Origin: Rhodospirillaceae bacterium
Lineage (GTDB): Bacteria > Pseudomonadota > Alphaproteobacteria > Rhodospirillales > Casp-alpha2
Direction: 5' to 3'
NCBI GenBank assembly: GCA_002696205.1
Contig: NZRL01000132.1
Coordinates: 28,863-92,862, forward strand
Length of the DNA: 64,000 nucleotides
The notes below the pieces were generated by a model. That model made no database searches. It was not told where the DNA came from and saw only the letters and a program-made list of their open reading frames with translations. Below, piece after piece: positions 1 to 64,000 of this stretch. Each line of letters begins with the position of its first letter. Within the stretch, counting starts at the first letter, position 1. Both the position numbers and the translations under genes were made by a program.

Positions 1-49
1 TTCGTCCTTTCTTTCTTGTCGGCTCCCCCGGCCGGCGGGAGCGGCGGCC

Positions 50-589
50 TCAGCCGGCGTCGATGTCCAGGTTGACCGGACGGGTAAAGGTATTGGCGAC
101 CGGCGACCAGGCTTTGACATGATCGATCAGGGCGGCGATCTCCTCGTCCGAGGTATCGGCCTCAAGATTGACCTTGACCCGCACGTCGGTGAAGCCGACG
201 GGCTTTTCACTGGTGTCGCCCGTGCCCCAGACGGCGGTGATGTTCAAATCGCCTTCCAGTTCCAGTTCCAGCTTCTGAATGGTGATGCCACGGGCGACCG
301 CGTTGGCGTGAATGCCGACGGCCAGGCAGGAGCCGAGAGCGGCCAGCGAGGCTTCCGACGGGTTCGGCGCCGTGTCGTCGCCCAGCAGGGCCGGCGGCTC
401 GTCGACGATGTAGGGCTCCAGATCGCGGATGTAGTTCAGGTGCCGGAAGCGGCCTTCGGCCACGGTCTTACAGCTGAGCGTCTTGATGGCCTGCGGGTTT
501 TCCTTGCCCTTGGCGATCAGGCTTTCCAGACCGCCCTTGTCGATCGGGGCGAGGCAGCCGGTGAGGGCGGTGGCGGGTTCGTTCGACAT
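50..589 (-). CDS. OsmC family protein
   Basis: 179 aa ORF; OsmC-like pattern PNPSEASLAALGSCLAVGIHANAVARGI. Confidence 0.85.
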   Translation of the reverse strand: MSNEPATALTGCLAPIDKGGLESLIAKGKENPQAIKTLSCKTVAEGRFRHLNYIRDLEPYIVDEPPALLGDDTAPNPSEASLAALGSCLAVGIHANAVARGITIQKLELELEGDLNITAVWGTGDTSEKPVGFTDVRVKVNLEADTSDEEIAALIDHVKAWSPVANTFTRPVNLDIDAG

Positions 590-619
590 GATGGTTACTC
601 CCTTCGTTGAAAATGTCGA

Positions 620-1444
620 TCAGGCGTTCCTGACCCAGCTGTACCGGCGGATCGCATAGAGGCAGATGGCATCCAATGCGAAACCGATGGCGCCGATGAT
701 CAGGACGATGGCGGTAATTCGGTCGTATTCCAGGGTGTCGCGGGCGTCGTTGATGGCGTATCCCAGGCCCGAGGTGACGCCTAGATATTCGGCCGGCACC
801 AGCACGACCCAGGCGACGCCCAGGGCCAGACGGATGCCGGTCAGGACATCCTGGGCGATGGCCGGAAGAATGATGACGGCCAGCATGTGCCAGCCGCGGG
901 CACCCAGGTTCTGCGCGACACGGAACCATTTGGGATCGACCTTGCGCAGGCCGGCGGCGGTCGAAAAGGTGATCGGCCAGACGGCCGCGGCGAAGATCAG
1001 AAAGACGATGGCGGCATGCCAGGTTTCGAACGCCAGGACGGCGATGGGCATCCAGGCCAGCGGGCTGATCATGCGCAGGAACTGGAACGGCAGGTGCGTC
1101 GCCTCGCGGACGACGGCAAGCCTGCCGATGGCGATGCCGACGGGCACACCGATGACGATCGCCCATAATAGGCCCTGGCCGATGCGTTCCAGGCTGGGCA
1201 GGCTCATGCCCACGACCTCGCCCGATTGCAGGATGTCCCACAACCGGTTGAAGGTCGGGCCCGGCGCGAAATCGGCGAAGGACGCCGTGTCCGGGTTCAT
1301 GGCGACCAGGATGCCGCCGACCTGCCACAGCGCCAGCGTCGCCGCCACCCCGATGACGGCGGGCGCGAACCTTTTGATCAGGTTCGTGATCGCCGCCGGG
1401 GCGGAAGCGGGCGGGCCCGCCGGGTGTGCGACGCCGGTGGTCAT
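620..1444 (-). CDS. ABC transporter permease, nitrate/sulfonate/taurine type
   Basis: Start trimmed to MTTGVAHPAG; multi-TM with EYLGVTSGLGYAINDARDTLEYDRITAIVLIIGAIGF; ATGA overlap with upstream gene. Confidence 0.85.
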   Translation of the reverse strand: MTTGVAHPAGPPASAPAAITNLIKRFAPAVIGVAATLALWQVGGILVAMNPDTASFADFAPGPTFNRLWDILQSGEVVGMSLPSLERIGQGLLWAIVIGVPVGIAIGRLAVVREATHLPFQFLRMISPLAWMPIAVLAFETWHAAIVFLIFAAAVWPITFSTAAGLRKVDPKWFRVAQNLGARGWHMLAVIILPAIAQDVLTGIRLALGVAWVVLVPAEYLGVTSGLGYAINDARDTLEYDRITAIVLIIGAIGFALDAICLYAIRRYSWVRNA

Positions 1445-2670
1445 AGGGCCAGCAGCTCCTCGCGCTCGTACGGGTTGTTGGGATCGACGCTCGGGTGCTT
1501 CTTCCATTCGGGATACTTCTCGAGCGCGTTGCGGATGAATTTGTAATCGACCAGATCGTCGGCGACGAAGGCCGGGTCCAGATTTTCCAGGAAGGTCTTG
1601 TCGCCGCTGACCACCGTGTCGTTCATCGCCTCGACGATGAACTTGGTCGCCGACGGATAGGGCCAGCCCAGGAAATCGATGCGGCCCGATTCCCAATCGG
1701 GATGCTGGATCGCTTCGGGGCTGGCGTAGTCCTTGGGATCGTAATAGGTCATGGCGCGTGTCACCACGGGGGCCGGGGCGGGCAGATACTTCTCCCCGTC
1801 GCGGGACAGCAGCTTCGCCGTCTCGGCCTTGTTCTCCATGGCGAAGTTCATGCCGCGGACCAGGGCGTTCATCACCGCCTGGGTCCATTCCGGTTTGGTG
1901 TCGACCGTGTCCTCGTGCATGCAGATGGTGCAGCAGGGATGGTTGCGCCACATGTCGCCGGTGAACCGCAGCATCTTGGCCCCGGCCTTCAACTCACCCA
2001 GGGCGTTGAACGGCTCGGCGACGATGAAGGCGTCGATCTTCCTACCTGCGAGGGCCGGCGGCATGTCGGGCGGCGGCATGACTTGCAGGTTGCATTCGTC
2101 GGGCGCCAGCGCAGCACCCTGTGGCTTGATGACGGCCTTCACGTTGGCTTCGCGAATCGCCATCTGCAGGACGATGTTGTGCATGGAATACCAATAAGGC
2201 ACGGCGACCTGCTTGCCGCCCAGATCGGCGAAGCTGTCGATGCCGGTGTCCTTGCCGACGACCAGGGCCGAGCCGTTGGTATGGGCCCAGGCCATCAGCT
2301 TGACCGGGAACTTGTTGTTGTAGCGCATCCAGATCGGGATGGGCTTGAGGAAGTGGACCAGGTTGAACTTGCGCGCGGCGAAGCCTTCAATCAGGGGCGA
2401 CCAGCCGCGGATCAGGGTCGGCTTCTCGGCCTCCAGTCCTTCGTCCTTGAAGTAGCCGTTGGCGTGCGCCACCAGCAGCGCCGTCGCATCGGTGATCGGA
2501 AGATAGCCGATGCGGACGACGTCATCGTCGGGTGCCGCCATGGCCGGGATCGACAAGCCGGCGAGCGCCGCCGCAAGGCCGCCCTTCGCCATGATGTCGA
2601 GCCATTGGCGCCGTGAAATTCCCTGTTCAAGCACTTCTTCGTCAACGGCCATTGCGAATTCGTCATGCAT
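1441..2670 (-). CDS. ABC transporter substrate-binding protein, NrtA/SsuA-like, Tat-like signal
   Basis: 409 aa; SRRQWLDIMAKGG N-terminus; VRIGYLPITDATALLVAHANGYFKDEGLEAE. Confidence 0.85.
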   Translation of the reverse strand: MHDEFAMAVDEEVLEQGISRRQWLDIMAKGGLAAALAGLSIPAMAAPDDDVVRIGYLPITDATALLVAHANGYFKDEGLEAEKPTLIRGWSPLIEGFAARKFNLVHFLKPIPIWMRYNNKFPVKLMAWAHTNGSALVVGKDTGIDSFADLGGKQVAVPYWYSMHNIVLQMAIREANVKAVIKPQGAALAPDECNLQVMPPPDMPPALAGRKIDAFIVAEPFNALGELKAGAKMLRFTGDMWRNHPCCTICMHEDTVDTKPEWTQAVMNALVRGMNFAMENKAETAKLLSRDGEKYLPAPAPVVTRAMTYYDPKDYASPEAIQHPDWESGRIDFLGWPYPSATKFIVEAMNDTVVSGDKTFLENLDPAFVADDLVDYKFIRNALEKYPEWKKHPSVDPNNPYEREELLAL

Positions 2671-3574
2671 GGCGAGCCCCCGCTGTCTGTGATTTGGATT
2701 GCGTCATGGCATCCGGCGCATCGGTGCCGGGTGCGGTTGTGGCGCCGGCGCGTTCCGGCAGTTCTTCGACGTTGAAAGTGGTGTCGGTTGCGTCGGCATC
2801 TTCTTGGCCGTCCTCGTCGGCGTCGCCGCCGATGAGCGCCATGAGCCGGCGGCGCATGTCTTCGCTGGCCGCCTCGCCGCCTGCCTGTCCGCCGTTGCCG
2901 GCCAGAGCCGCGGTGTCTTCGATGGCGGCGATGCGGCCCGGATTGGGCGTCATGGCGACGACCCGGTTGCCCATGGAAATCGCTTCGTCCAGATCGTGGG
3001 TGACCAGGACCAGCGTGATGTCGAGGCGCCGTGTGATTTCCAGCACGTCGCGCTGCAGGGCGCGGCGGGTAATTGCGTCGAGCGCGGAAAAAGGTTCGTC
3101 CAGGAACAGGGCGGTCGGCTCGACGGCGAGCGAGCGGGCGAGCGCCACCCGTTGCTGCTGGCCGCCGGAAAGCTGTTGGACGTTGACGTCTTTAAGCGCC
3201 GACAGGCCGACCATTTCCAACAACGGCTCGACGATTTTCGCCGCTTCCTTCATCCGGCCCGCGAACCGCAGGCCGAGGGACGCGTTTTCGAACACCGTCA
3301 TCCAGGGATACAGAAGCGGTTCCTGGAACATCAGGTTCCATTTCGGCGATGGCCCGTCGACGTAGGTACCGTCCACGTAAACCTTGCCCGACGAGGGCGT
3401 CATCATGCCGCAGACGATCTGCAACAACGTCGATTTGCCGCAGCCGCTGCGCCCGACGATGGCGGTGCTGAGCCCCGGCTCCATGGTGAGGGAAATGTCG
3501 TCCAGAACGACCGCCTGTCCCCAGCGATACCGGTGGGAGACGTTTTCGATCAGGATGTGCGCTGAACGAGCCAT
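2663..3574 (-). CDS. ABC transporter ATP-binding protein, SsuB/TauB/NrtD-like
   Basis: Walker A GRSGCGKST, signature LSGGQQQR, Walker B ALFLDEPFSALD; start trimmed to MARSAHILIENV. Confidence 0.88.
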   Translation of the reverse strand: MARSAHILIENVSHRYRWGQAVVLDDISLTMEPGLSTAIVGRSGCGKSTLLQIVCGMMTPSSGKVYVDGTYVDGPSPKWNLMFQEPLLYPWMTVFENASLGLRFAGRMKEAAKIVEPLLEMVGLSALKDVNVQQLSGGQQQRVALARSLAVEPTALFLDEPFSALDAITRRALQRDVLEITRRLDITLVLVTHDLDEAISMGNRVVAMTPNPGRIAAIEDTAALAGNGGQAGGEAASEDMRRRLMALIGGDADEDGQEDADATDTTFNVEELPERAGATTAPGTDAPDAMTQSKSQTAGARHA

Positions 3575-3577
3575 GCC

Positions 3578-3604
3578 AAAAAGAATGACCGATCGTTCTT
3601 TTTT
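3578..3604. promoter_or_regulatory. Imperfect palindrome, candidate TetR-family operator
   Basis: aaaaagaatgaccgatcgttctttttt: AAAAAGAA/TTCTTTTT arms around GACCGATCGT, directly upstream of the ATPase start. Confidence 0.55.
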
Positions 3605-3810
3605 GTCAAACGAATTTTTGCAATGCAACACAGATTCATGCAGCGCAGCATTGAAATCAAGTGGTTCGCGGTGATCGAAAGCACCCATTTTCCGCGCCCT
3701 CGGCCTGTCATCGCCCCATGAGAATTCAATAAATTCGTTTGATTTCTTGCGATTTTCCGAAAACGGGGGCATAAGAAGCCAGTGAACAACCAGATCGGAA
3801 GGCGCGGGAC

Positions 3811-4446
3811 ATGGACGATCAAACGATCCCGACGATGACCGTACCGAAACGCCGACGGGCCAACGACCCGGCAGACCGATTGGTCTCAACCGCCCGGGAC
3901 CTGTTCTGCAAACAGGGGATCGCCGCCACCGGCGTGCAGGAAGTTCTGGACGCCGCCGGCGTCTCGCGGATGACCCTCTACAACCGCTTCGGCTCGAAAC
4001 AGGCGCTGGTCAACGCGGCCCTGGAACTGGAAGGCCGCCAATGGCGGACCTGGTTCTTCGACGCCATCGAACAGGCCGGGCGCACGCCGCGCCAGCGGCT
4101 CTTGAACATCTTCGCCGTGCTGGAGGACTGGTTCTCGCGCGACGACTATTACGGCTGCGGCTTCATCAACGCGATTTCCGAAAGCGACAAGTCGGACCAG
4201 GACGTCCGCGCCCTGGCGCTGGAACACAAGAGCCAGGTGAAGGGTTTCCTGCAGCATCTCGCCCGCGAGGCCGGATTGGAAAACCCCGAAGGCTTCGTCG
4301 ATCAGCTGATCCTGATCATCGATGGCGCCATCGTCTGCCGCCTGGGCAATCCGCGGGCATCCCTGCGCGGCCCGTCCGAGGCATTGTTGTCACTGTTGCT
4401 GACCGAACACGGCGGCGACTGGGCGCGCAAACCGACGGCCGCCTGA
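3811..4446 (+). CDS. TetR/AcrR family transcriptional regulator
   Basis: 211 aa; HTH IAATGVQEVLDAAGVSRMTLYNRFGSKQALV. Confidence 0.92.
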   Translation: MDDQTIPTMTVPKRRRANDPADRLVSTARDLFCKQGIAATGVQEVLDAAGVSRMTLYNRFGSKQALVNAALELEGRQWRTWFFDAIEQAGRTPRQRLLNIFAVLEDWFSRDDYYGCGFINAISESDKSDQDVRALALEHKSQVKGFLQHLAREAGLENPEGFVDQLILIIDGAIVCRLGNPRASLRGPSEALLSLLLTEHGGDWARKPTAA

Positions 4447-4493
4447 AGCCGACCGCCCCGGCGCACCAGAAAACGGCCCAGACGATCTTTTCG

Positions 4494-5156
4494 TTATTTC
4501 CAGTAATTCGCCGCCAGGGACGATGCCGCCGCCCGGACCATGGCCGCGTCCGTTCCCGGACAATCCGTGAACCGCGCGCCGGTCAGATCGGCTCCGGTCA
4601 GATCGGCACCGGTCAGGTCCGTCCGCTCGAAGATCGCGAACCGCAGATTGGCCCCCGTCAGATCGGCGTCCCGCAGATCGGCGTCGGTGAAATCCGCCCC
4701 AGCCAGACAGGCCCCCGCCAACCGGGCCCGGCAAAGGCGCGCGCCGATAAACACGCCGCCGCCGAAATCGCCGCCCAGCCCATCGGCTTCGGACAGATCC
4801 GCCCCCGCCAACAGGATGCCGGGTGCCCGCAAGTTCGTCAGAACCGCGCCGTGCAGGTCCATGCCCCGGCCTTGGAATTGCGCCAGGCTCGCCCCGGCCA
4901 GACGCGCCTGCGAAAAATCCGCGTCCTCAGCCGCCGCCGCATCCAGGCGCGCGCCGGTGAAATCTGCGCCCGCCGCCGCCGCGCCCGCAAACTGGGCCCG
5001 GCGCAGGTCGCATCCGGTGAACGACGCACCCGTCAGAACCGCCCGCGCGAACCCCGCCATCTTCAAATCCGCGCCGCCGAACCGGGCGGCGGCCAGGTCC
5101 TTGCCGGTGAAATCCTCGGCGATCAGGGATTGATTACGATGGTCGGCTGGGGTCAT
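4494..5156 (-). CDS. Pentapeptide repeat protein
   Basis: 220 aa with A(D/N)LxxA pentapeptides, e.g. ADFTDADLRDADLTGANLRFAIFERTDLTGADLTGADLTGARF. Confidence 0.92.
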   Translation of the reverse strand: MTPADHRNQSLIAEDFTGKDLAAARFGGADLKMAGFARAVLTGASFTGCDLRRAQFAGAAAAGADFTGARLDAAAAEDADFSQARLAGASLAQFQGRGMDLHGAVLTNLRAPGILLAGADLSEADGLGGDFGGGVFIGARLCRARLAGACLAGADFTDADLRDADLTGANLRFAIFERTDLTGADLTGADLTGARFTDCPGTDAAMVRAAASSLAANYWK

Positions 5157-5200
5157 GTCGTGTCCTGTAGATCGATCCGCGACGAAGGGGGTGGCCCGGC

Positions 5201-6211
5201 ATGACCGGACCGGAGATTGAAATTCCGCCGACCTGCACCGGCGTGACCCTGCCCGCCGGGGTCACCGCGGCCGATTTCGACGGCGCGGGCACGGCCTGGC
5301 TGGGCCTGGCCGACGGCAGTATAGCCTGCTGGCCCGATGGCGGCAGCCCCCAGGTTCGGGAAACGCCCGACGCCATCACCCTCTGCCTCGCCGGGCTGCC
5401 GGCGGGATGCCTTGCGGGCGGCGACGGCGGTGTCCTGCGCCGCGTCGATGCAGGCGGCGTCGTCGAGGAATGGGAAGCCCCCGGCGGCTGGATCGAACAT
5501 CTTCTGCTGCATTCGGCGACCGGACGCTGGGCCGCCGTGACGCCGCGCGGCATCACCCTGTTCGACCCCGAGACGGGCGCCATGCGCAAGGTCACGGACC
5601 TGGCCGGCGCCGCCACCGGGGCCGCGATGCGGTGGGACGGCGCGGCGATTGCGCTGACCCATCGGGCGGGCTTCACATTGGTGCCTTGGAACGGCGCGCC
5701 GGCGACCGAGCATCCCGTACGCGGCGCCATCCGTACCTTGGCCTGGCGGGCGGACGGACGATATCTCGCCGGGCCGACGCAGGAAGGCGATTTGCTCGCC
5801 TGGCAGCCGGCGGACGACGGCGAGGTTTTGCTGGCCTCCGAATGGGGACGCCTGATCCTGCCCTGCTGGTCGGCGGATTCCGCCTGGCTGGCCGCGTCGG
5901 CGGGCGAACGGTTGCTGCTCTGGCATTTCTCCGGCGACACGCCACCGGTTCGCCCCGAGCGGGAGATGACGCTGGAAAGCCCCGCGGCAATTTGCCGCCT
6001 GGCGTGGCATCCCTTGCTGGCGACCCTGACGGTCGGGCAGCGGGATGGCTCGGTGACCGTCATCGCGTTGGAATCCGGGCGGCAATGGTTCCTGCCGCCG
6101 AACGATGGCGCCGCGATTTCCGCCCTTGCCTGGCGCGGCGACGGGGCAGCCCTGCTGGCCGCCGACGAGGCCGGAAACGCCCGGATATTCGAGCCCCCCG
6201 TCCCCACCTGA
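5201..6211 (+). CDS. WD40-like beta-propeller protein
   Basis: 336 aa; repeated strands such as ISALAWRGDGAALLAADEAGNARIFE, ICRLAWHPLLATLTVGQRDGSVTVI. Confidence 0.75.
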   Translation: MTGPEIEIPPTCTGVTLPAGVTAADFDGAGTAWLGLADGSIACWPDGGSPQVRETPDAITLCLAGLPAGCLAGGDGGVLRRVDAGGVVEEWEAPGGWIEHLLLHSATGRWAAVTPRGITLFDPETGAMRKVTDLAGAATGAAMRWDGAAIALTHRAGFTLVPWNGAPATEHPVRGAIRTLAWRADGRYLAGPTQEGDLLAWQPADDGEVLLASEWGRLILPCWSADSAWLAASAGERLLLWHFSGDTPPVRPEREMTLESPAAICRLAWHPLLATLTVGQRDGSVTVIALESGRQWFLPPNDGAAISALAWRGDGAALLAADEAGNARIFEPPVPT

Positions 6212-6488
6212 CCGGCCGCCGGCAATCCCGCTTAACGCGAACTGGCGCCATCGGTCGCCCCGCGCTGGCTGTATTAGAATATTTAAATTAAGCTACACTT
6301 CTATTGGGTCCGGGCATTTTCGCGCCACCGAACCATCGGCGCGCCGCTTGCCCTAGGCGTTCAAGGATGAATTCCGCCGCCCGGACCGTTCAGCGCAACG
6401 TCGCGTCAGCCTATGCAATTCGCCGGTCCCTGTGGCCAACGATCGGTCCGGTTTCCGGCGTCATCGCAATTAAAAGGGGATTCAGAGA

Positions 6489-6923
6489 ATGACAGAAAAA
6501 TTTTTGGTAGCCGTCGATGCAAGTCCGGGGAGTGAACGGGCGCTGAAGGCCGCGATCACCGTCGCCAAATCGTCGGGCACGGAATTGGTCCTGGTCCATA
6601 TCATCGAATGGTCGCCGTTCAGCTTCCACACGCCGGACGAACTGGCCGAGCGGCACAAACGCCGCGAGGAAGAATTGGACCGCGCCAAGGAAGCCCTTCT
6701 CAGCCCGGCAGAGGCGGCCGCGTCGGCCGCCGGCGTCGCCTTCGAATCGATCGTGCGTCACGGCAACCCGGCCGAAATGCTGGCCGACATCGCCGAGGAA
6801 ACCGGCGTCATCCAAATGTACGTCGGCCGCACCGGCGGGTCCAAGACACAACGCCTGCTGTTCGGCAGCGTCGCCTCGTCGCTGATCCAGATTTCGACGG
6901 TCCCCGTGACCGTTGTGCCGTAA
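6489..6923 (+). CDS. Universal stress protein (UspA family)
   Basis: 144 aa; KFLVAVDASPGSERALKAAI ... LLFGSVASSLIQISTVPVTVVP. Confidence 0.93.
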   Translation: MTEKFLVAVDASPGSERALKAAITVAKSSGTELVLVHIIEWSPFSFHTPDELAERHKRREEELDRAKEALLSPAEAAASAAGVAFESIVRHGNPAEMLADIAEETGVIQMYVGRTGGSKTQRLLFGSVASSLIQISTVPVTVVP

Positions 6924-6926
6924 CGC

Positions 6927-8474
6927 GTGATGAAGTGGGGAATGATTATGCATAGTCTTAAGGGGAAGTTTTCTATGGCCGGCCTCGCCTTGGCCATGGC
7001 CTTCATCATGGCGGCACCGGACGCTGCCTTCGCCAGCTTCGACGAAGCTATCAACAGCGCAACGGCCCCCATCGCATCCGCGATCGGCGCCATCGTTTTC
7101 TTCAAGATCCCGGTGTTCGGCGCGCAGCTGCCGCTGGTGGTGCTGTGGCTGGTCGTCGGTGCGGTGTTCTTCACCATCCGCATGGGATTCGTGAACATCT
7201 GGGGTTTCAAGCATGCCATCGAATTGGTGCGCGGCGATTACGCCAATCCCAAGGACGCGGGTGAAGTCTCGCACTTCCAGGCGCTGGCCACGGCCGTCTC
7301 CGGCACGGTCGGCATCGGCAACATCGGCGGCGTCGCCGTCGCCGTGACCGTCGGCGGCCCGGGGGCGACGTTCTGGCTGATCATGGCCGGGTTCCTCGGC
7401 ATGTCGACCAAGTTCGTCGAATGTACGCTGGGCGTGAAATACCGGAACGAGAACCCGGACGGCTCCGTTTCCGGCGGCCCGATGTACTACCTGCGCAAAG
7501 GCTTTGCCGAACGCGGCATGGACGGCTTCGGCAAGTTCATGGGGGCGTTCTATGCCATCGGTATCTTCATCGGCGCCATGGGCATCGGCAACATGTTCCA
7601 GTCGAACCAGGCCTATGTGCAGTTGAACAACGTCGCGGGCGGCGCCCTCGACGGGCTCGGCTGGCTGGTCGGCATCATCATGGCGGGGATCGTCTATCTG
7701 GTCATCGTCGGCGGCATCAAATCGATCGCCCGCGTGACGGAAAAGATCGTGCCCTTCATGGCGATCTTCTACATGGTCTTTGCCCTGATCGTGATCGCCA
7801 TGAACGGTTCGGCCATTCCCGAAGCCATCGGCAACATCTTCACCGGTGCGATGACCGGCGAAGGCGTCGCGGGCGGTGCCTTGGGTGCCTTGATCATCGG
7901 CTTCCAACGCGCCGTGTTCTCGAACGAGGCCGGCATCGGTTCTGCCTCCATCGCCCATTCGGCGGTGCGCACCAACGAACCGGTCACCGAAGGCGTGGTC
8001 TCCCTGCTGGAGCCGTTCATCGACACCATCGTGATCTGCACCATCACCGCCCTGGTGATCGGCACGACGGCCGTCGCCCATCCCGGGTTCGCCGGGGACG
8101 CGACGGGCATCGCCATGACCTCCGCCGCCTTCGAGACCCAGATTTCCTGGTTCCCGATCCCGCTGGCCCTGGCCGGGATGCTGTTCGCCTTCTCGACCAT
8201 GATTTCCTGGTCGTACTACGGGCTCAAGGGATGGTCCTACCTGTTCGGCGAAGCGCCGAAACTGCAGCTGATCTACAAGCTGCTGTTCTGCTTCTTCGTG
8301 GCGCTCGGCTGCACGGTGCAGTTGGGCCCGATCCTGGACATCTCGGATGCCTTGGTCTTCCTGATCTGCGTGCCCAACATCCTGGGCCTCTACATCCTGT
8401 CGCCGATCGTGAAGAAGGAATTGGACAGCTATTTCGCCCGCGTCAAAAGCGGCGAAATCCAGAAGTTCAAGTAA
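6927..8474 (+). CDS. Sodium:alanine/glycine symporter family (AGCS) protein
   Basis: 515 aa multi-TM; SHFQALATAVSGTVGIGNIGGVA, FSNEAGIGSASIAHSAVRTNEPVTEG. Confidence 0.93.
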   Translation: MMKWGMIMHSLKGKFSMAGLALAMAFIMAAPDAAFASFDEAINSATAPIASAIGAIVFFKIPVFGAQLPLVVLWLVVGAVFFTIRMGFVNIWGFKHAIELVRGDYANPKDAGEVSHFQALATAVSGTVGIGNIGGVAVAVTVGGPGATFWLIMAGFLGMSTKFVECTLGVKYRNENPDGSVSGGPMYYLRKGFAERGMDGFGKFMGAFYAIGIFIGAMGIGNMFQSNQAYVQLNNVAGGALDGLGWLVGIIMAGIVYLVIVGGIKSIARVTEKIVPFMAIFYMVFALIVIAMNGSAIPEAIGNIFTGAMTGEGVAGGALGALIIGFQRAVFSNEAGIGSASIAHSAVRTNEPVTEGVVSLLEPFIDTIVICTITALVIGTTAVAHPGFAGDATGIAMTSAAFETQISWFPIPLALAGMLFAFSTMISWSYYGLKGWSYLFGEAPKLQLIYKLLFCFFVALGCTVQLGPILDISDALVFLICVPNILGLYILSPIVKKELDSYFARVKSGEIQKFK

Positions 8475-8512
8475 CGGCCTGACATCCGGCGGACGTTCCG
8501 CCGCAAACGACG

Positions 8513-8543
8513 ACACCCCGCCCATTGGGCGGGGTGTTTTCGT
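8513..8543 (+). terminator. Rho-independent terminator
   Basis: ACACCCCGCCC-att-GGGCGGGGTGT perfect 11-bp stem followed by tttcgttt. Confidence 0.88.
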
Positions 8544-8576
8544 TTGCCTGAACGGCAATGCCGCCGGCCGCGATCA

Positions 8577-9272
8577 TCAGGCAAGCCGGGACGACACCTG
8601 TCCCCGCTCGATGAACAGATGCCGGTCGTAGTGGCCGTGGCTTTCGCTGAGACTGGAATCGCAGACCAGGACGGTCCGCTCGTTGCCCGCGCTCAGGCGG
8701 GCCATGATTTCCTGCAGACGTTCGACCAGGGCCGGGGCCACCCCTTCAAAGGGTTCATCCAGCAACAGCATCCGGCGGCCGACCAACAGGGCCCTGCCCA
8801 GCGCCACCAGCTTCTGCTGCCCGCCGCTCAAGGACAGGGCCGGCAGTTTCGCCAGGGGTGCGATTTCCGGGATCAGGTCATAGACCTCCTGCAGCGATGC
8901 CCGCAGGTCCGGAATGTCGACCAGCCAACTGGGCATCAGGATGTTTTCCTCGACCGTGAAATGGGGGATCAATCGCCTGTCCTCGGGCATGTAGCCGATT
9001 CCCAGCCCGGCCCGCAGATGCGCGGGGCGGCTCGATGCGATCTCGCCTTGGACGGATATCTCACCGCGTTGAACGCACAACAACCCCATGATCGCGCGCA
9101 GGGTCGTCGTCTTGCCCGCGCCGTTGCGGCCGATCAAGGCGACCATTTCCCCCGGTTCGACGGCGAAGGAAATGCCGCGCAGAATGGGCGCCTTATCGAT
9201 CGCGACCTCGACGTCGCGAAGGGCCAGCATCGGCGCCGCAGGAATCGTGTTTTCTTGGGGCATGGCGTCCAT
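8577..9272 (-). CDS. livF: Branched-chain amino acid-type ABC transporter ATP-binding protein
   Basis: 231 aa; GRNGAGKTTTLRAIMGL, LSGGQQKLVALGRALL, LLLDEPFEGVAP. Confidence 0.88.
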   Translation of the reverse strand: MDAMPQENTIPAAPMLALRDVEVAIDKAPILRGISFAVEPGEMVALIGRNGAGKTTTLRAIMGLLCVQRGEISVQGEIASSRPAHLRAGLGIGYMPEDRRLIPHFTVEENILMPSWLVDIPDLRASLQEVYDLIPEIAPLAKLPALSLSGGQQKLVALGRALLVGRRMLLLDEPFEGVAPALVERLQEIMARLSAGNERTVLVCDSSLSESHGHYDRHLFIERGQVSSRLA

Positions 9273-9275
9273 GGC

Positions 9276-10031
9276 TCAGGCCTTTCCCGTTACATAGCGC
9301 CGGACGTCCTCTTGGGCGAGCGCCGCATCCGGCCGGTCGTCGGCCAGGACGCGGCCTTCGTGAAACACCACGATCCTGTCGGCATAGCGGCGCACGATAT
9401 CCATGTCGTGTTCGACGAAAAGCACCGCCGCCTTCTGATCCGACAGGGCCTCGATCACCAGATCCATGAAATCGAATTTCTCTTCGGAGGCGACGCCGCT
9501 GGTCGGTTCGTCCAGCATCAGGACCTTGGGCGAATTGATCGTCGCCATGCCGACGTCCAGCAACTTGCGCATGCCGCCTGAGATTTCGGAGACCAGATGA
9601 TCGCGATATTTTCCCAGCTGGAACCGCTCCATCACCGCGTCGACGCGGTCGCGGGAGTCCGGGTTCAAGGCCGCCTTGCGCGGGCTGAGCAGCGGCCGTT
9701 CGTGCGCCGTCACCGCGTTGATCGCGACGGTCAGGTTCTCCATCAGGGTCAGGCCCGTGAAGACCTGGGGGATCTGGAAGGAACGGTAGATTCCCAGGCG
9801 GGTGACCTGCAACGGCGACAGCCCGACGATCTCGCGGCCGTAGCTGGTGATCGAGCCGACATCCGGGCGGACATAGCCCGTGACCATGTTGATGAAGGTC
9901 GTCTTGCCGGCACCGTTGGCGCCGATCAAGCTGACGAACTCGCCGTCGGCGACGCTGACCGAGACGCCGTCTGCCGCCTTGATGCCGTTGAACGACTTCG
10001 ACAGGCCCTGTGCGTTCAATGCGATGCTCAC
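9276..10031 (-). CDS. livG: Branched-chain amino acid-type ABC transporter ATP-binding protein
   Basis: GTG start overlapping the upstream stop; GANGAGKTTFINMVTGYVRPDVGSI, ISGGMRKLLDVGMA. Confidence 0.86.
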   Translation of the reverse strand: MSIALNAQGLSKSFNGIKAADGVSVSVADGEFVSLIGANGAGKTTFINMVTGYVRPDVGSITSYGREIVGLSPLQVTRLGIYRSFQIPQVFTGLTLMENLTVAINAVTAHERPLLSPRKAALNPDSRDRVDAVMERFQLGKYRDHLVSEISGGMRKLLDVGMATINSPKVLMLDEPTSGVASEEKFDFMDLVIEALSDQKAAVLFVEHDMDIVRRYADRIVVFHEGRVLADDRPDAALAQEDVRRYVTGKA

Positions 10032-11002
10032 CGGGCATCCTCCTTGGCGTCGGGGGCACGGGTACGGCGGCGCCCGGCGGCCAGAGCCCCGATGCCGTTC
10101 GGCAGGAACAGGATCGACAGCAACAGGAACGCCCCCAGCATGAGCTGCCAGGCGTTTGGCAGGTACTGGCCGGCGACCAGACGCACCGTCTCGAACAGGG
10201 CGGTCGCACCGAAGGCGGCGACGATGCTGCTGGGGCCGCTGAGCACGGTCATGAAGACGAACTCGCCCGACGTCGTCCAATAGGCGAACTCGGGGATGAT
10301 GTGTCCCGAGACCAGCGCGACCAGCCCTCCGCCCAAACCGGCCAGCCCGGCGGCGATCGCATAGTTGAAGACGATCACCCGGCGCACGGAAAGGCCCAGG
10401 TATTCCAGGCGGATTTCATTGTCCCGCACGGCCAGGGCGGCCAGGCCCAATTCGGATCGCATATAAATCCGCGTGGCCAGACCGACGCCCGCGGCGATCA
10501 CCACCACGAAGGCGTAGAACAGGATCGAGCGGTATTCGTCGGAGGGAGACAGGCCGAAGTAACTGGGCGGTGCGATCCCGATACCGTCCGAGCCGCCGAC
10601 CGAGGTCGCCTTCAACAAGGCGCCGTAGAGGATCATCGACAGCGCCAGATTGAACATGGCGAAGAAGACCCCGCGGTAGGCCGACAGAAACACGCCCAGC
10701 ACCGCGCCCAAGGCACAACAGCCGAGACCCGACAGGATCACCAGGAAAAGGGCGTCCTGCACGCCCGTCGCGTTTCCGACCAGCCCGCAGATATAGGCGC
10801 CCAGGCAGTAATACATGCCCTGGCCGAAGGACACGGCACCCATGCGCAACAACAGCACGAGGCCCAGCACGACCAATCCCTTGGCCAAGGCCAGGGACGC
10901 CGTGAACAGGACCCAGTCCGGCAGCATCAGACCGACGGCCATCAGGGCGGCGGCGCAAACCAATGCGGCAAGCGGGGGCGATGAAGTGACGGCGTGGATC
11001 AC
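10028..11002 (-). CDS. livM: Branched-chain amino acid-type ABC transporter permease
   Basis: 324 aa multi-TM; RDNEIRLEYLGLSVRRVIVFNYAIAAGLAGLGG. Confidence 0.87.
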   Translation of the reverse strand: MIHAVTSSPPLAALVCAAALMAVGLMLPDWVLFTASLALAKGLVVLGLVLLLRMGAVSFGQGMYYCLGAYICGLVGNATGVQDALFLVILSGLGCCALGAVLGVFLSAYRGVFFAMFNLALSMILYGALLKATSVGGSDGIGIAPPSYFGLSPSDEYRSILFYAFVVVIAAGVGLATRIYMRSELGLAALAVRDNEIRLEYLGLSVRRVIVFNYAIAAGLAGLGGGLVALVSGHIIPEFAYWTTSGEFVFMTVLSGPSSIVAAFGATALFETVRLVAGQYLPNAWQLMLGAFLLLSILFLPNGIGALAAGRRRTRAPDAKEDAR

Positions 11003-11005
11003 GGG

Positions 11006-11902
11006 TCAAATTCTCCGTTGCGCCGGTTCGCCGAACAGCCCCTGGGGGCGGAACAACAAAACAGCGGCCATGACGGCGTAGATGACGAACAGTTCGGCTT
11101 CGGGCCAGAAATTGATGGCCGTGGCGCGGGACAGCCCGACCAGGGCCGCCCCCACCGCGGCGCCGCCGATCGACCCCATGCCGCCGATCACGACCACGGC
11201 GAAACTGAGAATGATCGCGTTGACGCCGATCGACGGCGTGACCGCCAACATGGGCGAGGTGAAGGCCCCGGCGACGGCGGCCAGGAAAACGCCGAAGGTG
11301 AAGGTGTAGAGATAGACCCGCGACACGTTGACGCCCATGGCGCGGCTGATCTCTGCATCGTGGATGACCGCAAGAACGATCTTTCCCATGATGGTTCGGC
11401 TGAGGAACAGGCTGGTTGCGACGCCGACGAGGACCGCCAGGGCGACGACGAAAAAGTCGTATCCGACGTAATACAAGGGCCCCATTTCGACGTTGCCGAA
11501 CAGGCTGTAGGGGGCCGCCACATATTGCGAGAAAACGCCCCATATCATCCGGATGACGTCTTCCAGGATCAACGACACCCCGAAGGTCACCAACAGCAGC
11601 ACCACTTCGTCCCGCCCGTAGAACAGGCGCAACACGAATTTTTCCAGGAACGGCCCCAGGATCACGGCGACCAGGATCGAGCCCAACAGCATCAGCGGCA
11701 AGGCCCAGAATCCGGCGACTTCCTCGATCACATTGCCGCCGACCAGCGTCGCCGCCGCATAGGCGCCGATGGCATAAAGCGCGCCATGCGCCACGTTCAG
11801 GATTTTCATCACGCCGAAGACCAGGGTCAGCCCGATGGCGATCAGGAACAGCCAGGCCCCGTAAATGGTGCCGTCGACCAGAATGGTTAGGAAAACGTCC
11901 AC
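11006..11902 (-). CDS. livH: Branched-chain amino acid-type ABC transporter permease
   Basis: 298 aa; GTIYGAWLFLIAIGLTLVFGVMKILNVAHGALYAIGAY. Confidence 0.9.
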   Translation of the reverse strand: MDVFLTILVDGTIYGAWLFLIAIGLTLVFGVMKILNVAHGALYAIGAYAAATLVGGNVIEEVAGFWALPLMLLGSILVAVILGPFLEKFVLRLFYGRDEVVLLLVTFGVSLILEDVIRMIWGVFSQYVAAPYSLFGNVEMGPLYYVGYDFFVVALAVLVGVATSLFLSRTIMGKIVLAVIHDAEISRAMGVNVSRVYLYTFTFGVFLAAVAGAFTSPMLAVTPSIGVNAIILSFAVVVIGGMGSIGGAAVGAALVGLSRATAINFWPEAELFVIYAVMAAVLLFRPQGLFGEPAQRRI

Positions 11903-12013
11903 GCGACAATTCCCGTCAATGGGGGGTGACCGGGCGAAAGCCGGCAGAGTTCACGCCGTCCGCTCTGAAGGCGACGTTCAACTCTACCGGTCTCACTGCC
12001 CGGAACGAAACGC

Positions 12014-13366
12014 CTAGTCACACTTGGCGCCGGGAAAGCCTTTTTCGATCCATTCGACGGCCTTCATACCGTCGGGCGGATTGATGCATTCGGCCTTGAA
12101 GTATTCGACGTCGACCAGTTCGACGCGCTTCTTCTCGGCGTTCCATTTGGAAATGCCGATGGCGTTGTCCTGGATCGCCTGATGGCCGCCGCCGATCGCC
12201 ATCTTGATCATGCCGGTCGGCGCTTCGAAGGTCGCGTATTCGAAGGCCTTGGCGGTTTCCTCGGTCGTCGGCTTCTTGCCGCCGTTGGCCGCCATCGCCT
12301 TTTCGACCGCCGTCTTCAAGCCCAGGATCGTCTGCACGAAACGGAACGGCGCCTGGACCGCGGGAATGCCGTAGCGTTCCTCGTAGGCTTTGTAGAACCA
12401 GTTCGCCAACGGCGTATCCGGGTGCAGGGCACCGACGGCGCCGCGGCCACCGGTCATCAGACCCTCGGGCACTTTTTCGGCCAGGCGGGGCAGGACGTGT
12501 TCGGCCATGGCGAAGACCACGTTGGTCTTCTTGAACAGGCCGCGCGGACCGGCCTGCAACAGGAAGGCTTCGAGATCGCCGCCCCACAGGCTGGAATGCA
12601 CGACGTCGGGTTTCTTGCGCATCAGCACGCTGATCTGCGCGCCGTACTGGCCCGCGCCCTTTTCGGGGAACAATTCATCGACGACCTTCATGCCGGGTTT
12701 GAACGTATCCAACGCCAGCTTGAAATCGCGCCAGGAATCCTGACCCCAGGAATAGTTCTGGTTGAACCCGGCGACGGTCTTGGCGTCCGGCAGCTTGCGC
12801 GCCACGTAATGGGCAAGCGCCACGTTGTCCATGGTGCTGTGGGCGCCGGCGCGGAAGACGTATTCATACGACGCTTCCTCGAAAATGCGCGGCGTGCCGC
12901 AGCCGCTGAAGATCGCCAGGGCCTTCAATTCTTCCGCCACCGGTGCCACGGCCAGGCAGTTGCCCGAACCGTCGTATCCGACCACGGCATCGACCTTTTC
13001 CCGCTGGACCAGGTCGCGGAAGCGTTGGATCTGGACCTGGGCGCCGCCGGCTTCGTCGACGGGCACGATTTCGATCTTCATGCCGCCGATCCCGACCGAC
13101 CCTTTATAGGGCCCCGGCACCTCGCCCTTGTTCAGGGCATCGACCATCAGTTTGCCGCCGTTCATGGACGGCACGCCGAAGGCATCGGCCGCCGGGCCTG
13201 ACAAGAAGGCCGTCATGCCGATCTTGAAGGTTCCTTCCGCCGCGTCGGCGGGACCGGCAAGGGCCTGACCGAGACCGATCGCCGCCGCGAAGGCGACGGC
13301 GAGTAAGCCGGTTTTTTTGAAGCGCCCTGTCATCGCGCCCCGGTTTTTAATGGTGGTATCGAACAT
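12014..13366 (-). CDS. ABC transporter substrate-binding protein, Leu/Ile/Val-binding type
   Basis: 450 aa; signal peptide, FKIGMTAFLSGPAADAFGVPSMNGGKLMVDALN. Confidence 0.88.
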   Translation of the reverse strand: MFDTTIKNRGAMTGRFKKTGLLAVAFAAAIGLGQALAGPADAAEGTFKIGMTAFLSGPAADAFGVPSMNGGKLMVDALNKGEVPGPYKGSVGIGGMKIEIVPVDEAGGAQVQIQRFRDLVQREKVDAVVGYDGSGNCLAVAPVAEELKALAIFSGCGTPRIFEEASYEYVFRAGAHSTMDNVALAHYVARKLPDAKTVAGFNQNYSWGQDSWRDFKLALDTFKPGMKVVDELFPEKGAGQYGAQISVLMRKKPDVVHSSLWGGDLEAFLLQAGPRGLFKKTNVVFAMAEHVLPRLAEKVPEGLMTGGRGAVGALHPDTPLANWFYKAYEERYGIPAVQAPFRFVQTILGLKTAVEKAMAANGGKKPTTEETAKAFEYATFEAPTGMIKMAIGGGHQAIQDNAIGISKWNAEKKRVELVDVEYFKAECINPPDGMKAVEWIEKGFPGAKCD

Positions 13367-13605
13367 AAAGGCACTCCCTGTTCTGCCGTGATTAAGGCCC
13401 GCCGTCCGGACGAACGACCGCCCGGCCTTCCGGCCAATTGCTTGGAGGGATTCCCCAAAAAGCCTGCTTTCCGTTGCTGGGTTCTATCGCCCCGGCAGGC
13501 CGCCTTTTCACTTTTTCACTTCTTCACGTCGTCTCTTCGGCTCCGCCCCCTTGGCATCGGGTCCTGCGGAACCGCATCGTCACTTAACCTGCGTCATCGC
13601 CCGCG

Positions 13606-14409
13606 TTATCGCGTCCAGACGACCGGCCATAGATCGCAATCCAGGGCGCCACCTTCTGGAATACCCGGATCCCACATCATTTCCTGGATGTTGGGCATCG
13701 GCGTATAAACCGCATCGTCGCCCGCCCATCGGGTCACATAGGCACGGCGCCGCTTGCCTTCTTCCGAGTTTCCGGGCGCGCCATGGACCAGAAGCCCATG
13801 GTGCACCGTGCAGTCGCCCGGCTCCAGTTCGAACTGAATAATCTCGTGCTTGTCTTTCTCGGCCTCGATGTCCGGCACCGGTTCGAGATCGATCTTGTAC
13901 CTATCGTCGCCCGCGAAGGCCGGCGGCTTGAACCAATTTCCCCAACGGTGCGAGCCCTTGATGTACTCGACGGCGCCGTTGTCCTTGTCGACCTCGTCCA
14001 GGGCGAGCCACAGGGTGCAAACCTGATCGCCGCGTACGGGCCAATAGGGCACGTCATGGTGCCAGGGCGTGCGCTCCGATGTTCCCGGCTCCTTGATCAG
14101 CAATTGGTCGAAGAAGATATTGACCTTTTCCGCCCCCATGACGCGGCCGGCGATTTCCGCCGCCGCCGAGTTGAAGACGAATTCCTTGAACCCGGGATTG
14201 AAGGTCCAAAGGAAGGTGTCGAAAAAGAACCGCCCCCCGTCCTTCGATAATTCCTGGTGCAGGCGGCCCGGCGACCGCATGTCTTCCTCGGCCAGATCGC
14301 GCAGACGCGCCACCCATTCCTTGTTGAAGAGCTGCTTCAACAGGACGACGCCGTCTTCCTGATAGCGGCGGACTTCTTCGTCGGTGATTTCCCTGAGTAT
14401 GGGTTCCAT
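13606..14409 (-). CDS. Phytanoyl-CoA dioxygenase (PhyH) family protein
   Basis: 267 aa; WHHDVPYWPVRGDQVCTLWLALDEVDKDNGAVEYIKGSHRWG and distal HHGLLVHGA. Confidence 0.87.
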   Translation of the reverse strand: MEPILREITDEEVRRYQEDGVVLLKQLFNKEWVARLRDLAEEDMRSPGRLHQELSKDGGRFFFDTFLWTFNPGFKEFVFNSAAAEIAGRVMGAEKVNIFFDQLLIKEPGTSERTPWHHDVPYWPVRGDQVCTLWLALDEVDKDNGAVEYIKGSHRWGNWFKPPAFAGDDRYKIDLEPVPDIEAEKDKHEIIQFELEPGDCTVHHGLLVHGAPGNSEEGKRRRAYVTRWAGDDAVYTPMPNIQEMMWDPGIPEGGALDCDLWPVVWTR

Positions 14410-14520
14410 GGGCCGGGTTCCGTCTCGGTCTGTGGTCTGAATTCCTTGACGACGGATGCTATCGCGGAGTTAATCAACAAAAGAAACGATTAGATTTGAT
14501 ATTCAGGATCAATAATTTTG

Positions 14521-15408
14521 ATGAACTTGGTGCAACTGGAAACCTTCCGCTGGGTCGTGCATTACGGCTCCTTCACCAAGGCCGCGAATAAGCTGCATTC
14601 GACGCAGTCGACCGTGTCCATGCGGATCGCGGAATTGGAGGCGGACCTGGGGGTTCAGTTGCTCGACCGTTCGCAACGCAAGGTCAGGGTCACGCCCAAA
14701 GGCCGCGACCTGCTGCGTTATGCCGCGGAAATCCATTTGCTGACGACGGAATTGAAGGCGACGGTCGGCGATCCGGAAACCCTGACCGGGTCGTTCCGCA
14801 TGGGGATCGCGGAATTGATCGCCCTGACCTGGTTGCCGGATTTGGTCGCCGCCCTGAACAAGCTTTATCCTCGGATAGAGATCAGTCTGGAGGTCGGCCT
14901 GACGGGCAACATGCATGACATGCTGCGGTCCGGGGAAATGGATCTCTGCATCCTGCCGGTCGGCGGCATGGACCTGCCCGGCCTGAACGCCGTGGCCATC
15001 GGCGACGTGGATTTCGCGTTCATGGCCGCGCCGTCGCTGAACCCGGCGCATGGGGTCCTGCATCCCCGCCAGTTGGAAGAATGGCCGATCATCACGATCG
15101 GCCCCAATTCCTACCTCGCCCGCGCCCAGGATGCCTGGTTTCGGCAAAACAAGGTTCAGGCGAAACGCATCAATTTTTCCAATTCCATGGAGATCAGCGC
15201 CGGTCTGGTCCGCTCGGGGCTCGGCGTTTCCTTGCTGCCGCGCAAGTTCTATACGGACGATCTGGAGAACGGACGCATGCAGGCATTGGATATGGACCCG
15301 CCGCTGGCGCCGTTCACGTTCTCGGTCATTTCCGCGGAAGACAACGTTTCGCCGCTGATCCGCAAAGTGACGGAAATTTCGCGCGAGGTCGGCGACTTCA
15401 TCGCATAA
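14521..15408 (+). CDS. LysR family transcriptional regulator
   Basis: N-terminal HTH MNLVQLETFRWVVHYGSFTKAANKLHSTQSTVSMRIAELEADLGVQLLDR. Confidence 0.92.
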   Translation: MNLVQLETFRWVVHYGSFTKAANKLHSTQSTVSMRIAELEADLGVQLLDRSQRKVRVTPKGRDLLRYAAEIHLLTTELKATVGDPETLTGSFRMGIAELIALTWLPDLVAALNKLYPRIEISLEVGLTGNMHDMLRSGEMDLCILPVGGMDLPGLNAVAIGDVDFAFMAAPSLNPAHGVLHPRQLEEWPIITIGPNSYLARAQDAWFRQNKVQAKRINFSNSMEISAGLVRSGLGVSLLPRKFYTDDLENGRMQALDMDPPLAPFTFSVISAEDNVSPLIRKVTEISREVGDFIA

Positions 15409-15445
15409 CGCCGCGAGAGCCGCCGCCGTCCAGATAGGCCGATCT

Positions 15446-16189
15446 CTACTTCTTGCCCGCTGCCTTCAATGCCGCCTCGCGGTAGGCGGTGATGCGGTCC
15501 TTCAGGCCGGGGACCGAGGCCGTGCGCGCGATATCCGCCATGTCGGCGTCCCGCGTGTCGGTCACGGTGACGCGGAACAGGTCCGCCGTCGCCGTCGGCG
15601 TCAGGGTATGGGCCGCCGTGCGGGCGGCATCGACCTCACCGTCCCAGCCGTCTTGATCGACGACGCCCGTGGCGAAGCCCAGGTCCAAGGCTTCCTCGGC
15701 TTTGAAGGTCAGGCCGGAATTCTGGATACGCCGGGCCTGATCCTCGCCGACACGGACCTTGAGGCGCCGCGTGCCCAGCACGATGCCGAAACCCAGCCCC
15801 GGCATGCGGAACGAGGTGCCGGGGGCCGCGATCCGCGAACTGCAGGCACAGAACAGATCCGCCCCCGCCCCGAACACCCGGCCGTGCGCCAAGGCCAGGG
15901 TCGGCATGGGCGCGTGATAGACCGCCTGCAACAGGGTTTCGATGCGGATCAGCCGGTTGACCAGATCGCCGTCGGTAACCTCGGCCAGGTCGGACAAGTC
16001 GAAGCCGGAACAGAAGCTCTTGCCCTCGCCCTTCAGGAGCAGCAGCCGCGTGCCGTCGGTGGACGCCGCCGCGACGGCGTCCAACAGGGCCTCGACCAGT
16101 TCCGGGCCAAGCGCATTGGCCCGGTCCGTCTTGTTCAGGGTGACGACGGTCGCCCCCCCGTCCTTGGTGATGATCAGCGTATCGGTCAT
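15446..16189 (-). CDS. Enoyl-CoA hydratase/isomerase family protein
   Basis: MTDTLIITKDGGATVVTLNKTDRANALGPELV; crotonase-like FCSGFDLSDL. Confidence 0.85.
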   Translation of the reverse strand: MTDTLIITKDGGATVVTLNKTDRANALGPELVEALLDAVAAASTDGTRLLLLKGEGKSFCSGFDLSDLAEVTDGDLVNRLIRIETLLQAVYHAPMPTLALAHGRVFGAGADLFCACSSRIAAPGTSFRMPGLGFGIVLGTRRLKVRVGEDQARRIQNSGLTFKAEEALDLGFATGVVDQDGWDGEVDAARTAAHTLTPTATADLFRVTVTDTRDADMADIARTASVPGLKDRITAYREAALKAAGKK

Positions 16190-16193
16190 CGGG

Positions 16194-16820
16194 TCAGGCG
16201 GCCGACAGACCGGCCCGAACGGTCGCCGAGCGGTCCCAAAGGTTCGGCACGTTGGTCGACGAATAGCCCGAAACGAAGGGAACGACCTCGTTCGTGTCCG
16301 GCTTGAACACATGACGCGAGACCGCGCCGATGTTGGCGCCGTAGACGTGGATGCTGATTGACGGCTTGTCGGCGAAGGAGTTCTCGACGACGTGGATATC
16401 GCCGATGGTCGGCGAAACGGCCTCGACCTGACCCGGTTTCAATTCGGCTTCGTCGCCGACGCGGACCAGCTTGCCCTGGGCGTCTTCTTCGAAGCGAACT
16501 TCCTTTTCGGCACCGCGTAGCATGCCGATCAGGCCCCAGACCGTATGGTCGTGGACGGGCGTCTTCTGGCCCGGGCCCCAGACGAAGCTGACGACCGAGA
16601 AGCGTTCCAGCGGATCGGCGTGCAGAAGGTACTGCTGATAATATTCGGGATGCGGCTGTGCGAATTCCTCGGGCAGCCAGTCGTCGCGCGAGACCAGGGT
16701 GCCCAGGAGCTTGCGGCCCTCGGCGATCAGGGTGGGTTCGTCGTCGGTCTTGGAGACCAGGTTCGTCATGCCGATGACGAAATCGCGCAGCGGCGCGATG
16801 GTGTCGGTGGAAGCGGTCAT
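16194..16820 (-). CDS. Cysteine/thiol dioxygenase-like cupin
   Basis: WGPGQKTPVHDHTVWGLIGMLRGAEKE cupin motif 1; HVVENSFADKPSISIHVYG motif 2. Confidence 0.72.
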   Translation of the reverse strand: MTASTDTIAPLRDFVIGMTNLVSKTDDEPTLIAEGRKLLGTLVSRDDWLPEEFAQPHPEYYQQYLLHADPLERFSVVSFVWGPGQKTPVHDHTVWGLIGMLRGAEKEVRFEEDAQGKLVRVGDEAELKPGQVEAVSPTIGDIHVVENSFADKPSISIHVYGANIGAVSRHVFKPDTNEVVPFVSGYSSTNVPNLWDRSATVRAGLSAA

Positions 16821-17683
16821 TCGGATGCCCTCCGTTTTTCTTCCTGTTGGGGGTGAGGGGTGGATCGGCCGGGGGCCGGTGACAGAGATGCGCCGCCGGA
16901 ACCGATGGCGCAAGGATCGAAAGGAGCGGCGGCCGTATCGGCATCACCCGCCAGGGCGCGTTCGACCGCGTCGGCGGCGGCGACGACCTCGGCGCCCAGG
17001 GCCTTGAACCGCCCGGGCCGCAGGCGTTCCGCCGGGCCCGAAACGCCGATGGCGGCGATCACGCCGCCCGCCGGATCATGGATGGGCGCCGCGACGCCGC
17101 AAACCGTTTCCTGCCATTCACCGGCGTTGGTGGCGTAGCCACGCGTGCGGATACCCACCATTTCCTGACGAAAGCCATCGGGGTCAGTGATGCTTTTGGC
17201 CGTATGAGCGTGCAGGTTTTCAGCAAGCCCCGCGAGCGCCGTCTCACCTAGGGCCGCAAGCAAAGCTTTGCCCGTGGCGACGCAGCGCGCCGGGGCGCGG
17301 CCGCCGATTTTCGAATAGGCGCGCACGGGCTCGGGGCTTTCCAGCTTGTGCAGGTAGACGACTTCGTCCCCGTCGAGAACCGAGAGATGGACGCTTTCGC
17401 GCGTCCGCGCGAGCAGGGCTTCCATGGCCGGAAGCGCCAATTGACGCAGGTCCAAATGATCGATCATCGCCGTGCCCAATTCCCACAGGCGGATCGCCGC
17501 CGCGTAGGTGCCGGTCGCCGCGTCGCGCCGGACGTAGCCCAGTTCGGTCAGGGTCTGCAGCAAGCGATGGGCGTTGCTTTTGCCCAGATCGACCCGCGCC
17601 GCCAACTCGGAGACGCCGAGCGCGCGGTCGCTATGGGCGAGCACTTCCAAAAGCGCCATGCCGTTGACCAGGGTGTTGTTCAT
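16817..17683 (-). CDS. IclR family transcriptional regulator
   Basis: MNNTLVNGMALLEVLAHSDRALGVSELAARVDLGKSNAHRLLQTLTELGYV. Confidence 0.92.
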   Translation of the reverse strand: MNNTLVNGMALLEVLAHSDRALGVSELAARVDLGKSNAHRLLQTLTELGYVRRDAATGTYAAAIRLWELGTAMIDHLDLRQLALPAMEALLARTRESVHLSVLDGDEVVYLHKLESPEPVRAYSKIGGRAPARCVATGKALLAALGETALAGLAENLHAHTAKSITDPDGFRQEMVGIRTRGYATNAGEWQETVCGVAAPIHDPAGGVIAAIGVSGPAERLRPGRFKALGAEVVAAADAVERALAGDADTAAAPFDPCAIGSGGASLSPAPGRSTPHPQQEEKRRASE

Positions 17684-18888
17684 GCCACCACGCCCCCTGC
17701 CCGCCAGGCGGCGATGTCTTCGGCGCTGAACCCGGCCTCGGCCAGGATTTCGTCGGAATGTTCGCCGACCTGAGGCGGGGCGCTGTCGATGGCGCCCGAC
17801 CCGTGGGCCAGCTTGAACCCCGGGCCGACCAGGCGCAGCGGGCCATGTGCCGAGTCCACTTCCTGCAGCAGGTTGCGCGCCGCGACCTGGGGATGTTCGG
17901 CGATCTCGTCGATGCCCTTGACCGTGGCACAAGGCACGTCGGCCTCGGTCAGGCGTTGTTCCCAGGATTCGGGATCGCCGTCGCGCATGGCGCCTTCGAT
18001 AACGTCGCGAAGGGCGCCCGCGTTTTCCGTCCGTGTCGTCCAATCGGCGAAGCGGGGGTCGGACAATGCGTCCTCCCGCCCCAGCGCCTTCATCAGATTG
18101 ACGAACTGTTTTTCCAACAGGATCGCCAGGATGATGAACCCGTTGCCGCAGCGGAAGCGGTCGGCGGTGACCTTGCGGGTCACCGAAAGGTTGCCGTACT
18201 GCCGCTGCACGAAGCCGGCGACGGTGTATTCCGTGACGTGCTGGGCCAGGAAATTAAGGGTCGAATCCAGCATGGCGACGTCGACGAACTGGCCCTCGCC
18301 GGTCATTGTTCGCTGATGCAGGGCGGCGGAGACGGCGAACGCGCCGGTCATCCCGCCGATCATGTCGCAGGCGGCGAAGCCCGCGCGCATGGGCCCGCCC
18401 TCGGGCTCGCCGGTGATCGACATGATGCCGGACATGGCCTGGATCTTGCCGTCGAACGCGGCCTTGGCGCTTTCCGGCCCGGAATGGCCGAAGCCGGAAA
18501 CGGCGCAATAGATCAGTTTCGGGTTGATCGCCTTCAGCGTCTCATACCCCAGGCCGAAGCGGTCCATGACGCCCGGGCGGAAGTTCTCCCAGACGATGTC
18601 GGCGTCTTCGACCAGGCGTTTGACGATTTCCTGGGCCTCGGGCTTTTTCAAATCCAGCGTCAGGCTGCGCTTGTTCGCGTTGATCGACATGAAAGCCGGC
18701 GCCATGTTGCGGTCGACCCATTCCTGGCTGAGCTGCGCACGCCGGTTGTCCTCGCCGCCGATAGGTTCGATCTTGACGACGTCGGCGCCCAACAGGGCGA
18801 ATTGATAGGTCCCGAACGGGCCGGCGAAGAAGCGGGTGAAGTCGAGAACCTTGATGCCCTCGAAGGGGCGCGGGCCTGTGCCGGTCAT
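17680..18888 (-). CDS. CaiB/BaiF class III CoA-transferase
   Basis: MTGTGPRPFEGIKVLDFTRFFAGPFGTYQFALLGADVVKIEP, YCAVSGFGHSGPES. Confidence 0.92.
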   Translation of the reverse strand: MTGTGPRPFEGIKVLDFTRFFAGPFGTYQFALLGADVVKIEPIGGEDNRRAQLSQEWVDRNMAPAFMSINANKRSLTLDLKKPEAQEIVKRLVEDADIVWENFRPGVMDRFGLGYETLKAINPKLIYCAVSGFGHSGPESAKAAFDGKIQAMSGIMSITGEPEGGPMRAGFAACDMIGGMTGAFAVSAALHQRTMTGEGQFVDVAMLDSTLNFLAQHVTEYTVAGFVQRQYGNLSVTRKVTADRFRCGNGFIILAILLEKQFVNLMKALGREDALSDPRFADWTTRTENAGALRDVIEGAMRDGDPESWEQRLTEADVPCATVKGIDEIAEHPQVAARNLLQEVDSAHGPLRLVGPGFKLAHGSGAIDSAPPQVGEHSDEILAEAGFSAEDIAAWRAGGVVA

Positions 18889-19871
18889 GCCCCACCTCCG
18901 GCCGCGGCCTTTTTCTGCAATTCCTTTTCGCGCAGTTCCTTGGCGACGATGCGGGCGTTTTCCGCCTCGGCGCGAAGGGCTTCGACCTCTTCCGGTGAGC
19001 GGCGGTCGATGTTGCAATAATCGCCTTTCCAATCCGGATCGTCCGACCAGCGCAGCGGCGATTGCACCGTGGTGCGCGGGCCGATGGCGCTTTCCAAGAC
19101 TTTCAGGCCCAGTTCCAGCGTCTCCGCCTGGGACGCCGGATCGTGCGGCCGCCCGGCGGCGTTCCCCAGGGGAAAATCGCTGAACATGAAGCGCGGCACG
19201 CCGCAATATTCGACGATGTCCTTGGCACAGCCCATGACCACCGTCGGAATGCCGTTGGCTTCCAGATGCCGCGCGATCAGGCAGAGCGTCTGATGACAGA
19301 TCGGACAGTTGGGGATCAGGATCGCCACGTCGGCGCCGTCTTCGCGGCAGCGCTTGAAGATCTCCGGGCAATCGACGTCCAACGTGTGCTGCTGGCTGCG
19401 GTTGGTCGGCGCCCCGTGGAAGCGTTGCGTCAAGGACCCGATCCGCCCGGCCGCGACCGCGTCGCGGAGGGCGGCCAGCGGAAACCAGGCGCGGCCGTCC
19501 TCCATCGAGGTATGGATGCGATCGATCCCGACGTGCGAGATGCGCAGATCGTGTTCTTCCGACGTGTCGCCGGAATAGACCTGATAGAACTTGGCGGCGG
19601 AGTTATAGGGTGCGCCCGGTCCCTGCGGGCCCTTGTCCGGCTGATAGGGGGCCGCCGTGGTGATGAAGGTCACCTTCGATTCCGCGAGCGGCTTTTTCAG
19701 CGGCGCAAACGGCACGTCGATGTAATGGGCCCAGACGTAGGGGTTGTCGTAACCGAGTGCCAGATACCATTCACGGGTCCGGCGCATGTAGGGAACCGGC
19801 TGGTCCAATTCGGGCGCGAAGATCGCGCCGCGGCCGGGCTTGCCGCCGGCCGGGATTTTACTCGATGTCAT
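18885..19871 (-). CDS. Glycine/sarcosine/betaine/D-proline reductase selenoprotein-B family homologue (Cys form)
   Basis: 328 aa; DGADVAILIPNCPICHQTLCLIARHLEANGIPTVVMG, GrdB/PrdB-like with Cys codons, no in-frame TGA. Confidence 0.75.
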   Translation of the reverse strand: MTSSKIPAGGKPGRGAIFAPELDQPVPYMRRTREWYLALGYDNPYVWAHYIDVPFAPLKKPLAESKVTFITTAAPYQPDKGPQGPGAPYNSAAKFYQVYSGDTSEEHDLRISHVGIDRIHTSMEDGRAWFPLAALRDAVAAGRIGSLTQRFHGAPTNRSQQHTLDVDCPEIFKRCREDGADVAILIPNCPICHQTLCLIARHLEANGIPTVVMGCAKDIVEYCGVPRFMFSDFPLGNAAGRPHDPASQAETLELGLKVLESAIGPRTTVQSPLRWSDDPDWKGDYCNIDRRSPEEVEALRAEAENARIVAKELREKELQKKAAAGGGA

Positions 19872-19910
19872 CCTCTGACCTCGTGGTTTTGAGAAGGTCG
19901 TCTGTTGTTA

Positions 19911-19933
19911 TATGTTCCAATATATAGAACATA
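19911..19933. promoter_or_regulatory. Inverted repeat, candidate IclR-family operator
   Basis: TATGTTC-caatatata-GAACATA upstream of the minus-strand operon that encodes an IclR regulator. Confidence 0.5.
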
Positions 19934-19988
19934 AATTCCGAAGAACAGAACAATCTCTCCATGGGCTTGCCCCAGGGTCCGATTGTGT

Positions 19989-20003
19989 GATTGTATGACA
20001 ATC
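19989..20003. promoter_or_regulatory. Inverted repeat, candidate FadR/FCD-type GntR operator
   Basis: GATTGT-ATG-ACAATC; fits the TnGT-N3-ACnA pattern, upstream of an operon ending in an FCD GntR gene. Confidence 0.55.
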
Positions 20004-20195
20004 TCATAATAAACCGGCGCATCAAGCACCGGACAAGAACAACAACCGGCACCGGCTCGCCGGGCAAAGGGAGGCATCCTTGGACCGGTCGGCGCCGCCG
20101 TGCGCCGGGCCGAGCCTGCCGCCCCGCATCCGACCCGCCAGAAGCCGGCCACGATCACGACAGGCCGCCTCACGGCCGTAACAGAACGGGTTGGG

Positions 20196-20846
20196 ATGAA
20201 ACTGCATAACGAATTCACGGTCCCCCTGCCGCCGGTGGCGGCCTGGGACCTTCTTCTGCAGGTGGAGCGTGTCGCCCCCTGCTTCCCCGGCGCAAAACTT
20301 CTCGAGGTCAAGGACGACGGCAGCTTCGTCGGCACGGTCTCGCTGCGTCTCGGGCCGGTGGCTCTGACCTTCAAGGGCACGGCCTCCTACGTCGAGGTCG
20401 ACAACGACAATCACAAACTGCGCGCCCAGGCCAAGGGCAACGAGGCCCGCAACCGGGGCACCGCCAGCGCCGACGTCGATTTCCGCATCGAAGCGGAAGA
20501 CGTCGACGGGGCGCCGGGATCGCGCGTCCTGATCGACACGGATTTGACCCTCGCGGGTTCCATCGCGCAATACGCGCGGGGCGGCGGCATGATCGAGGCC
20601 ACGGCCCAGGTGATGATCGACGACTTCGCCGAAACGCTGAAGGGCCTGCTCGACCGCGACCGCGTCGCCGAGGCCAAGGCCGAGGCTGCACCCGCCGCAC
20701 CCACAGGCAGTCCGCAAACGACGGAAACGCCGCGCCCCGAACCGGAAGCCGCGGCGGAAACCCCAGCGCCCGCCAGCAAGCCGCCGTCCCTGTTCACCAT
20801 TCTCTGGCGCGCCTTCAAGCGCTGGATTTCCGGGGGCAAGTCGTGA
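20196..20846 (+). CDS. CoxG-like SRPBCC protein
   Basis: MKLHNEFTVPLPPVAAWDLLLQVERVAPCFPGAKLLE; Pro/Ala tail then C-terminal hydrophobic/basic segment. Confidence 0.87.
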   Translation: MKLHNEFTVPLPPVAAWDLLLQVERVAPCFPGAKLLEVKDDGSFVGTVSLRLGPVALTFKGTASYVEVDNDNHKLRAQAKGNEARNRGTASADVDFRIEAEDVDGAPGSRVLIDTDLTLAGSIAQYARGGGMIEATAQVMIDDFAETLKGLLDRDRVAEAKAEAAPAAPTGSPQTTETPRPEPEAAAETPAPASKPPSLFTILWRAFKRWISGGKS

Positions 20847-21712
20847 AGGCGGCGGCATTCGACTATCACCGCCCGGCGAACCGGGCCGAGGCCCTGGACA
20901 TGGTGGGCAGCCTGGACAACGCCAAGTTCCTGGCGGGCGGCCAGTCCCTGGTCGCCATGTTGAACATGCGCTACGCCATCGTCGATCACCTGATCGATCT
21001 GAACCACGTCACGGACCTGGCCGGGATCGAGATGACCGGCGACCGCCTGCGCCTGGGTGCGATGACCCGCCAGCGCGCGGTCAAGGACGACGCGGCGCTG
21101 GCCGCCCGCGCGCCGATCTTCGCCGCCGCCCTGGACTACGTCGGCCATTTTCAGACCCGCAACCGGGGCACGGTCGGCGGCAGCCTGGGCCATATGGACC
21201 CGTCGGCGGAATTGATGGCGCTGGCCACCCTGATGGATGCCGAGGTCGAGGTGCAGTCCAAGGCCCAGACCCGCAGCCTTTCCATCGCCGATTACCCCAT
21301 GGCCTATATGACCCCGGCCATCGAAATGGATGAGATGATCACCGGCGTCACCTTCGCCCTGCCCGGCGAAGGACACGGCTGGGGCTTTCATGAACATGCC
21401 CAGCGCCACGGCGATTTCGCCATCTGCGGCGTCGCGGCCTTGATGGAACTCGCGGGCGGGACGATTTCCCGCACGGCGATCACCGTCTTCGGCATCGGCA
21501 TGGCGCCGCAGCGCGCCCGCGCCGCCGAAGACATGCTGGCCAGTCAGACGCCGGGCGACGATCTCTACCGCGCCGCCGCTGACGCTTTGGACGACCTCGA
21601 CTACACCACCGACGCCATGGCGAGCGCGGCCTATCGCCGCCGCCTTGCCGGCGTGCTGACCCGCCGGGCGCTGGCCGACGCGGCCCGGCGCGCGGGAGGA
21701 GACCGCAGATGA
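20843..21712 (+). CDS. Molybdenum hydroxylase FAD-binding medium subunit (CoxM-like)
   Basis: KFLAGGQSLVAMLNMRYA, RNRGTVGGSLGHMDPSAELMA. Confidence 0.93.
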   Translation: MKAAAFDYHRPANRAEALDMVGSLDNAKFLAGGQSLVAMLNMRYAIVDHLIDLNHVTDLAGIEMTGDRLRLGAMTRQRAVKDDAALAARAPIFAAALDYVGHFQTRNRGTVGGSLGHMDPSAELMALATLMDAEVEVQSKAQTRSLSIADYPMAYMTPAIEMDEMITGVTFALPGEGHGWGFHEHAQRHGDFAICGVAALMELAGGTISRTAITVFGIGMAPQRARAAEDMLASQTPGDDLYRAAADALDDLDYTTDAMASAAYRRRLAGVLTRRALADAARRAGGDRR

Positions 21713-22215
21713 CCACGAAATCCATATCCCTCACCGTCAACGGCAAGACCGTCGACCAAGAGGTCGAACCGCGCACCCATCTGGCCGATTTCCTGCGCCA
21801 CGGGATCGGTCTGACCGGCACCCATATCGGCTGCGAGCACGGCGTCTGCGGCGCCTGTACCGTTCTGGTCGACGGCCAGGCGGTGCGCAGTTGTCTGATG
21901 CTGGCCGTCCAGGCCGATGGGGCAGAGGTCACGACCGTTGAAGGGCTCGCCGGAAATGCCGACGACCTGTCGCCGATCCAGGCGGCGTTCCGTGAATTCC
22001 ATGGCCTGCAATGCGGCTACTGCACGCCGGGTTTCCTGACGTCGTTGACCCAGTTGCTGATGGAAAACCCGGATATCGGCGAAGAAGACCTGCGCAAGGA
22101 ACTGTCGGGCAATCTTTGCCGCTGCACCGGCTACGCCGGGATCGTCCGCGCGGCCCTGGCCGCCGCCCAGGCATATAAAGAAGCCGCCGCGACCGGGATG
22201 GGAGGCAGCCGATGA
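21709..22215 (+). CDS. Molybdenum hydroxylase 2Fe-2S small subunit (CoxS-like)
   Basis: GCEHGVCGACTVLVDG, QCGYCTPGFL, GNLCRCTGYAGI. Confidence 0.96.
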   Translation: MTTKSISLTVNGKTVDQEVEPRTHLADFLRHGIGLTGTHIGCEHGVCGACTVLVDGQAVRSCLMLAVQADGAEVTTVEGLAGNADDLSPIQAAFREFHGLQCGYCTPGFLTSLTQLLMENPDIGEEDLRKELSGNLCRCTGYAGIVRAALAAAQAYKEAAATGMGGSR

Positions 22216-24560
22216 CGACGCAAATGGTCGGCAAGCCGATTCAGCGGGTCGAGGACAAGGACCTTCTGACCGGCAAGGGCAATTTCACCGATGACATCAA
22301 ATTGCCGGGCACCTTGCATGTGGCGTTCATCCGCGCGCCCTTCGCCCATGCCCGCATCACGGGCATCGATCTGGACGCCGCCCGTGACCTTGCGGGCGTG
22401 CATCTGGTGATGGCGGCGGCGGACCTGCCCGCCCCCGCCAAGGGCAAACGCATCCTGTTGCAGGTGCCGAACCCGGCGATCGCCGATCCGATCACCCAGG
22501 AACCCCTGGTCAGCGACCGCGTCGCCTTCGCCGGCGAGGCCGTCGCGGTCGTCGTCGCCGACAGCCGCGCCATCGCCGAGGACGCGGCGGAAATGGTCAT
22601 GGTCGATTACGACCCCCTGCCCACGGTCGCCAACCTGGCCCAGGCCACGGCGCCCGGCGCCGACAAGGTCCACCCCCATCTCGCCGACAACGTCGCGGCC
22701 CGCATCCATGTCGGCTACGGCGATATCGAAAGCGCCTTCCGCGACGCCGCCCATACGGTTTCGGTCACGCTCGACCAGCATCGCGGCACCGGCAACCCAA
22801 TGGAGGGCCGCGCCGTGCTGGCCGCGCCCAACGCGCTGGACGGCGGCATCACCGTCTGGTCCGCGACCCAGGCGCCGCACATCCTGCGCCGCGCCCTGGT
22901 CGATATGCTGGAAATGGCGGAAACGGATATCCGTGTCATCGCGCCGGACGTCGGCGGCGGCTTCGGCCCCAAGGTTCAGGCCTACCCCGAGGAATTCGTC
23001 ATTCCGATCTGCGCCCAGATGCTGGGCGTGCCCGTGAAATGGATCGAGGACCGGCGCGAACATCTTCTCTGCACCGTGCAGGAACGGGATCAGACCTGGT
23101 CCGTCGAAATGGCGGTGGATGCCGAGGGCAAGTTGCTGGGCGTGCGCGGGCGAATGCAGCACGATCAGGGCGCCTACCTGCCCTGGGGCGTGATCGCGCC
23201 CTATATCTCCACCGTCACCATGCCGGGGCCCTACGTCCTGCCGGCTTACGATCTGGAAACCCAGGTGATGTTCACCAACAAGGTGCCGACGGCACCCCTT
23301 CGCGGGGCCGGGCGGCCGCAGGCCGTGTTCGCCATGGAACGCCTGTTCGACCTGGCCGCCGACAGGATGGGGTTGGACCGGGCGGAACTGCGCCGCCGCA
23401 ACCTGATCCCGGCGGAAGCCATGCCCTATTCCGTGGGCCTGATCTTCCGCGACGGCCAGCCGCTGGTCTACGACAGCGGCGATTACCCCCGTTGCCAGCA
23501 GATTGCCGAGGAAAAATCCGGCTGGGCCGATTTCCCGGCCCGGCGCGAGGCCGCGTTGCGCGAAGGGCACTATATCGGACTGGGCATCGCCAATTACGTC
23601 GAAGGCACGGGCCTCGGCCCGTTCGAAGGCGCGACCACGCAGGTTCTGCCGTCGGGCCGCATCATGATCAAGACGGGTGCCGCCGGTCAGGGCCAGGGCA
23701 ACCGAACGGTCTATGCCCAGGTCGCCGCCGAAGCCTTCAACGTCGATATCTCCCAGGTCGATGTGGAACTGGGCGACACGGGCAAGATCCCCATCGGCGT
23801 CGGCGCCTTCGCCAGCCGCCTGATGGTCAACGCCGGGTCGGCGATCGACGTTTCGGCGGGCACCGTGGTGACCAAGATGAAGAAGATCGCCGCCGCCGCT
23901 TTCGAGGTTTCCGAGGACGATCTGGAACTGGTCGACGGCACCGTCCGGGTGACCGGTGAACAGGGCCCGTCCCTGACCTTCGGCGAGATGGCCCAGATGG
24001 CCAGCGGCATGCCCGGATATGTCCTGCCGGGCGGCCAGGAACCGGGCCTGTTCGCGACCCACTACTTCTCTCCGCCACAGGCCGCCTATGCCAACGGCAG
24101 TCACGCCGTGGAGGTCGAGGTCGATCCGGAAACCGGGATTGTCCGCATCGCCCGCTACATCGTCGTTCACGACTGCGGGCGGATGGTCAATCCGCTGCTG
24201 GTCGAAGGCCAGATTCAAGGCGGCCTGGCCCATGGCATCGGCAATGCGTTCCTGGAAAAGATGCGCTACGACGACGACGCCAACCCGGTGACGACGACGC
24301 TGGCCGACTATCTGCTGCCCGATGCGGACAACGTGCCGACGGCCGAGATTTATCACGTCGAATCCCCGGCCCCGCACAATCCGCTGGGCGTCAAAGGGGC
24401 CGGCGAAGGCGGCACCATTCCCGCCGCCGCCGCCGTCGTCTCGGCGGTGGAAGACGCACTTCGTCCCTTCGGTATTCAGATCGACGAAGCGCCGATCCTG
24501 CCCGAACGCATTTGTGAATTGATCGACGCGGCCCGCCAAGACACTCAGGAGGCTTCATGA
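22212..24560 (+). CDS. Molybdenum hydroxylase large subunit (CoxL-like; not form I CODH)
   Basis: 782 aa; GGGFGPKVQAYPEE, APLRGAGRPQ, C-terminal GVKGAGEGG. Confidence 0.94.
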   Translation: MTTQMVGKPIQRVEDKDLLTGKGNFTDDIKLPGTLHVAFIRAPFAHARITGIDLDAARDLAGVHLVMAAADLPAPAKGKRILLQVPNPAIADPITQEPLVSDRVAFAGEAVAVVVADSRAIAEDAAEMVMVDYDPLPTVANLAQATAPGADKVHPHLADNVAARIHVGYGDIESAFRDAAHTVSVTLDQHRGTGNPMEGRAVLAAPNALDGGITVWSATQAPHILRRALVDMLEMAETDIRVIAPDVGGGFGPKVQAYPEEFVIPICAQMLGVPVKWIEDRREHLLCTVQERDQTWSVEMAVDAEGKLLGVRGRMQHDQGAYLPWGVIAPYISTVTMPGPYVLPAYDLETQVMFTNKVPTAPLRGAGRPQAVFAMERLFDLAADRMGLDRAELRRRNLIPAEAMPYSVGLIFRDGQPLVYDSGDYPRCQQIAEEKSGWADFPARREAALREGHYIGLGIANYVEGTGLGPFEGATTQVLPSGRIMIKTGAAGQGQGNRTVYAQVAAEAFNVDISQVDVELGDTGKIPIGVGAFASRLMVNAGSAIDVSAGTVVTKMKKIAAAAFEVSEDDLELVDGTVRVTGEQGPSLTFGEMAQMASGMPGYVLPGGQEPGLFATHYFSPPQAAYANGSHAVEVEVDPETGIVRIARYIVVHDCGRMVNPLLVEGQIQGGLAHGIGNAFLEKMRYDDDANPVTTTLADYLLPDADNVPTAEIYHVESPAPHNPLGVKGAGEGGTIPAAAAVVSAVEDALRPFGIQIDEAPILPERICELIDAARQDTQEAS

Positions 24561-25294
24561 CCCGCACCCCCTTCATGATCGAAACGGAAATGGGGGGTGC
24601 TGCCCCCACCATCTGGCTGACCAATTCGGCGGACGGCAACCGCCTGACCGGGGACGACATCACGGCTCTGGGCCATGCGGTCCGCGCCGCCGGCGAGGAC
24701 GCCGCCGCCCGCGTCGTCGTGATCCGCGCCGAAGGCGACGATTTCTGCCTGGGCCGCATCCCGACACCGAAGAGGGACCGCCCGCCCTCGGCCCTGACGC
24801 TGCAGGAAAAAGTCACCGGGCCGATCATGGGCCTTTATGCGAACGTGCGGGCGACGCCCGTGCCCGTGCTGGCCGTGGTTCAGGGCGAGGCCCGGGGTTT
24901 CGGTTGTGCCTTCACCGGGCAATGCGATCTGGCGATCGCGTCGTCGAACGCGACCTTCTCGATGCCGGAAATGGATGTGAATCTGCCGCCGACGCTTGCG
25001 ATCTCCGCCGTGCTGGGCAAGGTTCCGATCAAGAAACTGACCCATCTGGTCTACACCCGGGAAAAGATTTCCGCCGAGGAAGCCTTGATGTTCGGTCTGG
25101 TCGGCGAAGTCTGCGAGCCGGAAGATTTGAACGCCCGCACCGACCATATCATCGGCCAACTGGTCGACCGCCGCCGCCCGGCGCTGGAAACCATCAAGCA
25201 GTACCTGGCGACGGCACCCCATGTGGATACCGCCGCCGCCGCGACAATGGCGGAAGCCATGCTGCCCGTCGTGCTATCGTCGCCGGACGCGTAA
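24557..25294 (+). CDS. Enoyl-CoA hydratase/isomerase family protein
   Basis: VVQGEARGFGCAFTGQCDLAIASSNATFSMPEM. Confidence 0.88.
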   Translation: MTRTPFMIETEMGGAAPTIWLTNSADGNRLTGDDITALGHAVRAAGEDAAARVVVIRAEGDDFCLGRIPTPKRDRPPSALTLQEKVTGPIMGLYANVRATPVPVLAVVQGEARGFGCAFTGQCDLAIASSNATFSMPEMDVNLPPTLAISAVLGKVPIKKLTHLVYTREKISAEEALMFGLVGEVCEPEDLNARTDHIIGQLVDRRRPALETIKQYLATAPHVDTAAAATMAEAMLPVVLSSPDA

Positions 25295-25330
25295 ACCAGA
25301 CCACCACCAGACCAACAGGAGTACTCTTCC

Positions 25331-26113
25331 ATGCCCACCATCGACGCCAACGGCGAAACCCTGGCCTACGAGCGCGCCGGCAGCGGCCCGGCCCTGGTCC
25401 TGATCCACAGCCTGGGCACCAATTCCTGGCTTTGGGCGGACCAGATCACGCGCTGGAAATCCGATTTCGACGTCATCGCCTTCGACGCGCGCGGGCACGG
25501 CGGATCGACCAACAACGGCGGCGTGACCATGAAGAACGTGGCGGCCGATATCCTGGCGGCATTGGACGCCCTGGGCGTCGGCGAGGCGACCTTCCTCGGC
25601 ATTTCCATGGGCGGTCTGATTTCCGCCCATATCAACGCCGCCGCCCCCGAACGGGTCAAAAGCATCGTCATCGCCGACAGCTTCTCGGCCCTGGGCGCCG
25701 CCGGGCCGGAAAAGGTCGCGGCCATGGAAGGCCGGATCGTGCCGATGACCATGGAGGACTGGGGCGCCGCCTATGCGGGCGAAACCCTGCTGCCGACGAC
25801 CGGCGACGATCTTCGGCGGAAGCTCGCGGGCGGCATCGCGGCGATGGAGAAAGAAAACTACCTGCAAACCACGCGGTCGGTCTTCACCTCGGACGTCAGC
25901 GCCGAAATGGCGGCGATCACCGCCCCCGTGCTGGTCGTCTGCGGCGACAAGGACGACCGCACGCCGCCGGCGGCCTCGGAAAAGATCGCCGAGATCATCC
26001 CGGGCGCCGAGTTGAAGATGATTCCCGATGCGGCCCATCTGTCGAACCTGGACAATCCGTCCGGCTTCCACGCCGCCGTCGATCCCTTCCTCGCGGCCAA
26101 GGCTGCCGGATAA
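25331..26113 (+). CDS. Alpha/beta hydrolase (3-oxoadipate enol-lactonase-like)
   Basis: 260 aa; LVLIHSLGTNSWLWADQ, nucleophile elbow GISMGG. Confidence 0.87.
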   Translation: MPTIDANGETLAYERAGSGPALVLIHSLGTNSWLWADQITRWKSDFDVIAFDARGHGGSTNNGGVTMKNVAADILAALDALGVGEATFLGISMGGLISAHINAAAPERVKSIVIADSFSALGAAGPEKVAAMEGRIVPMTMEDWGAAYAGETLLPTTGDDLRRKLAGGIAAMEKENYLQTTRSVFTSDVSAEMAAITAPVLVVCGDKDDRTPPAASEKIAEIIPGAELKMIPDAAHLSNLDNPSGFHAAVDPFLAAKAAG

Positions 26114-26128
26114 CGGCTGGGGCGGATC

Positions 26129-26836
26129 ATGGCGGAACCCCAGGCCCAGACCTCCGGCGTGCTGACGCCGGTCACCCTGGAAAATGCGCCGCTTCGGCGG
26201 CGCGTTGCCGCCGCGATCCGCGACGCCATCGAAGTCGGCAAATTGCCGCCGGGCGCGCGTCTGGTGGAAAAAGACCTGTGCACCGATCTGAACGTCAGCC
26301 GCACGTCGCTGCGCGAAGCGCTCCGCGAACTTGAGGCCGAGGGCCTGGTCACCCATCAGGCGCACAAGGGTCTGGTGGTTTCCCGCATCACCCGGGCCGA
26401 GGCGGAAAACGTCTATCGCGTGCGCGCGGCCCTGGAAGCCCTGATCGTCGAACAGTTCGCCGAGGATGCGGACGTTGAAGCGCTCGCCGACCTGAAGGCG
26501 CGGGCAGAGACCCTGCGCCGGGCCTATTCGTCGAACGACCTGCGGACGATCCTGGACGCCAAGAAGGATTTCTACGACGGGCTTTGCACCGGGGCGGGCA
26601 ACCCCCTGGTTCTGGACCTGCTGACCCGCCTGAATTCCCAGGTCACGCAGCTGCGCGGCCGGTCCCTGATGACCGAGGCTCGGCGGACCTCCTCGATCGC
26701 CGAGATCGACGCCCTGATCCGCGCCCTGGCCAAGCGCGACGCGGCGGGCGCGCGCAAGGCGGTCCTGCGGCATGTCGAGAATGCCGCCAAGGCCGCCATG
26801 GCGACCCTGCCGGCATGCGACGACGCGGCGGATTGA
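26129..26836 (+). CDS. GntR family regulator, FCD subfamily
   Basis: LRRRVAAAIRDAIEVGKLPPGARLVEKDLCTDLNVSRTSLREALRELEAEGLV. Confidence 0.92.
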   Translation: MAEPQAQTSGVLTPVTLENAPLRRRVAAAIRDAIEVGKLPPGARLVEKDLCTDLNVSRTSLREALRELEAEGLVTHQAHKGLVVSRITRAEAENVYRVRAALEALIVEQFAEDADVEALADLKARAETLRRAYSSNDLRTILDAKKDFYDGLCTGAGNPLVLDLLTRLNSQVTQLRGRSLMTEARRTSSIAEIDALIRALAKRDAAGARKAVLRHVENAAKAAMATLPACDDAAD

Positions 26837-26839
26837 CGG

Positions 26840-27052
26840 TTAGCTGAAGCTGACGACGCCCAATACGTCCTGGAACAGAACCAGGAAAAAGAACACGGCC
26901 GCGATGGAGCCGAACAGCAGACGGACGAAATCCTGCTTGCCGTCTTCGTCCCGATAACGGATGCCGTGCAGGGCGATAAACCCCGTCACCGCGAGAAACA
27001 CGATGTTGACGATGGGCTCCAATTCGGCGGGCAGTCCGAGATCCAAGAACAT
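26840..27052 (-). CDS. Small membrane protein, unknown function
   Basis: 70 aa with two predicted TM stretches; gap in coding on the other strand. Confidence 0.5.
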   Translation of the reverse strand: MFLDLGLPAELEPIVNIVFLAVTGFIALHGIRYRDEDGKQDFVRLLFGSIAAVFFFLVLFQDVLGVVSFS

Positions 27053-27114
27053 GGGAAAAAGGTAGCCGCCCGCCCGCCCGGTGGCAAGCGGTCAACCTGC
27101 CTTACGGCAGGCGA

Positions 27115-27633
27115 TCACGGCAGAACCGAGCGGCTCGCCTTCAGGACGATCTCGTCCGGCGTCGCGGTGGCCTGCAGGTCCTCTTGCGAGACATAGGGCG
27201 GAAACTGGGTCGCCGCCTCGCCGGTCGACATGACGGCGCCCATCACGCCGCTGCCGACCACCAGCACCACGATCCCCGTCGCCACGAGAAACCGGCGCAA
27301 GCCGTGAGGCGGCGCCGTAGGGCCGTAATCGTCGTCGTAGCGATGATAATGCGGCGCCGTGTCGGCGACCCGTCCTGCGTCGTTCAGGCGGATGATCTGG
27401 CGCGCGTAATGGCGCGCCCAATGGGGCACCGTGTTGTCGATCATGTAATTGTGGAACAGGCGGTCGACCTGGTCTTCCGGCAGGTCCGCGCCGTGCCATT
27501 CGCGGTAGGCAAGCTGCAGAAGCTGAAATTCGCCGACCTGGAGGATATTGGCGGCCTGGCCGACTTCGCGCCGGTCCATGTTTTCGACTTCGTCCTTGTC
27601 CGGGCGAAGAAGGGTTTCGAAGAATCCGGTCAT
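27115..27633 (-). CDS. Hypothetical single-TM membrane protein
   Basis: Start trimmed to MTGFFETLL; TM FLVATGIVVLVVGSGVMGAVM. Confidence 0.6.
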   Translation of the reverse strand: MTGFFETLLRPDKDEVENMDRREVGQAANILQVGEFQLLQLAYREWHGADLPEDQVDRLFHNYMIDNTVPHWARHYARQIIRLNDAGRVADTAPHYHRYDDDYGPTAPPHGLRRFLVATGIVVLVVGSGVMGAVMSTGEAATQFPPYVSQEDLQATATPDEIVLKASRSVLP

Positions 27634-27813
27634 TTGTTGGGGCGTCTCCTTATAGAAAGAAGTGATCGTCCCCACCCAACGTCTTTATGGTCATAGCTTG
27701 TGACCTATTTTCACCCAATGCAATAGGAAGCACCTCACATTTCAGGGAGCGATCGGGTAGGCTCCCCGTCTCGGACGCCTCGCCGTCATATTTTCCTGAA
27801 CAAGAGCATCGCC

Positions 27814-28590
27814 ATGACCGACCCCGCCCCCGCCTTCGACCTGACCGGCCGCACCGCCCTGGTGACCGGGGCCAGCCGCGGCCTGGGCCTGGAGATCGCC
27901 AAGTCGTTGGGCGCCGGGGGGGCAACGGTCTATCTCGGCGGGCGTGACCTGCCCGCGCTGGACGATGCCTGCGATGCGGTCACCCAGGCGGGTGGCCGGG
28001 CGCGGCCCCTGCCCTTCGATGCGACGGACGAGGCCCAGACCCTGGCCGCCGTGGAAGATTTGGAAGATGCGCCGGGCGGCGGGCTGGACATTCTGGTCAA
28101 CGCCGTGGGCGGGCGCATGCGCGGGCCGCAGGACGGCTTCGACGCCGCCGGCCTGCGCGCCCTGATGGAAACCAACCTGATTTCCGCCTTCACCCTGTCC
28201 CGCGCGGCGGCGGCGCAGATGCGCGCCAAGGGACATGGCCGGATCGTCCATATCACCTCGATCGCCGGCCATGTGGCGCGGGCGAACGATGCCGCCTATA
28301 CGGCGTCGAAGGCCGGGCTGACCGGCCTGGTCCGCGCCCTCGCCGCCGAACTGGGCGTGGATGGAATTACGGTCAACTCCGTCGCCCCCGGCTATTTCGT
28401 GACCGAGGCCAACCGGCAGATGGCGGAAGACGCCGACACCAACGCCTGGCTGGCGCAACGGACCTCGCTCGGCCGCTGGGGTCAGCCGCCGGAGATCGCG
28501 GGCGCGGTGCGGTTCCTGGTGTCTGACGAAGCGTCCTACGTCACCGGTCAAGTGATCGCCGTGGACGGCGGCTTCCTCGCTCGGTTCTAA
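27814..28590 (+). CDS. SDR family oxidoreductase
   Basis: GRTALVTGASRGLGLEIAKSLG, YTASKAGLTGLVRALAAELG. Confidence 0.94.
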   Translation: MTDPAPAFDLTGRTALVTGASRGLGLEIAKSLGAGGATVYLGGRDLPALDDACDAVTQAGGRARPLPFDATDEAQTLAAVEDLEDAPGGGLDILVNAVGGRMRGPQDGFDAAGLRALMETNLISAFTLSRAAAAQMRAKGHGRIVHITSIAGHVARANDAAYTASKAGLTGLVRALAAELGVDGITVNSVAPGYFVTEANRQMAEDADTNAWLAQRTSLGRWGQPPEIAGAVRFLVSDEASYVTGQVIAVDGGFLARF

Positions 28591-28598
28591 TAAAGACT

Positions 28599-30008
28599 TC
28601 AGCAGGCCGTAAGATTGACCGCCAAGCCTCCCTCGGAGGTTTCCTTGTATTTCGACAGCATGTCCTGGCCGGTCTGGCGCATGGTCTCGATGCAATTGTC
28701 GAGCGGCACGAAATGCGTGCCGTCGCCCTTCAACGCCAGACTGGCCGCGTTGATCGCCTTGACCGCGCCCATGGCGTTGCGTTCGATGCAGGGCACCTGA
28801 ACCAGCCCGCCGACCGGATCGCAGGTCATGCCCAGGTGGTGTTCCATGGCGATCTCGGCGGCGTTTTCGATCTGCGCGTTGGTGCCGCCCAGAACGGCGG
28901 CCAGGCCCGCCGCCGCCATGGCGCTGGCCGATCCGACCTCGCCCTGACAGCCGACTTCGGCGCCGGAGATCGAGGCATTGGCCTTGATGATCCCGCCGAT
29001 CCCGGCGGCGGTCAGCAGGTAGTCGCGGATGCCGTCCATCGACGCATCCGGGCAGAAATCCAAGTAATACCGCCCGACCGCCGGCACGATCCCCGCCGCC
29101 CCGTTGGTCGGCGCCGTGACGACGCGCCCACCGCCGGCGTTTTCTTCGTTCACCGCCAGGGCATAGACACTGATCCAATCCATCACCGTATGTTCCAGGC
29201 GGAAATTGTTCTGCTTGTCTTTTTGCAGGCCGTCCCAGATCTGCTTGGCTCGGCGCTTGACCTGCAAGCCGCCCGGAAGCTCGCCGCCCTGAGTCACGCC
29301 GCGTTCGATGCAGGCGTTCATGGCGGCCCAGATCCGGTCCAGCCCGGCGTCCAGGTCCGCCCGGTCCATGCGGGTTTCTTCGTTGGTCCGCTTCATCGCC
29401 GCGATGCCCAGGCCGGACGCTCCACCCATTTCCAGCATCTCCGCCGCCGTGGCGAAAGGATAGGGCACCTTATCCGGTTCTTCCGATCCGGCGATGTCGG
29501 CCGTTTCCTCGGCGGCCGCGAATTCGTCGTCCGTCGCGATGAAGCCGCCGCCGATGGAATAATAGGCCCGTTCCTTGTCTGGCGGGCGAGAGGGATCGCC
29601 TTCGCCCATCCAGGCCGCCATGACCATGCCATTGGCGTGCTGGGGCAGGGCCGGGCCGTAGTCGAAGACGATATCGGCTTCGGGCTCGAAGGCGATCTCC
29701 GGCCCGCCGCCCAGCTTCAGCCGGTGGCTTTTGGTCACGGCCGCGATCAGGTCCGGCACGGCATCGGGATCGACGCCGTCGGGCGTCTCGCCCAACAGGC
29801 CCAGGATCACCGCCTGGTCCGTGGCATGCCCCTTGCCGGTGAAGGCGAGCGAGCCATACAGCGTCGCCCGCATGCGCGTGACCTGCATCAACGTGCCCTG
29901 GCGTTCCATACGCCGCACGAACCGATTGGCCGCCAGCATGGGGCCGACCGTATGGCTCGACGACGGGCCGATGCCGATCTTGAAAATGTCGAAGACGCTC
30001 AGGAACAT
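28599..30008 (-). CDS. sdaA: L-serine ammonia-lyase
   Basis: 469 aa; [59 protein letters not shown]. Confidence 0.95.
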
Positions 30009-30030
30009 TCACTTTCCCCAATGATCGGCC

Positions 30031-30954
30031 CTACGAAGCCGGCCGCATGCCCGGATTGCGGCCCTCGGCAAGCGCCGCCGCCGCGACGGCGCGGATCGTT
30101 TCCGCGACCAGATCGCGGGCCGGTGTCGAAGGTACGGCATGGGGTGTACAAAGCGCCACCGTCCGTTTCAGCTTGGCATCGGTAAATGCGGCAACGGTCA
30201 GCAGGCCCGCCTCGGCCTCTTCCGCGACGGCGGGCCAGGACAGGATGGTGTAGCCCATGCCCCGCTGCACGGCTTTCTTCAGGGTGACCAGGGAATCCGC
30301 CTGGACCGACAGGTTGGCCGTGACGCCGCGGTCGGCCAGGGCGCGGTCCAGGACGATGCGCGCACTGTTCGCCTTGCCCGGGACCATCATCGGCAGGCCC
30401 GCGACCGTGTCCAACGGCACCGCGTCCCCCAACCCCGCGCCCGGCGGGCCGATCAGCAGCAGATCTTCTTCCCATAAGGAAATCGCGTCCATGCCCGGCG
30501 GCGCCGTTTCCTGGTACAGCACGGCGATATCCAGCTGCCCCCGCCCGGTCATGTCCGTCAGGTTGGCGCTGTAGCCTTCGACGATCTGCAGATCGATCTG
30601 CGGATGAGCGGAGGTCAGCCGTTCGATCAGCGGCAGACAAAGGATCGCCGCCGCCCCGTTGGGGAACCCCACGGAAACCGTCCCCGCCAGGCTTTCCTCG
30701 GCGGTGCGGACCAGGGCGCGGGCTTCCTCGACCTGGCGCAGGATCACGCGGGCCTGACGATAGAACTGACGCCCCGCCGCCGTCGGGGTCACGCCCTGGC
30801 GCGAGCGGTGCAGCAGGGTCGCCTTCACGTCCTGTTCGATGATCGCCAGTTGCTGGCTCAGCGCCGGTTGCGCCAGGCCCAGGTCCTGGGCGGCGCGGGA
30901 GATGCTGCCGGCATCGACGATGCGCACGAAATATTCCAGTCGCCGGGTTTCCAC
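30031..30954 (-). CDS. LysR family transcriptional regulator
   Basis: METRRLEYFVRIVDAGSISRAAQDLGLAQPALSQQLAIIEQDV. Confidence 0.93.
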   Translation of the reverse strand: METRRLEYFVRIVDAGSISRAAQDLGLAQPALSQQLAIIEQDVKATLLHRSRQGVTPTAAGRQFYRQARVILRQVEEARALVRTAEESLAGTVSVGFPNGAAAILCLPLIERLTSAHPQIDLQIVEGYSANLTDMTGRGQLDIAVLYQETAPPGMDAISLWEEDLLLIGPPGAGLGDAVPLDTVAGLPMMVPGKANSARIVLDRALADRGVTANLSVQADSLVTLKKAVQRGMGYTILSWPAVAEEAEAGLLTVAAFTDAKLKRTVALCTPHAVPSTPARDLVAETIRAVAAAALAEGRNPGMRPAS

Positions 30955-31095
30955 GTCCCCTCAATCCCTCTTCCATAAGCAAATCCTATATTTCCATCCC
31001 GAGAGACTGTTTTCCAGGATTTCCGGCGGCTGATAGCAGGAAGGGAACGGGCGCGGTCAACGTCGCCCGGCGCACCACCCGTTCCGGAGGACATC

Positions 31096-31980
31096 ATGCC
31101 CCAAGGCCCCCGCCGCACGTTCCTTTTGCTGCCCGGCCACGAGCCGCGCAAGACCGCCAAGGCCGCGACCCTGGCCGTCGACGCCGCGATCTTCGACATC
31201 GAAGACGGCGTGCCGCCGACCCACAAGCAAGCCGCCCGCGACGGCATCCGCGAGGCCCTTGCGGCCGTCGATTATGGCGGGCGCGAACGCATGGTGCGGA
31301 TCAACGGCATCGACACGGATTTGTGGAAGGACGACCTGGCCGCGTTGGATGGGCTGCCGGTGGAGGGGCTCTACATCCCCAAGGTCGAAAGCGCGGAACA
31401 GATCGCCGAGTTGATGGATCATTTGGCAGGAACCGCCAAGGGCCTTTCCGGGGCGGCGATCTACGCCACCATCGAAACGGCGCTGGGCCTGACCAAGGTC
31501 GAGGAGATCGCGGCGGCACAGGGCCTCGCGGGGCTGTTCTTCGGCTCGGGTGATTACAAGCTGTCGACCGGGATCGAGATTTCCTGGGAAACGCTGCTTT
31601 ATCCCCGCTCGCGGATCGCCGTGGCGGCGGCGGCCAACGGTCTGCAATCGGTCGACGTCGCCTATTTCAAAGACGTGAAGGACGCCGACCTCGCCCGCCA
31701 GGACGCCAAGGACGCCCGCGCGCTGGGCTTCACCGGCAAGGTCGTGTTCCATCCCAATCAGATCGATCCGGTGAACGACGTCTTCACCCCCTCGGCCGAT
31801 GAAATCGCCCATGCACAGAAGATCCTGGATGCCTACGAAGCCTCCCAAGGGACGGGACAGGGCGTGTTCATGGTCGACGGTGATTTCGTCGCCGTCGATA
31901 TCGCCCTGATGGCGGAACAGGTTCTTGCCCGCGCCGGCCAGATGACCGGCGGCGCGACCGGAGGCCGCGATGATGACTGA
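31096..31980 (+). CDS. HpcH/HpaI aldolase/CitE-like CoA ester lyase
   Basis: RRTFLLLPGHEPRKTAKAATLAVDAAIFDIEDGVPP, GKVVFHPNQIDPVN. Confidence 0.9.
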   Translation: MPQGPRRTFLLLPGHEPRKTAKAATLAVDAAIFDIEDGVPPTHKQAARDGIREALAAVDYGGRERMVRINGIDTDLWKDDLAALDGLPVEGLYIPKVESAEQIAELMDHLAGTAKGLSGAAIYATIETALGLTKVEEIAAAQGLAGLFFGSGDYKLSTGIEISWETLLYPRSRIAVAAAANGLQSVDVAYFKDVKDADLARQDAKDARALGFTGKVVFHPNQIDPVNDVFTPSADEIAHAQKILDAYEASQGTGQGVFMVDGDFVAVDIALMAEQVLARAGQMTGGATGGRDDD

Positions 31981-33202
31981 CACCGGAAAGGCCAATCCCC
32001 GGGCGGGCATGCCGCTTTCGAACGTGCGGGTGCTCGACATCGCGACCATGGGGGCCGGTCCGCTGGCCGCGACCTTCCTCGCCGATTTCGGGGCCGACGT
32101 GATCAAGGTCGAACACCCGGAAAACGGCGACCACATCCGGGCCTTCGGCATGAAGAAGGACGGCATCTCCCTTTATTGGAAGACGATCAGCCGCAACAAG
32201 CGGGCGGTCACCCTGAACCTGAAAAGCGCCGAGGGGCAGGAGGTCCTGAAGGAACTGGTCAAGACCGCCGACGTGGTGGTCGAGAATTTCCGCCCCGGCA
32301 CCCTGGAGAAATGGAACATCGGCTACGACGCGTTGGCCAAGGTTAATCCGGGGCTGGTCATGCTGCGGACGACGGGGTTCGGGCAGAACGGGCCCTATTC
32401 GTCGCTCCCCGGCTTCGGCACCCTGGCCGAAGCGATGAGCGGCTTTGCCTCGATCACCGGCACGCCGGACACCCCGCCCCTGTTGCCGCAACTGGCGCTG
32501 GCCGACGGCGTCTGCGGCGCCTTCGGGGCCTACGGCGTGATGGTCGCCCTGCATGCCCGCGACGCCGATCCGGAAGGCCGCGGCCAGGTCGTGGATGCCA
32601 GCATCTGCGAGAGCATGTCGCGGCTGCTGGAAAGCGTCTATCTGGAATACGATCAGTTGGGCGCGGTGCGCCAACGCCATGGCAACCGCCTGCCCGACGC
32701 CGCCCCCAGGGGGGCGTATGAAAGTGCGGAGCCCGGCAAGTACGTCGCCCTTTCCGGCAGCGCCCAGCCCGTCGCCATGCGCCTGCTGGAGGTCATCGGC
32801 GGGCCGGAGCTGGCAGGCGATCCGCGCTTCGCGACCAACGCCGACCGGGTCGCCAATATCGAAGACCTGGACAATCTGATCGCCGATTGGATGAAGCGGC
32901 ATCCCCGCGACGAAGCCATCGAGATTCTGCGCGCCAACCATGTCGCCGCCGGGCCAGTCTACGACGTCGCCGATCTGTTCGCCGACCCGCACTACAAGGC
33001 GCGCCAGGCCCTGGTTTCCGTCCCCGATCCGGACCTGGGCAACCTGACGGTGCACAACGTCATGCCGCGCCTGTCCCGGACCGACGGCAAGGTGCTGTTC
33101 ACCGGGCGCGACAAGGGGGCCGACAATGCCGAAGTCTTCGGCGATGAAATGGGATTGGATGCCGGGCGCCTGGACGCGCTCCGTAAATCGGGCGCGATTT
33201 AA
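31970..33202 (+). CDS. CaiB/BaiF class III CoA-transferase
   Basis: LSNVRVLDIATMGAGPLAATFLADFGADVIKVEHP. Confidence 0.92.
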   Translation: MMTDTGKANPRAGMPLSNVRVLDIATMGAGPLAATFLADFGADVIKVEHPENGDHIRAFGMKKDGISLYWKTISRNKRAVTLNLKSAEGQEVLKELVKTADVVVENFRPGTLEKWNIGYDALAKVNPGLVMLRTTGFGQNGPYSSLPGFGTLAEAMSGFASITGTPDTPPLLPQLALADGVCGAFGAYGVMVALHARDADPEGRGQVVDASICESMSRLLESVYLEYDQLGAVRQRHGNRLPDAAPRGAYESAEPGKYVALSGSAQPVAMRLLEVIGGPELAGDPRFATNADRVANIEDLDNLIADWMKRHPRDEAIEILRANHVAAGPVYDVADLFADPHYKARQALVSVPDPDLGNLTVHNVMPRLSRTDGKVLFTGRDKGADNAEVFGDEMGLDAGRLDALRKSGAI

Positions 33203-33213
33203 CCGAGCGGCAC

Positions 33214-34281
33214 TCAGAAAATAGCGGAGATCGAGATCGATCCGAACTGGCTCGGCACCCGCTGGCCCTGGAATTCGCGGGTCCGGTAGATCTGGGTGAA
33301 GGAGATGCGCGTCACACCCAGGGTGAATTCGACGCCGCCCTGGATATCCAGAACGAAGTTGTTCTTTTCCACGCTGCGGCTGTCGCCGAAGGTATTGCCG
33401 TCGAGAAAGATGTTGCGCCCGACGGCCCGGCCCTCGATCGCGGCGAACAGGTTCCAGCCGAACTCGTTCCGCTTGCGCACGATGGCGGCGGCGGGAAGCG
33501 ACGGGCGGATGAACGGCGGGCCGTAGGTCAAATCCAGGTTTTGCCCCAGCCGGACCGAGGCGCCGACGGTGCCCTGGGTCAAAACGTTGCCGACCGCCGC
33601 CCCCACGGAGGGCGAAACGTCCAGTTCCAGGAAGTTCCCGGCACCGATCAATTCGAACCGGCGGCGCGCCTGATAGGACAGAACGATGCCCGGCTCGTTA
33701 TGCAATTGCTTGCCCCAGCCGCGCGGCAGGCCGACACCGATCAAAGAATGCCAGCGCCGCTGGGTATAGCCGCCGAGCGACGCCGGGCCGACCATGCCCA
33801 CGTCCAGCGAGACGTTGCGCAGCACATTGGTCTCGGGCTTTTCGACGATGGCCCCGACCGTCGCGAACAACCAGCCCGCATAGGGCCGGTCCGTCGGGTC
33901 GGGGTCGCTTACGGTTGTGTCCTCGGGCGTGAACATCTGCTGGCCCAGGGCGACCACGTAGGTCGATTCCCCGTCCATGTCGACGCCGGGCACCATGCCC
34001 ATCAATTCCTTGAACCAGACCGGCTCCCATTCGTCTTTGGGCACGAAGGTCAGCTGAATGCCCTGGGTGTAGTACTGGTCGGTGCCGCCGCCGAACAGAT
34101 CGTTTTCGACCTGCAGGACGAAGGTCCCGGGGCGCTTGTCGGCGTAATCTTCGACCGGTGTGTTCTGGGCCGTCTCCGTTTCGTCGGACCGGGCGTCGGA
34201 CAGGGGCGCAAAGGCGAACGCCGCCGCGACGGCGACGGCGAGAAACCGAGACCCTGATCCTGTTCGAAACGTCATGGCCAT
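33214..34281 (-). CDS. Outer-membrane lipid A deacylase LpxR-like/DUF2219 protein
   Basis: 355 aa; signal peptide, TFVLQVENDLFGGGTDQYYTQGIQLTF, DRPYAGWLFATVG. Confidence 0.8.
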   Translation of the reverse strand: MAMTFRTGSGSRFLAVAVAAAFAFAPLSDARSDETETAQNTPVEDYADKRPGTFVLQVENDLFGGGTDQYYTQGIQLTFVPKDEWEPVWFKELMGMVPGVDMDGESTYVVALGQQMFTPEDTTVSDPDPTDRPYAGWLFATVGAIVEKPETNVLRNVSLDVGMVGPASLGGYTQRRWHSLIGVGLPRGWGKQLHNEPGIVLSYQARRRFELIGAGNFLELDVSPSVGAAVGNVLTQGTVGASVRLGQNLDLTYGPPFIRPSLPAAAIVRKRNEFGWNLFAAIEGRAVGRNIFLDGNTFGDSRSVEKNNFVLDIQGGVEFTLGVTRISFTQIYRTREFQGQRVPSQFGSISISAIF

Positions 34282-34385
34282 AAGATTAGCAGAGGCTTCA
34301 TGGCAAACCGAAGGCGGATTGTTAAAAATTCCGATGGCGGCTCCCGCGGCGTTTCCCTGAACCGGGCGGCGGGCTAGGATGCGCC

Positions 34386-34838
34386 ATGGTCGAGATTTAC
34401 GTCGATGCCGACGCCTGCCCCGTGAAGGACGAAGTCATGCGGGTCGCCGGGCGCCACGGCCTGAAAACCCGCATGGTCACCGACGGCGGCCTGCGCCCGC
34501 CCCGCGACCCGATGGTCGAGGTGATCATCGTCGCCCAAGGTGCGGACGCCGCCGACGACTGGATCGCCGAACACATCACGGGTGCGGACGTCTGCGTGAC
34601 CAACGATATTCCGCTGGCCGCCCGATGCCTGGAAAAGGGCGCGGCGGCGATCCGCCCCAACGGCGAGGAATATACCGAAGACGGCATCGGCATGGCCCTG
34701 GCGGGCCGCGAATTGATGCAGGGGTTGCGTGAAACCGGCGAGATCACCGGCGGCCCGCGCCCGTTTTCCAAGGCCGACCGTTCGCGCTTTCTGGACCGGA
34801 TGGAAACGGTGGTTCAGGCGGCCAAACGGCGCGCCTGA
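34386..34838 (+). CDS. YaiI/YqxD family (DUF188) protein
   Basis: EIYVDADACPVKDEVMRVAGRHG, GADAADDWIAEHI, CVTNDIPLAARCLEKGA. Confidence 0.92.
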   Translation: MVEIYVDADACPVKDEVMRVAGRHGLKTRMVTDGGLRPPRDPMVEVIIVAQGADAADDWIAEHITGADVCVTNDIPLAARCLEKGAAAIRPNGEEYTEDGIGMALAGRELMQGLRETGEITGGPRPFSKADRSRFLDRMETVVQAAKRRA

Positions 34839-34857
34839 ACCACAGTCCATTGCTTCT

Positions 34858-36459
34858 TTAGTGCGCGGAGCCAGCCGGCGCCGGCAGGCCGTCGATCATG
34901 GCGACCAGGCAAGCCGCCTTGCCGCTGTCGTCGGCGCGTTTGAGGGCGGCATCCAATTCCTTCGGATCGGTCACGTATTCGCCGTGACAACCAAACCCGG
35001 CGGCGGCCAGGTCGTAGCGGGTTTCATCCAACTCGCATTCATACGTGCGCTGGGCGCCGTACTCACGCAGCTGGATCTGGTATTCCGCGTTCCACCGGGC
35101 GTCATGGGCGATGACGGCGGTGAAGTCGGCGCCGTATCGGTTGGCCGTTTCGAATTCGGCGAAGTGGAAGCCCGCCGTGCCGTCGCCCATGACCACAACG
35201 ACCGTGGCGTCGGGCCGCGCGACCTTGACCGCCACCGCATAGCAGAGACAGCCGCCGATCGACCCACCCGGGCCGTTGATGATGCGCGTCGGCACGTTGA
35301 TCCCGGCCTGGGCCCATTGCCCGCTCTCGCCGCCGTCGATGATCGCGATGGGATCGTCGGCGCCTTCCAGGAACCGGTTGATGGAATCGGCCAGGACGCT
35401 CGGATGGATCGGCGTCTGCCCCGGATCGGCGGCCCGGGCGCGCTTGGCCGCCGCCGCCGCGACCTCTTCCCGCCAATCGGTGCGGGCGTTGCCGCCGGGC
35501 CCCTTGGCGGTCAGGGCGGCCAATGCCGCCGGCGCGTCGGCCCGATGGGACAGCGCGACGCGGTCGCCCATGGCCCGTCCGGCGCGGTCCAGAATGGCCT
35601 GGTCCGGGTCGATCATCATGAACTTGCAATCGGCCGGGAAGGATTTGCCGAAGCCGGTGGTGAAATCCATGTTCTTACCCAGGCTAACCACGAGGTCGGC
35701 CTTCGGCAGGACCTCGGCGATATCGCCCAAGGACGGATCCTTCAGGCCGCGCGGGCTTTCCATGGGAACGACCGGCGCGTCCAGGGCATCGGCCAACTTG
35801 GCCAGGCCGCCCTGGGCGCGCGTCGGGTTGAGGCGCGGACCGGTCAGAATGACCGGGCGCTGGGCCGCCGCGACGGCGTCCAGAACCGACGCGACGGCAT
35901 CCGCCGAAGGATCGGCGACGTCGGGCGCGAGATCGGCCGCACTCGGCACCGGCGCATTGTCGGTGTCGCCTTCCAACGCATCAAAGGCGAGCGCCAGGTG
36001 AACCGGTCCGGGGCGCCCGGACAAGGCCGTGCGGATTGCTTCGGCGGCGACGGGGCCCATTTCCGCCGGCGTCTTCGGCCGCGCCGAGAACTTGGTCAGC
36101 GGGCCGGAAACGGCGACCTGGTCCAATTCCTGAAAGGCCCCCATGCCGTCCTGACCGACGGGGGAATCGCCGCTCATCAGGAGGATCGGGGTTTCCGACA
36201 TACCGGACATGTACAACGGCCCGACGCCGCTGGCGAAACCGGGGGCGGCGGTAATCAGGGCGACGCCCAACTTGCCGGTCAATTGCGCATAGGCTTCGGC
36301 CATATAGGTGGCGGCCCCTTCGTGGCGCACGTGGATTAGCCGAATTCCGGCGTCAAGGCAGGCGTCGAACACCGGCATGATCTGGTTGCCCGACAGGGTG
36401 AAAATGACCTCGACCCCCGCCTGATGCAGGGTTTTCACTAACAGGTCTGCGCCTCGCAT
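34858..36459 (-). CDS. ThDP-dependent enzyme, acetolactate synthase-like
   Basis: 533 aa; VRHEGAATYMAEAYAQLTGK; ThDP/Mg motif GDGTAGFHFAEFETANRYGADFTAVIAHDARWN. Confidence 0.9.
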   Translation of the reverse strand: MRGADLLVKTLHQAGVEVIFTLSGNQIMPVFDACLDAGIRLIHVRHEGAATYMAEAYAQLTGKLGVALITAAPGFASGVGPLYMSGMSETPILLMSGDSPVGQDGMGAFQELDQVAVSGPLTKFSARPKTPAEMGPVAAEAIRTALSGRPGPVHLALAFDALEGDTDNAPVPSAADLAPDVADPSADAVASVLDAVAAAQRPVILTGPRLNPTRAQGGLAKLADALDAPVVPMESPRGLKDPSLGDIAEVLPKADLVVSLGKNMDFTTGFGKSFPADCKFMMIDPDQAILDRAGRAMGDRVALSHRADAPAALAALTAKGPGGNARTDWREEVAAAAAKRARAADPGQTPIHPSVLADSINRFLEGADDPIAIIDGGESGQWAQAGINVPTRIINGPGGSIGGCLCYAVAVKVARPDATVVVVMGDGTAGFHFAEFETANRYGADFTAVIAHDARWNAEYQIQLREYGAQRTYECELDETRYDLAAAGFGCHGEYVTDPKELDAALKRADDSGKAACLVAMIDGLPAPAGSAH

Positions 36460-36522
36460 GTATTCAAGTCCTTCTGGTCAGTTGTCGTCTTGCGGCATCG
36501 CCGCCGTTAAATCGCACCCCGC

Positions 36523-37782
36523 TCACCACGTTGCGAGCCGGATGCCTTCTTTCTCTTGTTCGATGCGGATCAGTTCGTTCAGCTTGATGATCCGCCCGCC
36601 GCCGCGAATGCCGGCCTTGATCCCCACCGTACCCCAGGCGACGCCCAGATGCGCGATGGAACAATCCACGGTCTCGCCCGACCGGTTGGAAATGATCGGC
36701 CGGATGCCGTTGGCCCGCGCCAAGTCCGCCGTGCGGCGCGCCCCGGTCAGGGTGCCGACCTGGTTCGGTTTGACGATCATCAGCCGCGCCGCGTTCTTGC
36801 CGATGCCGACCTGGGTGCGCGGCACGTTGCTGGCGAAGACGTCGTCGGCGGAAATCAAGCAGCGCGCGGGGGCAGCCGCGTTCAATTCGGCGAAAGCATC
36901 GTAATCGTTCGAGTCGAAGGCGTCTTCGACATAAGCCATGTCGAACCGGTCGATCAGGCCGAGCACGAAATCGAGCTGTTCCGCGCGGCTTCGCGTCACG
37001 CCTTCGCGATCGTAGACATAGGCGCCCTTGTCCTTATCGTAGAGGCGGTCGGCGGCGAGATCCGTGCCGATGCGGATTTCCACGCCGGTGCGGTCCTCGA
37101 TGGTTTTCTTGGCTTGTTCGACGACCTCGAAGGCTTCGAAATCGGTCAGATCGGCGGCCCAGGCGTCTTCGTCGTCCATGCCGCCGGCGAAGCCCCGGCC
37201 CTTGCGCTCGAGAATACGTCCGGCCTCGGCATGGACGGCGAGATTGACCTCAATCGCCTGCCGCACGGTCGTCGCACCCACGGGTACGACCAGGTGTTCC
37301 TGCATGTCCGGCGCCGGGCCCAGGCTATGCGCCCCACCGCCGACCACGTTGCCCAGCGGCACCGGCAGGGTCCATCCGTCGACGGCGTGCAGATGTTCGT
37401 ATAGCGGCTTGCCCAGGGCCTGAGCGGCGGCATTGGCGGCGGCCAGCGACAGGGTGGTCGAGGTATTGCCGCCGATGCGCTCGAAATTGGCGGTGCCGTC
37501 GATGTCGATCAGGCGGTCGTCGACGGCTTCCTGATCGGCGGCGTCCATGCCGATCAGGGCGGGAATCAGTTCGTCGTCGAGCAGTTTGCGGGTCGCCTCG
37601 ATCCCCGCCGGGGCATAGGCCGGGGCCTCGAATTCGCCGCGGCTGCCGGGTGCGCCGAAGGGGGCGGCCATGCGCGAGAAGCCGGCCTCCAACTGCATAT
37701 CGATTTCCAGGGTTTCGACACCGCGGCTGTCGAAGACGGTGCGGTGACGGATGGCCGTGATGGCGCTTGCGGAATTGGGCAT
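36523..37782 (-). CDS. Divergent enolase-family protein
   Basis: 419 aa; FDSRGVETLEIDM, VEDAFDSNDYDAF, SADDVFASN, IVKPNQVGTLT, SNRSGET; degenerate at GDEGG and SHRSGE motifs. Confidence 0.88.
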   Translation of the reverse strand: MPNSASAITAIRHRTVFDSRGVETLEIDMQLEAGFSRMAAPFGAPGSRGEFEAPAYAPAGIEATRKLLDDELIPALIGMDAADQEAVDDRLIDIDGTANFERIGGNTSTTLSLAAANAAAQALGKPLYEHLHAVDGWTLPVPLGNVVGGGAHSLGPAPDMQEHLVVPVGATTVRQAIEVNLAVHAEAGRILERKGRGFAGGMDDEDAWAADLTDFEAFEVVEQAKKTIEDRTGVEIRIGTDLAADRLYDKDKGAYVYDREGVTRSRAEQLDFVLGLIDRFDMAYVEDAFDSNDYDAFAELNAAAPARCLISADDVFASNVPRTQVGIGKNAARLMIVKPNQVGTLTGARRTADLARANGIRPIISNRSGETVDCSIAHLGVAWGTVGIKAGIRGGGRIIKLNELIRIEQEKEGIRLATW

Positions 37783-37928
37783 GGTCGATCCTCCACTGAC
37801 GGTTTTTTGTCTTTTATTTTAATTTATTGGCCATGCCCCCCGACTGGCCCTGTCAATGAACAGGACCGATCCCCCGGCGTCAAGCAAGCAAAGGCGGCAG
37901 GCCCACCGGTCGGCGGCAATTGGCCCTG

Positions 37929-37945
37929 GGAGAACGGCGTTCTCC
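37929..37945. promoter_or_regulatory. Perfect inverted repeat in divergent intergenic region
   Basis: GGAGAACG-g-CGTTCTCC. Confidence 0.4.
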
Positions 37946-38017
37946 TTGCCAAGATCATGGGAACGAAAAGAATTTCCCCGCTATGATGGGGGATAAACAT
38001 CAAAGGAACAGGCAGGC

Positions 38018-39982
38018 ATGAACAACGACTTGGGCCCCCGGCTTTTCACCTACGCGGTCATCACCGACACTCACCTGAACCAAGGCGAGGAGGAATGCAA
38101 TTCGCCGTTTGAGGCCAACAAGAAGGCCAATGGGCGGATGCGCCACGTGATCCGCGATTTGAACACGCGCGAGGTCGATTTCGTGCTGCACCTGGGCGAC
38201 CTGTTGCACCCCGTGCCCGCCATTCCGCATCTCTACGAACAGGCCGCGCAGAACTTCAAGGACCAGGTCAAGGACCTGCGCCATAAGCTCTATGTCATTC
38301 CCGGCAACCACGATGTCGGCGACAAGCCCGTGGATTGGTGCCCGGCGGGCATGGTGCGCGACGATTTCCTGGCCCTTTGGGATCAGCATTTCGGCCCTCA
38401 TTACCAAGCCTTCGACCATGACGGCGTCCGTTTCATCCTGATCGACGCCCAGATCATCAATTCGGGATTGGCGGCCGAGACCGAACAGAAGGAATGGCTG
38501 GAATCCCAATTGGCCGATGCCGAGGCGAAGGGCCTGCGCGTCTTCCTGAACACCCATTACCCGCCCTACCTGACCTTCCGCGACGAGGACGAGCATTACG
38601 ACAACATGGGCGAGCCGGGCCGCACCTGGCTGCTGGACCTATTGGAGAAGCACAAAGTCGAAGCCATGTTCGCGGGCCACGTCCATAACTTCTGGTATCA
38701 CCGCCACGGGCCGACGCAATGCTGGCTGCTGCCGTCCACGGCCTTCGTGCGCCAGGATTATTCGGAAATGTATCGCGCGGCGCCGCCGGCCGAGTTCGAG
38801 TACGGCCGCAACGATTGGAACAAGCTGGGCTACTTCGTCGTCCACGTGCACGAAAACGGCCACCTGTGCGAAGTCGTCCGCACCTACGGCCGGGTGGCGG
38901 AGCCGGGATCGCCGGTCGCCAACACGCCGGACACGATCCCGCCCGTCCACCCGAAGGAAAGCCCGGTCACCCGGTTCGGCTTCGACATGCGTCAGAATTG
39001 GCTGGAGGTCATCGAAATCCCGCCGTCGGGCGGCCTGGACGAATTCGACCGCAAACGGACGCGCAACGACTATGCCCTGATGGCCCTGATGGAAATGGGG
39101 ATCCGGCGCCTGCGCATTCCGGGGCGCGACCTTCTCGACCCCGCGCATCGCGCGCGGCTGGACGAATTGTCGGGCCTCGGCTTTCTGTTCGCCCTGTTCT
39201 CCTTCGATGTGCCGGACGATGAAATGATCGCCGCCGTGAAGGGGGCCAAGGGCCTGATCGATTCCTGGGAAATCGCCCAGAACCTGGCCGACCTGCCCGC
39301 CGTGGTGGCCGCCGCGAAACCGGCGGCGGAGGCCGCGGGCGCGGCGCTTTATATTTCCAAGCTGCGGTCCAAGGACGAAATGTTGAAGGGCGGCGAGAAG
39401 TACTATCACATGATCAACCACGGCTTTACGCCGGACGAAGGCGACCAGATCGCCCAGGCCGCCGCCATCGACGGGATCACGGGACTGGTCTTCCGCGTCG
39501 CCGGAGAAACCCCGCCGGGCGAGGCCGCCGCCGGGGCCCTGGCCGCCGTCAAGGATCATGGGCTGAAGGCGTCGCTGCACATCCGCATGTCGATCGGCAG
39601 CCCAGGCGCCGGTCAGGCGGACGACGACTGGGTCGCCGCCCGCGCCGCCCAGGCCCTGGCCACGGCGCAATCCGCCGAAGGCCTGCATGTCTTCTGCGAT
39701 ACCTTCTCCGATGTCGATCGCGGATACTTCCCGCGCCAGGGCGTGGTTGACCGGCTCTATAACCCGCGCCGGGGCTTCCATGTCCTGCGCCACCTGACCG
39801 GCGCCTTGATGCAGGCCGGTGACGCCGGTTGGGCCCTGGCCGCCGGCGACGGCGGTGCGGTCGCGGGCGAGGCGTCGGGCGACGGTACGATCATCGACCT
39901 GACGACCGGCGAACGGCGGGCGGGCGGGCGCGACGCCCTCAACGCCGCCGACGGCCCGGCCATCTGGATCGCCGGAGCCTGA
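38018..39982 (+). CDS. Metallophosphoesterase fused to a C-terminal alpha/beta (TIM-barrel-like) domain
   Basis: 654 aa; DTHLNQGEE, LHLGDLLH, IPGNHDVG, NTHYPP, FAGHVHNF complete the calcineurin-like motifs; ~330 aa extra C-terminal region. Confidence 0.85.
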   Translation: MNNDLGPRLFTYAVITDTHLNQGEEECNSPFEANKKANGRMRHVIRDLNTREVDFVLHLGDLLHPVPAIPHLYEQAAQNFKDQVKDLRHKLYVIPGNHDVGDKPVDWCPAGMVRDDFLALWDQHFGPHYQAFDHDGVRFILIDAQIINSGLAAETEQKEWLESQLADAEAKGLRVFLNTHYPPYLTFRDEDEHYDNMGEPGRTWLLDLLEKHKVEAMFAGHVHNFWYHRHGPTQCWLLPSTAFVRQDYSEMYRAAPPAEFEYGRNDWNKLGYFVVHVHENGHLCEVVRTYGRVAEPGSPVANTPDTIPPVHPKESPVTRFGFDMRQNWLEVIEIPPSGGLDEFDRKRTRNDYALMALMEMGIRRLRIPGRDLLDPAHRARLDELSGLGFLFALFSFDVPDDEMIAAVKGAKGLIDSWEIAQNLADLPAVVAAAKPAAEAAGAALYISKLRSKDEMLKGGEKYYHMINHGFTPDEGDQIAQAAAIDGITGLVFRVAGETPPGEAAAGALAAVKDHGLKASLHIRMSIGSPGAGQADDDWVAARAAQALATAQSAEGLHVFCDTFSDVDRGYFPRQGVVDRLYNPRRGFHVLRHLTGALMQAGDAGWALAAGDGGAVAGEASGDGTIIDLTTGERRAGGRDALNAADGPAIWIAGA

Positions 39983-39984
39983 TC

Positions 39985-41220
39985 ATGGCCAGCCTTCCGC
40001 TCGACGGCGTGCGTGTGCTGGATGCCAGCCACGTCCTCGCCGGTCCCTACGCCACCTATCAACTCTGCCTGATGGGGGCGCAGGCGACCCGGATCGAACG
40101 CATCGGCGGTGACGATTTCGTGCGCCGCCACGGCGGGTCGGACGACCTGCGGGCCGCCGGGATGGGCGGATCGTTCTCGGCCCAGAACGCCGGCAAGGCC
40201 TGCATCCTGATGGACCTGAAGGCACCGGGCGCACGCGGGGCGTTCCTACGTCTCGCCGCACAATCGGACGTGGTGATGGAGAACTACCGCCCCGGTGCGA
40301 TGGACCGCCTTGGCTGCGGTTACGAGGACGTGCGGGCGGTGAAGCCCGACGTCATTTATTGCTCGCTGACCGGCTACGGGCCCGAGGGGCCGCTTTCGGG
40401 CGCCCCCGCCTACGATCATATCGTCCAGGGCATGTCGGGCCTGATGAGCATGACCGGCACGCCCGAACAGGGACCGCAGCGCGTCGGCCTGCCGATCACC
40501 GATTACATCGCCGGGCTGACCGGGGCGCTGGCCATTTCCGGCGCCCTGCATCAGTTGCGTCAGACCGGCCAAGGCCAGCACCTGATCGTGCCCATGCTGT
40601 CGTCGGTGTTGTCGATGATGGGTGTCTTCGCCATCGACCAGCAGACGGCGGGCCGCGAACGGGGCCTGCAGGGCAACATGCCGTTTTCCGGCAGCCCCTT
40701 TGCCGGGCGGTTCGATACCGCCGACGGCTACATCGTCGTCACCGCCAATACGGCGGCGCAAGCCGCCCGCATGGTCGCCGCCCTGGGCCTGGACGATTTG
40801 GCCGAGATGGCGGGCGACACCGCGCCCGATGCCTTGAACGACGATCAGAAAGCGCAAGTCGCGGCGGCACTGGACCGCGTGTTCCGCACCAAGGCCGCGA
40901 CGGCGTGGGAAGAGATTTTGGCGACCGCCAACGTGCCCGCAGGCAAGGTTCGGAACCTGGGGGAAATCCTCGCCCATCCGCAGACCCTGGCGACGGGATG
41001 TCTGGACGACCTGCCCCTGCCGGGGCTGGACAGTCCGGTGAAGATCCCGGGCCTTGGCTTTACCTCGAACGCCTGGGACCGACGCCCCCTGCCCCAGCCG
41101 GAAAACCCCGGCGACAGCACCCGCCGTGTTTTGACCGAGGCCGGGTTCGACGCGGACGAGATCGAGGCCCTGGCCCGCGCCGGGGCGATCGCGGGGGCGG
41201 ACCTGCCGCCCCGCGATTAG
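39985..41220 (+). CDS. CaiB/BaiF class III CoA-transferase
   Basis: LPLDGVRVLDASHVLAGPYATYQLCLMGAQATRIERIGGDD. Confidence 0.92.
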   Translation: MASLPLDGVRVLDASHVLAGPYATYQLCLMGAQATRIERIGGDDFVRRHGGSDDLRAAGMGGSFSAQNAGKACILMDLKAPGARGAFLRLAAQSDVVMENYRPGAMDRLGCGYEDVRAVKPDVIYCSLTGYGPEGPLSGAPAYDHIVQGMSGLMSMTGTPEQGPQRVGLPITDYIAGLTGALAISGALHQLRQTGQGQHLIVPMLSSVLSMMGVFAIDQQTAGRERGLQGNMPFSGSPFAGRFDTADGYIVVTANTAAQAARMVAALGLDDLAEMAGDTAPDALNDDQKAQVAAALDRVFRTKAATAWEEILATANVPAGKVRNLGEILAHPQTLATGCLDDLPLPGLDSPVKIPGLGFTSNAWDRRPLPQPENPGDSTRRVLTEAGFDADEIEALARAGAIAGADLPPRD

Positions 41221-41241
41221 AAGCCACGGCGCCGAAGCGGC

Positions 41242-42210
41242 CTAACCGTTATTGATGTCGCGTTTGGTGCGCAACAGGCGCATCAGGCCTTCGTCGCGCC
41301 AGGCACCGCGTTCTTCCCATTTGTCCAACGGCAGGATCGCGCGCCGCGCGGCGACGACCTTTTCCACCAAGTCGGGCGTCCAGGGATCGTGCTGTCCCCG
41401 CTCCGCGCCCTGGCGTTCGTAGGACGGGCCCATACGTTCCGCGTGCCCGGCGATGCCGCCCCGTGTGCCCAGATCGACGCTTTCGAACGGGCCGATCAGG
41501 GACCAGCGGAAACCCAGGCCGTCGCGCACGATGCGGTCGATGTCCTCGACCGAGGTCACGCCGTCTCGGACCAGGCAATAGGCCTCGCGCAGCAGCGCCC
41601 CCTGTAGGCGGTTGAGGACGAAGCCCTCGACCTCCTTGTTGACGTAGACCGGGGCCATGCCGGCGCGGGCCATCAGGCCGGCGCCGATCTCGACCGCTTC
41701 CGGCGAGGTAAAGGGCGCCGGCACGACCTCGACCACGCGGATCAGGAACGGCGGGTTGCCCGGATGCAGAACCAGGCAGCGTTCGCGGCCCTTCACATGA
41801 TCGAAGATGCGCGACGGTTCGATGAACGATGTCGAACTGGCGATGGCGCAATTCTCCGGCGCCAGTTCGGCGACCTGGGCCAGCAGATCGCGCTTCAGGT
41901 CGACAAACTCGGGCACGTTTTCCTGGATCAGGCTGGCGCCGTCCAAGGCTTCGCCCAGATCGGTCACCGGCTCGATCAGGGCCATGGCGTCCTCGACCCC
42001 GCCGTCCTGCGGGATCAGGCCGTGACGGGCCAGATCGCCCAGCCGCGCGCGGGCCTTGTCCAAGGTCGTCTCCAAGGCACCCGGCTGGCTGTCGTATAGC
42101 TTCACCCGCATGCCGCCGGTGGAAAACACCACGGCCCAGGCCATGCCGATGGTCCCGGCGCCGACCAGGGAAATGATGGGGTCGTCAGGCAATTGGACGG
42201 TTGTCGTCAT
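41242..42210 (-). CDS. 3-hydroxyacyl-CoA dehydrogenase family protein
   Basis: ISLVGAGTIGMAWAVVFSTGG Rossmann motif; IQENVPEFVDLKRDL. Confidence 0.92.
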   Translation of the reverse strand: MTTTVQLPDDPIISLVGAGTIGMAWAVVFSTGGMRVKLYDSQPGALETTLDKARARLGDLARHGLIPQDGGVEDAMALIEPVTDLGEALDGASLIQENVPEFVDLKRDLLAQVAELAPENCAIASSTSFIEPSRIFDHVKGRERCLVLHPGNPPFLIRVVEVVPAPFTSPEAVEIGAGLMARAGMAPVYVNKEVEGFVLNRLQGALLREAYCLVRDGVTSVEDIDRIVRDGLGFRWSLIGPFESVDLGTRGGIAGHAERMGPSYERQGAERGQHDPWTPDLVEKVVAARRAILPLDKWEERGAWRDEGLMRLLRTKRDINNG

Positions 42211-42250
42211 TCTTGGGTTCCTCTTTTTCTTTGTTTTTCAGTTCGCGCGA

Positions 42251-43390
42251 TCAGACGTAACACGGGCCGTCGATCAGGGGATGGGCGGCGATGAAGTCTT
42301 CGTCCACGTCGATCCCGATGCCGGGGCCTTCCAGGGGCGCGACCCGGCCCTCGGCGTTCAGCTCATAAGGCTTGCCGCCCAGGTGATCGCGGAACGGGTT
42401 GTGATGGGCGACGTCGCCTTCGAAATATCCCGGGTTGTCGACCGCCGCCAGAACGTGGATGCAGGCGGCCATGTTGATGCCGGTCAGCAGAGTGTGCGGA
42501 TTGACCGTCACCTTCCAGGCCGAACACATGGCGGCGATGCGCATGATTTCCGTCACGCCGCCGGTCTTGGAGACGTCGGGTTGGGCGAAGCGCACGGCGT
42601 TGTCTTCCAACAGGCGGGTAAACTCGAACCGGGTGAAATGATTCTCGCCTGCGGCCAGGGGCACGCGGGCGAAACCGGCGGCGATTTTGTAATCGCGGTA
42701 GTCCTGGGCCGGGAACGGTTCTTCCAGCCAGCCGACGCCGCATTCCTCGAACGCGGGCATGACGCGGCGCGCGTCGTCCAGGCTGTATCCCGTGTTGGCG
42801 TCGGTCAGGATTTCGATCTCGTCGCCCAGCGCCTTGCGCACGGCGCGCACCCGGGCGATGTCGTTGGCGGGCGTGTCACCGACCCGCAGCTTGACCGCGC
42901 GGTAGCCCTGATCGACGTATTGCTGCGCTTCCTCGGCCAAGGACGACGGTTCCTGATATCCCAGCGAAATACCGCCGGCATAGGCCTTGGCCGCGCGCGG
43001 CCCGCCGCCCAGCAGTCGATAGAGCGGCAGGTTCAATGCTTTGCCGCGAATATCCCAAAGCGCCATGTCCAAACCGCTGAGCGCCATCACGGCGGCGTAG
43101 CCCATGCCGTGGCTGGACAGCTGCATGCGATAGATCTTCTGCCACACGCCGACGGTATCCAGCGCGTCCATGCCGAGCGCCAATTCGGAAATGGTGCTGT
43201 CGATCAGGCGGGCGACGGCGCCGGGGGCCCGGCCGTGATGGGCCTCGCCCCAGCCGACGATGCCTTCGTCGGTTTCGACACGGACCAGGACGGCATCGCG
43301 TTTCACGGCGCGGCCGATACCCAGCGTCACGTTCTGTCCTTCCGGCACGCGGAAGGACAGCGGCACGGCCTGAATACGGGTGATCTTCAT
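42251..43390 (-). CDS. Mandelate racemase/muconate lactonizing enzyme family protein
   Basis: 379 aa; AVKLRVG, LTDANTGY, LEEPFPAQD, AAGENH, VNPHT. Confidence 0.92.
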   Translation of the reverse strand: MKITRIQAVPLSFRVPEGQNVTLGIGRAVKRDAVLVRVETDEGIVGWGEAHHGRAPGAVARLIDSTISELALGMDALDTVGVWQKIYRMQLSSHGMGYAAVMALSGLDMALWDIRGKALNLPLYRLLGGGPRAAKAYAGGISLGYQEPSSLAEEAQQYVDQGYRAVKLRVGDTPANDIARVRAVRKALGDEIEILTDANTGYSLDDARRVMPAFEECGVGWLEEPFPAQDYRDYKIAAGFARVPLAAGENHFTRFEFTRLLEDNAVRFAQPDVSKTGGVTEIMRIAAMCSAWKVTVNPHTLLTGINMAACIHVLAAVDNPGYFEGDVAHHNPFRDHLGGKPYELNAEGRVAPLEGPGIGIDVDEDFIAAHPLIDGPCYV

Positions 43391-43418
43391 GGAATGGATG
43401 CTCCTCGGTCTTACCGGC

Positions 43419-44390
43419 TTACCCGGTCGTTGCGTCCCGGTATTCCGGGTTGACGAGATTGTCGGGCGCTTCGCCGCGCAGGATGCGCAGCAGATCTTCC
43501 GCCGCCCGCATGCCCATGGCGCGGGTGCTGGTCGCTGTGATCCCGGCGACGTGCGGCGTCAGAAGAATGTTCGGACAATCCAACAGCGGATGATCCGGTG
43601 CCAGGGGATGATGGTCGTAGACGTCCGTCGCCGCACCCGCGATGACGCCGTCCTTGAGCGCCGCGATCAGGTCGTCCGTGACCACCACGGCGCCGCGCGA
43701 GACGTTGACCAGTACGGCGGTCGGCTGCATCAGGGCAAGGCGCCGGGCATCGACCAGGCCCAACGTATCGTCGGTCAGAGGGCAGCAGAGAATGACCGCG
43801 TCGGCACGGCGGAACAGATCGTCGAGCGGCGTTTCCTCGACACCCTCCGGCATGCGCCCGGGCCGCCGCGAAGCGCCCAGGACGGTCATCCCGAAGCCTT
43901 GCCCCGCAATCGTGGCGACCGCGCGGCCGATGCTGCCGACGCCGACGATGCCGATGGTCGCCCCGCCCATTTCGACGAAGCCGGGAGCCGGGGCGCGGGC
44001 CGCCTCCCATCCGTCGGCGCGCAGATCGCGGTCCATATGGACGATCGGCCGGCGCAGATGCTGAACGGCAGCGATGCAATATTCGGCGACGGTCCGGGCA
44101 TTGATCCCCGGCAGGTTCGCCACCGGAATGCCCCGCGCCGTCGCCGCCGCGACGGGAATGAAATCGAGCCCGACACCATGGCGAACCATGCCGCGCAAGG
44201 CGGGCGCGTGATCGCAGATATCGTCGGGCAACTTGTTGCGCACCAGGATGCCGTCCACGTCGCCGACGAGTGCGTTCAGCGTCGCGCCGGACGTATCGGG
44301 GGCGATAACCGTTTCGGCGTGCCGATCCAACAACGCCTGAGCGTCGGGATGCACGGGGCTGGTCAGCAGGATCTTAGGGCGCTCGGCCAT
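43419..44390 (-). CDS. D-2-hydroxyacid dehydrogenase
   Basis: ATIGIVGVGSIGRAVATIAGQGFGM; VLVNVSRGAVVVTDDL. Confidence 0.92.
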   Translation of the reverse strand: MAERPKILLTSPVHPDAQALLDRHAETVIAPDTSGATLNALVGDVDGILVRNKLPDDICDHAPALRGMVRHGVGLDFIPVAAATARGIPVANLPGINARTVAEYCIAAVQHLRRPIVHMDRDLRADGWEAARAPAPGFVEMGGATIGIVGVGSIGRAVATIAGQGFGMTVLGASRRPGRMPEGVEETPLDDLFRRADAVILCCPLTDDTLGLVDARRLALMQPTAVLVNVSRGAVVVTDDLIAALKDGVIAGAATDVYDHHPLAPDHPLLDCPNILLTPHVAGITATSTRAMGMRAAEDLLRILRGEAPDNLVNPEYRDATTG

Positions 44391-44547
44391 GGCGGTTGGG
44401 TGTCCTCCGGCGCCGGGCGATTAAGGCCGCCCGGTCGTTCCACGACCTTTCTAGCCCGGCTTTCGCCGCCTGGGGAAGCCGGGAAATGCAGAGAATCTGC
44501 CGCGTCCCGCTATGCGGCTCACTTTTGGACCGGGCGGTTGCGCGCCG

Positions 44548-45327
44548 TCAGGAGTCCGCGAGGTCTTCCAAAGCGTCGGATTGGCGGATGACGATCATGC
44601 GACCGCGGATCAGAATGATCTCGTCTTTCTGCCAACGGTCCAGGGTCGTCGTGACCCATTGCCGGGTCGATCCGACGATGTCCGCCAACTGGTCATGGGT
44701 GACCCGCCGGTCGATCAAAACGCCGTCGTCGTCGGGGGCGCCATGGACCTCGCCCATGATCTTGAGCAACTGCGCCAGGCGCTGGCTGACCGAACGGGTG
44801 CCCAGCATCTGAACCAGTTGGGAATAGCATTTGCCCTTGGCGACCAGGCCGTCGATCAGGCACAGCGCGAAGATCGGCATGCGTTCGATCAGGTCGCGGA
44901 CGACCGTGCCCGACAGCGCCATGACCCGGGAATCCTCCATCGCCTCGCCGGACCACAGGTGGGTCCCACCGAAGACCTCGGGCCCGCCGATGAAATGGCC
45001 GGGCGTCCAATAGGCCAGGGTCAATTCACGGCCCGACGGCCCGGTGCAGAAGGTTCGCACGCGTCCGCTTTCGATCAGGAAGATGCCTTCGTGGGGGTCG
45101 CCCTGGTGAAAGATACCTTCGCCGCGCGACGCCTTGATGGTGGACCCGCGTGATCGGATGAAGGTGACCTCTTCCATGCTGAGACGGTCGAGGAAGGTCG
45201 CTCCTTCGTTCAAATCCGCCATGCTTTCCGACAGGAACAGCGCGGAAAGAGGTTCGTCCGTCGTCATATCCGCGTTTCCTGCCGTCCTGTCCGCGACCAG
45301 CCGCAAATTGGCCCGCAAATCCTTCAT
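44548..45327 (-). CDS. Crp/Fnr family transcriptional regulator
   Basis: cNMP-binding-like domain and HTH VTHDQLADIVGSTRQWVTTTLDRWQKDEII; start may be internal near 45267. Confidence 0.9.
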   Translation of the reverse strand: MKDLRANLRLVADRTAGNADMTTDEPLSALFLSESMADLNEGATFLDRLSMEEVTFIRSRGSTIKASRGEGIFHQGDPHEGIFLIESGRVRTFCTGPSGRELTLAYWTPGHFIGGPEVFGGTHLWSGEAMEDSRVMALSGTVVRDLIERMPIFALCLIDGLVAKGKCYSQLVQMLGTRSVSQRLAQLLKIMGEVHGAPDDDGVLIDRRVTHDQLADIVGSTRQWVTTTLDRWQKDEIILIRGRMIVIRQSDALEDLADS

Positions 45328-45336
45328 GGGCCGATC

Positions 45337-46038
45337 CTATTTCCGTTCCTGGGCGGCGATATAGCCGCCGACGGCCCGGATATCCGCGTCCGTCAACTTC
45401 GCCGCGACGGCGGACATGGCGCCCTTCGGATCGTTGGCCCGCGCCCCCGACCGGAAGTCCGTCACCTGCTTTATAACATAGTCCGCGTGCTGTGCCTCCA
45501 ACCGGGCCGCCCCGGACGACGCGACCTTGTCCCTGCCGTGACAGGAAATACAGGCGGGCAGGTCCCGTGCCGGATCGCCCTTCAGGAACAGGGCCGCGCC
45601 CAATTCGGCCTCGGCGGGCGGCGGCATGTCGGCGGGCGGCGGCGGCGGCAGGCCGCCGAAATACTTGGCCACGATGGGAATGTCTTTCTCGGCGATCAGC
45701 CCGGCCATGGCCTGCATCTGTTCGCCGTCGTTGGTCCGGCGGCCGTCGCGGAAGTCATGAATCTGTTTTTCGATATAGGCCGGCACCTGGGCGGCCAGCT
45801 TGGGAAACTTGGCCATGCGCGAGACGCCGTCCAGCGAGTGACACAGCGCGCAATTCTCCCAGGGCTGCAGACCGCTTTCGTCGATCATTCCGGCGCGTGC
45901 GGGCATCGCCGCGACCAGGATCGCCAAGGCGACCAGGGCCGCCCAAGCGGCCCAGGCGATCCAGGTCGCTTGCGGCAGGACGATGTGTCGGGGGGATTGC
46001 TCGGTCAAGGCGGTGCGGTCACATGCCTTTGTGGCCAT
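45337..46038 (-). CDS. Dihaem cytochrome c (c4/c553-like)
   Basis: Two CxxCH motifs, CALCH and CISCH; N-terminal TM/signal. Confidence 0.9.
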   Translation of the reverse strand: MATKACDRTALTEQSPRHIVLPQATWIAWAAWAALVALAILVAAMPARAGMIDESGLQPWENCALCHSLDGVSRMAKFPKLAAQVPAYIEKQIHDFRDGRRTNDGEQMQAMAGLIAEKDIPIVAKYFGGLPPPPPADMPPPAEAELGAALFLKGDPARDLPACISCHGRDKVASSGAARLEAQHADYVIKQVTDFRSGARANDPKGAMSAVAAKLTDADIRAVGGYIAAQERK

Positions 46039-46621
46039 GACCCATGGCGCCGTGGTCCATGGGGGCCGGGGCGTCCGCGCGCTTCATCACCTTGGCCGCG
46101 ACCTCAAGCGTCGATCCGTCGTCCAGGGTGAAAGCCAGGTCCACGGTACCGCCTTCGGCCTGCGGGCCTTTGGGGCCCATCAGCATGATATGCAGGCCGT
46201 GAGGCTCGAACGCCACCTTGCCGCCCGCCGGGATATCGACCTGGGCCAGATGCTGCATCATGGCGACGCCGTTCTTCATGGAACTGAGGTGAAGCATGGC
46301 GTGTTTGTACTGCGGGCTGGAAACGGCCGTGACGGCGCGGGCCTCGGTCCCATGGTTCATCAGGACCAGATAGGCCGCATGGGCCTTCAACCCCGGAGGG
46401 GCGAGCGGCACCCAGGCATCCATCGCCATGACGGCACTTTTGGCTTCGGCGATTTCGGTTTTATACGCGGCATGCGCTTCGCAGGCCTGGGCAGGGGCCA
46501 ACGGCACCGCGGCAAGAACGGCCAGCGCAGCACCGGCAAGACAGCCCAGACGGGAATTGGCCAGACAGGAATTGGCCAGACGGGAATTGGCCAAGCGGGA
46601 ATTGGAAACGGAGCGGGTCAT
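46019..46621 (-). CDS. Periplasmic copper chaperone PCuAC-like protein
   Basis: HAMLHLSSMKNGVAMMQHLAQVDIPAGGKVAFEPHGLHIMLMG, H(M)X10MX21HXM-type pattern. Confidence 0.9.
   Translation of the reverse strand: MTRSVSNSRLANSRLANSCLANSRLGCLAGAALAVLAAVPLAPAQACEAHAAYKTEIAEAKSAVMAMDAWVPLAPPGLKAHAAYLVLMNHGTEARAVTAVSSPQYKHAMLHLSSMKNGVAMMQHLAQVDIPAGGKVAFEPHGLHIMLMGPKGPQAEGGTVDLAFTLDDGSTLEVAAKVMKRADAPAPMDHGAMGHGHKGM
46546..46605. repeat. Four tandem 15-bp repeats within the PCuAC N-terminus
   Basis: ccagacgggaattgg / ccagacaggaattgg / ccagacgggaattgg / ccaagcgggaattgg. Confidence 0.93.
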
Positions 46622-47251
46622 TCAGTTGGTCCTTTGTTCCCGGGCGAAGAGGATGCGTTTTTGCGCGATGTATTCGGCGACCTCGCCCGCCGGCAGCGGC
46701 GGCGACAGTTTGGCGTGAATACGGGCGTCCGGGCCGACGACGATCACGCTGGCGCTATGCTGGACCTCGTACTCGCCGTCCTTGTCGGGCTTGCCCAGGC
46801 GGTAGAACCCGTCAATCCCTTCGACGAATTTCTTGAGTTCCTCATGACTGCCGGTGACGCCCAGGTAATCGTCGTTGAAATGGCGGACGTATTCGCCCAA
46901 CACCGGCGCGTCCCGTTTCGGATCGACGGCGACGAAAATCACCTGGGGCAGGTTGTCGGGACGGACGCGCACCGACAACTGGGTAACGACCGCGTCCAGG
47001 TTCGACAGCACGAAAGGACAGACGTCCGGGCAGGACGTGAAGCCGATGGACAGAAGCGTCCATTTGCCCTTGAACCGCTCCGCCGTGAACGGCTTGCCCC
47101 GGTGATCCTTCAAGGCGAATTCCGGCAGGGCCGCGGGCGGGTCCGGTTCGACCACGCGAAGGGCGCCCGCCTGCGCCCCCGCAGCCCCCCAACTCATGCC
47201 GAAGCCGACGGCGGCGATCAGGACGAAAATGAAGGAAAGCGGGCGGATCAT
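46622..47251 (-). CDS. SCO1/SenC family protein
   Basis: LLSIGFTSCPDVCPFVL, CxxxC; start trimmed to MIRPLSFIF. Confidence 0.9.
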   Translation of the reverse strand: MIRPLSFIFVLIAAVGFGMSWGAAGAQAGALRVVEPDPPAALPEFALKDHRGKPFTAERFKGKWTLLSIGFTSCPDVCPFVLSNLDAVVTQLSVRVRPDNLPQVIFVAVDPKRDAPVLGEYVRHFNDDYLGVTGSHEELKKFVEGIDGFYRLGKPDKDGEYEVQHSASVIVVGPDARIHAKLSPPLPAGEVAEYIAQKRILFAREQRTN

Positions 47252-47297
47252 GGCGGGGCCTATAGGTCTATGAGGGCCGGAGGGTATGGCTTTCGGA

Positions 47298-48166
<869 letters not shown>

Positions 48167-48170
<4 letters not shown>

Positions 48171-48901
48171 CGGGAGGCTCCCATGGCTGTATTCGGAATG
48201 TGGTGATCATCGTGGCCACCGGCGGTGGCCGCCGGTGTGCCGTCCGGGCCCTTCGGTTCGCCGGACAAGACATAGAGCGAGGCCAGCAACAGGCCGAAGC
48301 CGGCGTATTCGATCCACCAGCCGAACTGTTCCAGCCACAGCGAAGTGGAAACGCCGAGACCCAGAATCGCCAGGCCGACGACCCAACTGGGCGTGGCGCA
48401 GCAGACGACCCAGGCCAGGGTCACGTTGGTCATGCCGACCAGGGCGGCCCCCAGGCCGCCGGCGGCAGCCCCGCCGTTCAGGCGCGATGTGGAACAGGCC
48501 GCGCGGCGGGCGAGCATCAGGTTGACGACCGTCGCCGTGAGGGCGCCCAGGATCAGGATCAGGCCGAACTTGGTCGGGTTGATGTAGAGGCTCCATTCGG
48601 AAATCCCGGCGCCGTAGTCGTAATTCATGCGCCCGACCTCGAACAGCCACTCCTGGCCGATGATCGGCCAGATGTCGGACCAGTCGGGGGTCGACCGGAT
48701 GATCTCCGCGACATTGCCGAACCAATCGAAGGTTTCCGTGTAATTGGGCAGCGCCTGAAACCGGATCAGCAGGGCCGCGAACATGCCCAGGTAATAGACC
48801 ACGGGAAAGCCCAGGGTCACCGCCAGCCATAGGCGGGGCCGTGCGGCGACGGCCTCGCGGATGCGATGCAGGCGGGGAGACTGCAGGACAGCGGCGGTCA
48901 T
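48167..48901 (-). CDS. Uncharacterised multi-TM membrane protein, coupled in the ABC operon
   Basis: 244 aa hydrophobic, no permease EAA-like motif seen; 4-bp overlaps with genes on both sides. Confidence 0.8.
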
Positions 48902-49848
48902 CGCGATCTCCTCTGCCAGCTCAGCAGCGGCCGGGTGGCCAGGCGCACCGCATAGGTCGAAAGCGTGCCCAGGCCGCCGATCATCAGCATCCCGACGACA
49001 ATGTCCGGATAGTTGATCAACGAATAGGCGTTCCAGGTGAAGTAGCCGATGCCGTACTGGCCCGAGATGATTTCACCGGCCAGCAGCGAGAACCAGGAAA
49101 CCCCCATGCCAATTGCGAGGCCCGCCGTGATCGACGGCAGGGCCGCCGGAATGACGACGTGCCAGAAGATTTCCCGCCGGTTGGCGCCCAGGGATTTCGC
49201 CGCGCGGATCAGGACGTCCGGCGTCAACTCCGCCCCATGGGCGGTGTTCAGAATGATCGGGAACAGGGCGCCCAGGAACGTGATGTAGATGATCGAACTT
49301 TCCTCGGTCGGCCACATCAGGATGGCCAGCGGGATCCAGGCGACGGCCGGGATCGGGCGAAGAATTTCGATATAGGGCGAGATCACGTCACGGGCCAGGC
49401 GCGAGCGGCCGATCACCAGGCCGAGCAGAATACCCAGGCCGACGGCGCTCATGTAGCCGATGAAGATGCGCTGCATCGACACCGCGATGTGAATGTAAAA
49501 CTCGGTCGATTGGACGTGGGCGACGAAGGCCGTCCAGACTTTCACGGGCGAGGGGATGTTCTCGAAATTGATGAAGTAGTTGAAGTTGATCGCGGTCGCC
49601 CATTGCCAGATCAGGACACCGACGGCCAAGGCCGTCAGGCGGATCGACCAGGATTTGGCAAAGGCTTTGACCGCCTTCGGCTTCATCGCGGCGCCCAGCA
49701 GCACGGCGATCGCTTCGCGCGGGGTGACGGCTTTTTCCGCCTCGGTTTCCGGGGTGTTGACGGTTTCGGGCATGGCCTCGGCAGCACCTTCGGGCGCGGC
49801 CTGGGCGGCACCGGCGGCCGCCTGCGTGTCGGGGGGGGAAGCATTCAT
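48898..49848 (-). CDS. ABC transporter permease, NrtB/SsuC-like
   Basis: EILRPIPAVAWIPLAILMWPTEESSIIYITFLGALFPIILNTAHG. Confidence 0.92.
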   Translation of the reverse strand: MNASPPDTQAAAGAAQAAPEGAAEAMPETVNTPETEAEKAVTPREAIAVLLGAAMKPKAVKAFAKSWSIRLTALAVGVLIWQWATAINFNYFINFENIPSPVKVWTAFVAHVQSTEFYIHIAVSMQRIFIGYMSAVGLGILLGLVIGRSRLARDVISPYIEILRPIPAVAWIPLAILMWPTEESSIIYITFLGALFPIILNTAHGAELTPDVLIRAAKSLGANRREIFWHVVIPAALPSITAGLAIGMGVSWFSLLAGEIISGQYGIGYFTWNAYSLINYPDIVVGMLMIGGLGTLSTYAVRLATRPLLSWQRRSR

Positions 49849-50113
49849 CGCGCCATGGCTCCTTGGAATTCGGTTTTCTTCGTTTATTGACCACGCCGGA
49901 CTTGGGGCCGGCGGGGTGCAGGCGTTGGCGCCTGCGCAGGTTGGGTTCTTGGTCGTCGGCGCCCCCGCAGGAGGCCTGTGGATCGGTCGTATGCCGGGGC
50001 TTCCGGCCTTTCCGCGAACCATGCCGCCCGTTTCCGGGCGACGCGGCAAGCGGCTTGGAAAAGGCGGCGGGGCGACGGTCGGATAATCGCCGCCCCGCCA
50101 TTCAGGCGTGTGA

Positions 50114-51478
50114 TTAGCTCGACTTCATCGCGATGGCTTCGTCGAAGTCGATGACCTTGCCACCCGACGAGGCCGCGAACTTTTCGGCTTCGCCGCGGCG
50201 CAGGAAGGTCGAGAACTCACCCTTCGGCGTGACGACCCAGAAGGCGGTCTTGCCGAACAGTTTGAGGCCCGTTTCCACGTCGTAGACGTAGGTCGAGTTG
50301 ATCTTGGCGCCCGTCGCCCGGAACTTGGCGACCGCGGTCAGGAATTCGGGAAGGGTTTTGAATTCCTTGATGCCGTCACGCGCGTGCCAGATCTGGTTCG
50401 GCAGGCCCGCATTGGCGACCTTGGGGTCGACGATCGCGGCTTTGTCGGCCTCGTAGTCGACGCCCATGTCCTTGTAGGCGGCCTTGATGTACTTCTCGTC
50501 GATCCAGTCGTCGAAATCCAACGGCGGGATGGCCTTTTCCTTGACCAGAACCGTGTGGTCGAACTTCAACGCTTCCGTCCACTTGGGCTTGATCGTCGGA
50601 TCGAGGGTCAGGTGACCGCCTTCGGAGAAGTAGATGAACAGCACCTCTTTCTCGACGCCGGTCCACTTTTCCATCAGGTCGGTGGCCCGCATGGGGTCTT
50701 CCTTGATCCACTTGCCGGCGGCGTAGACGGCCTTGATGAAGGCCTGAACGACTTCCGGATAATCGTCGGCCAGGTCCTTACGCACGACGACGCCGTGCAG
50801 GTAGGGAACGCCGGCTTCCGAGCCGTCATAGATCTTGCGGCCGGTGCCGCGGAATTCCATGATTTCGGACCAGGGGCAGAAATCGGAGTGGGCATCGATC
50901 TTGCCGGCGGCGATGTTCGCCGCACCCACGGCCGGGCTCTGGTTCTTCAACTGGAACTTGATGTTGTTGTCCTGCGCGGCCTTGAGCAGCATGCCCCAGG
51001 CGGCGGAGCCGACGGGGGTGGACACGGCTTTGCCTTCAAGATCGCCGATCTTATAGAGATCGGATTTCACGGGAACGACGATGGCGTTGCCCGAGCCCTT
51101 GAGGTTGTAGCCGGTGCCCGCGACGTAATAGGTCCGCAGGCTGTCGGTGGCCTGGAACTTGGCGCCGTTGACGATCAGCGGATAATCGCCCATCACGCCG
51201 ATGTTCAGCTTATTGGCCATCATCTGGTTGGTGATCGGGCCGCCCGAGGAATAGTCGGCCCAGCTGATGTCGTAATCGACATCCTTGTACTTACCGTCTT
51301 TCGGCAGGTACTTCTCAAGCAGCTTAAGCTCCTTGATGACGATCCCCGCCGTATACGTATCCGTGCACATGCTTTGGTGGCCAATCGCGACCTTGATGGT
51401 CTTGGCCTGAGCCGGCGCCATTGCCGTGAGCGCCAGAACGGCCCCCAACGCGAGTCCCTGAGTAATGTGCCTGAGCAT
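50114..51478 (-). CDS. ABC transporter substrate-binding protein, NrtA/SsuA-like with NosL-like C-terminal extension
   Basis: 454 aa; signal peptide, KVAIGHQSMCTDTYTAG; C-terminal STYVYDVETGLKLFGKTAFWVVTPKGEFSTFLRRGEAEKFAASSGGKVIDFDEA. Confidence 0.85.
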   Translation of the reverse strand: MLRHITQGLALGAVLALTAMAPAQAKTIKVAIGHQSMCTDTYTAGIVIKELKLLEKYLPKDGKYKDVDYDISWADYSSGGPITNQMMANKLNIGVMGDYPLIVNGAKFQATDSLRTYYVAGTGYNLKGSGNAIVVPVKSDLYKIGDLEGKAVSTPVGSAAWGMLLKAAQDNNIKFQLKNQSPAVGAANIAAGKIDAHSDFCPWSEIMEFRGTGRKIYDGSEAGVPYLHGVVVRKDLADDYPEVVQAFIKAVYAAGKWIKEDPMRATDLMEKWTGVEKEVLFIYFSEGGHLTLDPTIKPKWTEALKFDHTVLVKEKAIPPLDFDDWIDEKYIKAAYKDMGVDYEADKAAIVDPKVANAGLPNQIWHARDGIKEFKTLPEFLTAVAKFRATGAKINSTYVYDVETGLKLFGKTAFWVVTPKGEFSTFLRRGEAEKFAASSGGKVIDFDEAIAMKSS

Positions 51479-51805
51479 TGTTAAATTCTCCTTTGCTCTG
51501 CATCAAAGTTGTCTCGTTTCACCCTGTATAATTGCAATTAGCTTGCCAGTTTCCGCATCTGCGAAGTAATTTTAACTCATTGTTTTTATTGGGAAAATTA
51601 GGTCTTTTTGTTGGGTTTTGCTGCGCCGCGCCGGGCAAATGACGCTTTTTTAATCTCCGCCCTATTTCTGTATAATTTTTAGTCACAGAGTCCGCCGAAT
51701 CGAAGATACAAGTTGTCTTTGCGTGATCCATCGGATCGCCTGAAACAGCTTGCTCCAGGCGCCCTGAACAAGCCGCCGGGCGGACCGGAAAATCCGCGCC
51801 GGACA

Positions 51806-52381
51806 TCATCGGCCACCCTCTTTCGTCGTGCCGTCTAGGAGATTTTCAAACCAGGAAACAGTCGCATCATCGGCCCATTCCCGCGCACCGAGCGCGGCAT
51901 GGGTGATCTCGCCCGTCGGGCCGACCAGAAACGTCGCGGGCAGGGCGCCGACATGCCAGTCGCGCCCGGCCACGCCGTCGGCGTCGAGCAAAATGCCCAA
52001 ATCGCCGACATCGACTTGTTTCAAAAACCGGTCGATCCCGGACCTTTTGTCACCCAGGTTCACGGCGACCACGCGCAGCCCCTTGGGCGCCAGTCGCGCC
52101 TGCAATTTACCAAGCGCCGGCATCTCGATCCGGCAAGGCGCGCACCACAATGCCCAGAAATTCACCAAGGTGAACTGCCCCTTCCGGTCACGCAGCGAAA
52201 AGGCTCCCTCATCGAGGTCTGGCAGATTCAGATCCGGCGCCGGAATCGCTTGCGGCGCCGGAGCCATTGGCTCGGGCCCGGCGGCAGCACCGTCGGAGCC
52301 GCCGGCACCGATCAGAAGTGCAGCGGATAAAACGGAATTTCGAAGAAAGACAAGTACTCGGCGGCGGGGCGGGCGGCGCAT
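51806..52381 (-). CDS. TlpA-like thioredoxin family protein
   Basis: FTLVNFWALWCAPCRIEMPALGKLQ; start trimmed to MRRPPRRRVLVFLRN. Confidence 0.9.
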   Translation of the reverse strand: MRRPPRRRVLVFLRNSVLSAALLIGAGGSDGAAAGPEPMAPAPQAIPAPDLNLPDLDEGAFSLRDRKGQFTLVNFWALWCAPCRIEMPALGKLQARLAPKGLRVVAVNLGDKRSGIDRFLKQVDVGDLGILLDADGVAGRDWHVGALPATFLVGPTGEITHAALGAREWADDATVSWFENLLDGTTKEGGR

Positions 52382-52391
52382 CGCCGGCGCC

Positions 52392-53144
52392 CTACCAACG
52401 GCCGATGCGGGTGCGGTAACGGAACGCCTCGGCGACCGCGTGACGAATGCAGAAATCGATGGCGACGCCGTTAACATCGAAGTTCACCTGTTCGGTGCGG
52501 ACGACGGTGTCGCCGGGTTCGATATCGAGCATCGCCGCCATCCGGGGGGCCGCCTTGACCATATCCATGATCACGTCACCGAACGCGATCGGCACGCCGC
52601 GCGACCGTTCCAGCAAAGTGCAAACATCACTGGATTCCAGATCGCCCTCGGTCAACGGTTCGGCCACTTCGTTCAACAAAAACCGCTCTTCGTGGCAGAC
52701 CGGCGCGCCGTTTGCGAGACGCAGGCGGCGCACCGCGGTCACCGCCGTTCCCGCCGGAATGCCGAGCGCCTGGCGAACTTGGGCATTTGCTTTGACCTCG
52801 GTCCGTTCGAGAAGGCGTGCCGTCGCGGCGACACCGTTGGGGCCGAGCGCTTCGCCCAATCCCTGCAGCCGGCGCATGTCCAACTCCGCCTTGACCCCGC
52901 GGACGAAATGGCCCTGGCCTTGATGGCTTTCGACCATGCCCGATTTCTTGAGAGCATCAAGCGCGTGACGAACCGTGACCCGAGAGACCCCGAACTTGCG
53001 AACCAGGGAATGTTCCGACGGCAGGCGGGAGCCCGGCTGAATCTCCCCGGCGTTGATCCGCCGCGCGAGCCAATCGCGAACCACGACGTATTTCGGAAGG
53101 GTCTCTCTTTCCTGGGTCACGATATTCTGGATCACGTGGTTCAT
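52392..53144 (-). CDS. GntR family regulator, UTRA (HutC) subfamily
   Basis: LARRINAGEIQPGSRLPSEHSLVRKFGVSRVTVRHALDALKKSGMV plus UTRA-like C-terminus. Confidence 0.92.
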   Translation of the reverse strand: MNHVIQNIVTQERETLPKYVVVRDWLARRINAGEIQPGSRLPSEHSLVRKFGVSRVTVRHALDALKKSGMVESHQGQGHFVRGVKAELDMRRLQGLGEALGPNGVAATARLLERTEVKANAQVRQALGIPAGTAVTAVRRLRLANGAPVCHEERFLLNEVAEPLTEGDLESSDVCTLLERSRGVPIAFGDVIMDMVKAAPRMAAMLDIEPGDTVVRTEQVNFDVNGVAIDFCIRHAVAEAFRYRTRIGRW

Positions 53145-53195
53145 AACGGGGAACGGGTCAGACGTTTCGGGATACGGGCGGTGAAGCGACTCCGC

Positions 53196-54158
53196 TTATT
53201 CGCTGCGGATCCGGCCGAGCGCCCAGCGGATGTTCTTGCGGACGTCGGGATCGGGATCGTCGAGATGGGCTTCCAGCGCCGGAACGGCTTCGGGGGCTTC
53301 GATCTCGCCGAGAGCCGCCGCCGCTTCCTTGCGCAGGTTGGAAATATCGTGGTCGAGCGACGGGATGATTTCGGGCACCGCCTCGGCCACGCCCAGCTTG
53401 CCGAGCGAGCGGATCGACTTCTGCCGGACCTGCCAGTATTCGTCGGTCAAGGCTGCGCGAAGGGCCGGGGCCGCGACCGTCGACTGCACCTTGCACAGCG
53501 TTTCGGCGGCGATTTCGCGCACCTGCCAGTCGCTATCGGTCAGCGACTGGGCCAGCGCCTCGGCGGCGGCGGTCGTCACGGAAAAACCGAGCGCGCCGGC
53601 GGCGGTCCGCCGCACGGCGGGCTCCACATCCTTCAACATGGACATCAGGGCCGGCAGGGCGTCTTCGGTTTTCAGATAGCCGACGACGCTGATCGCTTCG
53701 GAACGGACCGTCGCGTCTTCGTCGGAAAAGGCATCCAACGCCGGCTTCAGGCTTTCCGTCCGCTTCAGTTCGCGAAGGGCCCGCAGCGAGGCGGCGCGAA
53801 CGAACGCACTTTCGTGGGTCACGAAGGGCAGGATCGGATCGGCGGCGGCCGGGTCTTTCAATTCGGCCATGGAATCGGCGGCCGCCTGGGCGACGCCCGC
53901 GTCCTCGTCGACCACGGCAACGACCAAGGCGTCGGCCGTTTCCGGGCCGTCGAATTCGGCCAACGCCAAAGCGACCTGAAGCCGCACTTCGCGGGCTTCG
54001 TCACCAAGCGCCTTTTTCAGATAGGTCACGGCCGAAGGATCGGCGCTGTCGGCCAGATCCATGACGGCGACCCGGCGGGTCCCGGGATCGGGATCGTCCA
54101 AACGGTCGACGATATCCTCGACTTCGTCGAACTGCTCGAAGGGCTCGAATGCGGACAT
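53196..54158 (-). CDS. HEAT-repeat protein
   Basis: Repeated helices, e.g. DSDWQVREIAAETLCKVQSTVAAPALRAALTDEYWQVRQKSIRSLGKLG. Confidence 0.9.
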   Translation of the reverse strand: MSAFEPFEQFDEVEDIVDRLDDPDPGTRRVAVMDLADSADPSAVTYLKKALGDEAREVRLQVALALAEFDGPETADALVVAVVDEDAGVAQAAADSMAELKDPAAADPILPFVTHESAFVRAASLRALRELKRTESLKPALDAFSDEDATVRSEAISVVGYLKTEDALPALMSMLKDVEPAVRRTAAGALGFSVTTAAAEALAQSLTDSDWQVREIAAETLCKVQSTVAAPALRAALTDEYWQVRQKSIRSLGKLGVAEAVPEIIPSLDHDISNLRKEAAAALGEIEAPEAVPALEAHLDDPDPDVRKNIRWALGRIRSE

Positions 54159-54178
54159 GGTCTCGGGCTCCTTATCGA

Positions 54179-54412
54179 CTAGCGCAGCAGGAAGGGAATG
54201 TGCACGGACACGGCACCCGTCGGGCAATCGGCCTCGCAGGGCATGCAGTACCAGCATTCGTCGTACTTCATGAACGCCTTGCCGGTCTGATCCGAGATGC
54301 GCAGCACGTCCAGCGGGCAGACATCGACGCAGACGGTGCAGCCCTTGTCGGCGATGCACTTGTCGTCATCGACGACGACCGGGACGGAAGAGGATTGTTG
54401 TGCGAGAGGCAT
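54179..54412 (-). CDS. 2[4Fe-4S] ferredoxin, AprB N-terminal-like
   Basis: 77 aa; CIADKGCTVCVDVCP and CWYCMPCEADCP. Confidence 0.9.
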   Translation of the reverse strand: MPLAQQSSSVPVVVDDDKCIADKGCTVCVDVCPLDVLRISDQTGKAFMKYDECWYCMPCEADCPTGAVSVHIPFLLR

Positions 54413-54451
54413 GGGAATTCTCCTGGTGTTGTCTGTCTACGACGGGGCGGA

Positions 54452-56191
54452 TCAGGCCTGGGCCTTGATGCGCTGTTTGTCGTAGGCGTCCTTTTCGTCT
54501 TCATCGATGGGGATGACGTAGGGGTCGACTTCCTTCTTGCGGATCGTCATCTGACCGGCGTCGTCCTTGGACAGGATCGAGTGGCAGAACCAGTTCTCGT
54601 TGTCCCGTTCCGGATAATCGGCGCGGTTGTGATAAAGACCCCAGCGGCTTTCCGTGCGGAACAGCGAGGCGAAGGCCGCCATGTCGGCGCAGTCCATGAT
54701 CGACGCAACCTCGAGAGAGCGCATCAATTCGTGGGCGTTGGTCACGGCCATTTCGTTTTCCATGGCCTCGCGCGTTTCGGCGAACCGGTCCTGGGCCAGC
54801 TGCATCTTGCGGGTGACCTTGGGCGGCTGCAGGTAGTCGTTGACCAGGCGCCGGGTCTTGTACTCGATCTGGTTCGGCGGAATGCCGTCGTCGCGCAGGG
54901 TCGGCGCCAGGACGCGCTTCTTCTCGGCGGCGATGAAATCCTCGTCGATGTCGGCGAAATCGACCTCGTTCACGAAGTCGACGGCGTGTTCACCGGCGAC
55001 CGCACCGTTGGTGAAGGCCCCCAGCATGTAGTTATGCGGCACGCTGGCCATGTCGCCGGCGGCATAAAGGCCCGGAACCGTGGTGCAGGCGTTGTCGTCG
55101 ACATAGACGCCGGACGCCGAATGGCCCGAGCAGAAGCCGATTTCCGAGATATGCATCTCGATCATGCCGTGGCGGTAATCGTTGTGGCGGTTGACCTGGA
55201 ACCGGCCGCGGGTCGGGCGTTCGACCTCGTGCAGGATGGTCTCGATTTCCGAGATCGTCTCGTCGGCCAGGTGGTTGAGCTTCAGGAACACCGGCCCCTT
55301 GCCCGACTGCAGTTCGTTGTAGAACTCCTGCATCATCTGGCCGGACCAGTAATCGCATTCGATGAATCGCATGCCTTCGTTGTTGGCCGTGTAGCCGCCG
55401 AAGGGCCCGGCCACATAGGCGCAGGCGGGACCGTTGTAGTCCTTGATCAGCGGATTGATCTGGAAGCATTCCAGGTTCGCCAGCCCCGCGCCGGCGTGAT
55501 ACGCCATGGCGTAGCCGTCGCCCGAGTTGGCGGCGTTCTCATAGGTGCCGTAGAGATAGCCCGAGGTCGGCAGACCCAAACGCCCGGCGGCCCCCATGCA
55601 GAGGATCACGGCCTTGGCGCGGACGACCAGGAATTCGGCGTTGCGCGTGTTGACGGCGATGGCGCCGGCGATGCGGCCGTCCTTGCCGGTCAGCAGGCGG
55701 GTCGCCATGTAGCGGTTGGAGATCAGCAGACGCGCCCGCTTGAGCTGGCGATACAGCGCCTTCTTCACGGTGTCGCCGTTCGGCATGGGCAGGACGTAGG
55801 TGCCGATGTGGTGCACCTTCTTGACGTCGAAGTCGCCGTTTTCGTCCTTCTGGAAACGGATGCCGAAGTTATCCAGCTCCTGAATGATTTCGTAGCAGTT
55901 CTCGGCGTATTTCAGGACCGCCGCCTGATCGACGATGCCGTCGTTGGCGACGGTGATTTCCTTCACATACTGCTCGGGCGTCGAATGGCCGGGGATGACG
56001 GCGTTGTTCAGGCCGTCCATGCCCATGGAGATGGCGCCGGAGCGCTTCACATTGGCCTTTTCCAAGAGGATGACCTTGGCGTCGGGATTTTTCTTCTTGG
56101 CCTTGTAGGCGGCCATCGGGCCGGCCGTGCCGCCGCCGATGACGAGGATGTCGCAATCGACTTGCGAGGTGCCTTCGGTGATTTCGTCCAT
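54452..56191 (-). CDS. FAD-dependent oxidoreductase, AprA/fumarate reductase flavoprotein-like
   Basis: 579 aa; DILVIGGGTAGPMAAYKAKKK, EKANVKRSGAISMGMDGLNN, GLYAAGDMASVPHNYMLGAFTNGAVAGE. Confidence 0.9.
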   Translation of the reverse strand: MDEITEGTSQVDCDILVIGGGTAGPMAAYKAKKKNPDAKVILLEKANVKRSGAISMGMDGLNNAVIPGHSTPEQYVKEITVANDGIVDQAAVLKYAENCYEIIQELDNFGIRFQKDENGDFDVKKVHHIGTYVLPMPNGDTVKKALYRQLKRARLLISNRYMATRLLTGKDGRIAGAIAVNTRNAEFLVVRAKAVILCMGAAGRLGLPTSGYLYGTYENAANSGDGYAMAYHAGAGLANLECFQINPLIKDYNGPACAYVAGPFGGYTANNEGMRFIECDYWSGQMMQEFYNELQSGKGPVFLKLNHLADETISEIETILHEVERPTRGRFQVNRHNDYRHGMIEMHISEIGFCSGHSASGVYVDDNACTTVPGLYAAGDMASVPHNYMLGAFTNGAVAGEHAVDFVNEVDFADIDEDFIAAEKKRVLAPTLRDDGIPPNQIEYKTRRLVNDYLQPPKVTRKMQLAQDRFAETREAMENEMAVTNAHELMRSLEVASIMDCADMAAFASLFRTESRWGLYHNRADYPERDNENWFCHSILSKDDAGQMTIRKKEVDPYVIPIDEDEKDAYDKQRIKAQA

Positions 56192-56330
56192 GGGTCGGTC
56201 CTTTCGGTCTTTGGCGCCTCCCCTGGGTCACATATGCCTTGAAGTATAGTGCGACGCGGGGGGACGTCTGGTCGGTCTTGTCTGCCTTTGGCGCGGCGTC
56301 GCGCCCTCAGGTCTGGAACTTGTTTCTATC

Positions 56331-56353
56331 GTCATGGTGCACCGCACCATGAC
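56331..56353. promoter_or_regulatory. Perfect inverted repeat upstream of the flavoprotein gene
   Basis: GTCATGGTGC-acc-GCACCATGAC, 10-bp arms. Confidence 0.55.
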
Positions 56354-56367
56354 CGGCTGTCTGTCAA

Positions 56368-56721
56368 CTAATTGCCAATGCTGTCGATGGCGCCGTCGAT
56401 TGCATTGACGACGGTCGTATCGATGCCTTTGAAGGCCAGCGCGCCGATGGCGCCGCGCAGCATTTCCCAGGGGTAGATGCCTTTCGCGTAACCGTCCGAG
56501 AAAACGATGTTGATGGCGTAGACGCCGACGGCCTCGACGCCCGTGATGGTCAGATCCTCGTCGGCGGGAACATCCCAGCCTTTCAGGCGCGCACTTTCCG
56601 ATCGGGCGGAGCGGCTCATCTGGCGCAGGGCGGGCGCGCTCAAGCTCTGGCGCAGGCCGTCGGGCCAGGTGATTTCCAGCGACGAACGGTCGGCGGGAAC
56701 GGTGATACCGGTGGGCTGCAT
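56368..56721 (-). CDS. DUF971 family protein
   Basis: SLEITWPDGLRQSLSAPALR ... AVGVYAINIVFSDGYAKGIYPWEML. Confidence 0.85.
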   Translation of the reverse strand: MQPTGITVPADRSSLEITWPDGLRQSLSAPALRQMSRSARSESARLKGWDVPADEDLTITGVEAVGVYAINIVFSDGYAKGIYPWEMLRGAIGALAFKGIDTTVVNAIDGAIDSIGN

Positions 56722-56974
56722 GGTCGGGCTCCTCAAAACGTATAGGGGGGATGGGCTCCCGCAATTCGAGCCTTCATCCAAGACCCGCGCCTCGTTTCGG
56801 AAAAGCAATTCGTTGACAGAACCGACTTTATTTTTCCCCGGCAATTAATTGACGGAACGGAGGGCGCCCGCGCGGGCATAGTCCGGCCAACCTCGCCGAA
56901 GCCCGATTCAGGCCCCCGGCGATCCCCGTTTCAAGACCGGCGCCCCGCACCGGCATATGCAAAGGACTTCGGCC

Positions 56975-58849
56975 ATGCTCGACCAACCTTTCGCTTCCGA
57001 TCTTCCCGCCGCCGGCACGGCCGCCGCGGTCGTCCGCTTCGCCGGCGATTCCGGCGACGGCATCCAGACGCTGGGATCGGAATTCACCAAATCCTCGGCC
57101 CTGACCGGGCATGGGTTCATGACCTTCCCCGATTTCCCGGCGGAAATCCGCGCGCCCGCGGGCACGACTTTCGGCGTTTCGGCCTTTCAGATTCAGATCG
57201 GCGGCGACGCCGTAAAGACCCACGGCGATACGGTCGACGTGCTGGTCGCCCTGAACCCAGCGGCGCTGAAGACCAACCTTCCCTCCCTGCGTCCGGGCGG
57301 CTTGCTGCTCATCGACACCGACGCGTTCAACAAGCGCGGCTTGGAAAAAGCGGGCTACGAGACAAACCCGCTGGAAGACGGCAGCCTCGACGATGTCCGC
57401 GTCGAAGCCGTCGAGATTTCCCGCCTGACCCGCGAGGCAGCGCTCGCCGACGGCCGCGCCGAGGCCGGCGTGACCAAGAAGGACGCCGACAAGGCGCGCA
57501 ACTTCTGGGCCCTGGGTCTGGTCTATTGGATGTTCGAACAAGACCGCTCGGCGACGGCGACCTGGCTCGGCACGAAATTCGGCAAGCGGCCCGAGATCGC
57601 GGCGGCGAACGTCGCGGCGCTGGACGCCGGGCATACCTACGGCGACGTCACCGACATGGCCCCGCCGACGCGCCTGCGCGCCCTGGCGGCGGCCCAGCCC
57701 AAGCCCGGCACCTACGAGACGCTGACCGGCATCGACGGCATCGTCCTGGGCCTGACGGCGGCATCGGCCCTGTCGGGCCTGCGCCTGCATTACTGCTCCT
57801 ACCCCATCACTCCGGCGTCGGCGATCCTGCACGGCCTCGCCAAGCTGGAAGGCGAAGGGGTAGCCACCTTCCAGGCGGAAGACGAGATCGCCGCCGCCAC
57901 CGCCGCCATCGGGGCGTCCTTCGCGGGCGGCCTGGGCGTCACCGGCACCTCGGGCCCCGGCATGGCGCTGAAGGCCGAGGCCCTGGGCCTCGCTGCCGCC
58001 GCCGAACTGCCGCTGATCGTCGTCGACGTGCAGCGCGCGGGACCGTCGACCGGCATGCCGACCAAGGTCGAACAGGCCGATCTGAACATGGCCCTGAAGG
58101 GCCGCCACGGCGAAGCCCCCCTGCCCGTCTTCGCCGCCGCCGGCCCGGGCGATTCGTTTGACACGGTTCTGCAGGCCGCCCGCGTGGCGACCAAGTTCAT
58201 GACGCCAGTGATCGTGCTGTCCGATGCCTATACGGCCAATGCGGCCGAGCCCTGGCGCCTGCCGGACGTCGACGCGATGGCGGATATCGCGATCAACCGC
58301 GACATCGACCCGGAAGGCTTCCATCCCTTCCGCCGCGACGAAGACAGCTTGGCCCGTGCCTGGGCCGTGCCCGGCATGACCGGCCTGGCCCATCGCCTGG
58401 GTGGCATCGAGCGCGCCGCCGGATCGGGGCATATTTCCTACGATCCCGACAACCACCAGGAAATGACCGACCTGCGCGCGGCCAAGCTGGACCGCATCCG
58501 CGACTTCCTGCCCGCCGCCAAGATCGAAACCGGCGACGACGCCGGCCGCGTCCTGGTCGTCGGCTGGGGATCGACCCGGGGCGTGCTCAAGACCACGGTC
58601 GAGGAACTGAACGCCGAAGGCCATGCCGTCGGCCACCTGCACCTGCGCAGCCTGTCGCCGTTGCCGCGCGGGCTCGAGGAAGCCTTCGGCCTGTTCGATC
58701 ACGTCGTGGTCGCCGAATTGAATTCGGGACAACTGCTGGACGAACTGCGCGCCCGTTTCCCGCACATCCCGTTCCGGGGCCTGAACAAGGTCACCGGCCA
58801 GCCCTTCACCGTGGCGGAGATCGATGCCGCCCTCAGAGAACACCTGTAA
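56975..58849 (+). CDS. korA: 2-oxoacid:acceptor (ferredoxin) oxidoreductase alpha subunit
   Basis: VVRFAGDSGDGIQTLGSEFTK gamma-type domain fused to YPITPASAILHGLAKL alpha-type domain. Confidence 0.93.
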   Translation: MLDQPFASDLPAAGTAAAVVRFAGDSGDGIQTLGSEFTKSSALTGHGFMTFPDFPAEIRAPAGTTFGVSAFQIQIGGDAVKTHGDTVDVLVALNPAALKTNLPSLRPGGLLLIDTDAFNKRGLEKAGYETNPLEDGSLDDVRVEAVEISRLTREAALADGRAEAGVTKKDADKARNFWALGLVYWMFEQDRSATATWLGTKFGKRPEIAAANVAALDAGHTYGDVTDMAPPTRLRALAAAQPKPGTYETLTGIDGIVLGLTAASALSGLRLHYCSYPITPASAILHGLAKLEGEGVATFQAEDEIAAATAAIGASFAGGLGVTGTSGPGMALKAEALGLAAAAELPLIVVDVQRAGPSTGMPTKVEQADLNMALKGRHGEAPLPVFAAAGPGDSFDTVLQAARVATKFMTPVIVLSDAYTANAAEPWRLPDVDAMADIAINRDIDPEGFHPFRRDEDSLARAWAVPGMTGLAHRLGGIERAAGSGHISYDPDNHQEMTDLRAAKLDRIRDFLPAAKIETGDDAGRVLVVGWGSTRGVLKTTVEELNAEGHAVGHLHLRSLSPLPRGLEEAFGLFDHVVVAELNSGQLLDELRARFPHIPFRGLNKVTGQPFTVAEIDAALREHL

Positions 58850-58862
58850 GGGAGCCCCCGAC

Positions 58863-59903
58863 ATGAACGTCATGAATCCCGACATCTCAGCCCCCGAGGC
58901 CGATACCACCACCCCGCTGACCGCCCGCGACTTCACCTCGGATCAGGAAGTCCGCTGGTGCCCCGGTTGCGGCGATTACGCGATCCTGAAGGCGGTCCGC
59001 GCGACCCTGGCCGAGGTCGGCCGGCGGCCCGAAGACGTCGTCTTCGTCTCCGGCATCGGCTGCGCCGCGCGCTTCCCCTACTACCTCGCGTCCTACGGCT
59101 TCCACACCATCCATGGCCGTGCTCCCGCCGTTGCGACGGGCGTCAAGATGGCCAACCCGGACCTCGACGTCTGGGTCGTCGGCGGCGATGGGGATTTCCT
59201 GTCGATCGGCGGCAACCATCTGATGCATGCCCTGCGGCGCAACGTCGATCTCAACCTCCTGATGCCGAACAACGCGGTCTACGGCCTGACCAAGGGCCAG
59301 TATTCGCCGGCTTCGGCGACGGGCATGCGCTCGCCGTCGTCGCCGGGCGGCTCGGTCGAGGCGCCGGTCAACGCCGCCATGCTGGCCTTGGGTGCCGGGG
59401 CGCGCTTCGTCGCGCGGTCCGCCGATACCCTGCAGGACCACCTGCCCGGCGTGCTCAAGGCGGCCCACGCAAATCGGGGCACCTCCTTCGTCGAGATCCT
59501 GCAGAACTGCGTGGTCTTCAACGACGGCGCTTTCGACGCGGTCAAGGACAAGGCCACGGGGGCGGAGCGGACAATCCGCCTGGAACACGGCAAGCCGCTG
59601 GTGTTCGGTGCCGAGGGCGACAAGGGCATCCACGTCGATTGGGCCACGGGCACGGCCCGCGTGGTGCCGGTGGGCCAAGGCGGCGCCGTCTACGACGTCA
59701 CCGTCCACGACCAGACCAACCTGGCGCTGGCGACCATCCTGGCCCGCATGGAAGGCCCGGACCTGCCGGTCGCGTTGGGCGTGATCTATCACGCGCCGGG
59801 CGCCTCCTTCACCGATCTGCGCGAAGACGATCCCACCCGGACCATGGACCGCGCCGGGCTTTCCCGCCTGCTGTCGGCCGGCAAGACCTGGACCGTTTCA
59901 TAA
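58863..59903 (+). CDS. korB: 2-oxoacid:acceptor (ferredoxin) oxidoreductase beta subunit
   Basis: VRWCPGCGDYAILKAV, GDGDFLSIGGNHLMHALRRNVDLNLLMPNNAVYGLTKGQYSP. Confidence 0.94.
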   Translation: MNVMNPDISAPEADTTTPLTARDFTSDQEVRWCPGCGDYAILKAVRATLAEVGRRPEDVVFVSGIGCAARFPYYLASYGFHTIHGRAPAVATGVKMANPDLDVWVVGGDGDFLSIGGNHLMHALRRNVDLNLLMPNNAVYGLTKGQYSPASATGMRSPSSPGGSVEAPVNAAMLALGAGARFVARSADTLQDHLPGVLKAAHANRGTSFVEILQNCVVFNDGAFDAVKDKATGAERTIRLEHGKPLVFGAEGDKGIHVDWATGTARVVPVGQGGAVYDVTVHDQTNLALATILARMEGPDLPVALGVIYHAPGASFTDLREDDPTRTMDRAGLSRLLSAGKTWTVS

Positions 59904-59939
59904 GGCATCCACCGCCGCTCAGGCGATTGCTTCCCGGCG

Positions 59940-59976
59940 ATGGCCCGCCCCGATTCGTTCGGCGGCGGGCCATTTA
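59940..59976 (+). terminator. Hairpin downstream of korB, probable terminator
   Basis: ATGGCCCGCC ... GGCGGGCCAT 10-bp stem, followed by a short T tract. Confidence 0.5.
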
Positions 59977-59978
59977 AC

Positions 59979-59992
59979 GATTGCATGCAATC
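59979..59992. promoter_or_regulatory. 14-bp perfect palindrome, candidate GntR operator
   Basis: GATTGCATGCAATC just upstream of the FCD GntR gene. Confidence 0.5.
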
Positions 59993-60041
59993 ACGGATTA
60001 ATGTGATTTTGTATGCACCTAACGAACCGAGTGGGGCGCCC

Positions 60042-60686
60042 TTGTCCGAACGCAAAACCCGCACCGAACGCATCCGCGACGAACTCGCCGACGAGATCGC
60101 GCGGGGCCGATTGGGTCCGGGCGCGGCCCTGGACGAGGTCACCCTGGCCGACCGGTTCGGCGTGTCCCGCACCCCGATCCGCGAAGCCATCCGCCAATTG
60201 GAAGCCTTCGGTTTCGCCGACGCGCGGCCCCGCCGGGGCGCCGTCGTCGCCACCATCACCGACGAACGCCTGGACGAAATGTTCCTGGTCATGGCCGAGA
60301 TGGAGGGCCTGTGTTCGCGCATCGCCGCCGACAACATGACGCCCGCCGATCACGAGGGCCTGTTGGAAATTCACGAAGGATCGCGCCTGGCGGCGGAAGC
60401 GGACGACGTGGATCGGTATTACGAACTCAACACCCAGTTCCACGCCTGTATCTATTCGGGGACCCATAACTCGTTCCTCGAGGAACTGACCCTGCATGTG
60501 CGCAGGCGGGTCGCCCCCTACCGGCGGGCACAGTTCCGGGTGACCGGCCGCCTGGACCTGTCCTATCGGGAACACGACGCCGTGGTGCAGGCGATCCTGC
60601 GCGGCGACGGCGAGGGCGCGCAGCAGGCCATGAACGGCCATCTGAAATTGGTGCGCGGCGCGGTCCACGACATCACCGAGCCCTGA
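60042..60686 (+). CDS. GntR family regulator, FCD subfamily
   Basis: TERIRDELADEIARGRLGPGAALDEVTLADRFGVSRTPIREAIRQLEAFG; TTG start proposed, upstream ATG possible. Confidence 0.88.
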   Translation: MSERKTRTERIRDELADEIARGRLGPGAALDEVTLADRFGVSRTPIREAIRQLEAFGFADARPRRGAVVATITDERLDEMFLVMAEMEGLCSRIAADNMTPADHEGLLEIHEGSRLAAEADDVDRYYELNTQFHACIYSGTHNSFLEELTLHVRRRVAPYRRAQFRVTGRLDLSYREHDAVVQAILRGDGEGAQQAMNGHLKLVRGAVHDITEP

Positions 60687-60720
60687 ACGGGCCCGCGCTG
60701 GAAACGGGCGCGCGCCGGGA

Positions 60721-61623
60721 TCAGCCGAGAATTTCCAATTCGTAGGGCGTGTCGGGAACGATGATCGTCTGATAGGAAATCGGCGCGTCGCGGAAGGTGA
60801 AGCCCAGTGCCTTGATCAGCAAACCGTGGGAGCCCGGCTGAACCTCGATCAAGGGGGCGATATCGGCATCGACGACGGTCGAACGCACCCGGTGGATGCC
60901 CCGAAAGGTCGGTGCGTTGTAGCGTTCGTGCAGGAACACGCGGATGTTCTTCTGCGCCAGCAAATCCAACGGCACGTCCAGCAACGGGCGAAACCGCGAG
61001 CCGTCCAGGTGCATTTCCGAATAGACCTTGAATTCCCCCAGGTCGTTGATCCGGCGCACGCGGATATAGGTCGGCGCGAAGCCGAGAAATTCCGACCAAG
61101 GCCCCTGTTCGTCGACTTCGTCAATGGACAGGACCTTGCTGCCCCAGGGCAAAAGGTTCTTGCCGTCGAGCGTGCGAAACCGGAAGTGCCAGATGCTGGA
61201 GCCCAGTTCCTTGGCGTCGGCGACGAAGGTTCCGGCCCCCCTGCGCCGTTCCAGAAGCTGCGCGTTGACCAGTTCGCGAAGGGCCGCCTGCACCGTGCCG
61301 AGGCTCAATTCCAGGACGAGGCTGAGTTCCTTTTCCCCGGGCAGTTTGTCGCCCGGCCGCCAGAACCCTCGTTCGATCAGGTTGAACAGGGCGTCGCTGA
61401 GGGTATGGATTTTCGATTCGCCCCGCTGCGCCACCGCCCGCGTCAAGGCGTCCCGCAGGGCTTGAATACGCTCGTCCTGGGCCAGCCGGTCCAGGTCCGA
61501 CGGCACCGACGGTTTGGCGGTGGCCTGCCCTGCCGACCCACCGGACATGTCCGGGTCCGGATCGGACGCGACGGCAGATGCCATGTCGGAATGGGTCAAG
61601 GGTTCGGCCTCGCCTCGGGCCAT
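60721..61623 (-). CDS. GntR family regulator, UTRA subfamily
   Basis: RGFWRPGDKLPGEKELSLVLELSLGTVQAALRELVNAQLLERRRGAGTFV. Confidence 0.87.
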   Translation of the reverse strand: MARGEAEPLTHSDMASAVASDPDPDMSGGSAGQATAKPSVPSDLDRLAQDERIQALRDALTRAVAQRGESKIHTLSDALFNLIERGFWRPGDKLPGEKELSLVLELSLGTVQAALRELVNAQLLERRRGAGTFVADAKELGSSIWHFRFRTLDGKNLLPWGSKVLSIDEVDEQGPWSEFLGFAPTYIRVRRINDLGEFKVYSEMHLDGSRFRPLLDVPLDLLAQKNIRVFLHERYNAPTFRGIHRVRSTVVDADIAPLIEVQPGSHGLLIKALGFTFRDAPISYQTIIVPDTPYELEILG

Positions 61624-61763
61624 CGATGGAGCTCCCTGCTGATATCAATTCTTGTGGTCTCGCGGCCTCTTCGGACCTGCGGCGACCACTATAACGCGAA
61701 ACGACGGCGGGAACACCGTCCGACGAAACGGGCGAAACCCGATGCCGTGCTCTTGCGGCGCGG

Positions 61764-62285
61764 TCAGCTTCCGCCCGCCCGCAGGAGGGCGTCGATCAGG
61801 CGCCCCGTGGGCAGGGACAGCTTGAAGCCCAGGTCGAACACCAGATAGCTGATGACCAGCGATCCCGCCGTCCAAAGGGCGATCCGGAGCGGCTGACGGA
61901 TGCCCAGCAGAAGGAAGGAGATCGCCACGGCCAGGCCACCGCTGATGTAGAACCCGACGTAGGACAGGCCGACGACGAACAGGCCCCAAACCGCCGCCAG
62001 AAGGATCAGGCGCGGCGGTTCCGCCTCGCCCCCGATATCGAGAAACGGGTCGTCCTCGGCCGCCGTGGCGGAGGCGCTGGGAATGCCCAAGGCCGCCAGC
62101 AGGATCAGCAACGCCGACAGCGAGCCGATAACGATGGCGGCGATTTCCGCCAGGGTCGTATGGTCGCCGTGCCCCCCGGCATACAGCGGGATCAGGACGA
62201 ACCAAAGAGCGAGCGAGAAGGCGAGAAGCGTGACGCCGGCACCGGCGTCACGCAATCTCTCCGACCGGGTGGCCGTGGGCGTCAT
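61764..62285 (-). CDS. tctB: Tripartite tricarboxylate transporter TctB-family protein
   Basis: 173 aa, four predicted TM segments, adjacent to tctC with ATGA overlap. Confidence 0.8.
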   Translation of the reverse strand: MTPTATRSERLRDAGAGVTLLAFSLALWFVLIPLYAGGHGDHTTLAEIAAIVIGSLSALLILLAALGIPSASATAAEDDPFLDIGGEAEPPRLILLAAVWGLFVVGLSYVGFYISGGLAVAISFLLLGIRQPLRIALWTAGSLVISYLVFDLGFKLSLPTGRLIDALLRAGGS

Positions 62286-63256
62286 TTGCCCAGATACGCC
62301 TTCAGTTCCTTGGCCTCGGTGGTCAGGCCGCTGAGGTACTTCATGTATTCGTCACCGGGGCTCCAGCCGGGGATGAGGTCCCGGGCCTTGAACTTCTTGT
62401 GCGAATCCGGATCGGCCAGGGCCTTTTCCACGGCGGCGGCCAGGATCTTCATCCGGTCGGCCGGGGTGCCGGCCTTGGCGGCGTAGCCGTAGGTCATTTC
62501 CGCCAGGTGCTTGGCGCCGACTTCGGAAATGCTCTTCACGCCGGGCTGACCGACTTCGTCCAGGTTGCCGGGGCTGAGCACGCCCAGGATGTTCAGCTTG
62601 CCTTCGCGGGTCGCCCCCAGCCAGGCGCCCGTGCCGACGCCGGTTTCGGCCGTCGCGACGTGACCGCCCAGGATGGCGGCGGAGCCTTCGGCGCCGCTGC
62701 GGAAGGGCACCAGGCGGATCTTCAGATCGAACTGCTTGGCGAAGGCCTCGACCGAGCGGGCCGCCCAATAGGCGCCACCGTCGGCGAAGGTCACCGGCTT
62801 GTCCTTGGCGTAGGCCATCATGTCTTCAAGCGTCTTGAAGGGCATGTCCTTGCGCGCGAACAGAACGCGCTGCTGCACCATGAAGCGGCCGATGGGCGAG
62901 AAATCCTCGAGACCGATCTTGCGATCGAGCATGACGGCCGTGACGTAGGCGGACGACCCGAAGCTGGTGATGGTGTAGCCGTCGGCGGGCCGTTCCAGAA
63001 GCGCCGCCCAGGCGAGCGTGCCGCCGGCACCGGGCTTGTTCTCGACGATGATGTCGACGCCCAGGATCTTCTCCAGCTTTTCGGCCAGGATGCGCGTCGA
63101 AACGTCGGTCATGCCGCCGGCGCCGTAGCCGACCAGGATGGTGATGGGTTTTTCAGGGAAGGCCGCTTTGGCCGGGGCGGGGTTGAGAACCGCCGCGACG
63201 CCCATGGCGGCGACGGCCATGGCGCCGAGAAGGCTGCGGAAACGCGTGGAAGCCAT
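62282..63256 (-). CDS. tctC: Tripartite tricarboxylate transporter substrate-binding protein (Bug family)
   Basis: FPEKPITILVGYGAGGMTDVSTRILAEKLEKILGVDIIVENKPGAGG. Confidence 0.92.
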   Translation of the reverse strand: MASTRFRSLLGAMAVAAMGVAAVLNPAPAKAAFPEKPITILVGYGAGGMTDVSTRILAEKLEKILGVDIIVENKPGAGGTLAWAALLERPADGYTITSFGSSAYVTAVMLDRKIGLEDFSPIGRFMVQQRVLFARKDMPFKTLEDMMAYAKDKPVTFADGGAYWAARSVEAFAKQFDLKIRLVPFRSGAEGSAAILGGHVATAETGVGTGAWLGATREGKLNILGVLSPGNLDEVGQPGVKSISEVGAKHLAEMTYGYAAKAGTPADRMKILAAAVEKALADPDSHKKFKARDLIPGWSPGDEYMKYLSGLTTEAKELKAYLGK

Positions 63257-63717
63257 ATTCGAAACTCTCCGAGTAAGGGTTGCTTTTCTTAACAAAGGAG
63301 CCCTCGGCGGCCGCCGCGTTGCGTCACCGCATCTGTCGATTGAATAGTGGTGTATTCGCCCGAAGACGCTCTCCTGTCGGTTTGTATGGAGGTTTCCGCG
63401 GCGTATTGGCGCCGATCCATGGGTCGTTCAACGACCTTCTGATTGCGAATTACACCATAGTTTTTTTGATTGTCAAGCCGTCCCGAAATCCGTAATCATG
63501 TCGCCAGGATTTACGGTGGGCATCGTGGCCCGCTCCGGCCAGCGGCGGACGGAAATCCCGACAAGCATTCGAAAACGGATGAAAATTTCGACGTAATATA
63601 CTGATATTGCGTGATTAAATAATAGGCCGGAAAACGGTCAAGTCGAACGGCGCCGCCAAAGAACGCCGACGGCATGGTTGGAGGAAAGCTTCAGAACAAT
63701 AAGATGAAGAGGCTTCC

Positions 63718-64000
63718 TTGCTCGAAAATTTCGCCGCAGCTATAGAGTTAGTTGCCACCGTCCAAAACCTGATTTTCGCCTGTCTGGGCATCGTCCTGGG
63801 CTTTTTGTTCGGCGCCCTGCCGGGCATCGGCGGCAACGTGGCCATCGGCCTGTTGATCCCCTTCACCTATTACCTGGACCCGGTGGTCGGCATCGTCTGC
63901 CTGCTGGCGATCGGCAAAGGCACCAGCTTCGGCGGCAGCATTCCGGCGATTCTGTTGAACATGCCCGGCACCTCGCAGGCGAGCTTCACCGCCATTGACG
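63718..64000 (+). CDS. tctA: Tripartite tricarboxylate transporter TctA-family protein (partial, runs off window)
   Basis: My translation from TTG 63718: LENFAAAIELVATVQNLIFACLGIVLGFLFGALPGIGGNVAIGLLIPFTYYLDPVVGIVCLLAIGKGTSFGGSIPAILLNMPGTSQASFTAID; absent from the ORF track. Confidence 0.9.
   Translation, partial: MLENFAAAIELVATVQNLIFACLGIVLGFLFGALPGIGGNVAIGLLIPFTYYLDPVVGIVCLLAIGKGTSFGGSIPAILLNMPGTSQASFTAID

Follow-up and report, generated by a model that had tools for sequence, protein, structure and literature searches.

The window, by which we mean the whole stretch of 64,000 nucleotides analysed here, carries on its minus strand the gene of a binding protein with an unusual C-terminal tail, set among genes for transport, redox and regulatory proteins. 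The residues quoted for this protein in a preliminary description of the DNA were found where that description had placed them. The features of the locus are the following:

44548..45327, minus strand: Crp/Fnr-family regulator (Pfam cNMP_binding and HTH_Crp_2)
45337..46038, minus strand: di-haem cytochrome c (Pfam Cytochrome_CBB3, two stretches)
46019..46621, minus strand: PCuAC copper chaperone (Pfam, E 7e-31)
46622..47251, minus strand: SCO1/SenC protein, start assigned at MIRPLSF (Pfam, E 6e-32)
47298..48170, minus strand: ABC ATPase of the NrtCD/TauB type (family profile match)
48167..48901, minus strand: small membrane protein with the motifs WVVCC[AS]TPxWVVGL and MNYDxGxGIS (no Pfam or NCBIfam match)
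48898..49848, minus strand: ABC permease, start assigned at MNASPPD (Pfam BPD_transp_1, E 9e-24)
50114-51478, minus strand: receptor, open reading frame of 454 amino acids
50129..50413, minus strand: NosL-like C-terminal domain of the receptor, residues ~356-450, two beta-beta-alpha-beta units (hhalign, AF2, Foldseek)
50459..51403, minus strand: SsuA/TauA/NrtA-type substrate-binding core of the receptor, residues ~26-340 (NCBIfam SsuA_fam and Foldseek)
51404..51478, minus strand: N-terminal signal peptide of the receptor, residues 1-25 (reading of the sequence; low-confidence N-terminal helix in the model)
51806..52477, minus strand: TlpA-like thioredoxin (Pfam AhpC-TSA/Redoxin)
52392..53144, minus strand: GntR-UTRA regulator (profile match)
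53196..54161, minus strand: HEAT-repeat protein (Pfam HEAT_2, E 3e-63)
54179..54412, minus strand: 2[4Fe-4S]-type ferredoxin (Pfam Fer4_7)
54452..56191, minus strand: AprA-like FAD oxidoreductase (PRK08275 / NF006131, 1066 bits against a cut-off of 587)
56434..56721, minus strand: DUF971 / GBBH-like_N protein (PF06155, E 1e-18; placed by tblastn)

The cluster in the window has both regulators, Crp/Fnr and GntR-UTRA, and most of its relatives show just one of them.

By fold and by genes, the receptor is an SsuA/TauA-like binding protein. It has in common with the SsuA/TauA/NrtA-type proteins (NitT/TauT family) the core fold, a signal peptide (by reading) and adjacent permease and ATPase genes, and Pfam assigns it to NMT1-type binding-protein families. 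The core matches NCBIfam SsuA_fam with E 2.4e-29, under the cut-off of that family, and it also scores under the curated cut-offs for SsuA and TauA; indeed all equivalog cut-offs are missed. The receptor further differs from these proteins in an extra C-terminal domain of ~95 residues. In Foldseek, the full receptor model matches SsuA (3uif/3ksj) and TauA (6ssy). Since the matched structures are only 289-330 residues long, the tail sits beyond a complete binding-protein fold, and the preliminary description was right to set it apart from the standard architecture.

The same description had proposed that the tail resembles NosL, and this is borne out by profile, fold and structure comparisons. 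On the receptor sequence alone the Pfam NosL match is sub-threshold (residues 421-447, E 0.042, 14.6 bits against a gathering score of 24), and 8 of the 33 full-length homologues match the family, the best with E 0.002. Such a weak single-sequence score could suit a chance resemblance, in which the tail would merely be the final helices of the binding-protein fold, but this explanation is hardly credible in view of everything else. In single comparisons with hhalign, the tail alignment of the 33 homologues matched an alignment of 29 bona fide NosL proteins from the same taxonomic order with a probability of 96.7% and E 3.6e-10 across 80 columns; when the tail set was enlarged to 59 homologues and the adjoining upstream segment was included, these values were 98.1% and E 1.3e-13, spanning NosL columns 11-130 of 132. 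The controls stayed low (at most 2.1% probability for column-shuffled NosL, n=100; 0.4% for reversed NosL; 0.6% for the substrate-binding protein core), and a chance NosL match was rejected on this basis. AF2 folds the tail alone with confidence (pLDDT 94.5, pTM 0.85) into two successive beta-beta-alpha-beta units, and NosL itself consists of two homologous beta-beta-alpha-beta domains (PMC6530538). Searched against 350,542 solved chains with Foldseek, the tail gave five matches with E<1e-3, all of them NosL (7osf_H, 7osg_H, 7og7, 7osj_H and 7znq_L; TM 0.70-0.75 on the query), and the sixth match had E 0.18. Moreover, the tail is under purifying selection, with a dN/dS of ~0.2 compared to ~0.05 for the core.

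The tail is therefore homologous to NosL and comprises nearly the whole NosL fold, appended after the binding core. The preliminary description had confined the likeness to the last ~65 residues; the domain starts ~35 residues earlier, at about residue 356 (base 50413). With NosL (PF05573; 7og7, 7osf chain H) it shares the fold, the conserved Tyr-Val-x-Asp strand and the C-terminal segment FxxxxxAxxxAxxxGGxVxxFxxx, and periplasmic location and work beside an ABC transporter are common to both. Unlike NosL, the tailed receptor is not a lipoprotein, and its tail, which is joined to a binding protein, has neither the CxM Met nor the Gly-Met loop, shows no tie to nosZ and fails the Pfam gathering score. 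The residues conserved across 59 tails are W364, Y397, D400, G404, K406, L407, A412 and F425.

The tailed receptor keeps constant company: a permease, an ATPase, an AprA-like FAD protein (PRK08275), a ferredoxin and a HEAT protein, with DUF971 in most loci. The HEAT and the ferredoxin genes are each present in 49 of 56 loci. Among 399 sampled genomes, a strong tail match occurs in 20, the AprA-like protein in 21 and both in 20, so that the AprA-like protein is found in 20/20 genomes with a tail compared to 1/379 of the others (Fisher p 8e-33, kinship among genomes ignored). Two weak tail matches (E ~7e-4) were excluded from this count, as there is no such binding protein at those places. Like AprA of adenylylsulfate reductase, the AprA-like protein is an FAD oxidoreductase whose gene adjoins that of a small 4Fe-4S partner. 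Nonetheless, the flavoprotein of the window belongs to PRK08275 and, with 157 bits against the aprA equivalog cut-off of 642, it falls far outside dissimilatory AprA. In Pseudomonadota and Cyanobacteriota, the AprA-like, ferredoxin, HEAT and DUF971 genes (53196-56721) accompany the tailed receptor as a conserved set. SCO and PCuAC are confined to a marine subset of the clusters, which also brings cytochrome c and the double-Cys membrane protein, and the membrane protein family of 48167-48901 goes with the SCO-bearing versions (28 loci). At a guess, the SCO, PCuAC, TlpA and cytochrome c of this subset may serve a branch of this pathway that deals with electron transfer or with cuproproteins.

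Tailed homologues are spread over three phyla: Pseudomonadota (Alpha- and Gammaproteobacteria and others), Cyanobacteriota and Actinomycetota. The carriers include marine bacteria, pseudomonads, rhizobial plasmids, methylotrophs, Acinetobacter, cyanobacteria and Gordonia. A tree built from the cores unites the tailed receptors in a single group (91/74; 94% of bootstrap trees), and the fusion apparently arose once, in their common ancestor. The sister of this group is formed by cores of cyanobacterial LysR regulators (99/98 for the two together versus other substrate-binding proteins); owing to some long branches and a root that serves for drawing only, the deep order in the tree is not firm. 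Large plasmids, some of them predicted to be conjugative, carry the cluster in Methylobacterium, Rhizobium and others (L116:1-21323, L120:1-19326), which points to horizontal spread. A receptor copy on an Acidithiobacillus caldus plasmid (L117:7941-10111) is truncated before the tail and adjoins an ISL3 transposase, with a match to an AprA-like remnant; it is the sole truncated member of the family.

The sister group deserves a closer look. The cyanobacterial clusters encode a regulator of 666-678 residues, in which LysR DNA-binding and effector domains are followed by a binding core:

L118:12418-14454 and L123:13555-15555, minus strand: LysR-type regulator with C-terminal binding core (cyanobacterial plasmids)

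This core is ~29-36% identical to those of the receptors and stops at the equivalent of receptor residue ~336, where the receptor's tail region begins. Tail-like sequence was not found next to the LysR-core genes, and each plasmid searched has exactly one tail, on the transported receptor. The regulator seems to descend from the receptor and to act as a ligand sensor in the cytoplasm. A comparable re-use is known from the cyanobacterial NrtC/CmpC transporters, in which an NrtA/CmpA-like regulatory domain is fused to the ATPase; structures of this group are also among the Foldseek matches of the full receptor model. In both cases a binding core would serve as a cytoplasmic sensor; there it sits on the ATPase, whereas here it sits on a LysR transcription factor and the NosL-like tail remains part of the transported receptor. 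As the LysR copy consists of the core alone, the tail seems to have its role in transport and not in the binding of the ligand, a comparison that draws on the three related cyanobacterial plasmids that carry this regulator. On the simplest reading, ligand binding falls to the core and the tail has a task required only in the periplasm.

What the tail does can be narrowed down by its loss of metal ligands. In NosL, one more Met besides the CxM motif is absolutely conserved (PMC6530538), and in our NosL set (n=29) two Met columns, M12 and M94, are invariant or nearly so. Both of these conserved copper-ligand sites are lost from the tail: the CxM Met is replaced in 59/59 tails, and the tail alignment has a deletion in place of the Gly-Met loop, so that the second conserved Met is missing as well. 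The earlier remark that the Cys/Met copper ligands of NosL are not evident was correct. It is therefore unlikely that the tail still functions as a copper-binding domain, which would deliver copper together with SCO, PCuAC, TlpA and cytochrome c or import copper with the substrate, even though the NosL fold, the adjoining genes of those four proteins in the window and a conserved Trp-His (IWH) in the marine subset would all fit such a role. The preliminary description had hinted that the SCO and PCuAC neighbours mean a copper-handling fusion. This is not supported, since clusters that have none of SCO, PCuAC and cytochrome c (Pseudomonas, Rhizobium, Methylobacterium, Acinetobacter, cyanobacteria and Gordonia) carry the tail too, which hence does not track copper genes. 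As most distant clusters are without these genes, we rejected copper delivery via SCO/PCuAC as a general role. A link to N2O reductase was likewise rejected: NosZ was not found in 21 of 25 carrier genomes, nor NosL proper in the source genome of the window (84% complete). Furthermore, nosZ was not among the annotated neighbours in the clusters of tailed receptors. The CxM Cys is kept in 12 of the 59 tails, always paired with a second Cys ~28 residues later. As the two occur together and never singly, and as TlpA neighbours are present in part of the tailed-receptor loci, the tail might act as a redox or disulfide switch whose Cys pair senses the periplasmic thiol or oxidant state. Yet the remaining 47 tails, the receptor's own included, are without any Cys and a structural disulfide accounts for the pair equally well, making this very improbable.

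A doubtful alternative is that the tail serves as a substrate-recognition lid or second ligand site, in which a retained NosL-type cleft would now hold an organic or sulfur ligand. The strongly conserved W364, Y397, D400, G404, K406 and L407 could line a pocket, and the pTM of 0.87 for the full-chain receptor model suggests a fixed orientation of the tail. Against this stand the LysR regulators of the same clusters, whose core has no tail even though the ligand they sense is presumably the same. We prefer to see the tail as a likely interaction module for docking or handover, one of the roles that the preliminary description had suggested; its faster evolution relative to the core is unlike what would be expected of a tight conserved interface and counts against docking. 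The precedent is NosL itself, for which structures include the complex with the ABC transporter NosDFY (7osf and others), and which passes copper on to NosD within the NosFY complex (PMC13068155).

To the fold, homology, single clade, ligand-site loss and gene association computed here we add, by inference, a docking role, a substrate class and a redox step. A plausible reading, though one we would not yet call probable, is that the protein is the receptor of an ABC importer for a small anionic compound, with the tail as a copper-free docking or handover module and the cargo passed on to the AprA-like flavoprotein and its ferredoxin for processing. The periplasmic core would capture the small anion, and the NosL-like domain might then position the receptor, once loaded, against its own permease or a periplasmic partner without copper, by analogy with the docking of NosL to NosDFY. 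After import, the flavoprotein and its ferredoxin could act on the compound in the cytoplasm, aided by the HEAT and DUF971 proteins. Judging solely by the resemblance of the core to SsuA and TauA, which stays under their curated cut-offs, the substrate is probably sulfonate-like.

A fusion of apparently single origin, found in three phyla beside the same redox genes, marks a putative, as yet unnamed uptake-and-reduction system. We found no paper describing this cluster or a NosL-tailed receptor in the open-licence literature, although this does not prove that none exists. Tentatively, the tailed receptor, permease, ATPase, AprA-like protein, ferredoxin, HEAT and DUF971 proteins could constitute a widely spread import-and-reduction system for a sulfur compound, in which a copper-chaperone fold has been turned into a receptor-docking module and the tail-free core into a LysR ligand sensor. 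Here the NosL fold serves apart from N2O reductase as a fixed component of a transporter receptor and no longer has its conserved metal site. Together with its near-perfect partner genes, the tail offers a precise marker for this so far uncharacterised system, and the tail-free LysR copy provides a ready route toward finding its substrate.
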